Source: Leisingera sp. ANG-M1
Lineage (GTDB): Bacteria > Pseudomonadota > Alphaproteobacteria > Rhodobacterales > Rhodobacteraceae
NCBI RefSeq assembly: GCF_000813745.1
Contig: NZ_JWLC01000017.1
Span: forward strand, 1 to 64,000
Length of the DNA stretch: 64,000 nt
Reading direction: 5' to 3'
Shown here in pieces: positions 1-64,000 of this stretch (the stretch's first letter is position 1; each line of letters starts with the position of its first letter). The notes under the pieces were generated by a model. The model was given only the letters and a program-made list of their open reading frames with translations, did not search any database and was not told where the DNA came from. A program made the translations under genes and the position numbers.

Positions 1-52
1 GGGAAATCCCAGGCCGAAAGCTGCGCTCCGCGCCGCAGGCCGAATAAAGCGT

Positions 53-129
<77 letters not shown>

Positions 130-132
130 GCT

Positions 133-450
133 CTACTTGTGAAGTAGAACACGACGACAAAGCCCCTTTGGGGGCTTCTTCGATTCAGGCTGATCCAAAG
201 CCATGATCCCGGCCAATTCCCCAACAAGTTTAAGCTGATGACCGCCCGGCGCGTCAGCGTCAGGAACCATCCGCACCTCCGAAATCAGCGCCCGCAGCGA
301 TGCTGTCGCCTCCCGCTTCACCTCCGGCGCATTCAGGGACCCGGCCAGGTCCCCGATCAGCTCCCGGTACCGGGACGACAGGCTCGGGTGGCTGTTCATT
401 AAAACATAGATCTTACCGGAATGTGCCCGGTCGCAGCATCGACACCCCAA
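133..450 (-). pseudogene. C-terminal remnant of a serine recombinase
   Basis: The minus-strand frame carries a segment typical of the extreme C-terminus of large serine site-specific recombinases: a helix ending in DLAGSLN, then EVRMVPDADAPGG and LVGELAGIMAL. The catalytic N-terminal resolvase domain and the zinc-ribbon region are missing. No continuation is seen upstream of 450, and the 3' end runs into the tRNA terminator. It is best read as the scar of a lost integrative element beside the tRNA. It could be mis-annotated as a 105-aa hypothetical protein; I do not expect it to work. The family call rests on recognising these motifs. Confidence 0.6.
160..180 (+). terminator. intrinsic terminator after the tRNA
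   Basis: A 7-bp stem, AAGCCCC (160-166) with GGGGCTT (171-177) around a TTTG loop, lies 30 nt after the tRNA. It also overlaps the 3' end of the recombinase remnant on the other strand. Confidence 0.75.
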
Positions 451-844
451 AAGCAGACGATTCCGGTCTTTGATGCGCCGGACGATTTTGAAGCCTTTTG
501 CGCTGGCGGCGGCGAGCCAGTGGGGATGAGCCGTTTACGGGAATTGTTCGCTGGTTGAGTGGGGCATCGCAGCCCCTGCATAAGCAGGAATGAGCAGCGC
601 TCAGGCTATCTCCTGCCCGCACTGGATTCCATCGTTCTGACGGGACAAAGGCCCATCCTGCTCTAATAGTCGAACCGGACCACACTAGTGGGACTGATCA
701 AGCACACTTCGGCATGTTGTCGACGGGTTGCTTGAAAAAGCAACCAGCATCGCAGAAGTTCTCTGCTAACCAAGGTCACATTCGAAAGGCGCCCAAAGGC
801 GGATTTTCACTTATTTTTAAGGTGACAGGTAGAAAAGGCTTTTG
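451..844. other. non-coding gap, decayed sequence
   Basis: No ORF here has a credible start and family resemblance. The overlapping minus-strand frames look like arginine/proline-rich shadows. Composition shifts from GC-rich to AT-richer toward 700-844, which probably holds the promoter for the M16 pair. The last bases have an AAAAGG tract just before the start codon. Confidence 0.5.
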
Positions 845-2134
845 ATGCGCGCAGCCTGGGTATTTTTATCGCTTGCTTTCTTGCTCTTTGGTGGAAAAGT
901 TCAAGCGCAAAGCATTATTCCGCTTGAGGAAAAGGGCGGGTTGCATGCCGCCTATGTTGTTCCCGTAGAGGACTTCGATCGCGTAGACGTGCAGCTGATC
1001 GTTCTTTCAGGAGCGTATGATGATCCGGAACCATCTGGCACGGCTCATTTGACAGAACATCTAGCTGCTTTGTCCTCAGATGCTGCCGTGCTTAGAAAAC
1101 CCCGAGTGCGCGATTTGAATGCTACAACCTACGACGTATCTACTGTCTACACTAATTCCGGCGTGCCTTCTGACATTGAAACCCTATTGCGGCTGTCCCG
1201 GGCAATTCTTGACACGCCGAGTTTGCCAGAAGGTTTTGCGGAAAGTGAAATTGACATCGTTCAGCGTGAAACACTGTTTCGCGAAAGACGCTCTCCACGT
1301 CGCTGGTTAAAGCGGATTGCTCTTCAAAATCTGTATGGAACTCTGCGTGGCCGTGCCAATAATGCGATTGAGGACTTGCCTGGATTGAATCTCGAAAAGG
1401 CTTATCAGTTTCACAAAGAGCACTATGTCCCCTCAAATGCCACTCTAATCGTGTCAGGAAAGATTGACCCGGACAAGGCCGCAAAACTAGTTGCCCGCTT
1501 CTTCGGCGACACAAAATCCTCCTCGGTTCCTCGAAAACCTTGGTTGGATGAGAAACCAGCCCGTTCACTTAGGTCCGTCGAACGCGTTGAATCGAACAGG
1601 CTGGCCCTTGATACAGTGCAGTTTGCTAAATTCGTGGACTTTGAAGAAAAGCTTACCAGCATCGATATGCAGGGGGCTTTCTTTATCGCAACTGAAATTT
1701 TGACCAGCAGGCTGCATAATGCCCTGTATTTCGAGGATCAAAGGTTTCTCGGAGCTAAAATGGGCTGGAGCTTTACAAAAAATGCTGATCTTGAACTTAC
1801 ACTGGATGTTCAGCTGATGCCGGGGTTCAGCTTGGATGCGGCGCACACCAGGCTGAAGAAGGTTTTGGCTGACTTGCTGATTGAACCCATCAGCAACAAC
1901 GAGATCAATCAGGCCCGCCAGAAGCAGATGGTAAGCGCACAAGATGCGACGCGCCGATCCTCGGAATTTCTTTGGTTCCTGCAAAATGTGGCAGCAGATG
2001 GCTTCCCACCTGTCAGCCCTTCAGTATTCTCTGACATGATACGCGACACGTCGGATCAGGAGGTAATTGAGTTTGCGGCAACGGTTGTGAAGCCATCTGC
2101 AACGTCAGTCATTTTGGCAAAAAAAGCAGACTAA
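845..2134 (+). CDS. secreted M16 (insulinase-family) zinc peptidase
   Basis: A 429-residue protein starting at ATG 845 (a TTG sits directly before it). An N-terminal signal peptide ends near VQAQ, so it is exported. The inverted zinc motif H-L-T-E-H (residues 68-72) matches HxxEH of M16 peptidases, and a glutamate about 70 residues on, in VQRET, fits the third zinc ligand. The length is that of one M16 half-enzyme (two domains of about 200 residues). The next gene starts 1 nt after the stop and encodes a second M16-like half without the zinc motif. The pair therefore probably forms a catalytic/non-catalytic heterodimer like mitochondrial processing peptidase or PqqF/G-type pairs. GC is lower than in the rest of the window, which suggests transfer. 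Confidence 0.88.
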   Translation: MRAAWVFLSLAFLLFGGKVQAQSIIPLEEKGGLHAAYVVPVEDFDRVDVQLIVLSGAYDDPEPSGTAHLTEHLAALSSDAAVLRKPRVRDLNATTYDVSTVYTNSGVPSDIETLLRLSRAILDTPSLPEGFAESEIDIVQRETLFRERRSPRRWLKRIALQNLYGTLRGRANNAIEDLPGLNLEKAYQFHKEHYVPSNATLIVSGKIDPDKAAKLVARFFGDTKSSSVPRKPWLDEKPARSLRSVERVESNRLALDTVQFAKFVDFEEKLTSIDMQGAFFIATEILTSRLHNALYFEDQRFLGAKMGWSFTKNADLELTLDVQLMPGFSLDAAHTRLKKVLADLLIEPISNNEINQARQKQMVSAQDATRRSSEFLWFLQNVAADGFPPVSPSVFSDMIRDTSDQEVIEFAATVVKPSATSVILAKKAD

Positions 2135-2135
2135 A

Positions 2136-3521
2136 ATGCAAGCATTCAAAGGCAGGTTTCTCACCGCTCTTCTCTTGGTTTTCGGTTTGCTCGGGGCGCA
2201 GGCATCCCGGGCGGAACTCGTCGCAACGGCTGAAGATACCAAAGTTGTCTACCTGACTCCTCTTCGCAACGGTCTCTCGTCGATAACACTTGTCTGGCCA
2301 ATTGACCGCCTGGCACAGGATCGCGTCACTGCATTGAAGGCGGGTCTTTCGAGTGTGGTGTCAGGTGGAACATCCAGCCGCTCTCCTTATAAAATCCATG
2401 AATTCCTGGGGTTGAAGGGGATCAGGCAAAACGTCAGTTCAAGTGGCCGAAACTTGATGCTGACCGTCACAGCTCCGGACGAAGTCTTCCCGGAGACACT
2501 TGTACATCTCGAAAATCTTTTGCTGGAGCCTGAGTACTCAAGTGGCTGGTACGCCAGGGAGGTTCAAAGAATTACCCCCGGGCTGTCTGTTAGAACAAGA
2601 GAGCCGGAAAATGTCTTGAGTGAAGTCGCCGAGTTTATCGAGTTTGAACCAGATGATGCCCGCAATGACGAGAGCGGCGATGAGTTTCGGTTTGGCCGGC
2701 CCAGTCAGGTCATCCTGAGATCAGGAAATCAAGAAGCAGAGCGCCGTGCTGGTAAACTCATTAAAAAACTCCCTAGTGCCGAAGCGGAGTGGAAGTTCTC
2801 CTTTGCAAAATGGGCAGAGGCACTGACTGGAGCAGAAAAGCGGCCTTTTGCACTGCCACCGGGCACGATTTACTATGAGGACCCTGAAACAACTGAAATG
2901 CTTATCCAACTCGTCAAAGCCGAGGAGTTTGAAAATGAACGGGATCAGATAGGAGCTAACCTTCTTCTGAACTACATAGGCGCCGGCCAGGATTCAGAAA
3001 TGTTTCGGATAATTCGTCAGGAAATGCGTGCGTCTTACGACCCGGGCTCTGACTTCATTGTCATGGAAAAGAACAGGGCAATTATTTCGCTGAGCGCAAC
3101 TGTTGAAGCGGTTAGGTGGCCTGAGATCTATGAAGAAATCAGGGATATTTATGAAAATGCGCGCTCTGGAAACATTGAAAGCGAAAGGCTGGCCCTCAAG
3201 CATGAGATATTGAACAGAAGGTATGTCCACAACTTTTTTACTGCTCCCGCTTGGGGCGCACTACAATATCTTCACGAGTATCCCGATGGTGTTCGTGGCG
3301 ACGTGAGGCTTCCGGTGTTCGAGGCCCTCGAAACGGCCTCTCTCACTGAGGTGATTACAAACTCGGATGCGCATTTGCCGCCATTGGAGGATTTTCTCCT
3401 CGTTCTAATAGGAGGGGGCATGGCGCCGACGGAAGCATTGAAGTCAAAAGGCTACTGCGCGCTGCCTGAGAATACACCTCTTAGTTTCTGCCTTGATATG
3501 CTTTCGAATGGCGAAAATTAA
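2136..3521 (+). CDS. M16-like protein, inactive partner subunit
   Basis: A 461-residue protein with a signal peptide (cleavage near ASRA-E). It has the general length and layout of an M16 half-enzyme, including a central Tyr/Asp-rich segment, but there is no HxxEH where the first gene has it. That fits the non-catalytic subunit known from M16 heterodimers. It starts 1 nt after the upstream stop, so the two are surely co-transcribed and probably translationally coupled. Low GC matches its partner. The M16 call is weaker than for the upstream gene because it rests on gene pairing, size and general pattern. Confidence 0.7.
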   Translation: MQAFKGRFLTALLLVFGLLGAQASRAELVATAEDTKVVYLTPLRNGLSSITLVWPIDRLAQDRVTALKAGLSSVVSGGTSSRSPYKIHEFLGLKGIRQNVSSSGRNLMLTVTAPDEVFPETLVHLENLLLEPEYSSGWYAREVQRITPGLSVRTREPENVLSEVAEFIEFEPDDARNDESGDEFRFGRPSQVILRSGNQEAERRAGKLIKKLPSAEAEWKFSFAKWAEALTGAEKRPFALPPGTIYYEDPETTEMLIQLVKAEEFENERDQIGANLLLNYIGAGQDSEMFRIIRQEMRASYDPGSDFIVMEKNRAIISLSATVEAVRWPEIYEEIRDIYENARSGNIESERLALKHEILNRRYVHNFFTAPAWGALQYLHEYPDGVRGDVRLPVFEALETASLTEVITNSDAHLPPLEDFLLVLIGGGMAPTEALKSKGYCALPENTPLSFCLDMLSNGEN

Positions 3522-4015
3522 AAGGTGCAATAGACTTCACTGTGATGGCAGCAGCAACCGGCGGCGCTGCGTTTCAGAGTTGAGATTGGAAACTGTCCTG
3601 CATCGAACTTCTGATGCCGCCATCCGCGACACAGGCAATCCTAAGGTAGGCCGGTCCTGCATCCTCATGTTTTCTGTGCGGTTTGCCTCGGCAGCCTCTC
3701 TTTGCAAGCCGCCGGAACGGTTTTCCTGAAAAATCAAGGCGGCCACGTAGCTGGCCCGTAGGAACCAGGCGGCCGCACAGTGTTCTGCTCTGTCGCCCGC
3801 TCTCGCCGGAAGCATCGTTCGGATGGAACAAAGGCCGGCGAAGCGCGAACAAGCCATTCCGCTTGGGCCGGGCTGGTGGTCAGTCCGGATGACGAACAAA
3901 GATCGGCTCAGAAGCTCCGGGAACCCTTCAGAGGGAACCGTCCTGGGGACGCGAAGGAGCCTATAAAGACTTTCAAAACAAATTTCCGTCAAAACCTGCT
4001 GTGAAGGAGGGGGGC
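3522..4015. other. intergenic region, no gene seen
   Basis: About 490 nt without a convincing gene. A 151-codon minus-strand frame (3537-3992) has no family resemblance and no good start. The GC level returns to the window norm within this gap, so one edge of the low-GC segment probably lies here. The final bases hold the strong GGAGG ribosome site of the next gene. Confidence 0.5.
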
Positions 4016-4315
4016 ATGCAAAATGTGCTTCTGATTCTTGCAGCTGCAGCCGCCGTGCTTTGCTCGCCGGTGCTGATGCTGATTGCCCAGCCGCCGCCGC
4101 AAGCGGGCGAGGTAGCGCTGGTCATTGCGTCTCCCTGGGGGAAGAGCGCAGCCGAGGTCGCGGCACAAGCCGGGGTGCAGGAAATTGCTCCGGAACGTGC
4201 CCCGATGGGCGCTTTGGTGCTGCTGGAAACTCCGCACAGCCTCGACCGGCTTTACCGGCAGGGCGCGTGGATTGTTGTCGATGGAAGAAAGGTTTTGGAA
4301 CTATGCGCAAACTGA
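4016..4315 (+). CDS. small membrane-anchored protein coupled to chemoreceptor
   Basis: A 99-residue protein. ATG 4016 is chosen over GTG 4001 because GGAGG lies 5-6 nt upstream. Residues 3-27 form one hydrophobic segment (signal anchor). The rest is a small soluble part with alternating strands and helices ([32 protein letters not shown]), likely outside the inner membrane. The stop overlaps the chemoreceptor start by 13 nt, so translation is coupled. I do not recognise a named family. Its position suggests a partner or sensor accessory of the receptor; that is inference. Confidence 0.65.
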
Positions 4316-5865
4316 CGGCTTCCGGGCCGCAAACTGACACCGCAGCAACTGAACGGCGGGTCCAGCAGATTTCCAGCTGGCTGCTGATGCCGCTGCCCGC
4401 CCTTGCGGCCTTTTACCTGAACGGTTCAGATGCCTGGTGGCTTTTTGCAGGGCTGAGCCTGCTGCTGGGCGCGCTGGCATTTGTCTCCCAGAAGCTGCCG
4501 GAGGCGGCCCGGGACTATCTTCTGAGCTTCTGTTTCATCGGCCATTGCATCCTGTTCACAGCCTCGCTCAGCGGCCATGCTTGGCAGCTTGATGCGCATA
4601 TGATGTTCTTTGCTGCCCTTGCGATCGTGTCGACGCTGGCCAATCCGCGGGCACTGGTCTTTGCAACGGTGCTGGTGGCCTTGCATCATATCTCTTTTAG
4701 CCTCCTGCTGCCGGGCCTTGTGTATCCGGGCGGTGGTTTGATGGAGAATTTGCAACGGACAATCCTGCATGCCTCGGTCGTGCTGCTGGAAACGGGAGTT
4801 TTGCTGATCAGCCTGCACAAGAGTCTGGCGGCAGATGCCGCGCTCAAGCTGCAGCAGCAGGCTGCAAGAGATCAGACGGATGCGGCGGAGCGGGCCGAGG
4901 CCCAGGCGACGCAAAGCAGGAAAGACGCCGAACGTGTGGTTGGCGTTGTTGGCGAGCATTTGCGCGAACTGGCTGACGGGCGGCTTGATTGCCGGATCGA
5001 GGAGACCTTCCCGCCGGAATATGCGCAGCTGCAAGACAGCTTCAACTCCACGGTGGATACGCTCAAGGGAACCATTGACCAGGTTCTGGCCGCGACCGGC
5101 AGCATCAACAATGGTGCCACCGAAATCAGCCGGGCTTCTGATGAGCTGTCCAACAGGACTGAGAGCCAGGCAGCAACATTGGAGCAGACCGCGGCGGCTC
5201 TGGAGGAGCTGACAGCATCTGTGAAGTCGGCGGCCGATGGGGCAAAGAGCGTGGAAAACACGATGGACGAGGCCCGGCTTGAGGCTGAAAACAGCGGCGA
5301 AATCGTGAAGGATGCGGTGTCTGCGATGGGGGCGATCGAGGAGTCGTCGTCGCAGATTGCGCGGATTATCAGCGTGATTGATGACATCGCCTTCCAGACA
5401 AACCTCCTGGCCCTGAATGCAGGCGTCGAAGCGGCGCGCGCCGGAGAGGCGGGCAAAGGCTTTGCCGTGGTTGCTTCGGAAGTCCGGGCGCTTGCGCAGC
5501 GTTCGGCGGACGCGGCCACCGAGATCAAAACCCTGATCGGCGAAAGCTCTCAGCATGTCGGCCATGGCGTGGATCTGGTTGGCAAGGCCGGCGAAGCGAT
5601 CGAAAAGATCGTGGAGCGGGTGAACCATATCTCGGGGCTTGTTTCCAACATCGCCGAGGGGGCCGCCGAGCAGTCGACCGGGTTGAGCGAAATCAATATG
5701 GGGGTGAGCCAGCTTGATCAAGTCACCCAGCAAAACGCCGCCATGGTGGAAGAGGCAACTGCTGCCGGGCACATGCTGCACTCGGATTCGCAAAAGCTGA
5801 CGGAGCTGATGGCACAGTTCGAGACCGCAGCGCCGTTGCAGGCCTTGACCTCGGCTGCTGCCTGA
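4303..5865 (+). CDS. methyl-accepting chemotaxis protein with histidine-rich membrane sensor
   Basis: 520 residues from ATG 4303; longer upstream in-frame sequence belongs to the overlapping small gene. Residues 22-175 form about six membrane segments and no large periplasmic domain. They carry six histidines in or near the helices (H81, H92, H99, H128, H129, H156). A HAMP-like linker follows (about 210-262), then a cytoplasmic signalling domain with the hairpin tip at about 360-400 ([29 protein letters not shown]), which contacts CheA/CheW. There is no C-terminal pentapeptide tether. It should bias swimming or gene control in response to a membrane-level or intracellular cue. The clustered His residues could bind haem or metal; that is inference. 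Confidence 0.92.
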
Positions 5866-5988
5866 AACCGGGGCGCGCCGTTGGAACCAGCCGCCGCCGG
5901 GTGTGTGCCCGGCGGCTGATTGCCGTCAGGCGCCAAGGCCGGGTCGAAGGCCGATTTTCCTTAATCTTTCATTTTTTCCAAAAGATTG

Positions 5989-6012
5989 ACCCCGCCGCTG
6001 AGGCGGGGTTTT
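5989..6012 (+). terminator. intrinsic terminator
   Basis: An 8-bp stem, ACCCCGCC (5989-5996) with GGCGGGGT (6002-6009), loop GCTGA, followed by TTT. It lies 124 nt after the chemoreceptor stop. The rest of the 5866-6275 gap shows nothing coding. Confidence 0.8.
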
Positions 6013-6275
6013 GCTGCGTTCCGGGCGGTGGCGGCAGCGGGACAGGCATCTGGGGTGGTATTGAAACCCCGAGTTTTCAGGTGAGCGGATTGTTTGCTAC
6101 AGTTTCCCGCAATGGTGTTTTTGAATTCGTTGCTTAATTTTCTGGTTGTGCTTCGCCCCGAGCGGACAATTGCAAAGCAGCCGATTGCGCGGCCCGCTGA
6201 ACACCCCGGTATTTTTCTGTAACCGTGCTGGCGGGCCTGTCCCGGCTGCGCTGGCATTTTGTTTGGAGTTCAACG

Positions 6276-7784
6276 ATGGCGCGCATGGCACCGGCCCGGG
6301 CAAAGAAGCTTCAGTCCCTGCTGAATGAGAAGGTGAATCCGAAACCGCCGCTTGAAGTCGACGGCATTATCGGACCCAAGACACAGGCTGCTTTGAAGGC
6401 GTTGCAGAAGAAGGCCGGGCTGAAGGCCACTGGCGAGGTCGACAGCGAAACCGCTGCGGTTATTGCCCGGGCCGAGAAAACCGGCGCTGTGGAAAAGGAA
6501 CAGCCCACCCGTTTTTTCAAGCAGAACGGCAAGTGGGTCGGGCTGACCGAGCGCGAGTATCAGGCGCAGCTCAAGAAGATTGTCATGGAGCTGGAGCGCG
6601 GGCCGCTGCGGGAAATGCGCATGGCGGTGTCTTCGCTGGAGTCGCTTTGGGATTACTTCTACGATCTGAACAGCGAACAATGGTTTGTCAGCTTCTGCAT
6701 CGAGACCACCAGCGGTGCCGAGATGCCAAAGCGGTCCGAGGTGGCCAAAGCCCGCAAAGCGTTTGAACAGTGCCAGGCGGCGGTGAAGAGCAAGAACCTG
6801 GCAAAGTTCCAGGCGATCTACCCAAAATGCGAAAAGAGGGTGAACGGCACACTGGATGCGATGCGGGCCTACCGGGCGAAAATGATCGGCGGTGGTGAAA
6901 ACTGGGTGACCGGATTGAAATTCACCAAGACCGCTTCTTTCACCTTTGTGGCGGTGATGGCAGCCCCCGTTGCCGCGTCAAGCCTCGGTACCGGGGTGGT
7001 TGCCTCGGCTGTGATCGGCGGCGGCGGGGTGGCGATGGTTGAAAGCTCTGCCACTGAGGTTGGAAAATGGGGGGCAGGCGCCAAGGACTGGAGTGTCGGC
7101 GGCGCCATCTCTAACGTGCTGATCGACACCGGGGCCGGTGCCATTCTGGGGCTGATTGCCAAGGGCGGCGGCGGCGGCAAGCATATGGTCGAGGCACTGG
7201 CGGCCAAGCTGCTGCCGCGCCTGGCGGCCCAAGCCGGGTTCAAGCTTCTGTCCAAGACCGCGCTCAAGAAGGCGGTGATGTTTCTGATCACCGAAGGCGG
7301 CAAGAAGGCCCTGGAAGGGGCGGTCAAAGATGTGGCCAAGGCTTTCAAGGGCGACAAGAAGATGACCATGGACAAGTTCTTCGACAATGTGGCCAACAAT
7401 TTCCTGGCCGGCATTGCCTTGGGGCCGCTGGGCAAGGTGATCGAAGGGTTTGCCAAGAAAGCCGCCGACCATCTGAGTCCTAAGGACAAGCAGCGGATTT
7501 GGGATTTGGCACTGAAAGAGCTGTCCAAACAGTCGAAAGGCCAGACGTTCCACATCAGCCAGATCGACAAGCGCACCCGGGAGCTAATGGAAAAGGCGAT
7601 CAATGACCAGCTGGCCAAGCAGCTCGATAACGTGCTGGAGGTTGTCTATAGCAGCTGGAAAGGGCCGATGTCGCCGCAGGCGTTCCAGAAAAAAGTCTCG
7701 GAGCTCATTTCGATGGGCAAACCGGCGCAGGCTGCCGCAGCGGCTGCGGCCAAGGCTGGCAAGAAAACCTTGAAGGCAGCCTAG
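6276..7784 (+). CDS. peptidoglycan-binding-domain protein with hydrophobic hairpin
   Basis: 502 residues from ATG 6276 (GGAG 7 nt upstream; the longer frame has no such site). Residues 8-65 match a PG_binding_1 domain (LEVDGIIGPKTQAALKALQ). A charged helical part with WDYFYDLNSEQWF follows. Then comes a Gly/Ala/Ser-rich hydrophobic stretch of about 45 residues (AVMAAPVAASS, VVASAVIGGGG) and a second one near GAGAILGLIAKGGGGG. The C-terminal half is Lys/Ala helical and ends in an Ala-rich tail. There is no signal peptide. A cell-wall-targeting domain joined to membrane-inserting helices recalls secreted pore-forming or envelope-acting effectors, but no secretion genes or immunity gene are adjacent, so function is open. 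Confidence 0.75.
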   Translation: MARMAPARAKKLQSLLNEKVNPKPPLEVDGIIGPKTQAALKALQKKAGLKATGEVDSETAAVIARAEKTGAVEKEQPTRFFKQNGKWVGLTEREYQAQLKKIVMELERGPLREMRMAVSSLESLWDYFYDLNSEQWFVSFCIETTSGAEMPKRSEVAKARKAFEQCQAAVKSKNLAKFQAIYPKCEKRVNGTLDAMRAYRAKMIGGGENWVTGLKFTKTASFTFVAVMAAPVAASSLGTGVVASAVIGGGGVAMVESSATEVGKWGAGAKDWSVGGAISNVLIDTGAGAILGLIAKGGGGGKHMVEALAAKLLPRLAAQAGFKLLSKTALKKAVMFLITEGGKKALEGAVKDVAKAFKGDKKMTMDKFFDNVANNFLAGIALGPLGKVIEGFAKKAADHLSPKDKQRIWDLALKELSKQSKGQTFHISQIDKRTRELMEKAINDQLAKQLDNVLEVVYSSWKGPMSPQAFQKKVSELISMGKPAQAAAAAAAKAGKKTLKAA

Positions 7785-8133
7785 GCGCATCAGCTTACGC
7801 AGGATTGGCGCCTGTCCACCCGGTCAGGCCGCCCGGACGGCGGCCGTGTTGCCACTCGTCTTCATCATGGTTTTGCCGGGGGCAATTCTTCGTGGGGTTC
7901 ATTTGGCTGCAGGGCGCTACTGGCGGTTTGGCCTTTGCTAGCTGCCCGCGCTGTGCAGCAGCAGAGGCCGTTAGCTGCTCCCTTTCTGCCTGACGGCAAA
8001 AGGTGCTGTATTGCTTAAAACCAGTAAGTTTGACTTATCTTTTGCGGTATACAAGTGAATTCAATTGAATGAATCCGGGCGCCTCATTAGCCGTACACAT
8101 ATACAGTTCGCATCCACGCAAAGGGGCAGGCCA
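7785..8133. other. intergenic region with a 12-bp palindrome
   Basis: No gene is seen in about 350 nt. A perfect palindrome, ATTCAATTGAAT at 8059-8070, lies 64 nt before the next start and could be an operator. The sequence around it (8020-8070) is AT-rich and promoter-like. Confidence 0.45.
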
Positions 8134-8655
8134 ATGACGGGTTGGCACGAAAATTTCAATGCAGTTCTTGGGGTTAGCGGCGATGACTGCCCTGTTATCG
8201 GTTGCGGTGTCATCCGCCGGCGGCTGGAACAGAACGGCATCCGGGTGACCAGCTTGGAGGGCGCGGCCAGTAAGGAAAAGCTTGTTTCCGTGGCAAAGCA
8301 AAATGGAGCGGACGCGATCCTGATTTCCTCGAACTACGGGTTCGGGGAGCCAATGTGCCGCGGTCTGCGGGCGCTGTGCGATGAAAACGGCCTGAAGGGG
8401 ATCACGCTTTACGCCGGTGGCAATCTGATGGCTGCAAGCGCGCAGTTTCCTGATGTGGAGCAACGGTTCCGGGCAATGGGATATGACCGGGTGTTTCCGC
8501 CTCTGGTGTCCCTGGCTCTGGTGGCGGAACAGCTGAAAGAAGACATCCGCCGCAAACGGCGCTTTCTGAAGGGGCGCATCGCGGGTCCGGCGCGTCTGCC
8601 GGAGCGGGCAAGCCCGGCCGGCCTCAGCCAGGCCTTTGCCCATATGTATGGCTGA
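8134..8655 (+). CDS. glutamate mutase S-like B12-fold protein lacking the cobalamin histidine
   Basis: 173 residues. It aligns along its length with the small subunit of methylaspartate (glutamate) mutase: start LGVSGDD, then ILISSNYGFGE, then CDENGLKGI, then YAGGNLM and DVEQRFRAMGYDRVFPP. In true S subunits the first motif is D-x-H-x-x-G, whose His is the lower cobalt ligand. Here it reads D-C-P-V-I-G, with CCT (Pro) at 8191-8193. The second motif S-x-L reads S-S-N. The GG motif is intact. No large (GlmE) subunit or MutL is nearby. It has a basic C-terminal tail of about 30 residues. It may bind cobalamin base-on or not at all, so a regulatory or chaperone role is possible. The downstream LysR gene is convergent, 2 nt away. 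Confidence 0.82.
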   Translation: MTGWHENFNAVLGVSGDDCPVIGCGVIRRRLEQNGIRVTSLEGAASKEKLVSVAKQNGADAILISSNYGFGEPMCRGLRALCDENGLKGITLYAGGNLMAASAQFPDVEQRFRAMGYDRVFPPLVSLALVAEQLKEDIRRKRRFLKGRIAGPARLPERASPAGLSQAFAHMYG

Positions 8656-8657
8656 GC

Positions 8658-9602
8658 CTAAAGCGCGAAGGGCGTGCCGGCAAAAAAGCGTTTCATGAAC
8701 CCGGGCCCCTTGCGGCGCACGAATTCGCGAAACTGCAACGAGGCCTGGCCCAGCCGTATGCCTCTGGGGTGCAGGATGTACCATTCGCGGTTTTCCGGCA
8801 TCCCCTCCGCCTCCAGGACGCACAGCTTGCCCGCTGCGTGCTCAAGGGCGATCGTATGGGCAGACAGAAAGGCAAGCCCCAGGTCCGCCATCACGGCCTG
8901 TTTGATGTTGGCGTTGCTGTCCATCTCCTGCGCCTTTGGCAGGTCCAGGCCTGCGCTGCTGAAAAAGTGGTCATGCACCATGCGGGTGCCGGAACCGGTT
9001 TCCCGCGCAAGAAACCGGTGCGGCACCAAGTCCATTCTGGAGATCCTGGTTGAGCGCGCCAGCGGGTGATCAGGGTGGCTGACCAGAACATAGGGGTGCT
9101 TGGCAAAGGCAAAGGCGTCCACTTCGAACCGTTTGGGCGTCCGGCCCATGATGGCCAGGTCTGCCTCGCGGCTCTCCAGCATGTCCAATACGCCTTTGCG
9201 GTTGGCGATTTGCATCTCAACCCTGACGTCGGGACAGGCGGATTGGAAATCACGCAGCAACTGCGGGCCGAAGTGGCGCGAGGTTGACACCATTGCCACC
9301 CGGACGCAGTTGTCCCGCTGCTGCTGCTTGGCACTGATCTCCTCCACCGCCTCGTCCAGCGTGGCCTGGATGCGCTGGGCAAAAGGCAGCAGCTGATGCG
9401 CTGCTTCGGTGGGCTGGACGCTGCGGCCCTGCTTCTCAAACAGCTTCACCCCGAGCGAGTCGCCCAGCTTGCTCATCTGCATCGATACCGCCGGCGGAGA
9501 CATTCCGAGATGCTCTGCTGCCTGCACAAAGCTCTGATGCTCCAGCGCAGACAGGAAGATCTGCAGCTGCCGGATGGTGATTGCTGAAGCGGGCTCTGTC
9601 AT
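8658..9602 (-). CDS. LysR-family transcriptional regulator
   Basis: 314 residues. The N-terminal winged helix-turn-helix (about residues 8-66: LQIFLSALEHQSFVQAAEHL, then AVSMQMSKLGDSLG) is typical of LysR, followed by a periplasmic-binding-like effector domain (about 95-300). The overall look is CbbR-like. It sits tail-to-tail with the B12-fold gene and downstream of the HutC-like regulator on the same strand (40 nt apart), so it may share that transcript. Targets cannot be deduced. Confidence 0.9.
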   Translation of the reverse strand: MTEPASAITIRQLQIFLSALEHQSFVQAAEHLGMSPPAVSMQMSKLGDSLGVKLFEKQGRSVQPTEAAHQLLPFAQRIQATLDEAVEEISAKQQQRDNCVRVAMVSTSRHFGPQLLRDFQSACPDVRVEMQIANRKGVLDMLESREADLAIMGRTPKRFEVDAFAFAKHPYVLVSHPDHPLARSTRISRMDLVPHRFLARETGSGTRMVHDHFFSSAGLDLPKAQEMDSNANIKQAVMADLGLAFLSAHTIALEHAAGKLCVLEAEGMPENREWYILHPRGIRLGQASLQFREFVRRKGPGFMKRFFAGTPFAL

Positions 9603-9642
9603 TCGGCTGGTGTTTCCGTTCCGTCCGGGTCCTGCAGCGGCG

Positions 9643-10347
9643 TCAAATATGCGTGGTCATCCGGTAGCCCGGTGCAAAGTACAGCTTGGCCAGAGTGACC
9701 GGCGCGCCGCGCAGCCAGGTGATCCGTTCCGCGGTAAACACAGGATCTCCGGCCGGTGCGTCCAAGAATTCGGCAATGGCCTGGTCGGCCTTAGTGGCCA
9801 TGAAGCTGATCTCGAGATTTGTGAACGGCACTTTCTGCACCAGCCAGTCATTGGGACCGGACTGCGTGAAATCGGCCTCCAGCACCTCCGGAATGCTTTC
9901 CGGGATGATCCAGCGCACCTCGTACTGAAAGGGCGCATTGTCGGCGTAATGCATACATCTGATATGCAGCACCTGCCGGCCCTGGGTCAGCTCAAGCCGT
10001 GCTGCCAGCCAGTCCGGCGCCGCCAGCAGGGTCTGCTCAACCAGCGAATACCGGTAGCTTGCACCGGTTTCGGCAATCTCGTCCCGGACCAGCGGGATCG
10101 AGAACTGGGCTTTGCGGACCGGTGCGTTCAGCACTCTGGTGCCGGCCTTCCGCTTGCGTTCAAGATAGCCTTCCTCGGCCAGTTCCCGCAGCGCCCGGTT
10201 CACGGTGGTGCGGGTGCTTGAAAACTCTTCCGCGAGCTCGGTCTCGCTCGGCAGCAGGCTGTCCGGCGCCCAGATCCGGTTTTGGATGCGGTCAACAACC
10301 ACCTGCTTGATATCCCGGTAGCTCATGTTTTCGCGCGCCGCTGCCAT
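9643..10347 (-). CDS. HutC-like GntR regulator (UTRA domain)
   Basis: 234 residues from ATG 10347, chosen because AGAGG lies 4 nt upstream; ATG 10365 is in frame but has no ribosome site. The winged helix (LPSETELAEEFSSTRTTVNR) is followed by a UTRA ligand-binding domain (about residues 85-230: HIRCMHYADNAPFQYEVRW). HutC proteins repress histidine-use genes and bind urocanate. This one is divergent from a histidine ammonia-lyase homologue, so it probably controls that gene and senses its product or substrate. A likely operator lies between them at 10496-10534. Confidence 0.88.
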   Translation of the reverse strand: MAAARENMSYRDIKQVVVDRIQNRIWAPDSLLPSETELAEEFSSTRTTVNRALRELAEEGYLERKRKAGTRVLNAPVRKAQFSIPLVRDEIAETGASYRYSLVEQTLLAAPDWLAARLELTQGRQVLHIRCMHYADNAPFQYEVRWIIPESIPEVLEADFTQSGPNDWLVQKVPFTNLEISFMATKADQAIAEFLDAPAGDPVFTAERITWLRGAPVTLAKLYFAPGYRMTTHI

Positions 10348-10495
10348 TCTGCCTCTCAGGGTCATTAAAAAATTTTATTGGGTATAAAAATACACATAAC
10401 GGGCAGCCAGGGAAGCACATATGAAGCAAAGGTCAAAGCGTCGACCGTGGATCCCTGCCAATCGGGCCGAACGGGTGTGATTTATTCAGTTAAGT

Positions 10496-10534
10496 GTAGA
10501 CATAAATGTTTACGAGCATTACTGGACATTTATG
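10496..10534. promoter_or_regulatory. candidate HutC-type operator
   Basis: GTAGACAT-AA-ATGTTTAC (10496-10513) is an 8-bp inverted repeat with one mismatch. Its core CATAAATGT (10501-10509) recurs inverted as ACATTTATG at 10526-10534. The site lies in the divergent region between the HutC-like gene and the lyase gene, 71 nt before the lyase start. GntR/HutC regulators usually bind such palindromes. Confidence 0.55.
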
Positions 10535-10604
10535 AACAGTTCCGCTCTTCCAACCGGCCTGTACTGCCGCCCTCCGCCTTTCTGTTTGCATCAGGAGCTC
10601 CAGA

Positions 10605-12125
10605 ATGAAGATTGATCCCGCATCGGCGCAATTTTCGACGCAGCCGGTTCTGCTCGACCAGCCGCTCAGCCCGGAGCAGGTCGTTGCGGTTGCCCGCGGC
10701 GCGAGACTTCAGTTGTCGGACGCTGTGGAGCAGCGGATCCGCTATGCCCGCCGGATTGTCGAAGGCCTGGTGGCAGGAGAGGTGCGCGGCTATGGGATTA
10801 ACACCGGTGTTGGCGCCCTGTGTGATGTGATCATCAGCCCTGAGGATCAATCGGCGTTGTCCCGCAACATCCTGTTCAGCCATGCCTGCGGCGTCGGCGA
10901 GCCTCTTGAAGCCGAAGGGGTGCGGGCGATCATGGCGACGCAGATCAACAACTTTGCGCTGGGCAAGTCCGGGATCTCCTGGCAGGCGGTTGAGACCATG
11001 CTGGCCTTGCTGAACGGCGGGGTGACACCGGTGGTGCCGTCGCGCGGCTCGGTGGGCTACCTCACTCACACCGCGGCAATCGGGTTGGTGCTGATCGGTG
11101 CGGGTGAAGCGCTGCTGGACGGTGTGCGGGTCTCCGGTGCCGAAGCGCTGAGGCGGCTTGACCGCAAGCCGCTGGTGCTGGGGGCCAAGGAAGGCCTGAG
11201 CCTGGTGAACGGCACGGTTTGCGGCACCGGGCTGGCCTCGCTGGCGCTGGCGCGGCTGCGCGATCTGGTGGAGTGGGGGGATGCCGCCGGGGCCTTTAGC
11301 TATGAGGTGCTGGCGCGGCAGGAAATGACCTTTCATGGCAGCAGCCAGATGTTCCGGGACACTTCCGGCGTGCGGGGCACCGCCGAAAACATGCAGCGCT
11401 GGCTGGACGGTATGAATGCGCCCGACGCCGGAAGCTTCAGCACCCAGGACCCGCTTAGCCTGCGCGCCATTCCGCAGGTTCACGGCGCCATCCGCGATGA
11501 ACTGGACCAGATCGGCGACGTTCTGACGCAGGAGCTGCGCTATGTCTCTGACAACCCCGCGGTTGCAGGCTCGCCGGAACGCCCGGAGGTTTACAGCCAG
11601 GCCAATGCGGTTGGGGCGTCGGTGGCCTTTGCCAGCGACCGGCTGGCAATCATTGCAGCGCAGCTGGGCGCTATTGCCGAGCGCCGGGTCGACCGGCTGG
11701 TCAACCCGCTGGTCAGCGGCCTGCCTGCTTTTCTGGGCGCCGAGGCCGGGCGCGGCTCGGGTTTCATGATCGCGCAGTACACTGCTGCGGGCTTAAAGGG
11801 GGAAAACCGGATGCTCGCCGTTCCAGCCTCGCTGGCCGGCGGCATCACCTCGGCGCTGCAGGAAGATATGCTGACCCACGCCACGCCAGCAGCGGAAAAA
11901 TCCCTGCGAATTATCCGCAACACCAGGATGATCCTCGCCATCGAACTGCTGTGCGGCGCCCAGGCGCGGGACCTATCCGCCAAGCCCTGCGGGTCGCACC
12001 GCCTGCGCCAGGTCTATGACGCCGTCCGCGCCAGGGTTCCGCTTTATGCGGACGACCGTCCTCTGAGCCAGGATATGGAGCAGATCAGCGCAATGCTGGC
12101 GGCGCAGCGGCCGCCAGACTGTTGA
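10605..12125 (+). CDS. histidine/aromatic ammonia-lyase family protein without the MIO triad
   Basis: 506 residues, the usual HAL length; GGAG lies 7 nt before ATG 10605. HAL landmarks are present: YGINTGVG with catalytic-type Tyr63, SHACGVG, NGT at 202-204, QDPLSLRAIPQVHG at 281-294, and SDNP at 315-318. In active HAL/PAL/TAL enzymes GSVG is followed by Ala-Ser-Gly, which cyclises to the MIO electrophile. Here GSVG (148-151) runs straight into YLTHT, three residues shorter, so MIO cannot form. From the literature as I recall it, ergothionase is a HAL homologue that works without MIO because trimethylamine is a good leaving group. An ergothionase-like or other MIO-free elimination is therefore plausible. 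The HutC-like neighbour supports an imidazole-type substrate. Confidence 0.85.
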   Translation: MKIDPASAQFSTQPVLLDQPLSPEQVVAVARGARLQLSDAVEQRIRYARRIVEGLVAGEVRGYGINTGVGALCDVIISPEDQSALSRNILFSHACGVGEPLEAEGVRAIMATQINNFALGKSGISWQAVETMLALLNGGVTPVVPSRGSVGYLTHTAAIGLVLIGAGEALLDGVRVSGAEALRRLDRKPLVLGAKEGLSLVNGTVCGTGLASLALARLRDLVEWGDAAGAFSYEVLARQEMTFHGSSQMFRDTSGVRGTAENMQRWLDGMNAPDAGSFSTQDPLSLRAIPQVHGAIRDELDQIGDVLTQELRYVSDNPAVAGSPERPEVYSQANAVGASVAFASDRLAIIAAQLGAIAERRVDRLVNPLVSGLPAFLGAEAGRGSGFMIAQYTAAGLKGENRMLAVPASLAGGITSALQEDMLTHATPAAEKSLRIIRNTRMILAIELLCGAQARDLSAKPCGSHRLRQVYDAVRARVPLYADDRPLSQDMEQISAMLAAQRPPDC

Positions 12126-12490
12126 GGTTTCGGAGCAGGCGCTTGTTGCGCATCCAGGCCCGGGCTGGCGGCGGCACTGCAACCAGCCACCAGTTCAGCG
12201 ACACGGCGGCCCCGTCCAGAAGGTCAGCCCGAACACTTCCGCCTCTGCGGAAATCGCAAGGCCAAAGGCGCGGGTTCGCTCGCATTCAAGGTGTGCCGGT
12301 CAAACGGATTGCCCGATCCGTCGGGCATTTCTACCTGGTGGCCTTCCTCCGGGTGAAGAACAGGTTTGCGCCGGTGTTCAATGCGCCGCCCAGGAAAGTG
12401 GTAGAAACGTCTTCGTTGATTTCATAGGCCGCTGTGGCTGCTCGGGCGGGAGGCAGTATCTGCACGGTCGGCCGGAACGCCTGTTTGATG
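12126..12490 (-). pseudogene. possible decayed coding remnant
   Basis: On the minus strand, protein-like stretches appear in successive frames: AAYEINEDVSTTFLGG and NTGANLFFT in one, HPEEGHQVEMPDGSGNPFDR in a second, and FGLAISAEAEVFGL in a third, broken by stops. This pattern suggests an old gene with frameshifts. The phrases resemble an outer-membrane barrel, but I cannot name the family. It lies downstream of tonB. It could also be chance. Confidence 0.3.
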
Positions 12491-12515
12491 CAGCCATCTG
12501 GTTGCGAAGTGCTAC

Positions 12516-12540
12516 GGCCCGCTTGCTCTGAAAGCGGGCC
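12516..12540 (-). terminator. hairpin after tonB
   Basis: A 9-bp perfect stem, GGCCCGCTT (12516-12524) with AAGCGGGCC (12532-12540), 28 nt past the tonB stop. There is no U-tract, so it may act as a transcript-end stabiliser. Confidence 0.55.
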
Positions 12541-12567
12541 ATTCGCCGCAAGACCGGTTTCTGTTGC

Positions 12568-13419
12568 CTATCGTTTTGAGAAAGTGATGGGCAAATTCAC
12601 CGTGATCTGGGCGGACTGCAGCTTTTTGGGCGCCGCCGGGAACGTCCCGGCCCGGGCAATTGCTTTCAAAGCCGCCTGATCAAAGGTGGCGTTTCCGGAG
12701 GACTTTGCAATCCGGCTGCGTATGAGCTGACCGGCCCGCGAAACGGTGATACGGACGACAACCGTGCCTTTCCCGGTCGCGCCGGAGGGATACTTTTTGC
12801 GGCGCTCAACCCGGGCACGGATCTTGGCTCCCCAGACATTTCGAAGCTTTGTCTGGCGGCCTGAGTTGGCAGTGGCCTCGGATGCGCTGCCTGCCTGGCC
12901 CGCGCTGGACCCGCCGCCAGACCCGGCAGCCCGCTGTTCCCCTTGCCCTGGCGACGTCTGCGCCGCCTTTGGGGTTTCCAGCTGCGGCGCCGGCTCCGGT
13001 CTGGCCTGCGGTTCAGGTGTCGGTTCCGGCTCTGGTTTTGAGGCCGGCGCGGGCTCCGGTTCCGGAGGCGCGGGCGGGGCTGCATCCACGTTCAGTACAT
13101 CGGTCTCTTCAGGCTTGGAGAGAGCGATTTGCACCGCAGTCCGCGGAGCCTGGACCAGTTCGATCTCCGGCAGGAGCGGAGAGGCCGTCCCGGACAGGAG
13201 CTTGGCCGGTTCCGCTTCAATCTGCGTCGGCATGTGCCGGGGACGCTCCCAGGCTTCAACCATCTCGGCCACAGTTGTGTTTGATGCTTGAATCGACACC
13301 AAGGCCTCGCCGCCGGAACCGCTGGATTGCACGCCGGACTCGGGCGCCCGCACAAACAATGCGATATGGATCAGGGCCGCGAGGCCCGCAAACACGGTGA
13401 GTTCAGCAGCACGTTTCAT
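12568..13419 (-). CDS. tonB: TonB-family energy transducer
   Basis: 283 residues. An N-terminal membrane anchor (about residues 5-25) is followed by a long Pro/Glu/Lys-rich spacer (about 110-160, with PEPEPAPASKPEPEP) that spans the periplasm. The C-terminal TonB domain (about 200-280) has YPSGATGKGTVVVRITVSRAG and FDQAALKAIARA. It passes proton-motive energy from ExbB/ExbD to outer-membrane receptors for iron complexes, B12 or similar. The start overlaps the upstream exbD stop by 4 nt. It is the last gene of the exbB-exbD-exbD-tonB operon. No intact receptor is nearby. Confidence 0.92.
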   Translation of the reverse strand: MKRAAELTVFAGLAALIHIALFVRAPESGVQSSGSGGEALVSIQASNTTVAEMVEAWERPRHMPTQIEAEPAKLLSGTASPLLPEIELVQAPRTAVQIALSKPEETDVLNVDAAPPAPPEPEPAPASKPEPEPTPEPQARPEPAPQLETPKAAQTSPGQGEQRAAGSGGGSSAGQAGSASEATANSGRQTKLRNVWGAKIRARVERRKKYPSGATGKGTVVVRITVSRAGQLIRSRIAKSSGNATFDQAALKAIARAGTFPAAPKKLQSAQITVNLPITFSKR

Positions 13420-13799
13420 GGCTGGCGCACCACCAATTCGGCATGCGACAGCCCGGCTGCCGCCAGCTGGCGCAGGATGCCTGCCAGTGTTTTGGCCTCC
13501 AGCCCGGCATCGGCGCGCAACCGCACCGGTGCGCCCGCTTTGCCGGCGGCCGCCAGCTTGGCGATGGCGGCTTTGCCCTCGGCACCTTCGAAATGCATCC
13601 TGCCTTTGCCATCAACAAAAAGCACCAGTTCTGCGTCCGGTTCGGCTTCGAAGGCAGCATCCGGCGGTGTCACTTCGAACGGTTCCGGCTGCGACAAGCG
13701 GGAGGTCATCAGAAAGAAGATCAACAGCAGAAAAACCACATTGATCATCGGCACGATGGATTCACCGCGCGGGCGGCGGGGCGGATCGGTCAGGTCCAT
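13416..13799 (-). CDS. exbD: ExbD/TolR-family protein (second copy)
   Basis: 127 residues. The cytoplasmic start MDLTDPPRRPRG is followed by one membrane helix (IVPMINVVFLLLIFFLMTS) and a periplasmic domain. The usual key acid of ExbD/TolR helices (PxIDVVF) is replaced here by Asn (PMINVVF), whereas the neighbouring copy keeps Asp. It may therefore be a structural rather than proton-carrying subunit. It lies 10 nt downstream of the other exbD and overlaps tonB by 4 nt. Confidence 0.9.
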   Translation of the reverse strand: MDLTDPPRRPRGESIVPMINVVFLLLIFFLMTSRLSQPEPFEVTPPDAAFEAEPDAELVLFVDGKGRMHFEGAEGKAAIAKLAAAGKAGAPVRLRADAGLEAKTLAGILRQLAAAGLSHAELVVRQP

Positions 13800-13809
13800 G
13801 GCGGCTTCC

Positions 13810-14187
13810 TCACTCCACCAGCACGAAATTGGTGAACCCGGCCTGCCGCAGCAGCCCGGTCACATCGCTGATGCGCTGCAGGTCGGCACCGTCGCGGCCG
13901 CGCAGGATCAGCATGTCGCCAGGCGTTTCCATCAGCGGCGCCAGCGCCTGGGTCAGGTTGCTGTCCGCCACCGGCACACCGTTCACGTCAAGATTGGCGG
14001 CACCGATGCCGACAAGGCGCGGCGGGCCGGTATAGCTGCCGCCCTGGCCGGCCAGCGGCAGCTGCAGTACCGCATCGGCGCCGAACCGCGAGGCCAGCAT
14101 GAAGAACACCAGGAGCAGGAAAACCACATCAATCATGGGTGTGAGGCTGGGTTTCCGCCGGGGTTTTGAAGGCAGGGTGAGGTCCAT
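13810..14187 (-). CDS. exbD: ExbD/TolR-family protein (first copy)
   Basis: 125 residues. A short basic cytoplasmic end and one membrane helix (LTPMIDVVFLLLVFFMLAS) with the conserved Asp that carries protons in the ExbB-ExbD motor. The periplasmic domain follows (about residues 45-125). It lies 4 nt after exbB. With the second copy it forms an exbB-exbD-exbD-tonB set, a layout known in some proteobacteria for specialised TonB systems. Confidence 0.93.
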   Translation of the reverse strand: MDLTLPSKPRRKPSLTPMIDVVFLLLVFFMLASRFGADAVLQLPLAGQGGSYTGPPRLVGIGAANLDVNGVPVADSNLTQALAPLMETPGDMLILRGRDGADLQRISDVTGLLRQAGFTNFVLVE

Positions 14188-14191
14188 GCGC

Positions 14192-15103
14192 CTACTCGGC
14201 TGCCAGTTTCAGCTGCTGCGGTTCATTGGCGACAAAGATGCGGGTGGCGCTGTCTTCGATGTCGCGGCGGATGCGGCCGATGACAGCCTCGAACCAGGTC
14301 AGCGCGGCAGAAGCGGGGATTGCCACGGCCATGCCGGCAGCGGTTGTCAGCAGGGCTTCCCAGATGCCGCCTGCCAGCAGCGCGGGATCGGCCTTGGAAC
14401 CGGCCGCCTGCAGGGCCTGGAAAGCGGCGATCATGCCGAGAACAGTGCCAAGCAGCCCCAGCAGCGGCGCAATCGTTGCAATCAGCTCCAGTGCCCCTAG
14501 GCCGGAGCCGGCACTGGCAAGATGCAGTTTGGCCACCCGGGCAGTTTCTTCCCGGGCGCGCTCCTCGGGCAGCGATGCGGCGGTGCGGAGCGCAGTTGCA
14601 ACCACTTTGGAGCGGATGCCGGCACGGCCCTGAACAATGGCCAAAGCAGCGGCGGGATCGCCGCGCTCATAGATGCCGACAGCCCGGCCCGCCTTGCCGC
14701 GCGACCAGGCGCCAATCAGGGCAAGCCGCCAGATTTTCCACAGGATCAATGCCATGGTAATCACCGACAAGGCTGCAATGGCCCAGATCGAAGGGCCCCC
14801 GTCCTGAAGGAATTTCATAGCCTTGGCAGAGGCATCGCTGGCAGCCTGTACCAGCTCTTCCTGACCTGAAAGCGGAGCCGCAGGTGTTTCCTGAACAGGC
14901 AGCGCCTTATCTGCCGGAAGCGTTTGCGGTCTGGAAATTTCAATACCGCTTTCTGGCACCAGCTCTGGGGCGGCGGCACTGGCCCCGGCAGCAGGTGGCG
15001 TCTGCTGCAGGGAGGGGACTGGTGCGGCCGGTGTTTCCTGGGCGGTTGCCAGGCCGCAGGTTATCAGCAGTGCGGCAAGCGCCGCAGAAAGTCGAAAGAT
15101 CAT
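14192..15103 (-). CDS. exbB: ExbB/TolQ/MotA proton-channel protein
   Basis: 303 residues. The start is ATG 15103, since GGAG lies 6 nt upstream and the product then begins with a clean signal peptide (MIFRLSAALAALLITCGLATA). A Pro/Ala-rich periplasmic stretch (about 22-110) precedes three membrane helices of the MotA/TolQ/ExbB channel (about 128-150, 215-245 and 255-285; IATIAPLLGLLGTVLGMI is the signature). With the two ExbD proteins it powers TonB. The extended periplasmic N-terminus is the version seen in many alphaproteobacterial ExbB proteins. Confidence 0.93.
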   Translation of the reverse strand: MIFRLSAALAALLITCGLATAQETPAAPVPSLQQTPPAAGASAAAPELVPESGIEISRPQTLPADKALPVQETPAAPLSGQEELVQAASDASAKAMKFLQDGGPSIWAIAALSVITMALILWKIWRLALIGAWSRGKAGRAVGIYERGDPAAALAIVQGRAGIRSKVVATALRTAASLPEERAREETARVAKLHLASAGSGLGALELIATIAPLLGLLGTVLGMIAAFQALQAAGSKADPALLAGGIWEALLTTAAGMAVAIPASAALTWFEAVIGRIRRDIEDSATRIFVANEPQQLKLAAE

Positions 15104-15558
15104 GGGGAGCTCCATGCCGCTGGGGCATTGCAAGGTTGGGGAGCGGAGCGCTGCCGTTGCAGCGCTTGGCCGGGTCTGACTGCGCATGGAAACGTTTGTC
15201 TTGACCGGGCACCGGCGTTATTGCCGGAACAAGCCATGGCAGCCCAAGGGGTTGGGGACAGAAATTCTTCTGCTTTTGGGGCAAGGGTAAAATAGGGGTG
15301 CCGCCGCTGCACGGGTTCTCTCCAGCCTGCCGCGCTTTCCGCCGGAAAACGCAGGGTTCAAATGCAAGGGCTGGACAGCCGCCGGACAACAGATCCGGAG
15401 CGCCTGGCTGGAAACGTTTCTGAAACGTTCAGGAACGCGTAAGAAGCCTTATGGGTTTTGTCAAGAATTCTGTTGCAACTGGAGGCAGCGCGTGATCGCA
15501 CTGCAAAGGCAGCCCGGCCCGCTGCGGCCTGGTGCTCAAACCGCCGCGGGCGGGAGTA
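15104..15558. other. intergenic region before exbB
   Basis: About 450 nt holding the presumed promoter of the exbB operon. No gene or clear iron-regulator box was recognised. GAAACGTTTCTGAAACGTTC near 15411-15430 contains a repeated GAAACGTT that could be a binding site. Confidence 0.4.
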
Positions 15559-15587
15559 ATCCCCGGGCCCAAAACAGGCCCGGGGAT
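15559..15587 (-). terminator. terminator hairpin for the RTX gene
   Basis: A 9-bp GC stem, CCCCGGGCC (15561-15569) with GGCCCGGGG (15577-15585), plus two flanking A/T pairs. It starts 22 nt past the RTX stop. There is no long U-run. Confidence 0.65.
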
Positions 15588-15608
15588 CGCATGCAATTGA
15601 CGCCAGGC

Positions 15609-18473
15609 TCAGATCAGATCGTCAAAGGCAACCGTTTGGTCGGCAAAAACAAGCAGGTCGATATCCAGCAGCTGATCGCTGCCTTCATAGAAGCCGTCGG
15701 CACCGCCGCTGGCGGCGTCCGTCACCGTCAGCCTGGTGACATCCGCGCCGCGGTTGGAGTCATAATAGGTGTAGCTCTCGAAACTGAAGTCCTCGAAGTT
15801 GCCATCAAAGACCGCACGGTCTTTCCCAGCATCGCCAGAGCCATTCCATGTGTGCCCGTAAAGCCGGTCGTCTCCGAGCCCGCCATACAGCCAGTCGTTG
15901 CCGTCTTCACCATAAAGCCTGTCGTGGCCGTTACCGCCGTACAGGTAGTCCCTGCTGCTGCCGCCGGCCAGCATGTCATCCCCTGACTGGCCAAGCAGCC
16001 TGTCGGTGCCGTCGCCGCCATACAGGCTGTCATCGCCGTATCCGCCCTTGAGCAGGTCATCATTGTCCTTGCCGTAGACCTTGTCGTTGCCGCCCAGGGC
16101 AATCAGCACGTCAGCACCATCGCTGCCGCGCAGGTCATCGCTGCTTCTGGACCCGAACTGAATATCCGTCTTCCGCACTGTTACGTTACCGAAGGCGGCA
16201 AACTCGATTTCCGGTGTCAAATGGGTTGATGCGCCGTCCTTGGTGACAACAATTTCGCCGCTGCTGCGGGTGAACAGGAAAGTGTCCGACCGGCCGCTGA
16301 AATAGGCATAGTTGTCCCGTGCATCATCGCCGAACAGCTGCCCTGCGGTCAGAGCCTGATCAAAGACCGCAATATCGCTGATCGTGCCATCGAAATAGCT
16401 GTGGATCCGGTCGGTTTCACCTGGGGTGTTGCTCCACCCGGATGCCCCTGCAATCAGCGCTTCACTGTTGCCGGTCCAGTCATAAGACAGCTCTGTGTCA
16501 TAAGCGATCCGGGCGCCGTCCAGGTAGATTTCGACGCCGCCTGCGCCAAAGCTGAGGCTGAAGTCATACTCCTGGCCCGGCACCACCGCGTTTTTGGCCG
16601 TGAAATAATGAGAATTTTCCGCGTCCTGCAGCCGCACGATCAGCTCTCCGGATTCGCTGATATAGACTGAGAGATGGCCGCCATCGCCATTGCCCGACGC
16701 ATCCTTGGAGATCAGGGTCTGATAGCTGGACAGGCTGTTGGCAGAAAACCGGAAGGCAATTGTGCCGCTGGAAAGTGCCAGGTCGCTGCTGTGGCCAAAG
16801 ACATAGGCCGACCGCTCCTCCGCTGCAAATTCGTGGTCTCCAGCCGCCGCAAACACTGGCGTTTCCTCGGTTTCCAGGCCCAGGGCCGCCAGGCCGGGCA
16901 GGGCGGCATCCGGTACGGTTATGTCACCGGTGTCCTCGGCGGTGTGTTTGGGGGCGAGGGCCTCGTCGAGGTCGGCGATGCTCTTGACGATGCCATAGGC
17001 GGGGGCGGCGGTGTGCTCGATGTCGGAGCGCTTCACCAGATCGCCGTAGACGGTGATGGTGCCCAGGCGGTCGTCGTTGTGGGCGCCGCCGTTCTTGCCC
17101 TGGTCCGAGTACAGCGCGATCACCGAGTGGTCCATCACCCCGTCGCCGTTGGCATCGCCATAGGTGATCGAGGCGATCTCGGTGGTGTGGCCCTCAATGA
17201 CAATGCGGTCGCCCTCGGCGCGGCTGAAGTCCTGCACCACGTCATGGCCCAGAATGTCGACCCAGTGGTCGTGGATCTTGTCGTTCTCGCCCGCAACCCC
17301 GTGCCAGTTGATGGTGCCGTCATCGCGGGTGTGCTTCTCGATATAGCGCTCCTTGGCGTTGATAAGCGTCTGGAAGTAAAAGATGTCCGCGCCGCTGCCG
17401 CCGACCAGAAGATCATCGCCCGGCACCGGCTGATCGGGGTAGAGCTTGCCGTCGGTCAGCTCGTTCTCCGGGTCGCCCTCGTCGCGGTCCGGGTCGTACC
17501 AGACGGCGCCCTCGCGGCCGTCGGCGCGGCTGATCAGCAGATCGTTGCCGCCGCCGCCCTTCAGGACGTCCTCGCCGTGGCCGCCGTCCAGCACATCGTC
17601 GCCGTAGCTGCCCAGCAGCGTGTCGTTGCCATAGCCGCCCTGCAGCACGTCATCGCCGGCCTTGCCCTTGATCCGGTCGTCGCCGCCGCCGCCGTCGATG
17701 CCGTCATCGCCGCTGGTGCCGCTGACGCTGTTGTCGCCGCCGTAGCGGGTGATCATGTTGAGGCTGCGGCCGAGGTGGCCGTGGTGGCTGACGCCATAGT
17801 CCTGCAGGATCTCCAGGAAGGTGTCGCTGGCGCCGTGCAGCTGGCCGAAGGCCGGGGCCAGATCCGCCATTGCGGCGGCCGCTTTGGCGTCCTGGGCAAG
17901 GCCTGGCAGGGCGTCGTCGGCCAGGGCGATCTGCATGTTTTCGCCAAGCTGGCGGTCGAAGACGCGGACGTCGCCGATGGTGCCCTTGAACAGCGAATGG
18001 GCGTCGTCGTCCTGGCTGCTGCGCCAGGCGCGGGAGCCGCCGATCACCAGCGCATGGGTGTTGCCTTCCAGGCCCTGCTTGAAGCCCGGCTCGGCCGCGG
18101 CCAATGCGCCGTCGAGCCAGATCATCAGCCCGTCTGGGCCGAAGGACAGCGAGATGTGGTAGGTCTGCCCGGCGGACAACACCAGATCCGGAACTTTCAG
18201 ATATTCAGTCTCACCGCCGCCGGACTGGGTGGCCACCAGGGTGCCGTCCTTGACCCACAGGGTGAAATCGCCGTCGCCCGCGCCGCTGCCGTCTTTCGAC
18301 ACCAGCGCCACCTCGCCAGGAAGACGGTCCAGCGAAAAGCTCAGCGAGATCGTGCCGGCAGCCGCTGCAAGGGTTTCTGTATGGCCGATATCCAGAAGAT
18401 CTTCCTGGGCGCCTGTATATTCCCGCGTATTCAGATTCGAAAATACCGGGTCCGGAAAGCTTGTGCCTGCCAC
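15609..18473 (-). CDS. large RTX protein with two LamG-like domains
   Basis: 954 residues. The start is GTG 18473, supported by AAGGAGG 9 nt upstream. Order: LamG-like jelly roll 1 (about 28-180, ending LFKGTIGDVRVFDRQLG), calcium-binding RTX nonapeptides (252-312, GGxGxDxLx type), a middle acidic domain (about 340-500), LamG-like 2 (about 540-712, ending YFDGTISDIAVFDQAL), a second RTX block (777-875) and a Phe/Asp-rich C-terminus ending FDDLI. There is no N-terminal signal, so it is a type I secretion substrate by family rule, though no type I exporter is nearby. LamG folds bind glycans or surfaces, so adhesion or a matrix role is likely. The N-terminal half seems even more GC-rich than the C-terminal half, hinting at a mosaic origin. 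Confidence 0.9.
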   Translation of the reverse strand: MAGTSFPDPVFSNLNTREYTGAQEDLLDIGHTETLAAAAGTISLSFSLDRLPGEVALVSKDGSGAGDGDFTLWVKDGTLVATQSGGGETEYLKVPDLVLSAGQTYHISLSFGPDGLMIWLDGALAAAEPGFKQGLEGNTHALVIGGSRAWRSSQDDDAHSLFKGTIGDVRVFDRQLGENMQIALADDALPGLAQDAKAAAAMADLAPAFGQLHGASDTFLEILQDYGVSHHGHLGRSLNMITRYGGDNSVSGTSGDDGIDGGGGDDRIKGKAGDDVLQGGYGNDTLLGSYGDDVLDGGHGEDVLKGGGGNDLLISRADGREGAVWYDPDRDEGDPENELTDGKLYPDQPVPGDDLLVGGSGADIFYFQTLINAKERYIEKHTRDDGTINWHGVAGENDKIHDHWVDILGHDVVQDFSRAEGDRIVIEGHTTEIASITYGDANGDGVMDHSVIALYSDQGKNGGAHNDDRLGTITVYGDLVKRSDIEHTAAPAYGIVKSIADLDEALAPKHTAEDTGDITVPDAALPGLAALGLETEETPVFAAAGDHEFAAEERSAYVFGHSSDLALSSGTIAFRFSANSLSSYQTLISKDASGNGDGGHLSVYISESGELIVRLQDAENSHYFTAKNAVVPGQEYDFSLSFGAGGVEIYLDGARIAYDTELSYDWTGNSEALIAGASGWSNTPGETDRIHSYFDGTISDIAVFDQALTAGQLFGDDARDNYAYFSGRSDTFLFTRSSGEIVVTKDGASTHLTPEIEFAAFGNVTVRKTDIQFGSRSSDDLRGSDGADVLIALGGNDKVYGKDNDDLLKGGYGDDSLYGGDGTDRLLGQSGDDMLAGGSSRDYLYGGNGHDRLYGEDGNDWLYGGLGDDRLYGHTWNGSGDAGKDRAVFDGNFEDFSFESYTYYDSNRGADVTRLTVTDAASGGADGFYEGSDQLLDIDLLVFADQTVAFDDLI

Positions 18474-18775
18474 GCTTAGGGTCCTCCTTGCTATGGCTTA
18501 TGTTCTCGGAAAAGTTACTGCTCGATCCCGAGTCTATCGTGGCCAGACTTGGGCAATCCAAACCTTTCCCTGGCGTAAGCAAGATCTTGCGCGTCTCCTG
18601 TAAGGAGTTGAAATTACGGTTAATGCCCGGGCGTGTCCGGGCTGCCCGCGGGCTGAATGTGGCCGCAATAGGGCGGAAACCGGGCGCGGCCGGCTGGAAT
18701 GTGCAGATTTGCGCCCCATGGCGCGCGATCTTGCGGCGAAACAGTGGCGGGGTGATTTGCCCTGCCTGAGTGCAG
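18474..18775. other. intergenic region upstream of the RTX gene
   Basis: About 300 nt with the RTX promoter and AAGGAGG ribosome site. The overlapping ORFs have no family features. Confidence 0.4.
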
Positions 18776-18811
18776 CCAAAAAGGCCGGTGAAGTGCAACC
18801 TTCACCGGCCT
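18776..18811 (-). terminator. intrinsic terminator of the NCS1 permease gene
   Basis: A 12-bp stem, AGGCCGGTGAAG (18782-18793) with CTTCACCGGCCT (18800-18811). Read on the minus strand it is followed by TTTTT (the A-run at 18777-18782). It lies 32 nt past the permease stop. Confidence 0.88.
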
Positions 18812-18842
18812 GGATCTCAGCGGGTCGGATACGGTGGTATCG

Positions 18843-20285
18843 TCAGGTTTTGATCGGGGTTTTCGCCAGTGCGCGGTATATCACCCCGCCGAGAACAGCG
18901 CCGATCACCCAGCTGTAGCCGGACAGGAAGCCAAGCCATGGAACCCAAACTGTGGCAACCGAGAAGACCGCCGCCAGCCCGAAGGCCTTCACTGCGGCGC
19001 CGTTCCAGCCGTTGTCATAGTGGTAGATGCCGCCTTCCATGTTATAGAGGTCGTCCTCGCTCAGCTGTTCTTTGCGCAGCAGGTAGTAGTCCACGATCAT
19101 GATGCCAAAGACCGGAGCCAGCGTCGCGCCCAGGGTGTTGACAAAGCCGCTGATGCCGAACTGACTGATGAAGCTGTTCCAGAAGCCGCCGATCACCAGG
19201 GCAAACAGCGACGTGATCAGTCCGGCCTTGCGGAAGCTGATCTTCTCCGGCGCCAGGCTGGCGATGCCGTTCACCGCGGGGATGAAGTTGGCCACCAGGT
19301 TGATGCCGACAGTGGCAGCAAAGAAGGTGATCGCAGCGATGATGCCGAGAAGAACGCTGTCGGTGCGTTCGACGATCTCGGTCGGGTTGATGATCTCCTC
19401 GCCAAAGACCACGGCCGCACCGCCGGTGGTCAGCAGCGCCAGCGCCGAAAACAGGATCATGTTGAATGGCAGCCCGGCCAGGTTGCCCAGGACCATGGCT
19501 TGCTTGTCCTTGGCATAACGCGAGAAGTCGCTGAAGTTGATCATCACCGCCGCGAAATAGGCGACCATGGTGCCGACAATGGCGACGAAGCCTTTGATCT
19601 CAGTCCAGACGGTGCCTTCAGGGTTGGCAAAGATGGTGGCGGTCGCCTCCAGCAACTGCCCGTCCGAACGCTGCCAAAGCACGATGACCAAACCAATCAT
19701 CACCAGATAGACGAAGGGGCCGGCAATGTTCAGGAAGGTCTCCACCCAGCCCATGCCGCGCCAGAAGATCACGATGTGAAAGCCCCAGACGATCACGAAG
19801 GACAGCCAGTCGATGCCGGTAAGGCCGAGGATCTCGGTGCCGCCGCTGAGGCCGGTGACCGAACGGATCAGCAGCGCCAGCGCAGTGGATGCAAAGTAGA
19901 CCTGCACCCCGTACCAGAACACCGCCACCGTGGCCCGAAGCACTGCCGGCAGCTTGGCGCCTTGGGTGCCGAGGCTGGCACGGGCCAGGACCGGGTAGGG
20001 AATGCCGTATTTCTCGCCTGCGGCGCCGGACAGGTTCACCATCCACATCACAAAGAGCCCGGCCGCGATCAGCGCGGCAAAGGCGGTCCAGCCGCCGACG
20101 CCGTAGGAAATGAACAGCGACGCCACTAGTGAATAGCCGAACAGCGACTGCACATCATTGGCCCAGATGTTGAAGATGGCGAACCACCCCCAGGTTTTCT
20201 CGTCGCTGCCGACGGGGTTCAGCGCATTGCCCTCGGGGTCCATTGTCCCCCCGTGGTGCACGTGCATTTCATCAGTTGCGGTCAT
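18843..20285 (-). CDS. NCS1-family nucleobase/cytosine-type permease
   Basis: 480 residues with about 12 membrane helices, matching cytosine/purine/allantoin/hydantoin permeases of the NCS1 family (an early GWFAIFNIWANDVQSLFGYSL segment and a central NFSDFSRYAKD). GGGAGG lies 7 nt before ATG 20285. It imports a nucleobase-like or hydantoin-like solute with cation symport. It is divergent from a GntR regulator over a short AT-rich region holding a palindrome, and is probably controlled by it. No catabolic enzyme is adjacent, so the substrate is unresolved. Confidence 0.9.
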   Translation of the reverse strand: MTATDEMHVHHGGTMDPEGNALNPVGSDEKTWGWFAIFNIWANDVQSLFGYSLVASLFISYGVGGWTAFAALIAAGLFVMWMVNLSGAAGEKYGIPYPVLARASLGTQGAKLPAVLRATVAVFWYGVQVYFASTALALLIRSVTGLSGGTEILGLTGIDWLSFVIVWGFHIVIFWRGMGWVETFLNIAGPFVYLVMIGLVIVLWQRSDGQLLEATATIFANPEGTVWTEIKGFVAIVGTMVAYFAAVMINFSDFSRYAKDKQAMVLGNLAGLPFNMILFSALALLTTGGAAVVFGEEIINPTEIVERTDSVLLGIIAAITFFAATVGINLVANFIPAVNGIASLAPEKISFRKAGLITSLFALVIGGFWNSFISQFGISGFVNTLGATLAPVFGIMIVDYYLLRKEQLSEDDLYNMEGGIYHYDNGWNGAAVKAFGLAAVFSVATVWVPWLGFLSGYSWVIGAVLGGVIYRALAKTPIKT

Positions 20286-20389
20286 GTTTTCCTCCCTAAA
20301 GCCCCTTGGATGGCATTTGCGGGGCCTGCTGCGGGCGGGCCGCCAATTCGTGCCGAAATTGAGCTTGCACCTAACATGTTACGAGGTAT

Positions 20390-20402
20390 TCTATAAAATA
20401 GA
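20390..20402. promoter_or_regulatory. candidate GntR operator
   Basis: The perfect inverted repeat TCTAT-AAA-ATAGA lies in the AT-rich spacer between the NCS1 permease and the GntR gene. Position and symmetry suggest autoregulation and permease control. Confidence 0.5.
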
Positions 20403-20465
20403 CTATAAAGAATTTCAGATAGCACCTTAAGGCAGGTGCGTGAAATGACGGCAGGAGAGCAGGCA

Positions 20466-21122
20466 ATGAGCAAGGCGCAGGATGTTCAGCTTTTGGCGGA
20501 TCAGGCCCGGGACGCGCTATGGGCCGCCCTTCGAAGCGGGGCGCTGCGGGCCGGGCAGTTCCTGTCGATGCCGCAGCTTGTGACGCTGCTGGATTTTCCG
20601 CTGGCCGCGGTGCGCGAAGCGGTGAAGCAGGCCAGTTCCCAGGGGCTTTTGATCACCCTGCCGAAACGCGGAATTCAGGTGATGGAAGCAAGCCCGGACA
20701 TCATCCGCGACTGTCTCGACTTCCGCATGGTGCTGGATCAGGAAGGCGCGCGGCGCCGGGTTGCCGGCGGCAGCTACGCCGGTCTGGAGGCCTTGAAGGA
20801 GCGGCATCTGCAAATGCTGGAGGCCGCCCGCAGCAATGCCGGCAGCGATCTGCCGCCGCAGGCCATTCAGGTCGATCTCTCGCTGCATGATTTCCTGGCG
20901 GCGGGATTGGAAAACGCCCAGCTCTCGGCAGCCTATAACGCCAACCGGATGCGTATTGCGATCATTCAGAACGCGCGCCCCTTCCTGCAAGTCCGCATTG
21001 TCTCTGCCATGGAAGAGCACTTGGCAGTGATCGAGGCCCTGGAAAGCTGCGATGCGCAAGCCGCGGCAGACGCGATCCGCCACCATTGCGAGCAGACCCT
21101 GCGCTGGTGGGGCGTGGCCTGA
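20466..21122 (+). CDS. GntR-family regulator, FCD type
   Basis: About 218 residues from ATG 20466 (GGAG 8 nt upstream; ATG 20445 and GTG 20436 are in-frame alternatives). It has an N-terminal winged helix (about residues 10-65, with ALRSGALRAGQFLSMPQL and AAVREAVKQASSQG) and a C-terminal all-helical FCD effector domain with spaced Asp/His residues (HDFLAAG, HLAVIEAL, HHCEQTL) that usually bind a metal and an organic acid. It is divergent from the NCS1 permease. Confidence 0.87.
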   Translation: MSKAQDVQLLADQARDALWAALRSGALRAGQFLSMPQLVTLLDFPLAAVREAVKQASSQGLLITLPKRGIQVMEASPDIIRDCLDFRMVLDQEGARRRVAGGSYAGLEALKERHLQMLEAARSNAGSDLPPQAIQVDLSLHDFLAAGLENAQLSAAYNANRMRIAIIQNARPFLQVRIVSAMEEHLAVIEALESCDAQAAADAIRHHCEQTLRWWGVA

Positions 21123-21167
21123 GGCTGCGCGCGCTTGACACGGCAGCAGCAGGTTTTTTACAAGGCG

Positions 21168-21360
21168 GTGATGGTTTTCCCCGGGGCCACTTTCGGGGAG
21201 ATGAAAAGGGAACACGGTGAGGTGTAGCCATCAGGCGCCAATTCCGTGACTGCCCCCGCAACTGTGTGCGGAGAGCAATGCTGCCACACGCCACTGCCCC
21301 ACAGAAGGGCGGGAAGGCGCAGCAAAGCCTCGACCCGCGAGTCAGGAGACCTGCCATCAG
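21168..21360 (+). promoter_or_regulatory. cobalamin riboswitch
   Basis: It holds the ordered AdoCbl-riboswitch elements: AAAAGGGAACACGGTGAGG near 21204, TGCCCCCGCAACTGTG near 21251, the B12-box region GCCACTGCCCC (about 21290-21300) with GGGAAGGC (about 21311-21318), and GAGTCAGGAGACCTGCC (about 21339-21355). TGATGG (21169-21174) pairs with CCATCA (21354-21359) to close the fold. It precedes the B12 importer genes, which should be shut off when cobalamin is plentiful. Confidence 0.95.
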
Positions 21361-21404
21361 ATGTTCAACCAACCCGGGGCGGGGCGTCCTGGAAGGAGGC
21401 TTCT

Positions 21405-21491
21405 ATGGCACGTGTTACCTGTGCCCGCATGACTGACAGCTTCTCTCCGCGCGCGCAATTGTGCGAGGCGGATCATGCTGGAATTTCGTGA
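21405..21491 (+). CDS. short leader ORF between riboswitch and importer genes
   Basis: A 28-codon frame with the best ribosome site in the region (AAGGAGG, 5-6 nt before ATG 21405). It ends 17 nt inside the DUF1636 gene in another frame. This layout suggests that the riboswitch acts on the leader start and that DUF1636 translation is coupled to it. The peptide (start MARVTCARMTDSF) has no recognised family. It could instead be a chance frame. Confidence 0.5.
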   Translation: MARVTCARMTDSFSPRAQLCEADHAGIS

Positions 21492-21831
21492 CCACACTCT
21501 TCTGATTTGCGCCGCTTGCAAAGGGGCGGCTGAAGCCAGCCGGCTGCGCGCAGCCCTCTCGGACCGCATCCCCGGGCGCTTTGCGCTGCGGGCTGTTGAT
21601 TGCATGGCCGGTTGCGGCCGGCCGGTGACGGTGGGCTTTCAGGCTGAGGGCAAAGCCCAATACCTCTTTGGCGGCATCCAGTCCCCGGCGGACACCGAAG
21701 CACTGGCCCGCTTTGCGCACCAGTACCTGGCAAGCGAAACCGGATGGACCAATGCCAGCGAACGCCCGGCCCAGCTTTTTGACAAGACCCTGGCCCGGCT
21801 GCCGCGGATCAAGGCGGAGGCCGCGCCATGA
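21475..21831 (+). CDS. DUF1636 predicted metal-binding protein
   Basis: 118 residues with cysteines in the DUF1636 pattern (LICAACKGA near residue 10, VDCMAGCGRPV near 42). This small family often sits in cobalamin gene clusters and may bind a metal or Fe-S cluster. Its ATG overlaps the leader ORF, and its stop overlaps the ATPase start (ATGA), so the genes form one tightly coupled operon under the cobalamin riboswitch. Confidence 0.82.
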   Translation: MLEFRDHTLLICAACKGAAEASRLRAALSDRIPGRFALRAVDCMAGCGRPVTVGFQAEGKAQYLFGGIQSPADTEALARFAHQYLASETGWTNASERPAQLFDKTLARLPRIKAEAAP

Positions 21832-22616
21832 CCGCTTCGCAGCCTTTCCTCAGCGTGCGCGGCCTGGAATATTACGCGCTGAACGGCGACGCTCTGGTAA
21901 GCGATGTCTCCTTCGATCTGGACAAGGGCGCCGTTCTTGCCATCGCCGGTCCCAACGGAGCAGGCAAGTCAACATTGTTGAACCTCCTGTCCGGGATCGA
22001 GCCGCTGGCGCTTGGCGATGTGCTGGTCGGCGGGCAGAGCCTGCGGCAGATGAAGGCCGGGGAACGTGCCCGGATGATCGCCATTGTTAGCCAGCAGTCC
22101 GCACCCGACGGGCGGCTGCTCTTGCGCGACTATGTGGCGCTGGGGCAGATGCCGCTGGCCCGGACGCGCCCGGCTGAGCAGGATGCCGCGGCGCTGGCCC
22201 GCATTCTTGATCTCACCGGCCTGGCGCATAAGGCCGGCAAGCCAATGGCCCAGCTCTCCGGCGGCGAGCGCCAGCGCGCCCATATTGCCCGCGCTCTGGC
22301 GCAGGAGCCTGCCCTTCTGGTGCTGGATGAGCCGACCAACCACCTGGACCCGGACGCAAAGGGGCGGATGCTGTCGCTGGTCGCCTCGCTGGGGGTCACC
22401 GTGGTGATGGTGGTGCATGATCTGGTGATGATCCCCGAGTTCGCCACCCATGCGGCGCTGATGAAGGCCACCCGCCTCACCGCCTTTGGGCCGGCTGCCG
22501 AGGTGCTGACACCTGAAAGCGTGCAGGACACCTTTGGTGTCAGCTACCTGCGCTTGCCTCATGAAGGGCGGATGATCCCCGCCCTCGATATCCGGAAATC
22601 CCAAATTCAATTCTGA
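21828..22616 (+). CDS. btuD: ABC importer ATPase, cobalamin type
   Basis: 262 residues. Walker A GPNGAGKST (about 45), Q-loop VSQQ, signature LSGGERQR (about 143), Walker B LLVLDEP (about 163) and the H-loop VVHD are all present. It belongs to the Fe3+-siderophore/cobalamin importer ATPases. It powers uptake through the BtuC-type permease encoded two genes on. The riboswitch upstream makes cobalamin or a cobinamide precursor the likely cargo. Confidence 0.88.
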   Translation: MTASQPFLSVRGLEYYALNGDALVSDVSFDLDKGAVLAIAGPNGAGKSTLLNLLSGIEPLALGDVLVGGQSLRQMKAGERARMIAIVSQQSAPDGRLLLRDYVALGQMPLARTRPAEQDAAALARILDLTGLAHKAGKPMAQLSGGERQRAHIARALAQEPALLVLDEPTNHLDPDAKGRMLSLVASLGVTVVMVVHDLVMIPEFATHAALMKATRLTAFGPAAEVLTPESVQDTFGVSYLRLPHEGRMIPALDIRKSQIQF

Positions 22617-22632
22617 CTGATGGAGACGTGAA

Positions 22633-23577
22633 ATGAAACTGATCTGGACGGCTGCCGTTGCAGCCAGCCTGGCCACCGGTGCTGCTGCCGGGGTGACGGT
22701 CGACAACTGCGGCGCACCGCTGGAATTCGAGACCCAGCCCGAACGCCTCGTGGTGCATGACATCAACATGTCCGAAATGGCCTTTGCCCTGGGCCTGCAG
22801 GACAAGATGGTCGGTGTCACCGGCATCACCGGCTGGTATAAGACCAGCCCCGAGTTCGATGCGGCGCGCGGCGATATCCCGGAACTGGCGCCCAAGTATC
22901 CGACCATTGAGAACCTGGTGGCGGCCAAGGCCGACCTGTTCTTTGCCGGCTGGTACTACGGCATGAAGCCCGGCGGCGACGTGACCCCGGACACACTGGC
23001 GCCTTTCGGCATCAAGACCATGGTGCTGACCGAAAGCTGCGTGCATCTGGACAAAGAGCGCCCCGCCGCAAGCATGGACCTCTTGTTCAATGACGTGCTG
23101 CGCCTGGGCCAGGTGATGCATGTCGAGGACAAGGCCGAAGCTCTGGTGGCCGGCTGGCAAGAGCAGCTGGCAGCCATCGAAGCCAAGACCGCGGACCTGC
23201 CTAAGCCCCGCGTCTTCATGCTGGACGGCCCGGCGGATGCGCCTTTCACCGCCGGCAAATTCGCCATTCCGGACGCAATGATCGCAGCGGCAGGCGGCGA
23301 GAGCGTCACCCACGGTCTCGACACCAGCTGGGGCCGCACCTCCTGGGAAGCGGTTGCCGCCGCCAACCCGGAATTCCTGGTTCTCTTGGACTACCAGAAC
23401 GGCAACGGCGCCGAGGACACCTTTAAGTTCCTGCAGGAGCACCCGGTGATGGCCCACACTGACGCAGTCAAGAACGCCCGCTGGGTTGGCCTGCGCTATG
23501 AAGAGCTGACCCCTGGGCCGGCAAACATTGCTGCGATCGAAAAGATCGCCAAGGCAATGCACCCGGATCTGTTCTGA
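22633..23577 (+). CDS. btuF: cobalamin-type periplasmic binding protein
   Basis: 314 residues with a signal peptide (start MKLIWTAAVAASLATGAAAG). It is a class III (BtuF/FhuD-type) binding protein with two lobes and a long connecting helix. It delivers corrinoid to the permease. It sits between the ATPase and permease genes, 16 nt after the former and 1 nt before the latter. Residues contacting B12 cannot be assigned by eye. Confidence 0.85.
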   Translation: MKLIWTAAVAASLATGAAAGVTVDNCGAPLEFETQPERLVVHDINMSEMAFALGLQDKMVGVTGITGWYKTSPEFDAARGDIPELAPKYPTIENLVAAKADLFFAGWYYGMKPGGDVTPDTLAPFGIKTMVLTESCVHLDKERPAASMDLLFNDVLRLGQVMHVEDKAEALVAGWQEQLAAIEAKTADLPKPRVFMLDGPADAPFTAGKFAIPDAMIAAAGGESVTHGLDTSWGRTSWEAVAAANPEFLVLLDYQNGNGAEDTFKFLQEHPVMAHTDAVKNARWVGLRYEELTPGPANIAAIEKIAKAMHPDLF

Positions 23578-23578
23578 T

Positions 23579-24592
23579 ATGGGCCGTTTCGGCCTGTCGT
23601 TGACATTGGGGGCGGCCGTTCTGGCCGCTCTCCTTCTGCTGTCGGTGCTATACGGCACTACCGATGTACCGGTGGGGGAGGTCTTCATCGCGATTGCCTC
23701 CGGTCTTGGCTTCAGTGCTGCTGAGCCAGAGCCGATGCACCGGATCATCTTTGATTTGCGCCTGCCGCGGGCGCTGTTTGCGGCGCTGATCGGCGCCGGC
23801 CTGGGGCTGGTTGGCGCTGTGCTGCAGACCACCACCCGCAATGATCTGGCCGATCCGTTCCTGTTCGGCCTCTCCTCCGGCGCTGCCGCGGGCGCAGTTC
23901 TGGTGATCACCGTCACCGGCGACGTGCTGGGCATCTGGACCTTGCCGCTGGCCGCCTTCTGCGGCGGGCTGGTCGCGTCAGGCATCGTATTGGCGCTGGT
24001 TCAGGCTTTGCAGACCAGCGCCCCGGAAAAGCTGATCCTGGCGGGGCTTGCTGTCTCCTTTCTGTTTGCAGCCGTCACCAACTACCTGATCTTTTCCGGC
24101 GACAACCGTGCCGCTCATTCGGTGATCTTCTGGATGCTCGGAGGCCTCGGCCTGGCGCGCTGGGAAACCCTGCCGCTGGTTGCTGCAGGCCTGGGCCTGA
24201 TCCTTGCCTATGCGATTTGGCGCAGCCGCTGGCTGGACGCGCTGCTGGCGGGCGACATCACAGCAGCCAGCCTTGGTGTGCCCGTCAAGTCCCTGCGTTT
24301 TCGCATGTTTCTGGCCGCAGCTCTGTCCACGGCTGCCTTTGTTTCGGTTGCCGGTGTCATCGGCTTTGTCGGCCTGATGGTGCCCCATATCGCCCGCGGC
24401 CTGGCCGGTCCTTTGCACCGGCGCCTGCTGCCAATGGCGGCGCTGGCCGGCGCCATCCTGCTCACCGGCTCCGACATCCTCTCCCGCCTCCTGCTGGCCC
24501 CGCAGGAGCTGCCGGTGGGCATTGTGACAACCTCTGTCGGCTCGGCCTTTGTCTTCCTTCTGCTGCTGGGAACCCGTAAACACGGCCGCTGA
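23579..24592 (+). CDS. btuC: BtuC-type ABC permease
   Basis: 337 residues from ATG 23579, directly after the binding-protein stop; in-frame sequence further upstream belongs to that gene. About ten membrane helices of the FecCD/BtuC family are seen. RLPRALFAALIGAGLGLVGA and FVGLMVPHIARGL are family signatures, the second being the loop that couples to the ATPase. It completes a cobalamin importer; the outer-membrane receptor is not in this window. Confidence 0.9.
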   Translation: MGRFGLSLTLGAAVLAALLLLSVLYGTTDVPVGEVFIAIASGLGFSAAEPEPMHRIIFDLRLPRALFAALIGAGLGLVGAVLQTTTRNDLADPFLFGLSSGAAAGAVLVITVTGDVLGIWTLPLAAFCGGLVASGIVLALVQALQTSAPEKLILAGLAVSFLFAAVTNYLIFSGDNRAAHSVIFWMLGGLGLARWETLPLVAAGLGLILAYAIWRSRWLDALLAGDITAASLGVPVKSLRFRMFLAAALSTAAFVSVAGVIGFVGLMVPHIARGLAGPLHRRLLPMAALAGAILLTGSDILSRLLLAPQELPVGIVTTSVGSAFVFLLLLGTRKHGR

Positions 24593-24642
24593 TTGGCAAT
24601 CCGGCCCATGAAAATCAGGGCTGGCTTTTCCTGGCAATATAG

Positions 24643-24655
24643 TTGACATTGTCAA
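24643..24655. promoter_or_regulatory. MarR operator overlapping the promoter
   Basis: The perfect palindrome TTGACA-T-TGTCAA ends 5 nt before the MarR ATG. With no Shine-Dalgarno in between, the transcript is probably leaderless or nearly so. Bound MarR would block its own start and that of the dehalogenase gene behind it. Confidence 0.7.
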
Positions 24656-24660
24656 TTACC

Positions 24661-25113
24661 ATGACCGAGTCCCGTTTCCGCCTTCACCACTCCCTAGGCT
24701 ATCAGATCACCATGCTGGCCCGGGTGATCGAACGCCGCTTCGAGCAGCGCATCGCCGAATACGGCCTCACCCGCCCGATGTGGTGCGTGCTGCTGGCGGC
24801 GGGCCTGGAAGGGCTTCACACACCGTCGGAAATCGCCGCCTTTATCGGCATCGACCGCACCGCCACCTCCCGCACCCTTCGGCAGATGGAGGAGCGCGGC
24901 TTCATCCTGCGCAGCGGCGGCGAAAGAGACGGCCGCTCGATCCGGGTGGAGCTGACCGCCAAGGGCCGGGCCGATTTGGAGGCGGTGCTGCCGATTGCGC
25001 AGGAAAACGCCGCCCATTTTGAAGCCAAGCTCACCGGAGCCGAACTGAAGCAGCTGCGCCAGTCCGCCGACAAGCTGCTGCAGGACGAGCCGCGCACCGT
25101 CCCGAAACTTTAA
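24661..25113 (+). CDS. MarR-family regulator of the dehalogenase gene
   Basis: 150 residues from ATG 24661; the TTG at 24643 is inside the palindrome and rejected. The MarR winged helix is seen (PSEIAAFIGIDRTATSRTL, then MEERGFILRSGGERDGRS as wing). MarR proteins release DNA on binding phenolic compounds, which fits control of a reductive dehalogenase for halogenated phenols. The dehalogenase starts 17 nt after the stop, so both are on one transcript. Confidence 0.88.
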   Translation: MTESRFRLHHSLGYQITMLARVIERRFEQRIAEYGLTRPMWCVLLAAGLEGLHTPSEIAAFIGIDRTATSRTLRQMEERGFILRSGGERDGRSIRVELTAKGRADLEAVLPIAQENAAHFEAKLTGAELKQLRQSADKLLQDEPRTVPKL

Positions 25114-25130
25114 TCTGCAAAGGCCAGACC

Positions 25131-28100
25131 ATGGGTAAACTGTTTTCCTACCGCAACCGGCCGGTGCACCTGGGCCCGTACCCGCTGGAAACCCTCGCAC
25201 GCCAGGCAGAACCCGCAGGTCTGGATGAAATCCCGCTGCTGCAGCAGATCCCCTTCCGCCGCCCCGGGGCGCCCTTGTCCATCGTCAACGCGATGCGCGA
25301 TTACCAGGCGATGCTGGATGCGACCCGCGAGGGGCTGGTGAAGAAAGAACGCGCCGCCATTCCTGCAGATCCGCAGGAGCGCGCCGACCACCTCAAGGCC
25401 TTCGGCTATTACTGCGACGCCTCGCTGGCCGGCACTTGCGCGGTGCCGCATTCCGCCTGGCTGGACGCGCCGCTGGTCAACCCGGATGTGGATGCGCTGG
25501 CCGAAACCCTGCGCTCCAAGCAGACCCAGACCTTTGCCTCTGGTATCGACGTGGTGCTGGCTTCCCTGCGCGAAGCGATGAAGGCGCCGCCGGCCAGCTG
25601 CCGCCACCACCCGCACGCCCTGGTCTTCGTCTATGAGTTTCCCCGCGACCCCGAGGCCGGGGAGGAAGGCACCGATTGGCTCGCCGATGCGCAGGATCAG
25701 CGCGCCTGCCTGCGCGCCGCGGAAACCGTGGTGACACTTGCCAACTACATCCGCCTGCTGGGCTGGGAGGCCCGGGCCCACACCGGCGCCGCTACCGACG
25801 TGCATCTGGGCAAGCTGGCGGTGCAGGCAGGCCTTGCAACCTATGAGAACGGCACGCTTACCAACCCGTTCCTTGGCAGCCGCTTTGGCATCGCCGCGAT
25901 CACCACCACGCTGGAGCTGGCGCCGGACCTGCCGCTGGTTCCAGGTCAGGCGCCGGGCCTGAAATACCGCCTTGGCCTTGGCACCCATGCCAAAAGCGCC
26001 GCAAACCGCGATCCCTATGCCAAACGCCGCTTCATGGACGGCCCGCATCCGTATGAAACCCTGAAACGCGTCTCCGACCCAACCACTTACATCGATGAGC
26101 CCAACGTCGCCCGGGTGCCCAAGCGTGCCGACATGTTCGCCCGTGCCCTGTTTGGCGACATGGGCAAAGGCCCGCAGGAAGCCGCCAAAAACGGCAACTA
26201 CGTCCGCAAGTCATCGGCCTCCTTTGCTTTCCGCCCCTCGCTTGCGGCCTTTGTCCTGCTGCAGGACGGCGAGGCCGCCCCGCAGATCGACCCCAGCGCC
26301 GCGGATGCCGCCCGTAACGCCGTCAATATCAAGGCCGCCGCCTATTTCCTCGGTTGCGATGCGGTGGGCATCTCGCGCTGCCCGGACTGGGCCTATTACT
26401 CGCACGACGCGGCGGGCGCGCCGCTGGCCCCGTACCACGAAAACGCGATCAGCATGATCATCGACCAGGGCCACGAAACCATGGAGGGCGCCTCCGGCGA
26501 TGACTGGATCGCCTGCGCCCAGTCGATGCGCGCCTACCTGCGGTTCTCGCTGCTGGGCGGGGTGATCGCGCAGCAGATCCGCAACCTCGGCTACACCGCC
26601 CGGGTGCATTCGGTGATGGACGGCGAGGTGCTGCAGCCGCCGCTGCTGCTGCTCTCGGGCCTCGGCGAGGTCTCCCGCATCGGCGAGGTGATCCTGAACC
26701 CCTTCCTCGGCCCCCGGCTGAAGTCCGGCGCCGTCACCACCAACCTGCCGATGACCTGCGATCTGCCTGTGGACTTTGGCCTGCAGCGCTTCTGCGAAGC
26801 CTGCAACAAATGCGCCCGCGAATGCCCTTCGGGTGCCATAACCGCTGGGCCGAAACTGATGTTCAACGGCTACGAGATCTGGAAGTCCGACAGCCAGAAA
26901 TGCACCACCTACCGGGTCGGCACCCCCGGCGGCGCCATGTGCGGCCGCTGCATGAAGACCTGCCCCTGGAACCTTGAGGGCCTGTTTGCCGAGGCGCCGT
27001 TCCGCTGGGCCGCGATGAACCTGCCGGGCAGCGCCAAGGCGCTGGCAAAACTCGATGACGCGCTGGGCAACGGTGAGGTCAACAAGGCCAAGAAATGGTG
27101 GTGGGATCTCGAAATGGTGGACGAGGGCCCCTATGACCCTTCTCCGCACCCTGTAAATGACCGCAAGCTGTCCAAGGACCTGGACTTGAAGTTCGAGGAC
27201 CAGACCCTGGCGGTCTACCCGGCTCCGCTGGCGCCGCCGCCCTACGCCTGGCCCGCCCCGATGGACCGGGAGGCTGGGATTGCAGCCTACCAGAACATGA
27301 TCACGGCCCAGGAGCACAAGCGCCGCCGCACTGCAGGCCTGCCCCCCGAACACATCTATACCGCCGATCAGGGCGACGCACCGGTGATGCGGATACGCCT
27401 GTCGAAAGTCGAGCACATGACGGACAGCGTCACCAAATACGAGTTCTCTTTGCCGGACGGCTCCCCGCTGCCCCCGGCCGCCGCGGGCGCCCATATCGAT
27501 GTGGTTGTGGCACCTGAGTTCTTCCGCCAGTACTCGCTCTCTGGCGACCCCGCCGACCGTTCGAAATACCAGATCGCGGTGCTGCGGGAAGAGGAGGGGC
27601 GGGGCGGCTCCAAGCTCATGCACCGGATTTTCGAAGAAGGCCGGATGGTGTTCATCTCCAAGCCCATCAATCACTTCCCGCTGCAGGAGGATGCCGCCAA
27701 AACCTACCTCATGGGCGGCGGCATCGGGGTGACGCCGATGATCGCCATGGCGCACCGGCTGCATGCCTTGGGCAAGGACTTCGAATTCCGCTACTCTTGT
27801 TCGAAAAAGTCAAATGCGGGGTTTCTCGAAGACCTGAAGACCGTTCCGTGGACTGAGAAAGTGCATCTTCATTTCTCCGATCAGGGCTCCCGCGCCGACC
27901 TGAAACAGGTGTTGAAATACGCGCCTGGCAGCCATGTCTACACCTGCGGGCCGGACGCCTACATGCAGGCGGTGCTTGATACCGCCCGCGAAAACGGCTT
28001 CCCGGAAGAGACTCGGCATATGGAGTATTTCTCGGTTCCCGAGCAGCCGGAATACGAGAACCACGCTTTCACCCTGAAGCTGGCAAAGTCGGGCCGCGAG

Positions 28101-28328
28101 ATCATCGTGCCCGCTGAAAAGACCGCAGCAGACGTTTTGCTGGAGCAGGGATTTCATGTGGACGTGAAATGCTCTGACGGCATCTGCGGCGTCTGCAAAT
28201 GCGGGCTGATTTCGGGTGAGGCCGAACACCGCGATTTCGTGCTCTCCAACAAGCAGCGCGAAGAAGAAATCATCCTGTGCCAGTCCCGCGCCTTGCAGCC
28301 GGACGGGGTGCTGGAGATCGATCTGTAA
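25131..28328 (+). CDS. self-sufficient cobalamin-dependent reductive dehalogenase
   Basis: 1065 residues with no Tat signal, so cytoplasmic. Residues 1-540 hold the reductive-dehalogenase fold, with two related halves (200-265, TNPFLGSRFGIAAITT; 475-540, LNPFLGPRLKSGAVTT). Two 4Fe-4S clusters follow: C555-x2-C558-x2-C561-x3-C565 and C591...C604-x2-C607-x3-C611. A phthalate-dioxygenase-reductase part (about 750-950; FFRQYSLSGDP, MGGGIGVTPM, CGPDAYM) and a plant-type 2Fe-2S domain (C1014, C1019, C1022, C1050) complete it. This is the layout of catabolic enzymes such as RdhA of Nitratireductor and BhbA of Comamonas: NAD(P)H electrons pass by flavin and Fe-S to cob(II)alamin, which removes halogen from phenols or benzoates. 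The B12 importer genes lie just upstream. The substrate is unknown. Confidence 0.93.
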   Translation: MGKLFSYRNRPVHLGPYPLETLARQAEPAGLDEIPLLQQIPFRRPGAPLSIVNAMRDYQAMLDATREGLVKKERAAIPADPQERADHLKAFGYYCDASLAGTCAVPHSAWLDAPLVNPDVDALAETLRSKQTQTFASGIDVVLASLREAMKAPPASCRHHPHALVFVYEFPRDPEAGEEGTDWLADAQDQRACLRAAETVVTLANYIRLLGWEARAHTGAATDVHLGKLAVQAGLATYENGTLTNPFLGSRFGIAAITTTLELAPDLPLVPGQAPGLKYRLGLGTHAKSAANRDPYAKRRFMDGPHPYETLKRVSDPTTYIDEPNVARVPKRADMFARALFGDMGKGPQEAAKNGNYVRKSSASFAFRPSLAAFVLLQDGEAAPQIDPSAADAARNAVNIKAAAYFLGCDAVGISRCPDWAYYSHDAAGAPLAPYHENAISMIIDQGHETMEGASGDDWIACAQSMRAYLRFSLLGGVIAQQIRNLGYTARVHSVMDGEVLQPPLLLLSGLGEVSRIGEVILNPFLGPRLKSGAVTTNLPMTCDLPVDFGLQRFCEACNKCARECPSGAITAGPKLMFNGYEIWKSDSQKCTTYRVGTPGGAMCGRCMKTCPWNLEGLFAEAPFRWAAMNLPGSAKALAKLDDALGNGEVNKAKKWWWDLEMVDEGPYDPSPHPVNDRKLSKDLDLKFEDQTLAVYPAPLAPPPYAWPAPMDREAGIAAYQNMITAQEHKRRRTAGLPPEHIYTADQGDAPVMRIRLSKVEHMTDSVTKYEFSLPDGSPLPPAAAGAHIDVVVAPEFFRQYSLSGDPADRSKYQIAVLREEEGRGGSKLMHRIFEEGRMVFISKPINHFPLQEDAAKTYLMGGGIGVTPMIAMAHRLHALGKDFEFRYSCSKKSNAGFLEDLKTVPWTEKVHLHFSDQGSRADLKQVLKYAPGSHVYTCGPDAYMQAVLDTARENGFPEETRHMEYFSVPEQPEYENHAFTLKLAKSGREIIVPAEKTAADVLLEQGFHVDVKCSDGICGVCKCGLISGEAEHRDFVLSNKQREEEIILCQSRALQPDGVLEIDL

Positions 28329-28355
28329 TCCCGCAGGACCGGAGAGAGGGGCCTA

Positions 28356-28378
28356 GCGCCGGGGGGAAACCCCGGCGC
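28356..28378. terminator. hairpin between converging genes
   Basis: A 9-bp stem, GCGCCGGGG (28356-28364) with CCCCGGCGC (28370-28378), loop GGAAA. It lies between the dehalogenase stop and the convergent AA_synth gene and could end both transcripts. Confidence 0.7.
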
Positions 28379-28394
28379 CGGGCGGTGCCAAGCT

Positions 28395-28991
28395 TTAGGC
28401 CGGGCGTTCGGACTGATCGTGGCCCAGGTCTTTCATGTCCTGGAAGCGATCGCCGATCCGGTGATGCGGCCGCCCGCCGGTGGCAACGCCGATGGCGATC
28501 AGCACCTCGTCCGGACCCGGCGCGTCGGGGATGTTGAACTCCACCGTTAGGAAATGCGACCGGGCGCCGCCCTCGGTGATGTGCTTCAGCGGCATGGTGA
28601 TCGAGTTGCCCGGGCCGCCGCGCTTGTTCGAGAACGGAATGAACTCGCTGCTTTGCACAGAATCGCGCAGGAAGTTGCCGAAGCGCAGGGTGTGGATCAG
28701 GGCCGAGGCGTGCTCAACCTCGCCGTTGACGCCGACGATGCCGGATTTGCCGAAAGCCTGCACCTTGTCCCCGCCGCCCACCAGCGGCATCAGCCGGTTC
28801 ACCATCTCCTCGCCCAGCACCGGGGCAAAGGCGTGGATTTCCGGGGTCAGGTCCTCGACAAAGCGCCCCGACCAGGGGTTCTTCAGCACCGCCGCCACCG
28901 CGGCCATGCGCAGGGGCGGGTTGGCAGGCTTGTGGCCCTCGATCAGGATGTCTTCGATCCAGGCAACGTATTTGCGGACTTCTGGGGTCAT
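28395..28991 (-). CDS. AA_synth (DUF1185) family protein
   Basis: 198 residues matching the amino acid synthesis family: MAAVAAVLKNPWSGRFVEDL, LPxVGGG-like LMPLVGGGDKVQAFGKSGIVG, LRFGNFLRD and a conserved SNKRGGPG. Biochemical function is not established to my knowledge. It overlaps the hydrolase gene by 4 nt and is the last gene of the long minus-strand catabolic block, so it probably acts on a product of that pathway. Confidence 0.85.
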   Translation of the reverse strand: MTPEVRKYVAWIEDILIEGHKPANPPLRMAAVAAVLKNPWSGRFVEDLTPEIHAFAPVLGEEMVNRLMPLVGGGDKVQAFGKSGIVGVNGEVEHASALIHTLRFGNFLRDSVQSSEFIPFSNKRGGPGNSITMPLKHITEGGARSHFLTVEFNIPDAPGPDEVLIAIGVATGGRPHHRIGDRFQDMKDLGHDQSERPA

Positions 28992-29789
28992 GTCTTGGTC
29001 TTTTCTGTTAGGCCGCCGTGGGCAGCAAGGAAGGGGTCTATGAGTGCTGCGACCTGATCCGGCGCCTCCAGCAGCACCGAGTGCTTCAGCCGCGGCAGGA
29101 TGTGCAGGCGGGCATCGGGGATCTGTGCGGCCATGAACTCCGACATCCGCGGTGAGGAGCCGATGTCGTTTTCGCCGGTCATCACCAGTGCAGGCGCGGT
29201 GACCTTGTGCAGCTTGGCGCCAAGATCATTGCCCGCCAGCACCCGGTAGGCGGCAACGTAGCAATCGGGGTCGTTTTTCAGCGACTTCTGCCGCCGCGCT
29301 TCCAGCACCTCGGGGTGCTGTGCCACAAACTCCGGTGTGAACCAGCGGTCCACAGCATTGGCCAAATGGGTCAGGGCGCCGTCGCGGGCCAGGGTCTCGG
29401 TGCGCTCGTTAACGCGGGCCTGTTCTTCGGGCGTCCGGCCGCCGACAGAAGAGACCAGCGTGACGCAGCGCAGCCGCTCTGGGTGGCTCAGCGCAATCTG
29501 TTGAGCGATAAGCCCGCCCAGCGAGAAGCCTATGACCGAGGCAGTCTCCACGCCCAGATGATCCAGCAGCGCGACGGCGTCTTCAGCCAAGCCCTGAAGC
29601 GTGTAGGACCCCGGCGTGCGCCGGGATTGCCCATGCCCGCGCAGGTCAAAGCGGATGTAGCGGCGGTCCGGCGACAAGTGCGACAGCACCCCGTCCCAGC
29701 TCTCCAGATCCGAGCCGACACCATGGATCAGCAGCACCGGATCGCCCGTACCTTCGTCGCGGAAGTTCAGCGCCACATCGGCGGAGCGT

Positions 29790-29797
<8 letters not shown>
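28988..29797 (-). CDS. alpha/beta hydrolase
   Basis: 269 residues of the 3-oxoadipate enol-lactonase/RutD type: oxyanion HGVG near residue 25, nucleophile elbow GFSLGG (Ser near 93), a late Asp in GENDIGS and His in LKHSVLLE. It would hydrolyse an ester, lactone or carbamate-like intermediate made by the monooxygenase upstream. The start overlaps the ATPase stop by 8 nt. Confidence 0.9.
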
Positions 29798-30863
<1,066 letters not shown>

Positions 30864-30880
30864 TTGCGTATCCTCAGGGT

Positions 30881-31684
30881 CTACAGGCCGGGCTCGCGGC
30901 CCGAGCGGCGGCGGGCGATGCCGTCCGCCAGCAGCGCAAGCAGGGAAAACAGGAACAGCACGGTGGCAATGGCGGCAATGGTGGGGTCTGTGTCGCCCTT
31001 GATGTTGGACCACATCTGCACTGTCACCGGGCGCACCCGCGGCGTGGACAGGAACAGCGACACCACCAGCTCGTCAAAGGAGATCACCATGGCAAACAGC
31101 ATCCCCGACATCACCGAAGGCGAGATCAGCGGCAGCGTCACTCTGCGGAAGGCGATCCAGGGCGGGGCGCCGCAGTTGGCGGCGGCATCCTCCAGCCGCT
31201 TGTCGAAGACCGCCAGGTTGGCGCTGACCGTCGACAGCACGTAGGGCAGGGTCAGGATCACATGGGCCAGGATCAGCCCCCAGAGCGAGCCATACAGCCC
31301 CCAGATCCGGAACACGCCAAAGATCGCGGCGGCGGTGATGATCACCGGCACCACCAGCGGCGCCATCAGCACAGCACGAACCGCCAGCGCCCATTTGCTC
31401 TCCATCCGGCTTAAGGCCAGGGCGGCGGCGGTGCCCAGCACGGTGGCGGCAATTGCGGCCGGCACCATGATCTTGAGAGAGGTCACCAGTGTCCGGGTCC
31501 AGGTCGGGTTGCTGAACATCTTTTCGTACCACTGAAGCGACAGGCCGGGCGGCGGGAAGGTCAGATAGAGCGCTGAGCTGAAGGAGATCACAAAGATGAT
31601 CACCAGGGGCGCCAGCATATAGACCACCAGCATCACGTTGATGATGCCACGCAGGCCGCCCCAGAACTTTGCAGAATAGAACAT
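30881..31684 (-). CDS. ABC permease, PotC type
   Basis: 267 residues, six membrane helices, and the inner-membrane permease motif for ATPase contact near DAAANCGAPPWIAFRRVTLPLI (an EAA-like loop). It overlaps the neighbouring permease by 1 nt (start/stop). It is part of the polyamine-type importer of the catabolic block. Confidence 0.92.
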   Translation of the reverse strand: MFYSAKFWGGLRGIINVMLVVYMLAPLVIIFVISFSSALYLTFPPPGLSLQWYEKMFSNPTWTRTLVTSLKIMVPAAIAATVLGTAAALALSRMESKWALAVRAVLMAPLVVPVIITAAAIFGVFRIWGLYGSLWGLILAHVILTLPYVLSTVSANLAVFDKRLEDAAANCGAPPWIAFRRVTLPLISPSVMSGMLFAMVISFDELVVSLFLSTPRVRPVTVQMWSNIKGDTDPTIAAIATVLFLFSLLALLADGIARRRSGREPGL

Positions 31685-32508
31685 CAGATCCGCCCCCGGC
31701 GCAGTTTCGACACGCCCTTGATGATCGCAAACAGCAGCCCGGTGCCGATCAGCAGCACAATCGCGAGCGCCGAGGCCAAGGGCCAGTCGCCAAACTCGTC
31801 GATGCGTTCAAAGATCAGCTGCGCGATCATGGTGTCGCCGCGGCCGCCCAAGAGGGCAGGGGTGATGAAGTACCCAAGCGCGATGATGAAGACGAGCATC
31901 GCCCCGGTACCGAGCCCTGGCAGGCAGAGAGGTAGGTAGACCCGGAAGAATGCTCTGATCGGTGTTGCACCCAGGTTGGTGGCAGCCCGGAAGAAGGAGC
32001 CGTCAATCCGCGCCATCACCGAGTAGAGCGGGAACACCATGAAGGGCAGCAGCACCTGCACCATGCCCAACAGCACGCCAAAGCGGTTGTAAACGATGTC
32101 CAAAGGCTCGGCGATCATGCCGATGCCAACCAGGATGTCATTGATGATGCCGCCGCGCTGAAGGATCACCAGCCAGGCAAAGCTGCGCACCAGGATCGAG
32201 GTCCAGAACGGGATCAGCACCACAAAGATCAGCAGCTTGCGGATCCAGGGCCGGGCATGGACCATCGAATAAGCCACCGGGAAGCCGATCAGCGCGCAAA
32301 GGATCGTGGTCGCCCCGGCAATCGCAATCGTGTTCCAAAGCACACCCAGATAGATGCTCTTGGAGAAAATGGTGATGTAGTTCTGCAGCCCCCAGACAGG
32401 TTCGGAGACGCTGCGCTGCAACAGCCAGCTGACCGGGTAAAGGAAACAGACCCCGATCAGCAGAACTGCCGGTATCAAGAGCCAGAGAGTACGGTTTCCC
32501 GCCGTCAT
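31684..32508 (-). CDS. ABC permease, PotB type
   Basis: 274 residues, six membrane helices, EAA-like loop RAATNLGATPIRAFFRVYLPL. It forms the channel with the PotC-type subunit. A 210-nt gap with strong hairpins separates it from the binding-protein gene upstream, which fits higher expression of the binding protein. Confidence 0.92.
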   Translation of the reverse strand: MTAGNRTLWLLIPAVLLIGVCFLYPVSWLLQRSVSEPVWGLQNYITIFSKSIYLGVLWNTIAIAGATTILCALIGFPVAYSMVHARPWIRKLLIFVVLIPFWTSILVRSFAWLVILQRGGIINDILVGIGMIAEPLDIVYNRFGVLLGMVQVLLPFMVFPLYSVMARIDGSFFRAATNLGATPIRAFFRVYLPLCLPGLGTGAMLVFIIALGYFITPALLGGRGDTMIAQLIFERIDEFGDWPLASALAIVLLIGTGLLFAIIKGVSKLRRGRI

Positions 32509-32556
32509 TGCACAGCGCCTCCAGTTGTTTAGAGGGTTTAATTATATGGCTGAATC

Positions 32557-32656
32557 GCCCGGCGGCACGCCGGGCAGCGCCTGACCTTCCCGTTTTGCCG
32601 GAGGCAAACCATTGGTTTGACGGGAAGGCGCTACACGCCTCCCCAAGGTCAGGCGC
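32557..32656. repeat. REP-like compound hairpin element
   Basis: First hairpin: GCCCGGCG (32557-32564), loop GCA, CGCCGGGC (32568-32575). Second, larger structure: GCGCCTGACCTT (32577-32588) pairs with AAGGTCAGGCGC (32645-32656), with inner arms CCTTCCCG (32585-32592) and CGGGAAGG (32621-32628) that compete. It sits between the binding-protein gene and its permeases. It probably stabilises upstream mRNA and attenuates the rest; it may also be a dispersed intergenic repeat. Confidence 0.75.
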
Positions 32657-32718
32657 TGACATTGGTTGCCCAATTTCAGAGCGCCTGTTTCAGGGCTAAA
32701 CCAAAACGTGCAAGTCGA

Positions 32719-33795
32719 TCAGCTCAGCTTCCACTCATTCCAGCGCTCGGTCAGCGGGCCGAGGTTGTCCCGCCAGTAGGCCGCGTCTATCAAGAAGCCC
32801 TTTTCCGCGTTCTCCGGTGTGGTGGCGAGCCAGGGCACAACATCGGCCTCGACCTTGTCAAAGGCGGCCGGGTTCACCGGTGCATAGGCCAGCGTGTTGG
32901 CCATCAGCGCCTGGTTGTCCGCATCCACCGTGGCATTCATGAAGTGCTGCGCCACTTCGGCATTCGGTGCGCCCTTGGGGATCACCAGATAGTCGATCGA
33001 GCGGATGTTCTGGTTCCAGGTAAGGTCAACCGGCGCGCCCTTCTTGTTCACATCAAAGGTCCGGCCATTGAGCAGCACGCCGACGCCAACCTCGCCATCC
33101 ACAAACAGCTGCTGCGCGGCAGAGTTCGATTTGTACCAGATCACGTGATCCTTGATGGTATCCAGCTTGCGGTAGGCGCGCTCGATGTCCAGCGGATACA
33201 GGTCCTCGGGCGCAACACCGTCCGCCATCAGGGCGATTTCCATCATCGGATAAGCGCGGTCGCGCAGGGCGCGCTTGCCCGGGAACTTCTCGACGTCGAA
33301 CACATCGGCCCAGCTCTGCGGGGTGTTTTTGCCCACCACGTCAGTGTTGAAGGCGATGTTGTAGGACCAGACGATGCAGCCGATGCCTTTCTGATGCACA
33401 TAGGCTTGATCCAGCGCGCTGGCATCGACGATACCAAAGTCGAGATCCTCGAACAGTTCCTCATTAGCGAACAGGAAGGTGTCGGTCACATCGACCACAT
33501 CCCAGATCGGCTGGCCGCCTTCGACCATGGTGCGCAGTTTCGAGCCGCTCATCGGGCCGTCCTGGATTACCACGGCGCCGCTCTTCTCCATGAACGGGTT
33601 GCAATAGGCGGCCTCCTGCGCCGCCTGATAGCTGCCGCCCCAACTGGCAAAGACCATCTCGCGGCCCGAAAGGTCCGCCGCGGCCATGGCCCGGCCGGTG
33701 CCGGCGGCCAATGCGGCAGCGGAAACGCCCGCGGCCAGGGATGTTGTCAGGAATGTGCGGCGGCTGAAGCCCGCCCCGGTTTTGCGTTCAGTCAT
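32719..33795 (-). CDS. ABC substrate-binding protein, PotD-like, Tat-exported
   Basis: 358 residues. A twin-arginine signal (SRRTFLTTS, then AAALAAGTGRAMA) directs folded export. The rest is a class D binding protein of the spermidine/putrescine group (MVFASWGGSYQ, WDVVDV, GVGVLLNGR). GGGAGG lies close before ATG 33795. It is the first gene of the importer. In this family substrates range from polyamines to small amines and amino-acid-like compounds, and the neighbouring oxidative enzymes suggest a nitrogenous carbon source. Confidence 0.9.
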   Translation of the reverse strand: MTERKTGAGFSRRTFLTTSLAAGVSAAALAAGTGRAMAAADLSGREMVFASWGGSYQAAQEAAYCNPFMEKSGAVVIQDGPMSGSKLRTMVEGGQPIWDVVDVTDTFLFANEELFEDLDFGIVDASALDQAYVHQKGIGCIVWSYNIAFNTDVVGKNTPQSWADVFDVEKFPGKRALRDRAYPMMEIALMADGVAPEDLYPLDIERAYRKLDTIKDHVIWYKSNSAAQQLFVDGEVGVGVLLNGRTFDVNKKGAPVDLTWNQNIRSIDYLVIPKGAPNAEVAQHFMNATVDADNQALMANTLAYAPVNPAAFDKVEADVVPWLATTPENAEKGFLIDAAYWRDNLGPLTERWNEWKLS

Positions 33796-33846
33796 TTTTT
33801 CCTCCCTAAGGTAGACTGTAGTGTGCGTGACGCGCCGGAACCGTCT

Positions 33847-34896
33847 TTATGCGGCTTTCTGGGCGCGGAAATGCGGGATGACGCGGTCGGCGAACAACTC
33901 GACCGTGCGCTGGGCAACCTCATGCGGCAGCCCAAAGGTGGGACCGATCATGATGTGGTCGATGCCGATGGCCTGATAGCGCTCCAGCTTGGCGATGATC
34001 TCGTCCGGTGTGCCGAACAGCAGGTTTTCCTTGAGGTTTTCCGGCTGGTACTCGCCGCGCGCGGCGACGGTGTCGAAATCCACCGGCTCCGGGAAGCCGT
34101 TTTGCACGGTGCCTGCGTTCTTGAACAGGTTCTCGAAGTTGCGGCCGAAGTTCACCACCGAAGAGACGGCTGTATCCAGCACCGACGGATCGTCATAAAC
34201 ACAGCACACCCGCATGGTGGCGTGGGTGAGGCCCGCCGGGTTGCCGGCCGCTTCTTTGGCCGCGCGGAACTTGGTCTCCAAATCCTCAACCTCGGCAAAA
34301 TCCTTGCGCAGGGCAGTGGACATCACGTTGCAGTTGTTCTTCAGCGCAAATTCAAAGGTGTTCTGGTCGCGCGCCGCCACCCACATGCTGGGCGCCTTGC
34401 CCAGCGGTTTCGGCACACAGGCGACCGAGGGGAAGTTCCAGATCTCGCCCTCATGGGCATAATCGCCCTCCCACAGCCGCTGCACCGCCGGGATGATCTC
34501 GCGCAGATACCGCCCGCCTTCGCCCTGCGGCATGCCGCCGGCCATGCGATCGAACTCATACTGATAGGCGCCGCGCCCCAGCCCCAGCTCCAGCCGTCCG
34601 CCGGTGAGGATATCGCACAGCGCCGCCTCGCCTGCCAGCCGGATCGGGTTCCAGTAGGGCGCCGCCACAACCCCGGTGCCCAGCCGCACGTTCTTGGTGT
34701 GGTTGCCCCAATGGGACAAGAGCTGGAACGGGTTGGGCGAGATGGTCAGCTCAATCGTGTGATGCTCGGCGGTCCAGACGATATCGAACCCGCCCTGGTC
34801 GGCGATCTTCACCAGATCCAGCGCTTCCGCGGCGACCTGATCCATGCCCTTGGAGGTGTCGAACCGCGCCATGTTGACGACAATGGAGAACTTCAT
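33847..34896 (-). CDS. LLM-class (luciferase-like) flavin-dependent monooxygenase
   Basis: 349 residues, TIM-barrel of the bacterial luciferase family: FDIVWTAEHH near the N-terminus, LGTGVVAAPYWNPIRLA, LELGLGRGAYQYEF, and the late substrate-binding loop FGTPDEIIAKLERY. It uses reduced flavin, supplied by the flavin reductase encoded nearby, to oxidise and open or cleave its substrate. It sits 10 nt from the aldehyde dehydrogenase gene. The substrate is not predictable from sequence. Confidence 0.92.
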   Translation of the reverse strand: MKFSIVVNMARFDTSKGMDQVAAEALDLVKIADQGGFDIVWTAEHHTIELTISPNPFQLLSHWGNHTKNVRLGTGVVAAPYWNPIRLAGEAALCDILTGGRLELGLGRGAYQYEFDRMAGGMPQGEGGRYLREIIPAVQRLWEGDYAHEGEIWNFPSVACVPKPLGKAPSMWVAARDQNTFEFALKNNCNVMSTALRKDFAEVEDLETKFRAAKEAAGNPAGLTHATMRVCCVYDDPSVLDTAVSSVVNFGRNFENLFKNAGTVQNGFPEPVDFDTVAARGEYQPENLKENLLFGTPDEIIAKLERYQAIGIDHIMIGPTFGLPHEVAQRTVELFADRVIPHFRAQKAA

Positions 34897-34906
34897 GGGA
34901 ACAATC

Positions 34907-36415
34907 CTATTTGTTGACGCGCATCACAAAGGCGTCCTGCTGGGCGCCGGAATAGTCGATCACGACTGTCTTGATGCGGCTGAACTCTTCGATGGCGGCA
35001 AAGCCGTTGTGTTTGCCGTAGCCCGAGTCCTTGTGCCCGCCGGAGGGGGACATGACAGAGGGGCTGCGGTAGGTGTTGATCCAGACCATGCCGGCCTCGA
35101 TCCTGCGCATGAAGCGCAGCGCGCGTTGGATGTTCTGCGTCCAGATGCCCGAGGCCAGCGCGAAGTCGCTGTCGTTGGCCTGCTTCATAAGGTCATCGTC
35201 GTCGCGGAATTTCAGGATGGCGAGCACCGGGCCGAATATCTCTTCCCGGGCTATGCGCATGTTATTGGTCACATTGGTGAAAATCGTGGGCTCGACAAAC
35301 CAGCCGCCACCCAGCCCCTCGGGCCGGCCGCCGCCAAAGGCCAGCGTTGCACCTTCGGCCTGGGCGCTTTGGGTGAAGTCTTCGACCTTCTCCACCTGGC
35401 TCCACAGCGCCAGCGGTCCCAGCTGCACGTCATCCCGGCGCGGATCGCCGATGTTGATTGCCTTGGCCTTGGCGATAATCTTGGCAACCACCTCGTCATA
35501 GATGCTTTCCTGGATGAAACAGCGCGAGCCCGCCACGCAGGTCTGCCCGGCAGCGGCAAAGATCCCCGCCACCACGCCATTGGCGGCGGCATCCAGATCG
35601 GCATCGTCGCAGACCACATGAGGCGACTTGCCGCCCAGTTCCAGCGCCGCCGGGGTCAGCTGCTCCGCCGCACCCTTGGCGATCACCTTGCCGGTTGCGG
35701 GGCCTCCGGTGAAGTCGATCTTGTTGACGCCGGGATGGGTGATCAGCGCATTGCCCGCGGTATGTCCCAGCCCGGTCACCACATTGAACACCCCGTCGGG
35801 GAAGCCCGCTTCCTTCATCAGCCCGGCAAAGGCAATCGCGCCGGCCGAGGCATGTTCCGACGGTTTCACCACCACCGCATTGCCGCAGGCAAGGCAGGGC
35901 GCCAGCGCCCGCATCATCATGAACAGCGGCGAGTTCCAGGGGATGATCACCGCCACCACACCCAGCGGCTCGCGCACGGTGAAATTCAGCATGTCCGGCT
36001 TGTTGACCGGGATCGTGGTGCCCTCGATCTTGTCGGCCATGCCCGCGAAATAGCGCAGGGCGACCGGCAGCGCCTGGCTCAGCGCCCGCATCTCGCGCAG
36101 CAGCTTGCCGTTGTCCTTGGTCTCGACCTCGGCCAGCCGCTCCACATGCGCGTCCAGCAGATCCGCGAGCTTCAGCATCAGCGATCCGCGCTGGCTCTGC
36201 GTCATGTCGCGCCAGGCAGGGTTTTGCATCGCCGCATTGGCGGCTTTGACGGCAGCGTCCACTTCGGCATCGGTGCAATCGGGCACCTGGCACCAGACCT
36301 CGCCGGTTGCCGGGTCATAGCTGTCGATCGGCGTCCCGGCCGAAGCCATGTATTCGCCGCCGATGTAAACCGGCAGGCAGGTGTCGCTAAGGGTATCTAC
36401 GGTGAAAGCTGTCAC
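34907..36415 (-). CDS. aldehyde dehydrogenase
   Basis: 502 residues, full length for the superfamily, starting at GTG 36415 that overlaps the flavin-reductase stop. VIIPWNSPLFMM and GLGHTAGNAL form the NAD pocket, ELGGKSPHVV carries the general-base Glu, and GQTCVAGSR holds the catalytic Cys. It oxidises an aldehyde released by the LLM monooxygenase to its acid. Confidence 0.94.
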   Translation of the reverse strand: MTAFTVDTLSDTCLPVYIGGEYMASAGTPIDSYDPATGEVWCQVPDCTDAEVDAAVKAANAAMQNPAWRDMTQSQRGSLMLKLADLLDAHVERLAEVETKDNGKLLREMRALSQALPVALRYFAGMADKIEGTTIPVNKPDMLNFTVREPLGVVAVIIPWNSPLFMMMRALAPCLACGNAVVVKPSEHASAGAIAFAGLMKEAGFPDGVFNVVTGLGHTAGNALITHPGVNKIDFTGGPATGKVIAKGAAEQLTPAALELGGKSPHVVCDDADLDAAANGVVAGIFAAAGQTCVAGSRCFIQESIYDEVVAKIIAKAKAINIGDPRRDDVQLGPLALWSQVEKVEDFTQSAQAEGATLAFGGGRPEGLGGGWFVEPTIFTNVTNNMRIAREEIFGPVLAILKFRDDDDLMKQANDSDFALASGIWTQNIQRALRFMRRIEAGMVWINTYRSPSVMSPSGGHKDSGYGKHNGFAAIEEFSRIKTVVIDYSGAQQDAFVMRVNK

Positions 36416-37437
36416 TTGGCGCTCTCCTGATCGGTGATGAATTTGGTCCAGGGGGTGGCGCTGCGCTCAATCGGGTTGATCTGCCCGGCGCTGGAGGAGC
36501 CGTCGACATACAGTCCGAACCGCGCCTGGGCGTATTCGCTCTGGAACCGGCGCAGGATCGAGCGCACCTGCGGCACCGCCACCTCTTGCAGGGGCAGGCT
36601 GTCCACCGGGAACAGGCGCAGATCGCCCTCCGCAGCGCCAAACTCCATATCGCCCTGGAAGATCAGCCAGGTGGCATTGCCCGAGGGCGCATCAAAGACC
36701 GAGTAGAGAAAGCCCAGCTCCGCCGCGATGCCTTGCCCCGCCAGCGATTTCTCCAGCGCCGCGCGCCCCTCGCGGAAGCCCGCGCAGACATCGCCCATCG
36801 GCAGCGACCAGCCGTCCGGTGTCTTGCGCAGCAGCACCTCGCCGCCGCGGTCCAGCACGCAGCCCACCCGCACGCCGCCATGATGCGAGACGGAGTCGGC
36901 GGCCTCTTCGGCCAGGCCGAGGTCCAGGTAATGGCCGCGCAAATAGGCCAGCGGCCGCCCGTCGGTCTGGCCGAAATCCTCGATCTGCCCGATCAGGATC
37001 ACATGATCGCCCGCATCCACCAGATTGTCGGTGGTGCAATCGAACCAGGCCACAGCCTCCTCGATCAGCGGTGTGCCCTCAGCACCTTCGCGCCAGTTGG
37101 TCTCTGCAAACCGGTCCTCCACTTTCGAGGCAAACCGGTTCGACACATCCTTCTGTGCCTCGCCAAGAATATTGACCGCAAAGCGGCTGGCCCGGGAGAA
37201 ATGGCCAATGTTGGAAGAGGTCTTGGCGAGGCACACCAGGAGCAGGGGGGGCTCCAGGGATACCGAGGTAAAGGAATTGGCGGTGAAGCCGATCGGATTG
37301 CCGTCTGCATCCCGCGCCGTCACCACGGTGACGCCGGTGGCAAAACTGCCAAACGCCTGCCGCAGCTGCCGCCGCCTGTCTTCGCTGTCTGTGGCCAAAG
37401 TGCTCACGGGTCCGGTCCATTCCTGGTTCTGTTGCAC
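36412..37437 (-). CDS. flavin reductase fused to a degenerate Nudix-like domain
   Basis: 341 residues (GTG start 37437). Residues 20-170 are an HpaC-type flavin reductase (FGSFATGVTVVTARD, GFTANSFTSVSLEPPLLLVC). The extra part, about 180-330, reads like a Nudix fold (RVGCVLDRGGEVLLRKTPDGW, then LPMGDVCAGFREGRAALE), but the GxxxxxExxxxxxxREUxEExG box is not conserved, so hydrolysis is unlikely. Single-domain partners of LLM enzymes are usually about 170 residues. The extra domain may bind nucleotide and tune flavin supply. Confidence 0.85.
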   Translation of the reverse strand: MQQNQEWTGPVSTLATDSEDRRRQLRQAFGSFATGVTVVTARDADGNPIGFTANSFTSVSLEPPLLLVCLAKTSSNIGHFSRASRFAVNILGEAQKDVSNRFASKVEDRFAETNWREGAEGTPLIEEAVAWFDCTTDNLVDAGDHVILIGQIEDFGQTDGRPLAYLRGHYLDLGLAEEAADSVSHHGGVRVGCVLDRGGEVLLRKTPDGWSLPMGDVCAGFREGRAALEKSLAGQGIAAELGFLYSVFDAPSGNATWLIFQGDMEFGAAEGDLRLFPVDSLPLQEVAVPQVRSILRRFQSEYAQARFGLYVDGSSSAGQINPIERSATPWTKFITDQESAK

Positions 37438-37503
37438 ACAGATTAGGAGTGGAAAGCGCCCGCGGTCCTCCGGCGGTTTGATCTAGGTCAGGAAGTATTT
37501 TTC

Positions 37504-39318
37504 CTACGGTTCATAGGAATCACGCAGCCTTCGCAGCCGGATTGCCAGGTCCAGCTCGAAACACTTGTCCGAATCGTCGAAATCTAACCCGTGCTGATCG
37601 CTCAGCTGCTCCAGCCGGTAGCGTAAGGTAGAGACATGGATTCCCAAGGCATCCGCCGCCTCCTGATACCGCCGCCCGGTCTTCAGGAAAGTCTCGATGG
37701 TCTCTGCCGCCACCTGCGCCTTACGCCCGGTGCCATTCAGCACCTCAGGCAGCACGCTGCCGAGATAGGCCTCGACCTTGACCATCTCGGCCGAGGCCAT
37801 CAGCGCCGGAAACTCCCCCACGTTCACTGGCGTCACCCAGCCGGAAGCCTGCATCGATTGCGCCACCTCCAGCGTGTTGGCGCATGTCTCCCGCGCCTTT
37901 GGCAGGTCCTCGAACACCTCCACCTTCTCCGACATCACCAGCGCCGTGCCTTCGGGCAGCAGCGAGCGGATGCGGGACAGGAACAGCCCCTGCTGCCGCA
38001 CTGCCTCACCGGCGCGGTCATCCAGCAGCAGCATCAGATCGCCATCCAGCAAGCAGGAGACCGAGGCCCCGAACACCGATTGCGCGCTGCGCAGGATGAA
38101 GCTGTGGGTTCCGTCGTCAACGCTGCCGCCGGGCAGCCGCAGCACCACCAGCCGCAGCGGCGCCTGCAGGTCGAAATCGAGCCTATGCGCCTCGTCCAGC
38201 ATCTCCTCGCGGTCGCGCCAGTCGCCGCTGAACAGCCGCGACAGCAGCCGCCGCGCGGTGACCCGGCGCGATTTGAATTCGATGAAACTGCGCAGGATGA
38301 AAGACGACAGCGCCAGCCGCCCGGCCTGCGCCGCGATGCGCTCGTGATCGCTGAGCGGCTCGGTGCGAAAGAAAAACAGCGCTCCCACATGGCTGCCGTC
38401 GATCTGCAAGGGGCTCACCTCGGCGCGGATGGTGGAGCCCGCCACCGTCAGATCCATCACCGTGCCGCTGGCCAGCCCGCGCGCGGAAATTGCGGCGGAA
38501 ATCAAATCCTCCGGCACCCGCCGTGCCGAGGCCAGCGCAACCGGCGGCGGCACCTCCGGGTCGAACAGCCCGCGCCCCGATGTCAGATCCACCGCCAGCC
38601 AACCCGCTGGAAACAGGCTGCTGAGTCCTGCGGCCAGGGTACCCGCGGCCTCGGTATCCAGCGTCTTGGTCAGCGAAGCGGTCATGTTCTCGAGAATGGC
38701 CCGCATCCGCGCGGCTTGTTTCTGCTGCTCCTCCAGCTTGCGCATCTTGCGCACCGCGATGGTCACCAGCTCGGCCACGCATTGCAGAAAGCTGAGATCG
38801 GTCTCATCGACGCCGATGATCTGCCGCGAGGCGACCGAATAGACCATCTGGCGCCGCTGCGCATCGCGCACCTCCAGCGGGATCATCACCGTGGTGTGGT
38901 AGCTGCGGCGCTGGGCATCCTCGCGGAAGCCAGGGAACTCATCCTGTGCGGCGGCGTCTTCCAGGATAAGCGGCTCGCCTTCCTCCAGCACCCTGCCCAC
39001 CGGACTGTAGCGCGCATCCCAGCCGGGGAAATTGCTCAGATCGCTTTTGTTGAAGGGGTCATGCCGCACCACCGGGATCGCCAGCCCGGCCTCGGGGTCC
39101 AGCACCTGAATGCTGCTCAGGTCCCATTGCGAATGGGCGCAGACGCCGCGGGTCAGCAGCAGATAGGTCTCCTCGGCGTCCTGGCTTTCGTCGATGAAAC
39201 GCGCCAGCGCCGAGATGTTGCGGAAGGAGGCGGCAGGGTTCAATGGGGCAGGCGGCGGCAAGGAGGGCTCCGGTTCGGATTGGGGCAGGGCTTCACTTTG
39301 GAAAAATCGGCCCCGCAA
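37504..39318 (-). CDS. PucR-type helix-turn-helix regulator with GAF domain
   Basis: About 604 residues if translation begins at TTG 39318, the first plausible codon after the GMC stop. The frame stays open to 39423 inside that gene, so the start is uncertain. A GAF-like sensor domain (SQDAEETYLLLTRGVC to QCVAELVTIAV) is followed by a linker coil, a middle domain and the C-terminal PucR helix-turn-helix (TIETFLKTGRRYQEAADAL, then HVSTLRYRLEQL). PucR-type proteins usually activate nitrogen-compound catabolism. It probably controls the catabolic block in which it lies. Confidence 0.85.
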   Translation of the reverse strand: MRGRFFQSEALPQSEPEPSLPPPAPLNPAASFRNISALARFIDESQDAEETYLLLTRGVCAHSQWDLSSIQVLDPEAGLAIPVVRHDPFNKSDLSNFPGWDARYSPVGRVLEEGEPLILEDAAAQDEFPGFREDAQRRSYHTTVMIPLEVRDAQRRQMVYSVASRQIIGVDETDLSFLQCVAELVTIAVRKMRKLEEQQKQAARMRAILENMTASLTKTLDTEAAGTLAAGLSSLFPAGWLAVDLTSGRGLFDPEVPPPVALASARRVPEDLISAAISARGLASGTVMDLTVAGSTIRAEVSPLQIDGSHVGALFFFRTEPLSDHERIAAQAGRLALSSFILRSFIEFKSRRVTARRLLSRLFSGDWRDREEMLDEAHRLDFDLQAPLRLVVLRLPGGSVDDGTHSFILRSAQSVFGASVSCLLDGDLMLLLDDRAGEAVRQQGLFLSRIRSLLPEGTALVMSEKVEVFEDLPKARETCANTLEVAQSMQASGWVTPVNVGEFPALMASAEMVKVEAYLGSVLPEVLNGTGRKAQVAAETIETFLKTGRRYQEAADALGIHVSTLRYRLEQLSDQHGLDFDDSDKCFELDLAIRLRRLRDSYEP

Positions 39319-39346
39319 TGCGAGTGCAAAATACTGGCCCCGTTTT

Positions 39347-40987
39347 TCAGCGTTGCGCTGTCTCCCAAGCCGGGTCGACAAAATAGGGCAGGTTCGACGG
39401 CGGCAGCGGTGCCTTGCCGGCAATCATGTCCGCCGCCTTCTCGCCAATCATCATCGTCGGGCAGTTGAGGTTGGCCGAAGGGATAACCGGCATCACCGAG
39501 GCATCCGCCACCCGCAGCCCGTCAATCCCGCGCACCCGGCATTCGGGGTCGACCACGGCCAAGTCATCAATTCCCATCTTGCAGGTGCCGCAGGGGTGAT
39601 AGGAGCTATGGCAGGTCTCCCGCAGCCACGCGGCAATCTGTTCGTCATTCTGCACATCCGCCCCGGGCGACAGCTCGCGGCCGGTAAAGGCAGTCAGCGC
39701 CGGCTGCTGCAGCAGCTCGCGGCCCAGGTGGAAGCCGGCCACCAGCTCCTCCAAATCCTGCGGGTGCTCCAGCATGTTGAAGCGGATCAGCGGCTTGGCG
39801 TGCGGGTCCGCCGCCGACAGCCGCACATAGCCGCGGCTCAGCGGCCGCTGGTTGGAGATCTGCAGCTGGAAGGCGTGCTCCTGCACAAAATCCGCCGAGC
39901 CTTCGGCCACCGCGATGGCAAACAGCGCGATCTGCAGGTTGGGAAACTTCACCCCGGCCTTTGAGCGGATGAAGGAGACCGCGTCGAAATGGTTGTTTGC
40001 CAGCAGCCCCTTGCGGGTCAGCAGCCAATCCAGCGTGCCCTTGGCCTGGCTCAGCAGATTCAGGTGTTTGTAAAGCGTCACTGGCTGGGTACAGGCCGCC
40101 TGGATCGAGGTCAGCGGGTGGTCCATCAGGTTTTCGCCGACGCCGGGCAGGTGGTGCAGCACTGTGATGCCCAGAGCCCGCAGATGCGCCGCAGGGCCGA
40201 TCCCGGATTGCATCAGCAGCATCGGCGAGTTGAAGGCGCCGCCGCTCAGCACCACCTCGCGCCGGGCCGTGGCAGTGACAGCGCCGCCGCGGTGCTCATA
40301 TTCAATGCCGGTGGCGCGGCGGTCTTCGATCAGGACGCGGCGGGCATGGGCGCCGGTGATGATATGCAGGTTCTTCGGCGCATTGCGCAGGTAGCATTTC
40401 GCGGTGGAAGAGCGGCGCCCCTCGGCGACGTTCTTGGGGAAATGCCCGAAGCCGTCCTGCTGACTGCCGTTCACATCGTCGGTCAGCCTGTAGCCTGCCT
40501 GCTCACCTGCCTTGATGAAAGCGTGCTCCAGCGGCCCCAGCTCCGCCACCGACGCGCGGATGGCGCCTTCGGAACCTTTGTATTCGGACCCGTTGTCCAC
40601 CCTTGTTTCCAGCCGTTTGAAATAGGGCAGCACCTCGGCGTAGGACCAGCCCTTGGCCCCCGCATCGGCCCAGCCTTCGTAGTCCAGCGGGTGGCCGCGC
40701 AGATAGAGCTGGCCGTTGATGGAGGAGGAGCCGCCCAGCACCTTGCCGCGCGGCTGCACCAGGCGGCGGCGGTTCATGAAAGGCTCCGGCTCGGTCTCGT
40801 AATTCCAGTTGTAGCGCGGCGCGTTATAGGCGTACCGCATCGCCGCGGGGATGTGGAACAAGGGGCTCGTGTCCCTTGGCCCGGCCTCCAGCAGTAGCAC
40901 CGAAAGGCCGGGGTCCTCGGCCAGGCGCGCGGCGATGATGGCGCCTGCGCTGCCGGCTCCGACGACGATATAGTCATATGCGGTCAT
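39347..40987 (-). CDS. GMC-family FAD oxidoreductase (choline dehydrogenase type)
   Basis: 546 residues. FAD-binding start VVGAGSAGAIIAARL, GMC signature 1 around PRGKVLGGSSSINGQLYLRG, signature 2 near SGGAFNSPMLLMQSGIG, and the C-terminal catalytic HPCGTCKMG and NCPTMMIGEKAAD are all present. It oxidises an alcohol to aldehyde, feeding the aldehyde dehydrogenase. Choline is one possibility, but many GMC enzymes act on other alcohols, and no glycine betaine genes are adjacent. It is the first gene of the minus-strand run. Confidence 0.9.
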   Translation of the reverse strand: MTAYDYIVVGAGSAGAIIAARLAEDPGLSVLLLEAGPRDTSPLFHIPAAMRYAYNAPRYNWNYETEPEPFMNRRRLVQPRGKVLGGSSSINGQLYLRGHPLDYEGWADAGAKGWSYAEVLPYFKRLETRVDNGSEYKGSEGAIRASVAELGPLEHAFIKAGEQAGYRLTDDVNGSQQDGFGHFPKNVAEGRRSSTAKCYLRNAPKNLHIITGAHARRVLIEDRRATGIEYEHRGGAVTATARREVVLSGGAFNSPMLLMQSGIGPAAHLRALGITVLHHLPGVGENLMDHPLTSIQAACTQPVTLYKHLNLLSQAKGTLDWLLTRKGLLANNHFDAVSFIRSKAGVKFPNLQIALFAIAVAEGSADFVQEHAFQLQISNQRPLSRGYVRLSAADPHAKPLIRFNMLEHPQDLEELVAGFHLGRELLQQPALTAFTGRELSPGADVQNDEQIAAWLRETCHSSYHPCGTCKMGIDDLAVVDPECRVRGIDGLRVADASVMPVIPSANLNCPTMMIGEKAADMIAGKAPLPPSNLPYFVDPAWETAQR

Positions 40988-41096
40988 GGTCTTTCCTCTG
41001 GCCCGCGCCTGAGGCGGGGCGGATACGCAGGCACAGCTGTTCCGGGCGCCGCCGGTGACGGGGCGCGCAGCAGAACAGGCGGGGCCTGGACGCGGG

Positions 41097-41891
41097 TTAA
41101 CTTCTGGCGAGCTTGTTCAGCTCCTGCTCGATCCGCTCGGCGGCATGGCCGATGTGGCTGCGCAGCATCTCCACCGCCCGTGTGCCGTCACCGGCCTCAA
41201 TGGTGGCGATGATGTCCTCATGCTCGACATGCGGATGGCCGCGCAGATCGGCCACCCCGCGCATCACCAGCATCTGGGCAAAGCGGGCGATGCTTTCGTA
41301 CTGGTCGTCGATCAGCTTCAGCGCCCGGGGCTGATTGGCCGGCGCCAGCAGCGCCAGGTGGAACTGCCGGTTCAATACCACTTTCTCGGCAAAGCTCTCG
41401 GAGAGTACATCCTTGCGGATCAGCGCCTTGCACTCGGCCAGTGTCTCGGCGGTGTGATGCGGCAAGGCCAGGCCCAGCACATAGGGTTCCAGTGCCATGC
41501 GGATATGGGCGATGTCGAGGATCTCGGACAGCTCCAGCGGCGCCACAATCGGGCTGCGGCGCGGGCGGAGCTCCATCAGGCCTTCGCTCGCCAGCATCCG
41601 GATCGCCTCGCGCACCGGCACCGCGCTGGCGCCGACCTCGTCAGCCACATCCTGGATCTTGACCTGCTCGCCCGCCGCCAGCTCGCCCGACAGGATCCGG
41701 TCCTTCAGGCGGGTGTAGATGAGGCGGGGCACATCGCCCAGATCAAGTACAGGCCGTTCCATCTGCTTCCCTTGCGCAGCCGGGGAAGGGGTGCGTATCG
41801 GCACCCGCCCGGCGCTGGTTTCTGTTGCTGCTGCAATGTCTTTTGTCACGTTCTCCGCCTTTTGCCCATGCCCTGGGCGTGTGATTTGCAT
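41097..41891 (-). CDS. GntR-family regulator, FCD type
   Basis: 264 residues from ATG 41891; ATG 41762 is a credible alternative because the winged helix begins only at about residue 53 (LIYTRLKDRILSGELAAGEQ, then SAVPVREAIRMLASEG). The FCD domain follows (HIRMALEPYVLGLAL, NRQFHLALLAP, HEDIIATIEAGD). It lies 3 nt after the racemase-fold gene and is the last gene of the M24 arm. It probably represses both arms from the tandem palindromes at 43907-43939. Confidence 0.9.
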   Translation of the reverse strand: MQITRPGHGQKAENVTKDIAAATETSAGRVPIRTPSPAAQGKQMERPVLDLGDVPRLIYTRLKDRILSGELAAGEQVKIQDVADEVGASAVPVREAIRMLASEGLMELRPRRSPIVAPLELSEILDIAHIRMALEPYVLGLALPHHTAETLAECKALIRKDVLSESFAEKVVLNRQFHLALLAPANQPRALKLIDDQYESIARFAQMLVMRGVADLRGHPHVEHEDIIATIEAGDGTRAVEMLRSHIGHAAERIEQELNKLARS

Positions 41892-41894
41892 GTG

Positions 41895-42653
41895 CTACTG
41901 CCGCAGCAGGCGGCCATAGCCCGGAATTGCCTGCGTGTAGCCGCCCTGGTGGATGGCCTGCCAGAAGGTCGCCTGATTGGCGGTGACTACCGGCTTGCCG
42001 GTGGCCGCCTCAATCGCCTCGATCTCCTGCGCGGCGCGGAAGTCGGTGCAGGAGATGAACAGCCCGTCCGCCCCTTCATCCGCGGCAAATAGCGCCGCCG
42101 CGCGGATCGACTCCGGGGTGACCGCGCTGATGTCGTCCGACACCTCGATGCCGAGGCAGGTGACTTTCACCGCCTCCACCCCGCCAGCCTCCAGCGCGGC
42201 AACCGTAGTGGCCGTCACCTCATCCGTGTAGGGTGTCAGCACGGCGATTTTCTTCATTCCCAATGCTTCAAACGCCGCATGGGCCGCGGTAATCGGGGTG
42301 ATGCAGGCGGCTTCGGGGCGGGAGGCGTTGATACATTGCGCCACTTTATCCGCGCCAATCGTCGCGGTGCCGGAGGTGCAGCTGTAGATCACCGAATCCA
42401 GCCGCCCGCCGGGCAGGATGGTATCGGTGGCCGCAGTCAGCCGCCCGGCCATGGCAGCCAGGCTTTCGGGATCGCATTCACCTTCAAACTGCACCCGCGC
42501 CACAAACAGATGCACCTGGTCATCGTCCGGGCGCATCGACATCATGTCCCGCTCGACCACATAGTCGTTGGTCAGCGCCAAAAGCCCGATGCGGCAGCGC
42601 CCCTGCCCGTGGTCCAAGGCATAGCCCTGCGGCGGCCTGTGATATGCGCTCAT
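41895..42653 (-). CDS. Asp/Glu racemase-fold enzyme (maleate isomerase/EutA type)
   Basis: 252 residues. It has both active-site cysteines expected for two-base chemistry: SCTSGTATIG (first half) and FISCTDFRA (second half). The family covers maleate cis-trans isomerase, arylmalonate decarboxylase and EutA of ectoine clusters. It lies 55 nt after the M24 hydrolase gene on the same strand. A racemase or isomerase step on an amino- or diacid intermediate is likely. Confidence 0.85.
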   Translation of the reverse strand: MSAYHRPPQGYALDHGQGRCRIGLLALTNDYVVERDMMSMRPDDDQVHLFVARVQFEGECDPESLAAMAGRLTAATDTILPGGRLDSVIYSCTSGTATIGADKVAQCINASRPEAACITPITAAHAAFEALGMKKIAVLTPYTDEVTATTVAALEAGGVEAVKVTCLGIEVSDDISAVTPESIRAAALFAADEGADGLFISCTDFRAAQEIEAIEAATGKPVVTANQATFWQAIHQGGYTQAIPGYGRLLRQ

Positions 42654-42708
42654 GTGTCCTCCGTCGAGAAAGCGGCCCGGCCGCAGCCGGGCCAGTGAGG
42701 GAAGGGTA

Positions 42709-43881
42709 TCAGATTGCCCGCATCTGCAGGTCTGCCATCGGATCGGACAAAAGATCGGCGCCGTCCTCGGTGATCACCCAGTTGTCCTCGGCATTGATGA
42801 AGCCAAACTCGTTCGAGAAGTTCGGGTTGCAGGCAAACACCATGCCCGGCGCGAACTGGATGTCCTCAAACGCCGCCAGAGACGGGTATTCGGTGGTCTC
42901 AAAGCCGACGCCATGGCCGACCCGGCCCACCCCTGAAGTCTTCATGCCGCGCGCGGCCAGCTCCTGCTCGACCACGTCGATCAGCTCGGCCGGGCTCTTG
43001 CCGGGCTTCAGGCAGGCATCTGCCTTGCGGCGCAGCTGCATCATCCAGTCGTAGAACTCGGCCATCTCGTCCGAAGGCTGTCCGATGCAGAAGGTGCGGG
43101 CCAGGTCGGAGGTATAGCCTTTGATGGTGACGCCGACGTCAAAGCCAAGCGCTTCGCCCTTCTGGATCACCTTGTCGGTGGGCGACAGGATCATGCCCGA
43201 AGCGCCCTCGGGCGCAACGCCGGAGATCACCGACAAGAGGGTCAGCGTCTCGGCCCCCTTGTTGAACAGCTCGGTGCGCAGGATGCGGGCGACCTCGTTT
43301 TCGGTCATCCCGGCCTCGATCTGCGGCAGGATGTCCTGCTGGGTCTGCGCGTTCAGCCGGGCCGACTGACGCAGGTATTCGATCTCGCGCGCGGATTTGA
43401 TCAGCCGCGTATCCAGAATCACCTGTGCTGCGTCAATGAACTCTGCCTCGGGCAGCGAGGCGATCACCTCGTTGAAGCCCTTGTAGTTCATGCCAAGGTA
43501 CTGCTCGCGGCCCATCTCGGTACCGATCCGGGCATGGGCCAGGCCGCGCTTCTTCAGCACGTTCGAGACAAATTCCACATGGCCAGTGAGCCCGCCCATC
43601 ACCTCGATCCGGTCCTGCTGGATCCAGGTGGTGGTCACCACCTGCGCCACTTCAAAGGGCATGGTGATCAGAATTGGATCGTCGTCCTTGGGCAGGATGA
43701 ACATGTAGGACCGGATCTTGTCGATCGGGTTCTGCGCCGAACGGTGCCCCGAAAAATACTCGTAGTTCAGCCGCTCAGTAATCCAAAGCGCATCCAGATC
43801 ATGCTTGGCCATATGCGCGCGGGCGGTGTTCCAGCGCGCTTCATACTCGTCCTTCGGAAAGTCCGGGAAAGCCGGTGTCAT
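42709..43881 (-). CDS. creatinase-like M24 hydrolase
   Basis: 390 residues; GGAG lies 8 nt before ATG 43881. It has the two-domain creatinase/prolidase fold. Against di-metal aminopeptidases it keeps FDVGVTIKGYTSDLARTF (both Asp), His in GHGVG and Glu in INAEDNWVIT, but the Glu of the usual EPG motif is Asn (ACNPNF) and the second His of the GHG-to-HE segment is Thr (TTEYP). Loss of metal ligands is typical of creatinase and related non-peptidase hydrolases. Ectoine hydrolase DoeA is in the same group, but its usual N-terminal pattern is not seen. It probably opens a C-N bond of an imported small molecule. Confidence 0.87.
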   Translation of the reverse strand: MTPAFPDFPKDEYEARWNTARAHMAKHDLDALWITERLNYEYFSGHRSAQNPIDKIRSYMFILPKDDDPILITMPFEVAQVVTTTWIQQDRIEVMGGLTGHVEFVSNVLKKRGLAHARIGTEMGREQYLGMNYKGFNEVIASLPEAEFIDAAQVILDTRLIKSAREIEYLRQSARLNAQTQQDILPQIEAGMTENEVARILRTELFNKGAETLTLLSVISGVAPEGASGMILSPTDKVIQKGEALGFDVGVTIKGYTSDLARTFCIGQPSDEMAEFYDWMMQLRRKADACLKPGKSPAELIDVVEQELAARGMKTSGVGRVGHGVGFETTEYPSLAAFEDIQFAPGMVFACNPNFSNEFGFINAEDNWVITEDGADLLSDPMADLQMRAI

Positions 43882-43906
43882 TAAATTTTCTCCATCACCT
43901 TGACTC

Positions 43907-43939
43907 ATCATATTTGATAAACAATAAATCATATATGAT
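43907..43939. promoter_or_regulatory. tandem palindromic operators in divergent promoter
   Basis: ATCATATTTGAT (43907-43918) and ATCATATATGAT (43928-43939) are two near-identical 12-bp palindromes with centres 21 bp apart, two turns of the helix. They lie between the M24 hydrolase and aminotransferase genes, in an AT-rich island. The FCD regulator at 41097-41891 is the obvious binder. Confidence 0.78.
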
Positions 43940-43983
43940 AATTGACAAGGGGCCATTTGGACCTCGAACGGAAAGGCAAGCAC

Positions 43984-45186
43984 ATGTCCGCCAACACCAT
44001 GGGCACATTGGATTTGGGTCAGCGCTATGCGCGGCGCGCGGAAATCATTGGCAAATCGATCTATGACCACCCGCCGGGGGTGACGGTGCTGAGCTCCGGC
44101 CTGGCCTATCCGCCCTGCCTGCCCGATGTGGTGCGCGAGGCCTCGGTGGCGGCCAGCGACTTCATCAGCGAATCCATGCAATACGGCCCGCTGATGGGGC
44201 TGCCGGACTTGCGCGAAGCCATCGTCGATTTCGTCAAAGAAGACGGTGTCGAGATCGGCGTCGACAATGTGCTGGTCACCTATGGCGCCAAAAATGCGCT
44301 GGACCTGGCCTGCCGGGTGTATCTGGAGCCGGGCGACCGGATGATCGTCGCCAATCCCTCTTACATGACCGCGCTGCAGATCATGCGCAGCCACGGCGTC
44401 AACTTCCTGGGCATCAGCCAGGACGATGAGGGCATGAACACCGATGAGCTGGAGGAAAACCTCAAGCGCCTGCGCGCCAATGGCGAGCGGATGCCCAAGC
44501 TGTTGTTCGACATCCCCGACTTCCACAATCCGACCGGCATCACCATGTCGCTGGCCCGCCGCCAGCGCCTGATCGAACTGGCCAAGGAATACAACTTCAT
44601 CATCCTGGAAGACGACCCCTACCGCCGCATCCGCTTTGAAGGCGAGGCGATCCCGCCGCTGAAAGCGCTGGATGATGCCGGCGTCGTGGTGTCGCTGGGC
44701 ACCGTCTCCAAGATCCTGGCGCCGGGCCTGCGGCTGGGCTGGGCGATCGGCGATGCCGGCATCATCCGGCGCATGGCGATGCAAAAGGCCGACGGCGGCT
44801 GCAACCCGATGGCGCAACGGATCGTTGTCGACCTGATGCGCTCAAACAAGATGCAGTACCACATCGACGAGGTCACCGCAGAGATGCGCGTCCACCGTGA
44901 CGCGATGATGGATGCCTTTGCCAAATACCTGCCCGACGCCAAAATCCGGCGCCCCAACGGCGGCTATTTCCTCTGGGCCGAACTGCCCGAGGGCTCTGAC
45001 GCCGAACGGGTTGCTGAGCTGGGCATCGAACACGGCGTCGAGGTGTCAACCGGCCGCCTCTGCTTTGCCGAGGCCGGGCCGACGAACTTCCTGCGCATGG
45101 CCTACAGCTTTGTCTCGCCCGAGCTGATCACCGAGGGGATCAAAAACCTCGGCGCCGCCTACACCCAGTACAAATCGCAGGCTTAA
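43984..45186 (+). CDS. PLP-dependent aminotransferase, class I/II
   Basis: 400 residues from ATG 43984. Fold-type I aminotransferase of the 2-aminoadipate/MocR-like group: YGPLMGLPDLREAI, VTYGAKNALDLA, FDIPDFHNPTG, and the PLP-lysine motif GTVSKILAPGLRLGW. It transfers the amino group of an amino acid, probably the product freed by the M24 and DoeB-like enzymes, to a keto acid. It is the first gene of a nine-gene plus-strand operon that ends with the ABC ATPase. Confidence 0.9.
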   Translation: MSANTMGTLDLGQRYARRAEIIGKSIYDHPPGVTVLSSGLAYPPCLPDVVREASVAASDFISESMQYGPLMGLPDLREAIVDFVKEDGVEIGVDNVLVTYGAKNALDLACRVYLEPGDRMIVANPSYMTALQIMRSHGVNFLGISQDDEGMNTDELEENLKRLRANGERMPKLLFDIPDFHNPTGITMSLARRQRLIELAKEYNFIILEDDPYRRIRFEGEAIPPLKALDDAGVVVSLGTVSKILAPGLRLGWAIGDAGIIRRMAMQKADGGCNPMAQRIVVDLMRSNKMQYHIDEVTAEMRVHRDAMMDAFAKYLPDAKIRRPNGGYFLWAELPEGSDAERVAELGIEHGVEVSTGRLCFAEAGPTNFLRMAYSFVSPELITEGIKNLGAAYTQYKSQA

Positions 45187-45198
45187 GGAGCGGACACC

Positions 45199-46224
45199 AT
45201 GGCAACCCCCATCGTCAGCAACGAACCTGTCTGCGAAATCGACCTGGAGGCCGAGGGCAAGCACACCGGTTACGTGCGCATCCAGTTCTCCTCGGACCGC
45301 TCCGCCTATGGCTGGCAGCCAGTGCCGATCATGTCGATCAAAAACGGCGACGGCCCGGTTGCCGTTGTCGTCGGCGCCAACCATGGCGATGAATACGAGG
45401 GCGTCTCGGTCACCACCGGCTTGTTCCGCGACCTGAATGTTGAGGACGTGAAAGGCCAGATCATCTTCCTGCCCGCCCTGAACGCCCCGGCCTTTTATGC
45501 GGGCAAGCGCACTTCGCCGCTGGATGAAAGCGGCGAAGCGAACCTCAACCGGATGTTCCCCGGCGTGCAGAATGGCAGCCCGACGCAGATGATCTGCTGG
45601 TGGGTGGTGAACCGGCTGCTGCCCAAGGTCGACGCGGTGTTTGACCTGCACTCGGCCGGCAAATCCATCGACCACCACCCTTCGGTCAAGATCCGGCTGA
45701 TCGGTGATCCGGAAAAGGACGCGCTGCAGATGAAATTCCTGGAGCTGTTCGGCGCGCCCTTGGGCATCGTCGGCGACCGGGTGACCGAAACCACTTTCTC
45801 CTCTGCCACCGCGCGGCGCGAGATCATGTATCTCTCGACCGAGCTCGGCGGCGCCGGCAAAATCCGCCCCTGGATCCGCGACTTCGCTTTCAACGGCACG
45901 AAGCGCTGCCTGCGCGAGATGGGTATTCTGCCGGCAGCCATGGCCTTGCCCGACCCCGAGCACAAGGTGGCGCTCAAGGGCATGCAGTCCGGCGACAACT
46001 ACATCTTCGCCTATGAGGACGGCATGTTCGAGCCAGTGGTGAACCTGGGCGATGTGGTCGAGGACGGCCAGCTCGCGGGCTACATCTGGAACCTGAAGGC
46101 GCCGTGGAAAGACCCGGCCGAGCTGCATTTCAAGAAAGGCGGCGTGGTCTTCTGCAAGCGCACGCCAGCACTGTGCGAGGTCGGCGACACCCTGTTCTTC
46201 ACCCTCAGCGATTACGAGGGCTGA
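45199..46224 (+). CDS. DoeB-like deacylase (AstE/aspartoacylase family)
   Basis: 341 residues. The zinc site of the carboxypeptidase-like aspartoacylase family is visible: GANHGDEYEG (His, Glu) and DLHSAGKSID (His), with NLNRMFPG as the substrate loop. The start and layout closely resemble DoeB, the N-acetyl-diaminobutyrate deacetylase of ectoine breakdown. It should remove an acyl group from an N-acylated amino acid. It lies 12 nt after the aminotransferase. Confidence 0.88.
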   Translation: MATPIVSNEPVCEIDLEAEGKHTGYVRIQFSSDRSAYGWQPVPIMSIKNGDGPVAVVVGANHGDEYEGVSVTTGLFRDLNVEDVKGQIIFLPALNAPAFYAGKRTSPLDESGEANLNRMFPGVQNGSPTQMICWWVVNRLLPKVDAVFDLHSAGKSIDHHPSVKIRLIGDPEKDALQMKFLELFGAPLGIVGDRVTETTFSSATARREIMYLSTELGGAGKIRPWIRDFAFNGTKRCLREMGILPAAMALPDPEHKVALKGMQSGDNYIFAYEDGMFEPVVNLGDVVEDGQLAGYIWNLKAPWKDPAELHFKKGGVVFCKRTPALCEVGDTLFFTLSDYEG

Positions 46225-46227
46225 TCA

Positions 46228-47670
46228 ATGAGCGCGGTGCATCCCCTGTATATCGATGGTGTTTTCCTGGCTGGCGATGGCCGGGAGGTGCTGCCGGTGC
46301 TGAACCCGGCCACCGGTGCGGATTGCGCCGCGCTAACCTGCGCCACGGCGGAAGATGCCGCCGCGGCTGCGGCTGCCGCGAGGCGGGCGCACCAGGCGTG
46401 GTCCCAACGCGCTCCCCGGGACCGCGCTGCCGCCCTGCAGATGATGGCAGTAAAACTGCTGGAGCACCGCGAACCCATCGCCCGGGCCTTGACCCGGGAA
46501 CAGGGCAAGCCGCTGCCCGAGGCCCGCGAAGAACTTGACGGCTGCGCCGCAATCTTCCGTTTCTACGCCGATACGGCAGAGACGTATGAGTTCAATTACG
46601 TGGTGCCAGGCGGCGCCGACCGGCACATCCGCGAAACCGCCAAAGGACCGGTGCTGATCATCAACACCTGGAACTTCCCGGTCGAAGCGGTGGTTTCGCA
46701 CATGGCGCCGTCGCTGGCGGCAGGCTGCGCCTCGGTGGTGCTGGCCAACCGCGACGCGCCGGGCTGCGTGGCAGCATTCTTCCAGGCGATGGACGAACTG
46801 GACCTGCCGCCGGGGCTGATCAACCTGGTGACGGGTCGCTCCTCGCAGCTGTCGGATCAGCTGGTGGACGACCCGGCCATTGCCCATGTGAGCTATACCG
46901 GCTCGGTTTCCGTCGGCAGGGCGCTGGCCGCCAGGGCAGGGGGCCAGCTGAAACGCTGCACCCTGGAGCTGGGCGGCAACGCCCCCGCCATCGTGCTGCC
47001 CGGCGCGGACATTGAAACCGCGGCCAAGGCCTATGCCGGTAAACGCTTCTGGAACGCAGGCCAGGTCTGCACCGCGCCGAACCGGATCTATGTGAACCGG
47101 GCGCAGTACGACGGTTTCACCCGTGCGGTGGTGGACTATGCCGAAAGCCTGACCGTCGGGGATGGCATTGCGGATGGCGTGGACGTCGGCCCGATGGCCA
47201 ACGAGCGCCGCAGCACCTGGATGGCGGAAATCGTGGCGGACGCGCTGCAGCGCGGCGCCACCATGCTCACCGGCCAGACCCGCCCCTCCGAAACTGGTTT
47301 CTTCTGGAAACCCACGGTGCTGGCGGATGTGCCTGAGGATGCCCTTGGCATGCGCGAAGAGATCTTCGGCCCCATCGCCTGTATCCGCCCTTATGACGAT
47401 CTCGACGAAGTCATCGCCCGGGTAAACACCTGCAACATCGGCCTCAGCGGCTATGTGCAAGGGCCGGACACATCCGGAGCCCTGGCCGTTGCCCAGCGGC
47501 TGGAAGTTGGTTCAGTGGGCGCCAATCAGATGGTCACCGCCTTCATCGACACGCCGTTCGGCGGCATCAAATCCTCGGGCCTCGGCACCGTCGGGGGCGC
47601 CTCGGCGATGCGTGAATACCTGTTCCCGCGCCTGGTGGCGGTGCCTCCCGCAGAACCGCAAGCGGTCTGA
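46228..47670 (+). CDS. aldehyde (semialdehyde) dehydrogenase
   Basis: 480 residues. The NAD pocket and catalytic residues are visible: TWNFPVEAVVSHMAPSLAAG, TLELGGNAPAIVLPG (Glu) and NAGQVCTAPNRIYV (Cys). It resembles succinate-semialdehyde dehydrogenases. It begins 3 nt after the DoeB-like stop. By analogy with ectoine degradation it would oxidise the semialdehyde made by the aminotransferase to an acid for central metabolism. Confidence 0.93.
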   Translation: MSAVHPLYIDGVFLAGDGREVLPVLNPATGADCAALTCATAEDAAAAAAAARRAHQAWSQRAPRDRAAALQMMAVKLLEHREPIARALTREQGKPLPEAREELDGCAAIFRFYADTAETYEFNYVVPGGADRHIRETAKGPVLIINTWNFPVEAVVSHMAPSLAAGCASVVLANRDAPGCVAAFFQAMDELDLPPGLINLVTGRSSQLSDQLVDDPAIAHVSYTGSVSVGRALAARAGGQLKRCTLELGGNAPAIVLPGADIETAAKAYAGKRFWNAGQVCTAPNRIYVNRAQYDGFTRAVVDYAESLTVGDGIADGVDVGPMANERRSTWMAEIVADALQRGATMLTGQTRPSETGFFWKPTVLADVPEDALGMREEIFGPIACIRPYDDLDEVIARVNTCNIGLSGYVQGPDTSGALAVAQRLEVGSVGANQMVTAFIDTPFGGIKSSGLGTVGGASAMREYLFPRLVAVPPAEPQAV

Positions 47671-47697
47671 GCCATGCGTGATCTGGGAGGAGAGACC

Positions 47698-48459
47698 ATG
47701 CAAGCACAGATCGGATTTGTCTGGCCCGATACCGGCGACGCGCTGGAGCGGTTCGAAATGGCCAGCAGCGCCGCGCTGACCCGCGCCGCGGGCTGTGCGG
47801 GGCTGAGCTACAGCGTTGGCTCCTCGAAAGGCCCCGCGGGCCACTCGGTTGAGGCGCTGAAAGGCGTAGGCGAAGTGGACAGCATCGCCGAGGCTGGCGC
47901 GCACCTCTCAGATCAGGGGGCGCAGGCGGTGGTCTGGGCCTGCACCTCCGGCAGTTTCATCGGCGGGCTGGAGTGGAGCCTGCAGCAGCGCCGCAGCCTT
48001 CGCCGCCAGATTGGCTGCCCGGTCACCAGCGGCACCCTGGCGCTGATTTCCGCAGCGCTGCGGCTGGGGTTCCAAACCGTCGATGTGCTGAGCCCGTACC
48101 CCGAAGACGTCTCGGAAATCTTCCGCAGCTGCCTGCGGGATGCAGGGCTGAAGGTGGCCTCCATGCGGATGCTGCATTCGCCCGGCGCCACCGCCTCGGC
48201 CAATCTGCCGCTGACAGAGGAATGCCGCCGCTATGCCGAAACCGGCCGGCTCAAAGGCGGCGCATTGCTGATCCCGGACACCGCCGTCAACTCGCTGACG
48301 CTGATCGGCGAGCTGGAGGCTGCGGCCGGTCAGCCGGTGCTGACCGTCAATCAGGCCTGCGTCTTTGAAGGCGCCGCGCTGATCGGCCGGGCTGCGCCGC
48401 TGACCCGCTTGCCGCCCTTTCATCGCTTCCAGACTTGCCCGGAGGGAAAGATCCTATGA
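47698..48459 (+). CDS. Asp/Glu racemase-fold enzyme with one active-site Cys
   Basis: 253 residues from ATG 47698, which has GGGAGGAGAG just upstream; ATG 47674 lacks one. The first-half Cys is present (VVWACTSGSF), but where the partner Cys should lie the chain reads LLIPDTAVNSL, with Asp. Arylmalonate decarboxylases also have a single Cys, though in the other half. It may therefore do a one-base reaction. It overlaps the permease start (ATGA). Confidence 0.78.
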   Translation: MQAQIGFVWPDTGDALERFEMASSAALTRAAGCAGLSYSVGSSKGPAGHSVEALKGVGEVDSIAEAGAHLSDQGAQAVVWACTSGSFIGGLEWSLQQRRSLRRQIGCPVTSGTLALISAALRLGFQTVDVLSPYPEDVSEIFRSCLRDAGLKVASMRMLHSPGATASANLPLTEECRRYAETGRLKGGALLIPDTAVNSLTLIGELEAAAGQPVLTVNQACVFEGAALIGRAAPLTRLPPFHRFQTCPEGKIL

Positions 48460-49145
48460 TCGATTTCAACTATCTCGCCTCGCTGGATTTCTCCATACCC
48501 TGGAAATACCGCTGGCAGCTGCTCGATGGCGCCGCCACCAGCCTCTATCTCGCCTTTATCGCCTCAGTAGTTGGGCTGCTGCTGGGCATCCTGCTGGCCA
48601 TCGTGATCCGCTCGAAATACCGCGGCGTGCGCTACCTGGTGCTGGCTTATGTGGAGTTCTTCCGCAACACGCCGCTATTGGTGCAGCTCACCTGGATCCA
48701 CTTCGTGCTGCCGCTGGCCACCGGCATCAACACCACGCCGCTCACCTCCGGCCTGATTGCGCTGACCCTCAACGTCACCGCCTATTTCTGCGAGATCGCC
48801 CGGGCCGGTATCAACTCGGTCCCCAAAGGCCAGTGGGAGGCCGCCAGCGCGCTGGGCCTGCATTGGTTCCCGGTATGGGTAAAGGTGGTGCTGCCGCAGG
48901 CGCTGCGGGTGATGATCCCGCCGCTGGCCAACATGATCATCAACATCTTCAAGGCCACCGCCATCCTCTCGATCCTGGCCGTGGACGACCTGATGCGCGT
49001 CGCCACCCGCATCGCCAACTCCACCTTCAAACCGGTCGAGCTGATCACCGCCGCGGCGCTGATCTACCTGGTGATGGGCTCGGTTCTAGCCTTCGGCGCC
49101 GACTGGGTGGAACGCAAATACGGCCCGCAAAGGAGCAAGTCATGA
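48456..49145 (+). CDS. polar amino-acid ABC permease (EhuC-like)
   Basis: 229 residues, about five membrane helices of the HisM/GlnP group, with the coupling loop EAASALGLHWFPVWVKVVLPQALR. ATG 48456 lies after GGAGGGAAAG. Its stop overlaps the next permease (ATGA). It forms a heterodimeric channel with the next gene's product for uptake of an amino acid or ectoine-like solute. Confidence 0.92.
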   Translation: MIDFNYLASLDFSIPWKYRWQLLDGAATSLYLAFIASVVGLLLGILLAIVIRSKYRGVRYLVLAYVEFFRNTPLLVQLTWIHFVLPLATGINTTPLTSGLIALTLNVTAYFCEIARAGINSVPKGQWEAASALGLHWFPVWVKVVLPQALRVMIPPLANMIINIFKATAILSILAVDDLMRVATRIANSTFKPVELITAAALIYLVMGSVLAFGADWVERKYGPQRSKS

Positions 49146-49801
49146 TCTTCGATTGGGGCATTCTGGCCGACAATATCGACATCCTTGCCCAGGGCGCGAT
49201 GAACACGGCGCTGGTGCTGGTGCTGTCGCTGCTGATCGGCTCGGTGATTGGCGGCGTGGTCTGCGCGGGCAACCTGCAGACCAACCGCGCCCTGCGGCTG
49301 CCCGCCCGGATCTACGCCCATATCTTCCGCACGGTGCCGGAAATGGCGCTGATCTTCTGGGTCTACCTGGCGATGCCACTGGTGCTGGGCATCCGCATGT
49401 CTGCCTTCACCTCGGGCACCATCGCCATCTCGCTGGTGGCGGGCGCCTTCCTGGGCGAGATCTTCCGTGCGGGCATCGTCGCCCTGCCCAAGGGCCAGAA
49501 CGAGGCCGCCCAGGCGCTGGGCCTCGGCTTAATCGCCCGCTGGTACAAGGTGCTGCTGCCGCAAGCGCTGAAACTGGTGCTGCCCACCATCGTCAACTTC
49601 GTTACCGAGCTGATGAAAATGACCAGCCTCCTGGCCGCCATCTCGGTGGGCGAACTCGCCTATCAGGCCAATGTGCTGGGCGGTCAGACCTTCAAATACA
49701 ACGAGTTCTTCACCTCCGTCGCCATCGCCTATTTCTGCATGATCTTCCCGGTCACGCTGCTGGCCCGGCGGCTGGAGCGCAAACGGGATGCCCGCGCCTG
49801 A
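49142..49801 (+). CDS. polar amino-acid ABC permease (EhuD-like)
   Basis: 219 residues from ATG 49142. HisM family, coupling loop EAAQALGLGLIARWYKVLLPQALK, four to five helices. It is the partner of the preceding permease. Confidence 0.92.
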   Translation: MIFDWGILADNIDILAQGAMNTALVLVLSLLIGSVIGGVVCAGNLQTNRALRLPARIYAHIFRTVPEMALIFWVYLAMPLVLGIRMSAFTSGTIAISLVAGAFLGEIFRAGIVALPKGQNEAAQALGLGLIARWYKVLLPQALKLVLPTIVNFVTELMKMTSLLAAISVGELAYQANVLGGQTFKYNEFFTSVAIAYFCMIFPVTLLARRLERKRDARA

Positions 49802-49850
49802 CGGGCCCCCGCAAACCCAAAACCAACAGTTTCCAAGGGAGGACACCACA

Positions 49851-50642
49851 ATGAAACTGCTCAACACCCTCAAGGCCGCTGCGGTTGCGGCCCTGGCCAT
49901 GACTAGCGCCGCTGCGGCCCAGACCACCATGGACGGCATTCAGTCGGACGGCGTGCTGCGCGTCGGCATGGCGGACTCGCTGCCGTTCCAGTGGAAGGAT
50001 GCAGCCTCGGGCGAATGGCGCGGCTACAATGTCGACATGGCGGGCAGGATGGCCGAAGCCATGGGCGTCGAGCTGGAGATCGTCGACGCCACCTGGTCGA
50101 CCCTGATTCCGGGCCTGGAAGGCGACCGCTGGGACGTGGCCTTTGTCGACATGTTCGCAACGCCCGAGCGCGCGGTGAAGGTGATGTTCACCGACCCCTA
50201 CTACCAGACCCGCCAGGTGGTGCTGGGCAACTCCCGCTCGGATATCGCCACCTGGGACGAGCTGAACAGCGCGGGCAAATCCATCGTGGTGCTGGCCGGT
50301 ACTGCTGATGAAGCGGTAGCCAAGGAAGAATTTCCCAACGCCGAAACCCGCCCGATGGTGGCTGAAGGCCTGGCCGCAACCGTTCTGGAAGTGGCCGGCG
50401 GCCGCGCCGACGCGCTGATTGCCTCCGAGCTCAACATCAAGCTCTACATCGCCAGTAACCCGGACGCGCCGCTGCACATCATCGAAAACGGCCGCGGTAT
50501 CGAGGCGCAGGGCTTCTCCTATGCGGTGCGCCCGGGCGACACCCACTTGCTGGAGTTCCTTAACACCTGGGTGCGCTCCGCCAATGCTACCGGCCTGTCG
50601 GGCGAGATGGAAAGCAAGTGGATCGACAATTTTCAGGACTGA
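49851..50642 (+). CDS. amino-acid ABC substrate-binding protein (EhuB-like)
   Basis: 263 residues with signal peptide (MKLLNTLKAAAVAALAMTSAAAAQ); AAGGGAGG lies before ATG 49851. Class F periplasmic binding protein (SBP_bac_3): DGVLRVGMADSLPFQW, GYNVDMAGRMAEAMGVELEI, WDVAFVDMFATPERAVKVMFTDPYY. The usual ligand-carboxylate Arg is not obvious by eye. A stable hairpin follows the stop, typical of highly expressed binding-protein mRNAs. Confidence 0.92.
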   Translation: MKLLNTLKAAAVAALAMTSAAAAQTTMDGIQSDGVLRVGMADSLPFQWKDAASGEWRGYNVDMAGRMAEAMGVELEIVDATWSTLIPGLEGDRWDVAFVDMFATPERAVKVMFTDPYYQTRQVVLGNSRSDIATWDELNSAGKSIVVLAGTADEAVAKEEFPNAETRPMVAEGLAATVLEVAGGRADALIASELNIKLYIASNPDAPLHIIENGRGIEAQGFSYAVRPGDTHLLEFLNTWVRSANATGLSGEMESKWIDNFQD

Positions 50643-50657
50643 TCTGACGGCCCCTCT

Positions 50658-50681
50658 GGCTGCGGCATTGCTGCCGCAGCC
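50658..50681 (+). terminator. hairpin after the binding-protein gene
   Basis: A 10-bp perfect stem, GGCTGCGGCA (50658-50667) with TGCCGCAGCC (50672-50681), TTGC loop, 16 nt after the stop. There is no U-run, so it more likely attenuates and stabilises the message than ends it. Confidence 0.7.
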
Positions 50682-50703
50682 GTTATCCTGATGGAAGACC
50701 CCA

Positions 50704-51987
50704 ATGGCCTGCGCATCCCAGCCCCAAACACTCTCTGACATCGTTGAAAGCGGCCTCTGCGTCGGCTGCGGCCTGTGCCAGGCAATTGCCGGGCCGGAGG
50801 CGGTGCAATTCGTCACCACGCCAGAGGGGCGCGAGCGCCCGCTGCAGCAGGCGGAGATTGTTGCCGAAGGTTGGCAAGCCATCACCCGGACCTGCCCGGG
50901 CACTCATGTGATTGGCCGGGATGAATTGGCGGAAACCGAGGGCGCAGAAATAGATCCGGTCTGGGGACCGTACCGGCAGGTTCAGCTGGCCCATGCCAGC
51001 GACAAGGACATCCGCTACCGCGCCGCCTCAGGCGGGGTGCTGACAGCCTTGGCGAAACAACTGCTGGAAAGCGGCCAAGTGAAGTACATCCTGCAGGTGC
51101 GCGCCTCTGAAGAGCGCCCGATGCGCAGCGAAACCGTGATGTCGCGCACCGAGGGCGAGGTGATCCAGGCCGCAGGCTCCCGCTACGGCCCGGCAACCCC
51201 GCTGGCCGCAATCCGCGCGGCGCTGGACACGGGCGAGCCCTTTGCCTTCATCGGCAAGCCCTGCGACGTGACGGCGCTCAGGCTCTATGCCCGCGAGGAC
51301 GCGCGGGTTGATCAGCAGTGCAAAGCCATGCTGGCCATGGTCTGCGGCGGCGCCCCGGAGTTCCGCAAGTCCCGCGATCTGGTGCAGGAGCTTGGCTACA
51401 GCGAAGACGACGTCACCCTGTTCCGCTACCGCGGCTACGGCAACCCGGGCCGCGCCCGGATTGAATTCGCCGACGGCCACGCCGAGGAGCGCAGTTACCT
51501 GGAGCTGTGGGCGGATGAGGGCAAATGGTGCATCCAGCCCCGCTGCAAGATCTGCCCCGACGCGATTGGTGAAAGCGCCGATGTGGCCGCGGCGGATTAC
51601 TGGCCCGGCGGGGCGCCGGTTGGCGAGGACGCGGGTTTCAACTCCATCCTGATCCGGTCCAAAGCGGGCGAGGCACTGGTGGCCGGGGCGGTGGAAGACG
51701 GCAACCTGACCATCACCCGGGCCTTGGACATTCGCGATATGGACGACACCCAGCCGCATCAGGTCCGCAAGAAACAGGCGCTTTGGGCCCGCTTTGCCGG
51801 CATGCGTGCCGCAGGCCACCGCATCCCTCACGTCGAGGGGCTGCGCCTGGAAGCGCTGGCCCGCACTCAGCCCCTTTCAGACAACCTCGCCGCCGCCCGC
51901 GGAAGCCGCCAGCGCAGCCATGCAGGCCGCCTCAGCGAACCGCCTGCCCGTGATGCGGACGCCCTCAAGCCCGGAGAAACCCAATGA
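50704..51987 (+). CDS. FrhB/FdhB-family iron-sulfur flavoprotein
   Basis: 427 residues. N-terminal Fe-S motif C-V-G-C-G-L-C (residues about 19-25) and a later RCKICPD with [11 protein letters not shown], the pattern of the coenzyme F420 hydrogenase/dehydrogenase beta-subunit C-terminal domain. Roseobacters are not known to make F420, so relatives probably pass electrons from NAD(P)H or ferredoxin via flavin. It lies between the binding protein and ATPase genes of a transporter operon, overlapping the ATPase by 4 nt. That suggests a redox step on the imported compound. Confidence 0.88.
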
Positions 51988-52736
51988 GCACCCGAACCCC
52001 CGAAGCGGTCATCGAGATCCGCAACATGGACAAATTCTACGGCTCCTTTCACGTGCTGAAGAACATCAGCCTGACCGTCTCCCAAGGCGAACGGATCGTA
52101 ATCGCCGGTCCGTCCGGGTCGGGCAAATCCACCCTGATCCGCTGCATCAACCGGCTGGAAGAGCATCAGAACGGCCAGATCATCGTCGACGGTACCGAGC
52201 TTACCAGTGACACCAAGAACATCGACAAGATCCGTTCCGAAGTCGGCATGTGCTTTCAGCACTTCAATCTGTTCCCGCATATGACGATCCTGGAAAACTG
52301 CACCCTGGCGCCGATGTGGGCTCGCAAGATGAAGAAGGCCGAGGCCGAGGAGGTGGCGATGCACTTCCTGAAAAAGGTGCGCATCCCAGACCAAGCAGAC
52401 AAATACCCCGGCCAGCTGTCAGGCGGCCAGCAGCAGCGGGTGGCAATCGCACGCTCCTTGTGCATGAAGCCGCGGATCATGCTGTTTGATGAACCGACTT
52501 CGGCCTTGGACCCGGAGATGATCAAGGAAGTTCTGGACACCATGGTGGAACTGGCGGAAGAGGGGATGACGATGCTCTGTGTCACCCACGAGATGGGATT
52601 TGCCCGTCAGGTCGCCGACCGGGTGATCTTTATGGATCAGGGCGAGATCGTCGAGCAGAACCCGCCGCAGGAATTCTTCGGCAACCCGCAAAACCCGCGC
52701 ACGCAGGCCTTCCTGAGCCAGATCCTAGGCCATTGA
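51984..52736 (+). CDS. amino-acid ABC importer ATPase (EhuA/GlnQ-like)
   Basis: 250 residues. Walker [11 protein letters not shown]-loop [12 protein letters not shown], signature [15 protein letters not shown], Walker [17 protein letters not shown] and H-loop VTHEM are all canonical for polar amino-acid importers. It is the last gene of the plus-strand catabolic operon and works with the permeases at 48456-49801. Confidence 0.94.
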
Positions 52737-52746
52737 CCGGTGCCGC

Positions 52747-53139
52747 TCAGAACGGCTGACGCTCGCCCAGCAGGTAGCGGGCCGTATCGGTGTAATCAAA
52801 CGCCAGCGAAACCGCGAGCACGGCGCAGACTGCCAGCAGGATACGCCGGGGCCAGGCGGGCATGTCCGGCCGCTTGCGCTGGCGCCAGAGCCAGATCACC
52901 AGCGGCGTCCACAAAAGCACATGCGGCAGCCCCAGCAGCCGGACATAGCCGAGCTGGCCGTAAATCCAGTAAACCCCGCCTGCGGCTGCAAGGCTGACAG
53001 CCACGGTCACCGCGCCGGCAATTCGGCTGGGTTTCCAGATCAGCAGCGCCAGCGGCAGGATGAAGCCGCCGACAAACAGCACGTTCAGCCAGATCTGCCC
53101 CCATTGCGGCTGGGTTGCAATTGCCTCTTCCAGTGTCAT
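52747..53139 (-). CDS. small four-helix membrane protein
   Basis: 130 residues with about four hydrophobic segments (near 17-35, 43-62, 68-86 and 100-118). I do not recognise the family. It lies 53 nt downstream of the sulfatase gene on the same strand and converges with the ABC ATPase. Confidence 0.7.
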   Translation of the reverse strand: MTLEEAIATQPQWGQIWLNVLFVGGFILPLALLIWKPSRIAGAVTVAVSLAAAGGVYWIYGQLGYVRLLGLPHVLLWTPLVIWLWRQRKRPDMPAWPRRILLAVCAVLAVSLAFDYTDTARYLLGERQPF

Positions 53140-53192
53140 CGCATGCCTCTCCCTGCTGCGACCCTAAGAAAGGGCCGGGTGCACGGCAAGGG

Positions 53193-54659
53193 TCAGAGCG
53201 GCGATCCCTCGCGCATCTTGTCCTGCTCCGAGGGTGTCGGTGTGTGGTTGAACACATAAGCGGTGCGGCAGGCTTCTTCGCCGCCCAGTTCCGCGATCCT
53301 GCGGCGCTGATCGGCAAAGGCGCGGGCGTTCACCTTTTCCGGGTCGCAGATCGCTTGCAGCCGCCGCTCGCCCTCGGTCAGCGCCGCCTTGATCTCCGGG
53401 TCGTTCACCCCGTCCATTGCCCGGTTCACCTGCTCATGCGAGTCGGTCTCCAGGTCAAACAGCTGCGGCTGCATCCCGGCGTAATAGACATATTTCCACT
53501 TGCCCCAGCGCACCATGAAGGCGCCGGTTTTCGAGCCGCCGTCATGGTATTCGCTGAAGCCGGAGCGGGTCGCGTCATACGGCGCATTGGCAATTGAACG
53601 CAGGGAAACACCGGGCAGGCCGGTGTCCTCCGCGAGCCCGCAAACCTCCTTTGCGGTGGCGGCAACATCGGTCAGATTGGTGCAAGTCGCCACCTTCTGC
53701 CCTTCCGGCACGCCTGGCCCCGCGGCAATCATCGGCACCCCGGCGCTGGCCTCATACATCACCTGCTTGGTCCAGAACCCCTGGTCCCCCATCATGTCGC
53801 CATGGTCCGAGACATAGAGGATCACGGTATTCTCCAGCTGGCCGCTGGCCTCCAATGCAGCAATCACCCGGCCCACGCAGTGATCCATGAAAGACGTGAG
53901 CCCATAGTAAGCCGCCTTGGCCTCGCGCATCTTCTGTTCGTCGAAATACTCATCGTAATTGAAGAACTCAGCGATGTTGCGCAGCTCCTCATGATCCGGC
54001 AGCCCTTCGCCATAGCCGACCGGCAGGTCCATCTCGGCCGGGTCGTACAAGTTGTACCACTCCTCAGGGCAGGTGAGGGGGTAGTGCGGGCTGACCAGCG
54101 AGACAAATCCCGCCCAGGGCTGTTCCTTCCGCTTGGGATCGGTCAGCCAAGCCTCGGCCGCTTCAGTGATGGCAAGATCATAGTCGGTATAGGTGCTGGA
54201 GCCGGTGCCGACATCGCCCGCCAGTTCCGCCGCCGAGTCGTAGGGCGGCGGGTTCTCCCGCAGCAATCCGATGGCCCAGCCGACGCCGCCCACCACATGC
54301 ATCGGCACGATCTCCTCAGAGAACCCGTTGTCATCTTCGTTCGAACGGAAATGCAGCTTGCCGATCGAGGCCACCTCGCGGCCCGCCTCGCGCAGCGCAT
54401 GCATCCAGCTCTGCGGCTCCCCGGCATAAGGCGTGGCACTGTCCCAATGGCCGGTCTTGTGCACCCAGTCGCCGGTGGCCAGCGCCGCCCGTGTCGGCAC
54501 GCACATCGGCGACGGCGTATAGGCCGAGGTGAACATCGTGCCCCGCGCCGCCAGCGCATCCAGGTTCGGCGTCTTCACAATCGGATGGCCCGCGCAGCCC
54601 ATCGCATCCTTGCGGTGCTCGTCTGAAATAATGACCAGGAAATTCGGCTGCTCGCTCAT
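53193..54659 (-). CDS. type I sulfatase / alkaline-phosphatase superfamily hydrolase
   Basis: 488 residues; GGAGG precedes ATG 54659. The active-site Cys that becomes formylglycine is in C53-V-P-T-R-A-A-L-A-T-G; the core is CxPxR, with Thr in place of the usual Ser. Metal ligands are seen in IISDEHRKD (residues 11-19) and VSDHGDMMGDQG (about 285). There is no signal peptide, so it acts in the cytoplasm, like choline sulfatases and phosphonate monoester hydrolases. It is divergent from a LysR gene that probably controls it. The substrate is unknown. Confidence 0.9.
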   Translation of the reverse strand: MSEQPNFLVIISDEHRKDAMGCAGHPIVKTPNLDALAARGTMFTSAYTPSPMCVPTRAALATGDWVHKTGHWDSATPYAGEPQSWMHALREAGREVASIGKLHFRSNEDDNGFSEEIVPMHVVGGVGWAIGLLRENPPPYDSAAELAGDVGTGSSTYTDYDLAITEAAEAWLTDPKRKEQPWAGFVSLVSPHYPLTCPEEWYNLYDPAEMDLPVGYGEGLPDHEELRNIAEFFNYDEYFDEQKMREAKAAYYGLTSFMDHCVGRVIAALEASGQLENTVILYVSDHGDMMGDQGFWTKQVMYEASAGVPMIAAGPGVPEGQKVATCTNLTDVAATAKEVCGLAEDTGLPGVSLRSIANAPYDATRSGFSEYHDGGSKTGAFMVRWGKWKYVYYAGMQPQLFDLETDSHEQVNRAMDGVNDPEIKAALTEGERRLQAICDPEKVNARAFADQRRRIAELGGEEACRTAYVFNHTPTPSEQDKMREGSPL

Positions 54660-54746
54660 CGGGTCCTCCTATTCGGCGCCCGCACCACCATGGCCAGGAC
54701 GGCAGGCCACACTGTTCTGGAAATCCGCGCCGCAATCCAATAGATA

Positions 54747-54774
54747 AATTTTCTACTCTTCGATAAGAAAAATT
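54747..54774. promoter_or_regulatory. candidate LysR binding site
   Basis: AATTTTCT (54747-54754) and AGAAAAATT (54766-54774) form an interrupted inverted repeat in the 125-nt gap between the divergent sulfatase and LysR genes, ending 10 nt before the LysR ATG. Confidence 0.45.
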
Positions 54775-54784
54775 ATGGCTTGGC

Positions 54785-55630
54785 ATGGCGACACCTCTGA
54801 AGTGGCTGCACAATTTCGAAGCCGTGGCGCGGCTCGGCAACATGACCCTGGCTGCGCAGGAGGTCGGGCTGACCCAAGCCGCGCTCAGCCAGCAGATGCA
54901 GGCGCTGGAAACCCACCTGAAACTGCAGCTGTTCACCCGCGAGCCGCGCGGGATGTCTCTCACCGCCTCCGGCGCGCAGCTTTACAGCGATGTGTCCCCT
55001 GGGCTGGAGCAGATCAGCAACGCGCTGAAACGCTACCAGCAGCCACAGGGCAGCCGTTTGCGCATCCTTTGCAACGCCAGTTTTGCCCTGCGCTGGCTGA
55101 TCCCCAATCTCCCCAGGTTCCACGCCCTCCATCCTGAAATCCAGGTGGAAACCCGTACCGCACTCTGGCGGCCGGAGCGGCACGGCTACGACCCGGATGC
55201 CGAGATTTTCCTGGGCGGCCCGGTGCAGCCGGCCCCCGCCAAGGCCATCGTGCACTGCGAAATGACCGCGGTTCGGGCACCGGGCTGCCCGGAAGAGGGG
55301 CAGCTGCCTGTGATCCGCATCAGCGGCCAGGAAAGCCTGTTCGAGGACTGGCTCAAGACCCCGCGCTTTGCGGCCTCCACGGCCCGTCAAGTCTTCGAAG
55401 TGGACAGCGTGCACGCTGCAGTCAGCCTGGCCGCCGACGGCCTCGGCTGGACCCTGTGTCCGTCCTTCCTGGTCCGCAAGGACGTGCAGGCCGGACGGCT
55501 TCTTGCGGATGAAGCAGGCGTGGCAGCTTCCAAGCGGGCCTACTGGCTGCAATTGAAAGACCGCCCCAGCGCTGCCGCCGAAGCTTTTTGCGATTGGATC
55601 TCTGCCGAGGTGTCCTCCGTTAAGGATTGA
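54785..55630 (+). CDS. LysR-family regulator
   Basis: 281 residues. The N-terminal helix-turn-helix (LHNFEAVARLGNMTLAAQEV, then TQAALSQQMQALETHL) is of the GcvA-like group, with the effector domain from about 88 on. It is divergent from the sulfatase gene and likely its activator or repressor. Confidence 0.9.
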   Translation: MATPLKWLHNFEAVARLGNMTLAAQEVGLTQAALSQQMQALETHLKLQLFTREPRGMSLTASGAQLYSDVSPGLEQISNALKRYQQPQGSRLRILCNASFALRWLIPNLPRFHALHPEIQVETRTALWRPERHGYDPDAEIFLGGPVQPAPAKAIVHCEMTAVRAPGCPEEGQLPVIRISGQESLFEDWLKTPRFAASTARQVFEVDSVHAAVSLAADGLGWTLCPSFLVRKDVQAGRLLADEAGVAASKRAYWLQLKDRPSAAAEAFCDWISAEVSSVKD

Positions 55631-55813
55631 GTGCGCCCAGGCGCGGCCGCTACAGTGAGATTTTTCGGTTAGAAGAAAGATCTGTACCGTTTCATCTTTC
55701 TGAAAATACTCAAACTTCCAAAGGTGGCAGCACAAGCGGATGCCCGGGAAGGGGCAGGCCGCCGGTTTCCGTCTTGCAGGCGGGCAGGCTGGCTGCTATC
55801 TCCGTTAAAGAAA

Positions 55814-55830
55814 ATGTTATGATATAACAT
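55814..55830 (+). promoter_or_regulatory. Zur box
   Basis: The perfect inverted repeat ATGTTAT-GAT-ATAACAT matches the zinc-uptake-regulator consensus (GTTAT...ATAAC). It lies 14 nt before the CobW-family start, so the gene is probably induced by zinc shortage. Confidence 0.85.
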
Positions 55831-55844
55831 AAATGGAGATCCGC

Positions 55845-57047
55845 ATGTCAGACAGCAGGCTGCCGGTAACGGTGCTTTCCGGCTTTCTTGGAGCCGGCAA
55901 AACCACGCTCTTGAACCATGTCCTGAACAATCGCGCAGGCCGCAGGGTGGCGGTGATCGTCAACGACATGAGCGAGGTGAACATCGACGCTGATCTGGTG
56001 CGGGGCGAGGCCGAATTGTCGCGCCAGGACGAGAAGCTGGTGGAGATGACCAACGGCTGCATCTGCTGCACCCTGCGCGACGATCTGCTGCAAGAGGTAC
56101 GCCGCCTCGCCGCCGAGGGCCGCTTCGACTACCTCCTGATCGAAAGCACCGGCATTGCCGAGCCGCTGCCGGTGGCGGCAACCTTTGATTTCCGCGATGC
56201 CGAAGGGCAGAGCCTCTCGGACGTTGCCCGCCTTGATACCATGGTGACTGTGGTGGATGCGGTGAACCTGCTCAAGGACTTCTCCAGCCACGATTTCCTC
56301 AGCGACCGCGGCGAAAGCCTGGGCGAGGAGGACGACCGCACCCTGGTCAACCTGCTGACCGATCAGATCGAGTTTTCCAACGTCATCATCCTGAACAAGG
56401 TGAGTGAGGCGGGGCCGGCCCAGACCGAGGCCGCGATGCTGGTCATCAAGGCGCTGAATCCGGATGCCGAGGTAATCCAGGCCGACTTCTCCGAGGTGGA
56501 CGGGGACCGCATCTTCGACACCGGCCGCTTTGACTTTGACAAGGCCCACGAGCACCCGCTCTGGGCAAAAGAGCTTTACGGGTTTGAACACCATGTGCCC
56601 GAAACCGAGGAATACGGCATCTCTTCCTTCGTTTACCGCGCCAAACGCCCGTTCGATCCGGCCAGGATCCATGCGCTGCTGAATGGCGACCTGCCGGGCG
56701 TGATCCGCGCCAAGGGCCATTTCTGGATGGCCACCCGCCCGGAATGGGCTGCTGAGTTTTCCCTTGCCGGTGCAATCTCCTCGGTCCGCCCGCTTGGGCT
56801 GTGGTGGGCGGCAGTGCCAACCGAACGCTGGCCCAGCCATCCCGAGGCCCGGCGCGAGTTTCTGCAGAATTGGGACGAGACCTGGGGCGACCGCCGCCAG
56901 GAGCTTGTGTTCATCGGCGCAGGTCTCGACAAAGAAGCCACTGCCGCGCGCCTGGATGCCTGCCTGATGCCGGAAACGGCCAAGGGCTTCGACCCGGCCT
57001 GGGCTGATCTGGACGACCCGTTCCCCAGCTGGCGCCGCAATGGCTGA
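55845..57047 (+). CDS. CobW/COG0523-family zinc-responsive GTPase (ZigA/ZagA type)
   Basis: 400 residues from ATG 55845 (GGAG 6 nt upstream); ATG 55833 abuts the Zur box and has no ribosome site. P-loop [13 protein letters not shown], metal motif [11 protein letters not shown] (CxCC), [11 protein letters not shown], and NKVS of the G4 type. The C-terminal CobW_C domain covers about 260-390. With the Zur box this marks a GTP-driven zinc metallochaperone for scarcity, not a cobalamin-synthesis CobW. Confidence 0.92.
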
Positions 57048-57309
57048 CCGCCGGGCGCGCCGCAACCTGAATTCGCGCTTGAAACGGCGCCGCCGGGCCG
57101 GGGATCCGATGCAGGCCTATGACGCCCTGCCGCCGCCCCTGCGGCAGTGGCTTGCTTCCGCCTGCCTGCCCTGGAGCCCGGCCTCAGCGCTCAGGCTCTG
57201 GACCAAGGCGGGCGGCCGCCAAAACCCCGATGCCGCCGCCGCCCGGATGGATGCTGCGGAACAAGTGATGCTCAAACGCGACGCAAAGGTCTGGGACGCT
57301 TTCAGGTAG
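57040..57309 (+). CDS. small basic protein, DUF6525-like
   Basis: 89 residues that overlap the GTPase stop by 8 nt, so co-translated. Arg-rich start, then [20 protein letters not shown] and [12 protein letters not shown], a pattern I recall from a short Rhodobacterales family (DUF6525, from memory). The link with zinc starvation is by position only. Confidence 0.65.
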
Positions 57310-57491
57310 CCCAGGGCGGGCCGGCTCCGGCAGTTCCGGGCCGCGGACAAAAAACTTGCCATGCAAGGAACCCGTAATACACTGATTTTAAGCTGCAATC
57401 GTAAGCCGCCCGTATTCCCGCAATACATGCCACAGTGGCATCCTTGGGCGGGCTGCAGCTTGAAGCGACGTTACCGGGGGCCTCGTGCGCC

Positions 57492-57989
57492 ATGTTTACA
57501 GCCGAGTTTTCAGTGAGTGAAATGGAACCAGAGCTAAAGTCGATGTACCTGCTCTGGCACAGTGCGTCGGAAGAGGGCGTCTACCCCAGCCTTGCTGCCT
57601 TTGGTCTGCCCAATGCCGTCGCCTCCCCCAATATTCTGTCCGTGTTCGAGATCGAGCGCTCCGCCGGGGGCGAGCCGGTGGATTTCCAGGTGATCTATAC
57701 GCGCAGCAGGATCAACAACACGCTGCGGGAAAAATTCGTCGGCACCCGGCTCTCTGAACATCCCAGCTGCGGGCCTGGTTCCATGATCTGGAGCGGCTTC
57801 GCCGAGATTGCTGCCGCTCCCCGGCCGCTCCTGGTGTCGCTGCCGTATGTCGGTCCGCTATCGGGATACCGGAGCACCTCCGAAATCTACCTGCCGCTTT
57901 TGGGTGAGCAGGGCCGGGCTGATTATGTGCTGGCCGGGGTTGTGCTGCTGGAGCGGGAGTACCAGGGAAACGCGCCGAACGGGTCTTAG
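57492..57989 (+). CDS. PAS-like sensor domain protein
   Basis: 165 residues from ATG 57492 (57522 is an alternative). It looks like the single-PAS proteins common in alphaproteobacteria: YLLWHSAS near the start, LPNAVASPNILSVFEIE, FQVIYTRSRINN, GTRLSEHP, then LPLLGEQGRADYVLAGVVLL. There is no output domain. It converges with the next gene, sharing 4 nt. Confidence 0.65.
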   Translation: MFTAEFSVSEMEPELKSMYLLWHSASEEGVYPSLAAFGLPNAVASPNILSVFEIERSAGGEPVDFQVIYTRSRINNTLREKFVGTRLSEHPSCGPGSMIWSGFAEIAAAPRPLLVSLPYVGPLSGYRSTSEIYLPLLGEQGRADYVLAGVVLLEREYQGNAPNGS

Positions 57990-58507
57990 CCAGCCTTGCG
58001 GTCCGGCAGCCGTTCAATCGGCAGCCCGCTGCGGGCTTCCAGCTCTGCCAGCAGGCGGGCATTGCTGAAGCCGGGCAGGGTGATGGTGCGCGTACCGCCG
58101 CCTTTCAGGCTGGCCACCAGATGCTCAGAAGTCACCGTCCATCCCAGCAGACGGCCGGCATGGCTGCCGGTGCGCAGCCGCGCCTGGTTGTGCTGGCGGT
58201 AGAGGCCGAAACTGCCGACCTCAGCAAACCGCAGCCGGGACGGCGGCCGCCAGAAGGGCCGCAAAACCAGGGCGCCGCAGGTCAGCGACAGCGCCGGCCG
58301 GGCCGGATAACGGCCTGTCCGCCAGGCCATCCACAGGATGGCCGCGCCCAGCAGCACTTGCCCGCCGCCTTCTGCCGGGCGGTGCCAGATCCGGTCAAAT
58401 CCCTGAGCCAGGAACGCAGCCCCGAACAGGGCGGCGAACCCCGCAACCGCCCAGCAGACCACAGGGCTGGCATCCGGGTAGTAGTGCAAGTCAGAGGGCA
58501 TTGGCAT
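57986..58507 (-). CDS. membrane protein with PH-like cytoplasmic part
   Basis: 173 residues from ATG 58507 (58501 is possible). Two hydrophobic helices (about 16-36 and 49-65) are followed by a beta-rich region (ALSLTCGALVLRPFW, EVGSFGLYRQ, GWTVTSEHLVASL) suggesting a bPH-like domain. No function is recognised. Confidence 0.6.
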   Translation of the reverse strand: MPMPSDLHYYPDASPVVCWAVAGFAALFGAAFLAQGFDRIWHRPAEGGGQVLLGAAILWMAWRTGRYPARPALSLTCGALVLRPFWRPPSRLRFAEVGSFGLYRQHNQARLRTGSHAGRLLGWTVTSEHLVASLKGGGTRTITLPGFSNARLLAELEARSGLPIERLPDRKAG

Positions 58508-58817
58508 GGCTCCAGATCGCTGACTGCAATAGTAGGGCGCCTCAAATACACGGCCACCTGCCGGTCGGCAGCGCCATTCCGCCTTGCCCTGCAGGGCTTT
58601 CCCCTTGCGCGCACCGGGGAATCCGCCTATACGCGCGCTGTCAATACAAGGGCGGTCAACGTCCGGGTGGCATATCTGAGCAGGGCTGGGGTACACCTCG
58701 GCCCTTTGTGTTTGTTTGATCAGATGTGCTCCGGGCCACGTTCTGTAGGGCGAAACCAAGACCGGCGGAGACAACCGCCCGGCCAGAAAACCGTTAGTAA
58801 AGGAAACCTGAGACCTC
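58508..58817. other. rpsA upstream region
   Basis: 310 nt with no gene. It should hold the rpsA promoter and leader. S1 is autoregulated through its mRNA leader in other bacteria, but no specific fold was identified here. Confidence 0.45.
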
Positions 58818-60497
58818 ATGGCTCAAAACGCATCGATGGAGGAATTCGAAGCCCTCCTGAACGAAAGCTTCGAAATGGACACTCCGGACGAAGGTTCGGT
58901 TGTCAAAGGCAAAGTGCTGGCAATCGAAGCCGGCCAGGCCATCATCGACGTCGGCTACAAAATGGAAGGCCGCGTTGATCTGAAAGAATTCGCAAACCCC
59001 GGCGAAGCGCCCGAAATCGCAGTTGGCGACGAAGTCGAGGTTTACCTGCGCGCAGCAGAAAACGCCCGTGGCGAAGCCGTCATCTCCCGTGAGATGGCCC
59101 GCCGCGAGGAAGCCTGGGACCGCCTGGAAAAAGCCTACGCAGACGATCAGCGCGTCGAAGGCGCGATCTTCGGCCGCGTCAAAGGCGGCTTCACCGTCGA
59201 CCTGGGCGGCGCTGTTGCCTTCCTGCCCGGCTCGCAGGTTGACGTCCGCCCCGTGCGCGACGCAGGCCCGCTGATGGGTCTGAAGCAGCCGTTCCAGATC
59301 CTGAAGATGGACCGCCGCCGCGGCAACATCGTTGTGTCGCGCCGTGCGATCCTCGAAGAGTCCCGCGCCGAGCAGCGCGCCGAGGTTATCGGCAACCTGT
59401 CCGAAGGCCAGGCAGTCGACGGTGTTGTTAAGAACATCACCGAATACGGTGCGTTTGTTGACCTGGGCGGCGTTGACGGCCTGCTGCACGTCACCGACAT
59501 GGCATGGCGCCGTGTGAACCACCCCTCCGAGATCCTGTCGATCGGCGAAACCGTCAAGGTTCAGGTCATCAAGATCAACAAAGAGACCCACCGCATCTCC
59601 CTCGGCATGAAGCAGCTGCAGGAAGATCCGTGGGATCTGGTTGGCGCCAAGTACCCGCTGTCCTCCGTGCACAAGGGCCGCGTCACCAACATCACTGATT
59701 ACGGTGCATTTGTTGAGCTGGAGCCGGGCGTCGAAGGTCTGGTCCACGTCTCCGAGATGTCCTGGACCAAGAAAAACGTCCACCCGGGCAAAATCGTCTC
59801 CACTTCCCAGGAAGTCGACGTCATGGTTCTGGAAATCGACGGTGCCAAGCGCCGCGTGTCCCTGGGCCTCAAGCAGACCATGCGCAACCCGTGGGAAGTG
59901 TTCTCCGAGAACAACCCCGAGGGCACTCAGGTCGAAGGCGAAGTCAAGAACATCACCGAATTCGGTCTGTTCATTGGCCTCGACGGCGACATCGACGGCA
60001 TGGTTCACCTCTCCGACCTCAGCTGGGACGAGCGCGGTGAAGACGCGATCCAGAACTACCGCAAAGGCGACATGGTTTCGGCCGTTGTCTCCGAAGTGGA
60101 CGTCGACAAAGAGCGTATCTCGCTGTCGATCAAAGCTCTGGGCGGCGACAAGTTCGCCGAAGCGGTTGGCGGCGTGAAGCGCGGCTCCGTGATCACCGTC
60201 AACGTGACCGCGATCGAAGACGGCGGCATCGAAGTGGAATACGAAGGCATGAAGTCCTTCATCCGCCGCTCCGACCTCAGCCGCGACCGTGCCGACCAGC
60301 GTCCTGAGCGTTTCTCGGTTGGCGACAAGGTCGACGTGCGCGTCACCAACGTCGACTCCAAGACCCGCCGCCTGGGCCTGTCCATCAAGGCGCGCGAGAT
60401 CGCGGAAGAGAAAGAAGCAGTGGAACAGTACGGCTCCTCGGACTCCGGCGCATCGCTGGGCGACATCCTGGGCGCCGCACTGAAGTCGGGCGACTAA
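58818..60497 (+). CDS. rpsA: 30S ribosomal protein S1
   Basis: 559 residues, the full alphaproteobacterial length. Six S1 (OB-fold) repeats are seen, each with a version of GAFVDLGGVDGLLHVTDM or GAFVELEPGVEGLVHVSEM. It binds mRNA on the 30S subunit and helps initiation at structured or weak sites. Codon use is that of a highly expressed gene (mostly GGC, CTG and AAC). The cmk gene often found just upstream is absent here. A textbook terminator follows. Confidence 0.98.
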   Translation: MAQNASMEEFEALLNESFEMDTPDEGSVVKGKVLAIEAGQAIIDVGYKMEGRVDLKEFANPGEAPEIAVGDEVEVYLRAAENARGEAVISREMARREEAWDRLEKAYADDQRVEGAIFGRVKGGFTVDLGGAVAFLPGSQVDVRPVRDAGPLMGLKQPFQILKMDRRRGNIVVSRRAILEESRAEQRAEVIGNLSEGQAVDGVVKNITEYGAFVDLGGVDGLLHVTDMAWRRVNHPSEILSIGETVKVQVIKINKETHRISLGMKQLQEDPWDLVGAKYPLSSVHKGRVTNITDYGAFVELEPGVEGLVHVSEMSWTKKNVHPGKIVSTSQEVDVMVLEIDGAKRRVSLGLKQTMRNPWEVFSENNPEGTQVEGEVKNITEFGLFIGLDGDIDGMVHLSDLSWDERGEDAIQNYRKGDMVSAVVSEVDVDKERISLSIKALGGDKFAEAVGGVKRGSVITVNVTAIEDGGIEVEYEGMKSFIRRSDLSRDRADQRPERFSVGDKVDVRVTNVDSKTRRLGLSIKAREIAEEKEAVEQYGSSDSGASLGDILGAALKSGD

Positions 60498-60525
60498 TCT
60501 CCCCGGCCTCACGGCAGAAATTGAG

Positions 60526-60555
60526 AAGCCCCGCAGGAAACTGCGGGGCTTTTTG
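60526..60555 (+). terminator. intrinsic terminator of rpsA
   Basis: An 11-bp stem, AAGCCCCGCAG (60526-60536) with CTGCGGGGCTT (60541-60551), stable GAAA tetraloop, then TTT. It lies 29 nt after the rpsA stop. Confidence 0.95.
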
Positions 60556-60699
60556 CATTTTGAGAAGGTCCTGCTTGAGCCCAAAATACCGAATGCTGCA
60601 CATTGCACAGATGTCCGATGTTGAGCGATAGTCATCGAACAAGATTGGATCGTTGGCATTGACGCAATATATCCCATCCTTTGAATTCAGTAGGCTCAA

Positions 60700-61563
60700 A
60701 TGACTTGGTTTTGGAAACAGAATGAAGATGACGGTGAGTATTCCATCTACACAACCGCTTACGATGTTGAGGTCACTGGCGAAGCACTGGGCCGCGAGCT
60801 CTCTCCGGTCGAGCGAAAGACTCTAAATCAACAGGTCGAGGCGTTCGAAAGAGCTACCGAGACGTCTCGGACAGAGACGAGCTTGAACTCGCTGGCCCAG
60901 ATTGATGCTATCCTCGCTAAGGACCCGAATATTGGTGAAACAACCGCAGTTTCTCTCGTTGTGGACCATTCTGGATCGTTGAAAGGTCAAAGGGCGGTAA
61001 TTGCCTGTTTGGTGGTTCAAATGGTCAGCGATTTCCTAAGTAGACTGGGCGTAAGATATGAGATTTTGGGCTTTACTACAGCAGCTTGGAAAGGTGGTAA
61101 GTCTCGCCAACTATGGATTGACAAAGGCTGCCCAAGGAATCCTGGCCGCCTCAATGACCTGTTGCATATCCGCTACCGCGAGGCATCAAACACAAACCCT
61201 GGAGCACCTTGGTCAGTCTACAACATGCTCCGGAGCGACCTTCTAAAGGAAAACATCGACGGCGAAGCAGTGTTCTGGGCCGCTGAAAGATTGAAGAACC
61301 TAGACGCCGAGCAAAACTTGGTCATTGTAGTTTCTGACGGGGCGCCAGTCGACGACAGTACGTTGAACGAAAATCGACCAGATTTCTTGTGGCACCATTT
61401 GGAGGCAGTCGTTTCTGATCTGAAGGCGACGCCACGTTTTCGCATTGCTGCAATTGGTATCGATCACGATGTCGGGCGCCTATATCCGTCCGCATTGCAG
61501 GTTGATCGTCTTGCAGAAGTCCCAGCGGAACTTCCCAACTATCTTGGTGAGCTTTTTCGGTAA
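60700..61563 (+). CDS. stand-alone CobT-type von Willebrand A domain protein
   Basis: 287 residues matching the C-terminal part of cobaltochelatase subunit CobT: MIDAS D89-x-S91-x-S93 in VVDHSGSLKG, EILGFTTAAWKGGKSR, NPGRLNDLLHIRYREA, LLKENIDGEAVFWAAERL, VVSDGAPVDDSTLN and IGIDHDVGRLYP. Full CobT is about 600 residues, and no CobS ATPase or CobN is next to it. CobS/CobT-like pairs also occur in phages and mobile DNA. GC is clearly lower than in the flanks, which fits transfer. It probably binds a partner AAA+ ATPase encoded elsewhere. Confidence 0.88.
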   Translation: MTWFWKQNEDDGEYSIYTTAYDVEVTGEALGRELSPVERKTLNQQVEAFERATETSRTETSLNSLAQIDAILAKDPNIGETTAVSLVVDHSGSLKGQRAVIACLVVQMVSDFLSRLGVRYEILGFTTAAWKGGKSRQLWIDKGCPRNPGRLNDLLHIRYREASNTNPGAPWSVYNMLRSDLLKENIDGEAVFWAAERLKNLDAEQNLVIVVSDGAPVDDSTLNENRPDFLWHHLEAVVSDLKATPRFRIAAIGIDHDVGRLYPSALQVDRLAEVPAELPNYLGELFR

Positions 61564-61878
61564 GCGGACATTGACGTGGTCCACTCTAAAGTCAGCTTCG
61601 TCTCGAAAGCGGACATAGGCCGTCGACGCCGGTGCTACGTTAGTTCGTTCTGATCTATGGTGCCGGGAACTGGGCGGAAGCTTAATCCGCACCTGTTCCG
61701 CCTTAGGGTGGCGGTTCCATTCCGCAAAAACCTCCCCCTTCCCTTCGAAGCCGCATCCGCTAAACTCCCCTCCCAAGGGCAGGCCCCGTTTTTCAGTTCC
61801 CCGGCGTCCCCGGATGCCGCATTTCAGTACCCCGTTCCGCCCGCCGGCCAATCGCGACAGGCAAAAAGAGAGAGCATT
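61564..61878. other. intergenic region with a short duplicated motif
   Basis: 315 nt without a gene. GCGGACATT (about 61564-61572) recurs as GCGGACATA about 40 nt on, flanking sequence that looks like the decayed intergenic repeats I recall from Roseobacter genomes. It marks the right edge of the low-GC CobT-like gene. Confidence 0.4.
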
Positions 61879-63063
61879 ATGGCGACCGAGAAACTCACCA
61901 TCATCAAGGCGGACGTGAAAAACGAGGTCACCAAGAAGGTGAAGCCCAAGTTCGTGCAGCTCGGCAATATGAACTTCACCGCCACCGTCGAAGTCGACAA
62001 AAGCGCGGCCAAGGAGCTCGACACCGACGCGCGCTTTGTCGCCAAGCTCTATGACGACGCCACCAAGGAATACAAAAAGCTGGTGAACGAATGCAGCCTG
62101 CGGGTGAGCCAGGCCAATGACCTCGGCTCGGTGATGCCGCTCAGCGCCAAAGAGTGCAAGGAGCTGGACGCCGACATCCAGAAGATCTTTGCCAAATACC
62201 AGAAGTCGATCGAGCAGGTCACGAACAAGCATTTCGACAAGTGGAAACAGGCCAACAAGGACCGCAAGAAGTACCGCATCAAGGTGGTCGGCGCGATTGT
62301 GCTCGGCAGCGCCGCGGCCATCGGCTCCACCGCCTCATTGGCGGCGGGCGCGGTGACCGGCGGTGTGTCGATTGCGGCCAGCATCTACGGCATCGCCCAA
62401 AGCATCGTCTCGGTCGCCCGCGCGGTGCAAAAGGTGACCTCGGACATCGTCAAGATCCACGGCCAGCTGGAAAAGGCGCTGAAGGAGCTGGTCTCGGCCT
62501 ATGAAAAACAGTCCAAGGCCAAGGTGAAGGCCAAGGAGATCGGCAAGGAGTTCCTCGCCGATTTCCTGATGATCGAAACCGCCGGCTTCAACCGGGTCGA
62601 CAAGCATCTGGAAACCTACAAGGCCAAGCTCAAGAACATCGACCTGGAGATCGCAGGCCTTGGCAAGGAGCTGAATAAGCTCCTCGACAAGCAGGGCAAG
62701 CTCGACAAGGAAATCGAAAAGAAGCTGGGCAAGATGGCCAAGGACCGCGGCTACAAGAGCAAGAAGCTCGATGGGCTGTTCACGGCGATGGAGGCGGCGC
62801 GCAAGGAAACCGCCAAGCTGATCAAGAGCATTGAAGCCTATCACGTCTCGATCAAACCGGCCGAGAAATTCCGCGACGATGCGCAAAAGGCAGTGGAGGC
62901 GCTGCGCCACAAGGACCCGGTCTGGACCAAATGGGCGATCTGGATCGGCAGCCTGGGCCTGTCGACGGCCGTGACCAGCATTGCGTCGGGCGGGGAAAAC
63001 CTGGTCAAGGCCGCCTCGGCCATCGAACAGGGCTTCAGCGCCATGTCCAAAGAACTGGCCTGA
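61879..63063 (+). CDS. helical protein with hydrophobic hairpin, pore-former-like
   Basis: 394 residues from ATG 61879 (AAGAGAG upstream); the frame is open further upstream but without protein-like sequence. There is no signal peptide. Long Lys-rich helices surround a 45-residue Gly/Ala/Ser hydrophobic hairpin (about 135-180: VVGAIVLGSAAAIGS, GAVTGGVSIAASIYG). A coiled coil follows (about 210-330), then a second hydrophobic segment near the end (WAIWIGSLGLSTAV). This shape is seen in alpha-helical pore-forming toxins of the ClyA/XaxA kind, but no sequence family is recognised. The protein at 6276-7784 has a similar make-up. Confidence 0.7.
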   Translation: MATEKLTIIKADVKNEVTKKVKPKFVQLGNMNFTATVEVDKSAAKELDTDARFVAKLYDDATKEYKKLVNECSLRVSQANDLGSVMPLSAKECKELDADIQKIFAKYQKSIEQVTNKHFDKWKQANKDRKKYRIKVVGAIVLGSAAAIGSTASLAAGAVTGGVSIAASIYGIAQSIVSVARAVQKVTSDIVKIHGQLEKALKELVSAYEKQSKAKVKAKEIGKEFLADFLMIETAGFNRVDKHLETYKAKLKNIDLEIAGLGKELNKLLDKQGKLDKEIEKKLGKMAKDRGYKSKKLDGLFTAMEAARKETAKLIKSIEAYHVSIKPAEKFRDDAQKAVEALRHKDPVWTKWAIWIGSLGLSTAVTSIASGGENLVKAASAIEQGFSAMSKELA

Positions 63064-63171
63064 CCGGCCATATTGGTCTGGCCGGGACGGGCTGCCCGCC
63101 CCGGTCTGTTCACGATTGCACCGGCGCACCTTCTGAGAAAGGCCGCAGGTTCCTCAAAAGGTATTGACCGC

Positions 63172-63798
63172 ATGGCATTTGAAACCTGGCTCCTCTTCCT
63201 CGCGGTCAGCATCGTGCCGGTGATCAGCCCGGGACCGGGGGTGCTGTTCGCCATCACCAATGCGCTGCGCTACGGCGTCCGGGTCACCATCCTGGTGGGG
63301 CTGATCAACGGTGCGGGCATTGCAGCGCTTGGCCTGCTGGTCGGGCTGGGGCTGGGAGCGCTGATGCAGGCCTCAATGCTGGCCTTCCTGATCCTCAAAC
63401 TGGCCGGCGCCGCCTATCTGATCTGGCTGGGCATCAAAATCTGGCGCGACCGCAACGCGTTTTCGGTCAGCCCAGACCAAAGCACCCAGGCTGCACCGCT
63501 GCGGCGGCTGTCTGCGCAGGCGCTGGCAATCTCGCTCACCAATCCCAAGGCAATGGTGGCCATCGCCGCCCTGTTTCCGCCGTTCCTGGACCCCGGCCAG
63601 CCCGCGCTGCGCCAGGTGCTGATCCTGGCCGCCAGCTATGGTGCCCTATGCGCGCTGAACCATGTGCTGATCGCCTTTTGCGGCAGCTGGCTGCGCGGCT
63701 TTCTGCAATCGCCGCCGCGCGTCAAGTGGCTGCGCCGCCTCACCGGCGGTGCCTTTGTCGGTTTTGGCTCGCTGATGGCCATTGCGGGCCGCTCCTGA
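63172..63798 (+). CDS. LysE/RhtB-family amino-acid exporter
   Basis: 208 residues from ATG 63172, six membrane helices. The family start SIVPVISPGPGVLFAITNALRYG is clear, as is LAGAAYLIWLGIKIWR. Family members export lysine, threonine, homoserine and similar amino acids. It stands 108 nt after the pore-former-like gene and is likely independent. Confidence 0.92.
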   Translation: MAFETWLLFLAVSIVPVISPGPGVLFAITNALRYGVRVTILVGLINGAGIAALGLLVGLGLGALMQASMLAFLILKLAGAAYLIWLGIKIWRDRNAFSVSPDQSTQAAPLRRLSAQALAISLTNPKAMVAIAALFPPFLDPGQPALRQVLILAASYGALCALNHVLIAFCGSWLRGFLQSPPRVKWLRRLTGGAFVGFGSLMAIAGRS

Positions 63799-64000
63799 CG
63801 GTCGCGCAGCGGGCGAATCAACCGGCCGGGCCGCCGCCCGCCGCGCCCGCTTGCTGCGCCGCGGCACCTGCGGCTGGTGCGGAAATTCGCCGCGGCAGGC
63901 TGGAAACCGGGGCAAGGGGCTTCAATTTCCCTGGGTCAGAGGCCAGATTTCTTTCCCCCTTACGGGAAATTTTCCTATACTCTCAGAATAATAGCTATAA

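Follow-up and report, generated by a model that had tools for sequence, protein, structure and literature searches.

A MIO-free relative of histidine ammonia-lyase in Leisingera sp. ANG-M1 as a candidate hercynine trimethylamine-lyase

The 64,000-bp stretch of Leisingera sp. ANG-M1 DNA analysed here (contig NZ_JWLC01000017.1; further referred to as the window) encodes a 506-aa protein with the HAL/PAL fold domain PF00221 (465 bits) that lacks the MIO-forming Ala-Ser-Gly (ASG) triad. Its gene starts with ATG and occupies positions 10605..12125 of the plus strand. This lyase is probably a MIO-free trimethylamine-lyase that converts hercynine to urocanate for the Hut pathway. The observations behind this reading are the loss of the loop and its conservation, the conservation of residues, the clade, the gene context and the genome content; from these we infer the substrate, the product, the roles of individual residues and the control by HutC.

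The lyase gene, its shortened loop and the window

The initial annotation described a histidine ammonia-lyase (HAL) homologue without Ala-Ser-Gly, and the loop was confirmed. Residues G148-S149-V150-G151 are followed immediately by Y152-L-T-H-T (junction 11057/11058); the codons of G148-S149-V150-G151-Y152 lie at 11046..11060 of the plus strand and are aligned with GSVG-ASG-D of HAL. Compared with GSVG-ASG-DLAPL of HAL the loop is three residues shorter, and compared with the ergothionase loop, two residues shorter. Alignment with both enzymes, proposed in the initial annotation, gave GSVGASGDLAPL for Pseudomonas putida HAL, SSIGE-GDITTL for Treponema ergothionase and GSVGY---LTHT for the window lyase; the loss of ASG stood, and the loop differs from that of ergothionase (GY---L vs GE-GDI). 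A second MIO-less paralogue from the same genome reads GSIGA-ADLVLN in this alignment. The loss may have removed ASG with a replacement of Asp145 by Tyr, or removed SGD with a replacement of Ala142 by Tyr; the alignment fits both equally.

At least 573 relatives of the window lyase were found and the best 80 were taken; most belong to Paraburkholderia or Rhizobium and should not be counted as independent cases. The short GY loop is present in all 80 of these best relatives (79 by pattern, the 80th, L071, reading GSAGYLIH), and so is Tyr152. Five more clade members from a plasmid collection also have the short loop. Sinorhizobium meliloti strains Ak57 and 4H41 likewise carry a clade member. Its presence throughout the best 80 of at least 573 relatives excludes a sequencing error, namely the nine bases missing at 11058 that the initial annotation had considered. 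The dN/dS ratio between the window lyase and the 89% identical gene of Leisingera sp. ANG-Vp equals 0.09 over 505 codons, and the gene is under purifying selection. Decay of the lyase is ruled out by this ratio and by the loop kept in 80/80 best relatives, as the initial annotation had supposed.

The window lyase scores 440 bits with the hutH equivalog model TIGR01225, under the cut-off of 539.15. Among the 40 plasmid matches listed, 20 were named, every one as "histidine ammonia-lyase", and the other 20 were nameless. A survey of 149 genomes of the own family (Rhodobacteraceae), evenly drawn out of a larger group, found a window-type lyase at E 1e-120 in one genome, that of ANG-M1 itself; the distribution within the family looks sporadic.

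Other genes of the window were noted in passing. A 1065-aa protein (25131-28328, plus strand) matches PDB entry 4ras over 159-729 (534 bits) and, more weakly, the tetrachloroethene reductive dehalogenase PceA (106 bits). Its dehalogenase part is followed by a phthalate-dioxygenase-reductase-like module, and we take it to be a self-sufficient catabolic reductive dehalogenase. A Roseobacter debrominase is the subject of a 2026 paper (PMC13101508). Upstream of it are a periplasmic-binding-protein gene (22633-23577) and an ABC ATPase gene (21828-22616, recognised by eye), both possibly serving B12 uptake. The gene at 8065-8655 (plus strand) encodes a B12-binding protein that resembles subunit S of methylaspartate mutase and exceeds the NF002612 cut-off while staying under that of TIGR01501; a similar protein also adjoins a LysR gene in locus L004. 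A large protein with RTX-like glycine-aspartate repeats, seen by eye, is encoded at 15609-18473 (minus strand).

Pocket residues, predicted structure and phylogeny

Six pocket residues of HAL are invariant in the best 80 of at least 573 relatives: Y63, H93, N202, Q281, R287 and E420 (HAL Y53, H83, N195, Q277, R283 and E414, respectively). H425 and Y392 are also invariant in this set, and H155 is present in 79 of the 80. Three further positions deviate from HAL. Leu284 (HAL Tyr280) is leucine in 79 of the best 80 relatives and methionine in one, while Ala335 (HAL Phe329) and Val336 (HAL His330) are each found in 80/80. In 11 other aligned MIO-less rows, ergothionase included, the Tyr280 position is occupied by Leu (nine rows) or Glu (two rows). 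Since the P. putida HAL row is an F329A mutant entry, Phe329 was taken from HutH rows. Hence the initial annotation, according to which all other HAL landmarks are kept, holds for YGINTG, NGT, QDPxSLR and SDNP and fails for Tyr280, Phe329 and His330.

P. putida HAL/HutH provides the closest solved folds by both sequence and structure, and shares with the window lyase the six pocket residues and the hut context. It differs from the window lyase in having ASG, Asp145, Tyr280, Phe329 and His330; moreover, the genome of ANG-M1 carries a separate HutH. The loss of the cofactor loop together with Tyr280, Phe329 and His330 would suit a paralogue that has lost catalysis and is retained for a binding or regulatory role, but this explanation is highly improbable given the dN/dS of 0.09, the six pocket residues invariant in the best 80 relatives and, in Paracoccus and Caballeronia, the place of the lyase among consecutive Hut enzyme genes.

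The AlphaFold2 model of the window lyase, a structure prediction suggested in the initial annotation, has the HAL fold (pLDDT 86.8, pTM 0.90, 31 sequences); in residues 413-419, which adjoin E420, pLDDT is below 50. The best Foldseek match by E-value was HAL 1eb4 (TM 0.86), and ergothionase 6s7j ranked 19 (TM 0.88, 28% identity).

Phylogenetic trees were built for 41 rows and then for 44 rows, the larger set also including tyrosine aminomutase and two more HALs of solved structure. The clade of the window lyase (20 rows) forms a single branch with support 100/100 in both trees, and joins the MIO enzymes with support 100/99 (41 rows) and 100/100 (44 rows). Placing it in one clade with Treponema ergothionase and the lyases of L122 and L123 lowers the log-likelihood by 75.8 and is rejected (p-AU 2.1e-6). 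The row of ergothionase 6s7j is partial (residues 121-485) and has a long branch and odd composition, and the ergothionase rows group only together with L126/L129 (86/86 and 94/88). The latter represent a further MIO-less type with the loop GT(L/V)GE-GDL on a long branch (L126 6912-8327, L129 6067-7518). A single change accounts for the MIO rows in the 41-row tree and two are required in the 44-row tree, where forcing these rows into one clade gives p-AU 0.22. These trees appear compatible both with MIO having been lost from within the MIO enzymes and with a divergence before MIO.

Treponema denticola ergothionase (6s7j) resembles the window lyase in having the HAL fold without ASG, Leu at the Tyr280 position, and the Arg283 and Glu414 positions kept. 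In contrast to the window lyase, it has the motif G-E-(G/A)-D, Ser in place of Asn195, the original Phe329 and Glu in place of His330. Its nearest relatives in our data, the lyases of L122 and L123 (38% identity), are accompanied by a urocanase passing the thiourocanate hydratase model. Another ergothionase-like lyase, annotated as hutH and 59% identical to that of L123, is found on Sinorhizobium meliloti pSymA (L146 8929-10569), near a gene annotated as dimethylsulfoniopropionate lyase and ABC transporter genes. The initial annotation had proposed elimination of trimethylamine from a betaine by the precedent of ergothionase. Trimethylamine loss from a histidine betaine still fits the window lyase best; orthology with Treponema ergothionase is contradicted by the tree, the loop and the content of the own genome.

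Gene context and the choice of substrate

The lyase gene is divergent from a HutC repressor gene (9643..10365, minus strand; TIGR02018, 265 bits with the cut-off 220), which bears out the HutC-like regulator of the initial annotation. This is the only HutC over the cut-off in the own genome, the next best scoring 110.8 bits. In the window HutC alone adjoins the lyase; no transporter and no Hut enzyme is adjacent. The shared intergenic region (10366..10604) contains an imperfect palindrome, GTAGACATAAATGTTTAC, at 10496-10513, which is a possible operator. At up to two mismatches it has a unique place in the genome, and a backwards control pattern also matches once; at three mismatches, 7 out of 100 shuffled versions of the window contained a match. 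The palindrome was not found at L004, and the one in the hutI promoter is different.

Three PF00221 genes are present in the own genome: an ASG-bearing HutH on contig C12, the window lyase, and the second MIO-less paralogue on contig C23. HutI, HutG and HutU, each above its NCBIfam cut-off, are also encoded on C12, and HutF, on C5. The genome has one urocanase, which scores 942 bits with HutU (cut-off 375), 672 with thiourocanate hydratase NF058530 (cut-off 930) and 676 with S-methyl thiourocanate hydratase (cut-off 880). The searches of this genome returned no S-Me-THD_N match and no match to the EgtD family (PF10017); given the latter, hercynine would need an outside source. The second paralogue (loop GSIGAADL; L100 604-2133, minus strand) occurs also in L004 (2871-4475). 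It adjoins a gene that, by eye, is ornithine-cyclodeaminase-like; in L100 its neighbours also include a GST gene and an MttB-family gene, the latter scoring 343 against a trimeth_pyl cut-off of 525. In Leisingera ANG-Vp some 6 kb separate this paralogue from the window-type lyase.

The gene context was scanned in 80 loci (those of the best 80 of at least 573 relatives) within at most 10 kb per side, some of them ended by contig ends, and the counts are lower bounds; operons are understood here as gene order and strand alone. At least one of HutC, HutU, HutI and HutF was found in 74 of the 80 loci. HutC with at least 50% identity to one of five reference HutCs, all of which pass TIGR02018, is present in 65 loci, including three reference loci and one fragment (L033). 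HutF was found in 19, HutI in 13 and HutG in 12 of these 80 loci. A urocanase nearer to HutU is encoded in 16 and one nearer to Agrobacterium Uro2 in none, and 71 loci have an ABC transporter (HisJQ type in 66, ProXW type in five). A desulfurase of the ergothioneine pathway, S-Me-THD or DUF917, was found in 0/80 loci even at E 1e-5. Six of the 80 loci (L005, L027, L028, L037, L051 and L077) have no hut gene; in Tritonibacter (L005) not even HutC is near the lyase.

The most complete arrangements come from two genera. In Paracoccus shanxieyensis (L036) HutC-HutF is divergent from an operon HutI-HutG-HutU-ProXW-type transporter-lyase, with HutC and the four enzymes over their cut-offs. Seven Caballeronia loci have the order transporter-lyase-HutU-HutI-HutF-HutG, with HutU, HutI and HutF of L047 over cut-off. 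The urocanases encoded in L036, L047 and the own genome reach 936-945 with HutU (cut-off 375) and 665-673 with thiourocanate hydratase (cut-off 930).

The initial annotation named ergothioneine and hercynine as candidate substrates. The gene context favours hercynine, because HutC, HutF and HutU are neighbours of the lyase and because the sole urocanase of the own genome passes the HutU model and fails that of thiourocanate hydratase, and no S-Me-THD-family desulfurase was found there; the partners expected for ergothioneine are thus absent from the own genome. Still, C2-substituted betaines remain the main rival. In such a case the window lyase would take trimethylamine off S-methyl-ergothioneine, ergothioneine or ergothioneine sulfonate while belonging to a clade other than that of Treponema ergothionase. 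According to PMC13405746, ergothionase occurs in Burkholderia and Agrobacterium radiobacter; an ergothioneine sulfonate pathway of the latter species is cited there by title. A case in point is A. tumefaciens pAt, for whose record the plasmid search gave one lyase place (L084). This lyase belongs to the same clade, is 52% identical to the window lyase and has the same loop and pocket residues, but its neighbours are ert genes of the S-methyl-thiourocanate type rather than genes matching hut models. The urocanase scores 976 with S-methyl thiourocanate hydratase, above the cut-off of 880, and falls short of the plain thiourocanate model (725/930); further neighbours pass S-methyl thiohydantoin desulfurase (555/450), ErtD (783/600) and ErtE (576/520). 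By inference, the substrate of the pAt lyase would be S-methyl-ergothioneine, which like hercynine is an aromatic imidazole and not a thione. Clade members on plasmids of Rhizobium daejeonense and ACO-34A are located beside molybdenum-hydroxylase-like genes, with no hut-annotated gene except the lyase. In view of these plasmids and of the pAt cluster, which indicates that part of the clade may be active on a C2-sulfur betaine, the clade may not have a single substrate.

Urocanases were then compared in 16 genomes chosen for diversity from those of the best 80 of at least 573 relatives. Twelve of these have one copy, which is HutU-like, and four (G002, G003, G011 and G012) have two. All 16 first copies share 67-100% identity with Paracoccus HutU and 47-51% with Agrobacterium Uro2. 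For the four second copies the values are 47-49% with HutU and 51-54% with Uro2; this margin is small, and the curated thiourocanate hydratase model is passed by all four (1039-1046, cut-off 930). At a distance of about 2-5 kb from each second copy there is another MIO-less lyase, either ergothionase-like (L122, L123) or of a "GC-AD" type (L124, L125); also nearby are genes of a desulfurase, an amidohydrolase and a Zn-hydrolase, which in L122 pass thiohydantoin desulfurase, ErtD and ErtE. Hence the four genomes have a window-type lyase and, elsewhere, a cluster of another lyase clade with thiourocanate hydratase, which suggests a division of substrates between the two systems. The third MIO-less type (GSIGC-AD) is encoded at L124 7131-8561 and L125 3517-4887, beside genes passing thiourocanate hydratase, so that ert-type clusters host three lyase lineages (L124/L125, L122/L123 and L084). 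The S-Me-THD family alone is no clean marker, since its genes occur in 7 of the 17 genomes searched, including G007, G008 and G013 with a single urocanase.

Taken with these data, action of the window lyase on a C2-sulfur betaine is unlikely: a Uro2-like urocanase or desulfurase was found in none of the 80 loci and neither in the own genome, 12 of the 16 sampled genomes have a single HutU-like urocanase, and in the four genomes with thiourocanate hydratase that gene is accompanied by a lyase of another clade. The failure of hut-type urocanases in the thiourocanate model raises the hercynine reading and lowers its rival, even the Agrobacterium exception being of the S-methyl kind.

In 16 of the 80 loci (15 by the distance test, L049 added separately) the gene immediately downstream of the lyase is N-methyl-tryptophan-oxidase-like; these loci are all from Rhizobium, Phyllobacterium and Rhizobiales. 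The gene at L029 11511-12659 scores 413 bits with the N-methyl-L-tryptophan oxidase model (cut-off 257), and homologues are present at 15 similar loci. This neighbour hints at partly methylated amino acids and, along with the retained HAL pocket residues, is consistent with action on another histidine derivative, e.g. N-alpha-mono- or dimethylhistidine, or with a MIO-free histidine ammonia-lyase. We find these options quite improbable. With an ASG-bearing HutH in the own genome, in G001 (Paracoccus) and in G004 (Caballeronia sp. dw_276), there would be no need for a second histidine lyase, and we know of no precedent in the HAL fold for the loss of NH3 without MIO. In both G001 and G004 the only urocanase found adjoins the window-type lyase and HutH is encoded elsewhere, hence the window-type lyase is no mere replacement of HutH.

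Proposed reaction and its significance

Under the hercynine reading, the window lyase would remove trimethylamine from hercynine (N-alpha-trimethylhistidine) without MIO, yielding urocanate, which would be converted to glutamate by the ordinary HutU, HutI, HutF and HutG. We take the residue roles of HAL to carry over by HAL numbering. R287 (HAL R283) would then hold the hercynine carboxylate, H93 and E420 (HAL H83 and E414) would hold the imidazole, and Y63 (HAL Y53) would take the beta proton. The N(CH3)3+ group may sit in the space freed by the loss of MIO and the change of Phe329 to Ala335, against the invariant Tyr152, and would depart as neutral trimethylamine. The lyase gene would be controlled by HutC, whose usual inducer is urocanate.

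For the clade as a whole, we put the chances as about even that it comprises a hercynine trimethylamine-lyase with an S-methyl-ergothioneine offshoot, which became MIO-free by a route other than that of ergothionase (Tyr for the MIO alanine and a three-residue deletion) and serves in proteobacteria as a second entry, by way of a betaine, to histidine catabolism under HutC. Among the matches listed from the open-licence literature, no description of a HAL-fold enzyme cleaving hercynine or histidine betaine was found; a subscription paper could exist.

If the proposal is true, there is a dedicated enzyme for the breakdown of hercynine, the sulfur-free counterpart of ergothioneine, and this betaine can enter the Hut pathway; the HAL fold, in turn, has more than one way to function without MIO. 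The name "histidine ammonia-lyase" would then need correction in rhizobial and Burkholderia-group genomes, and bacteria with a window-type lyase may feed on trimethylated histidine.
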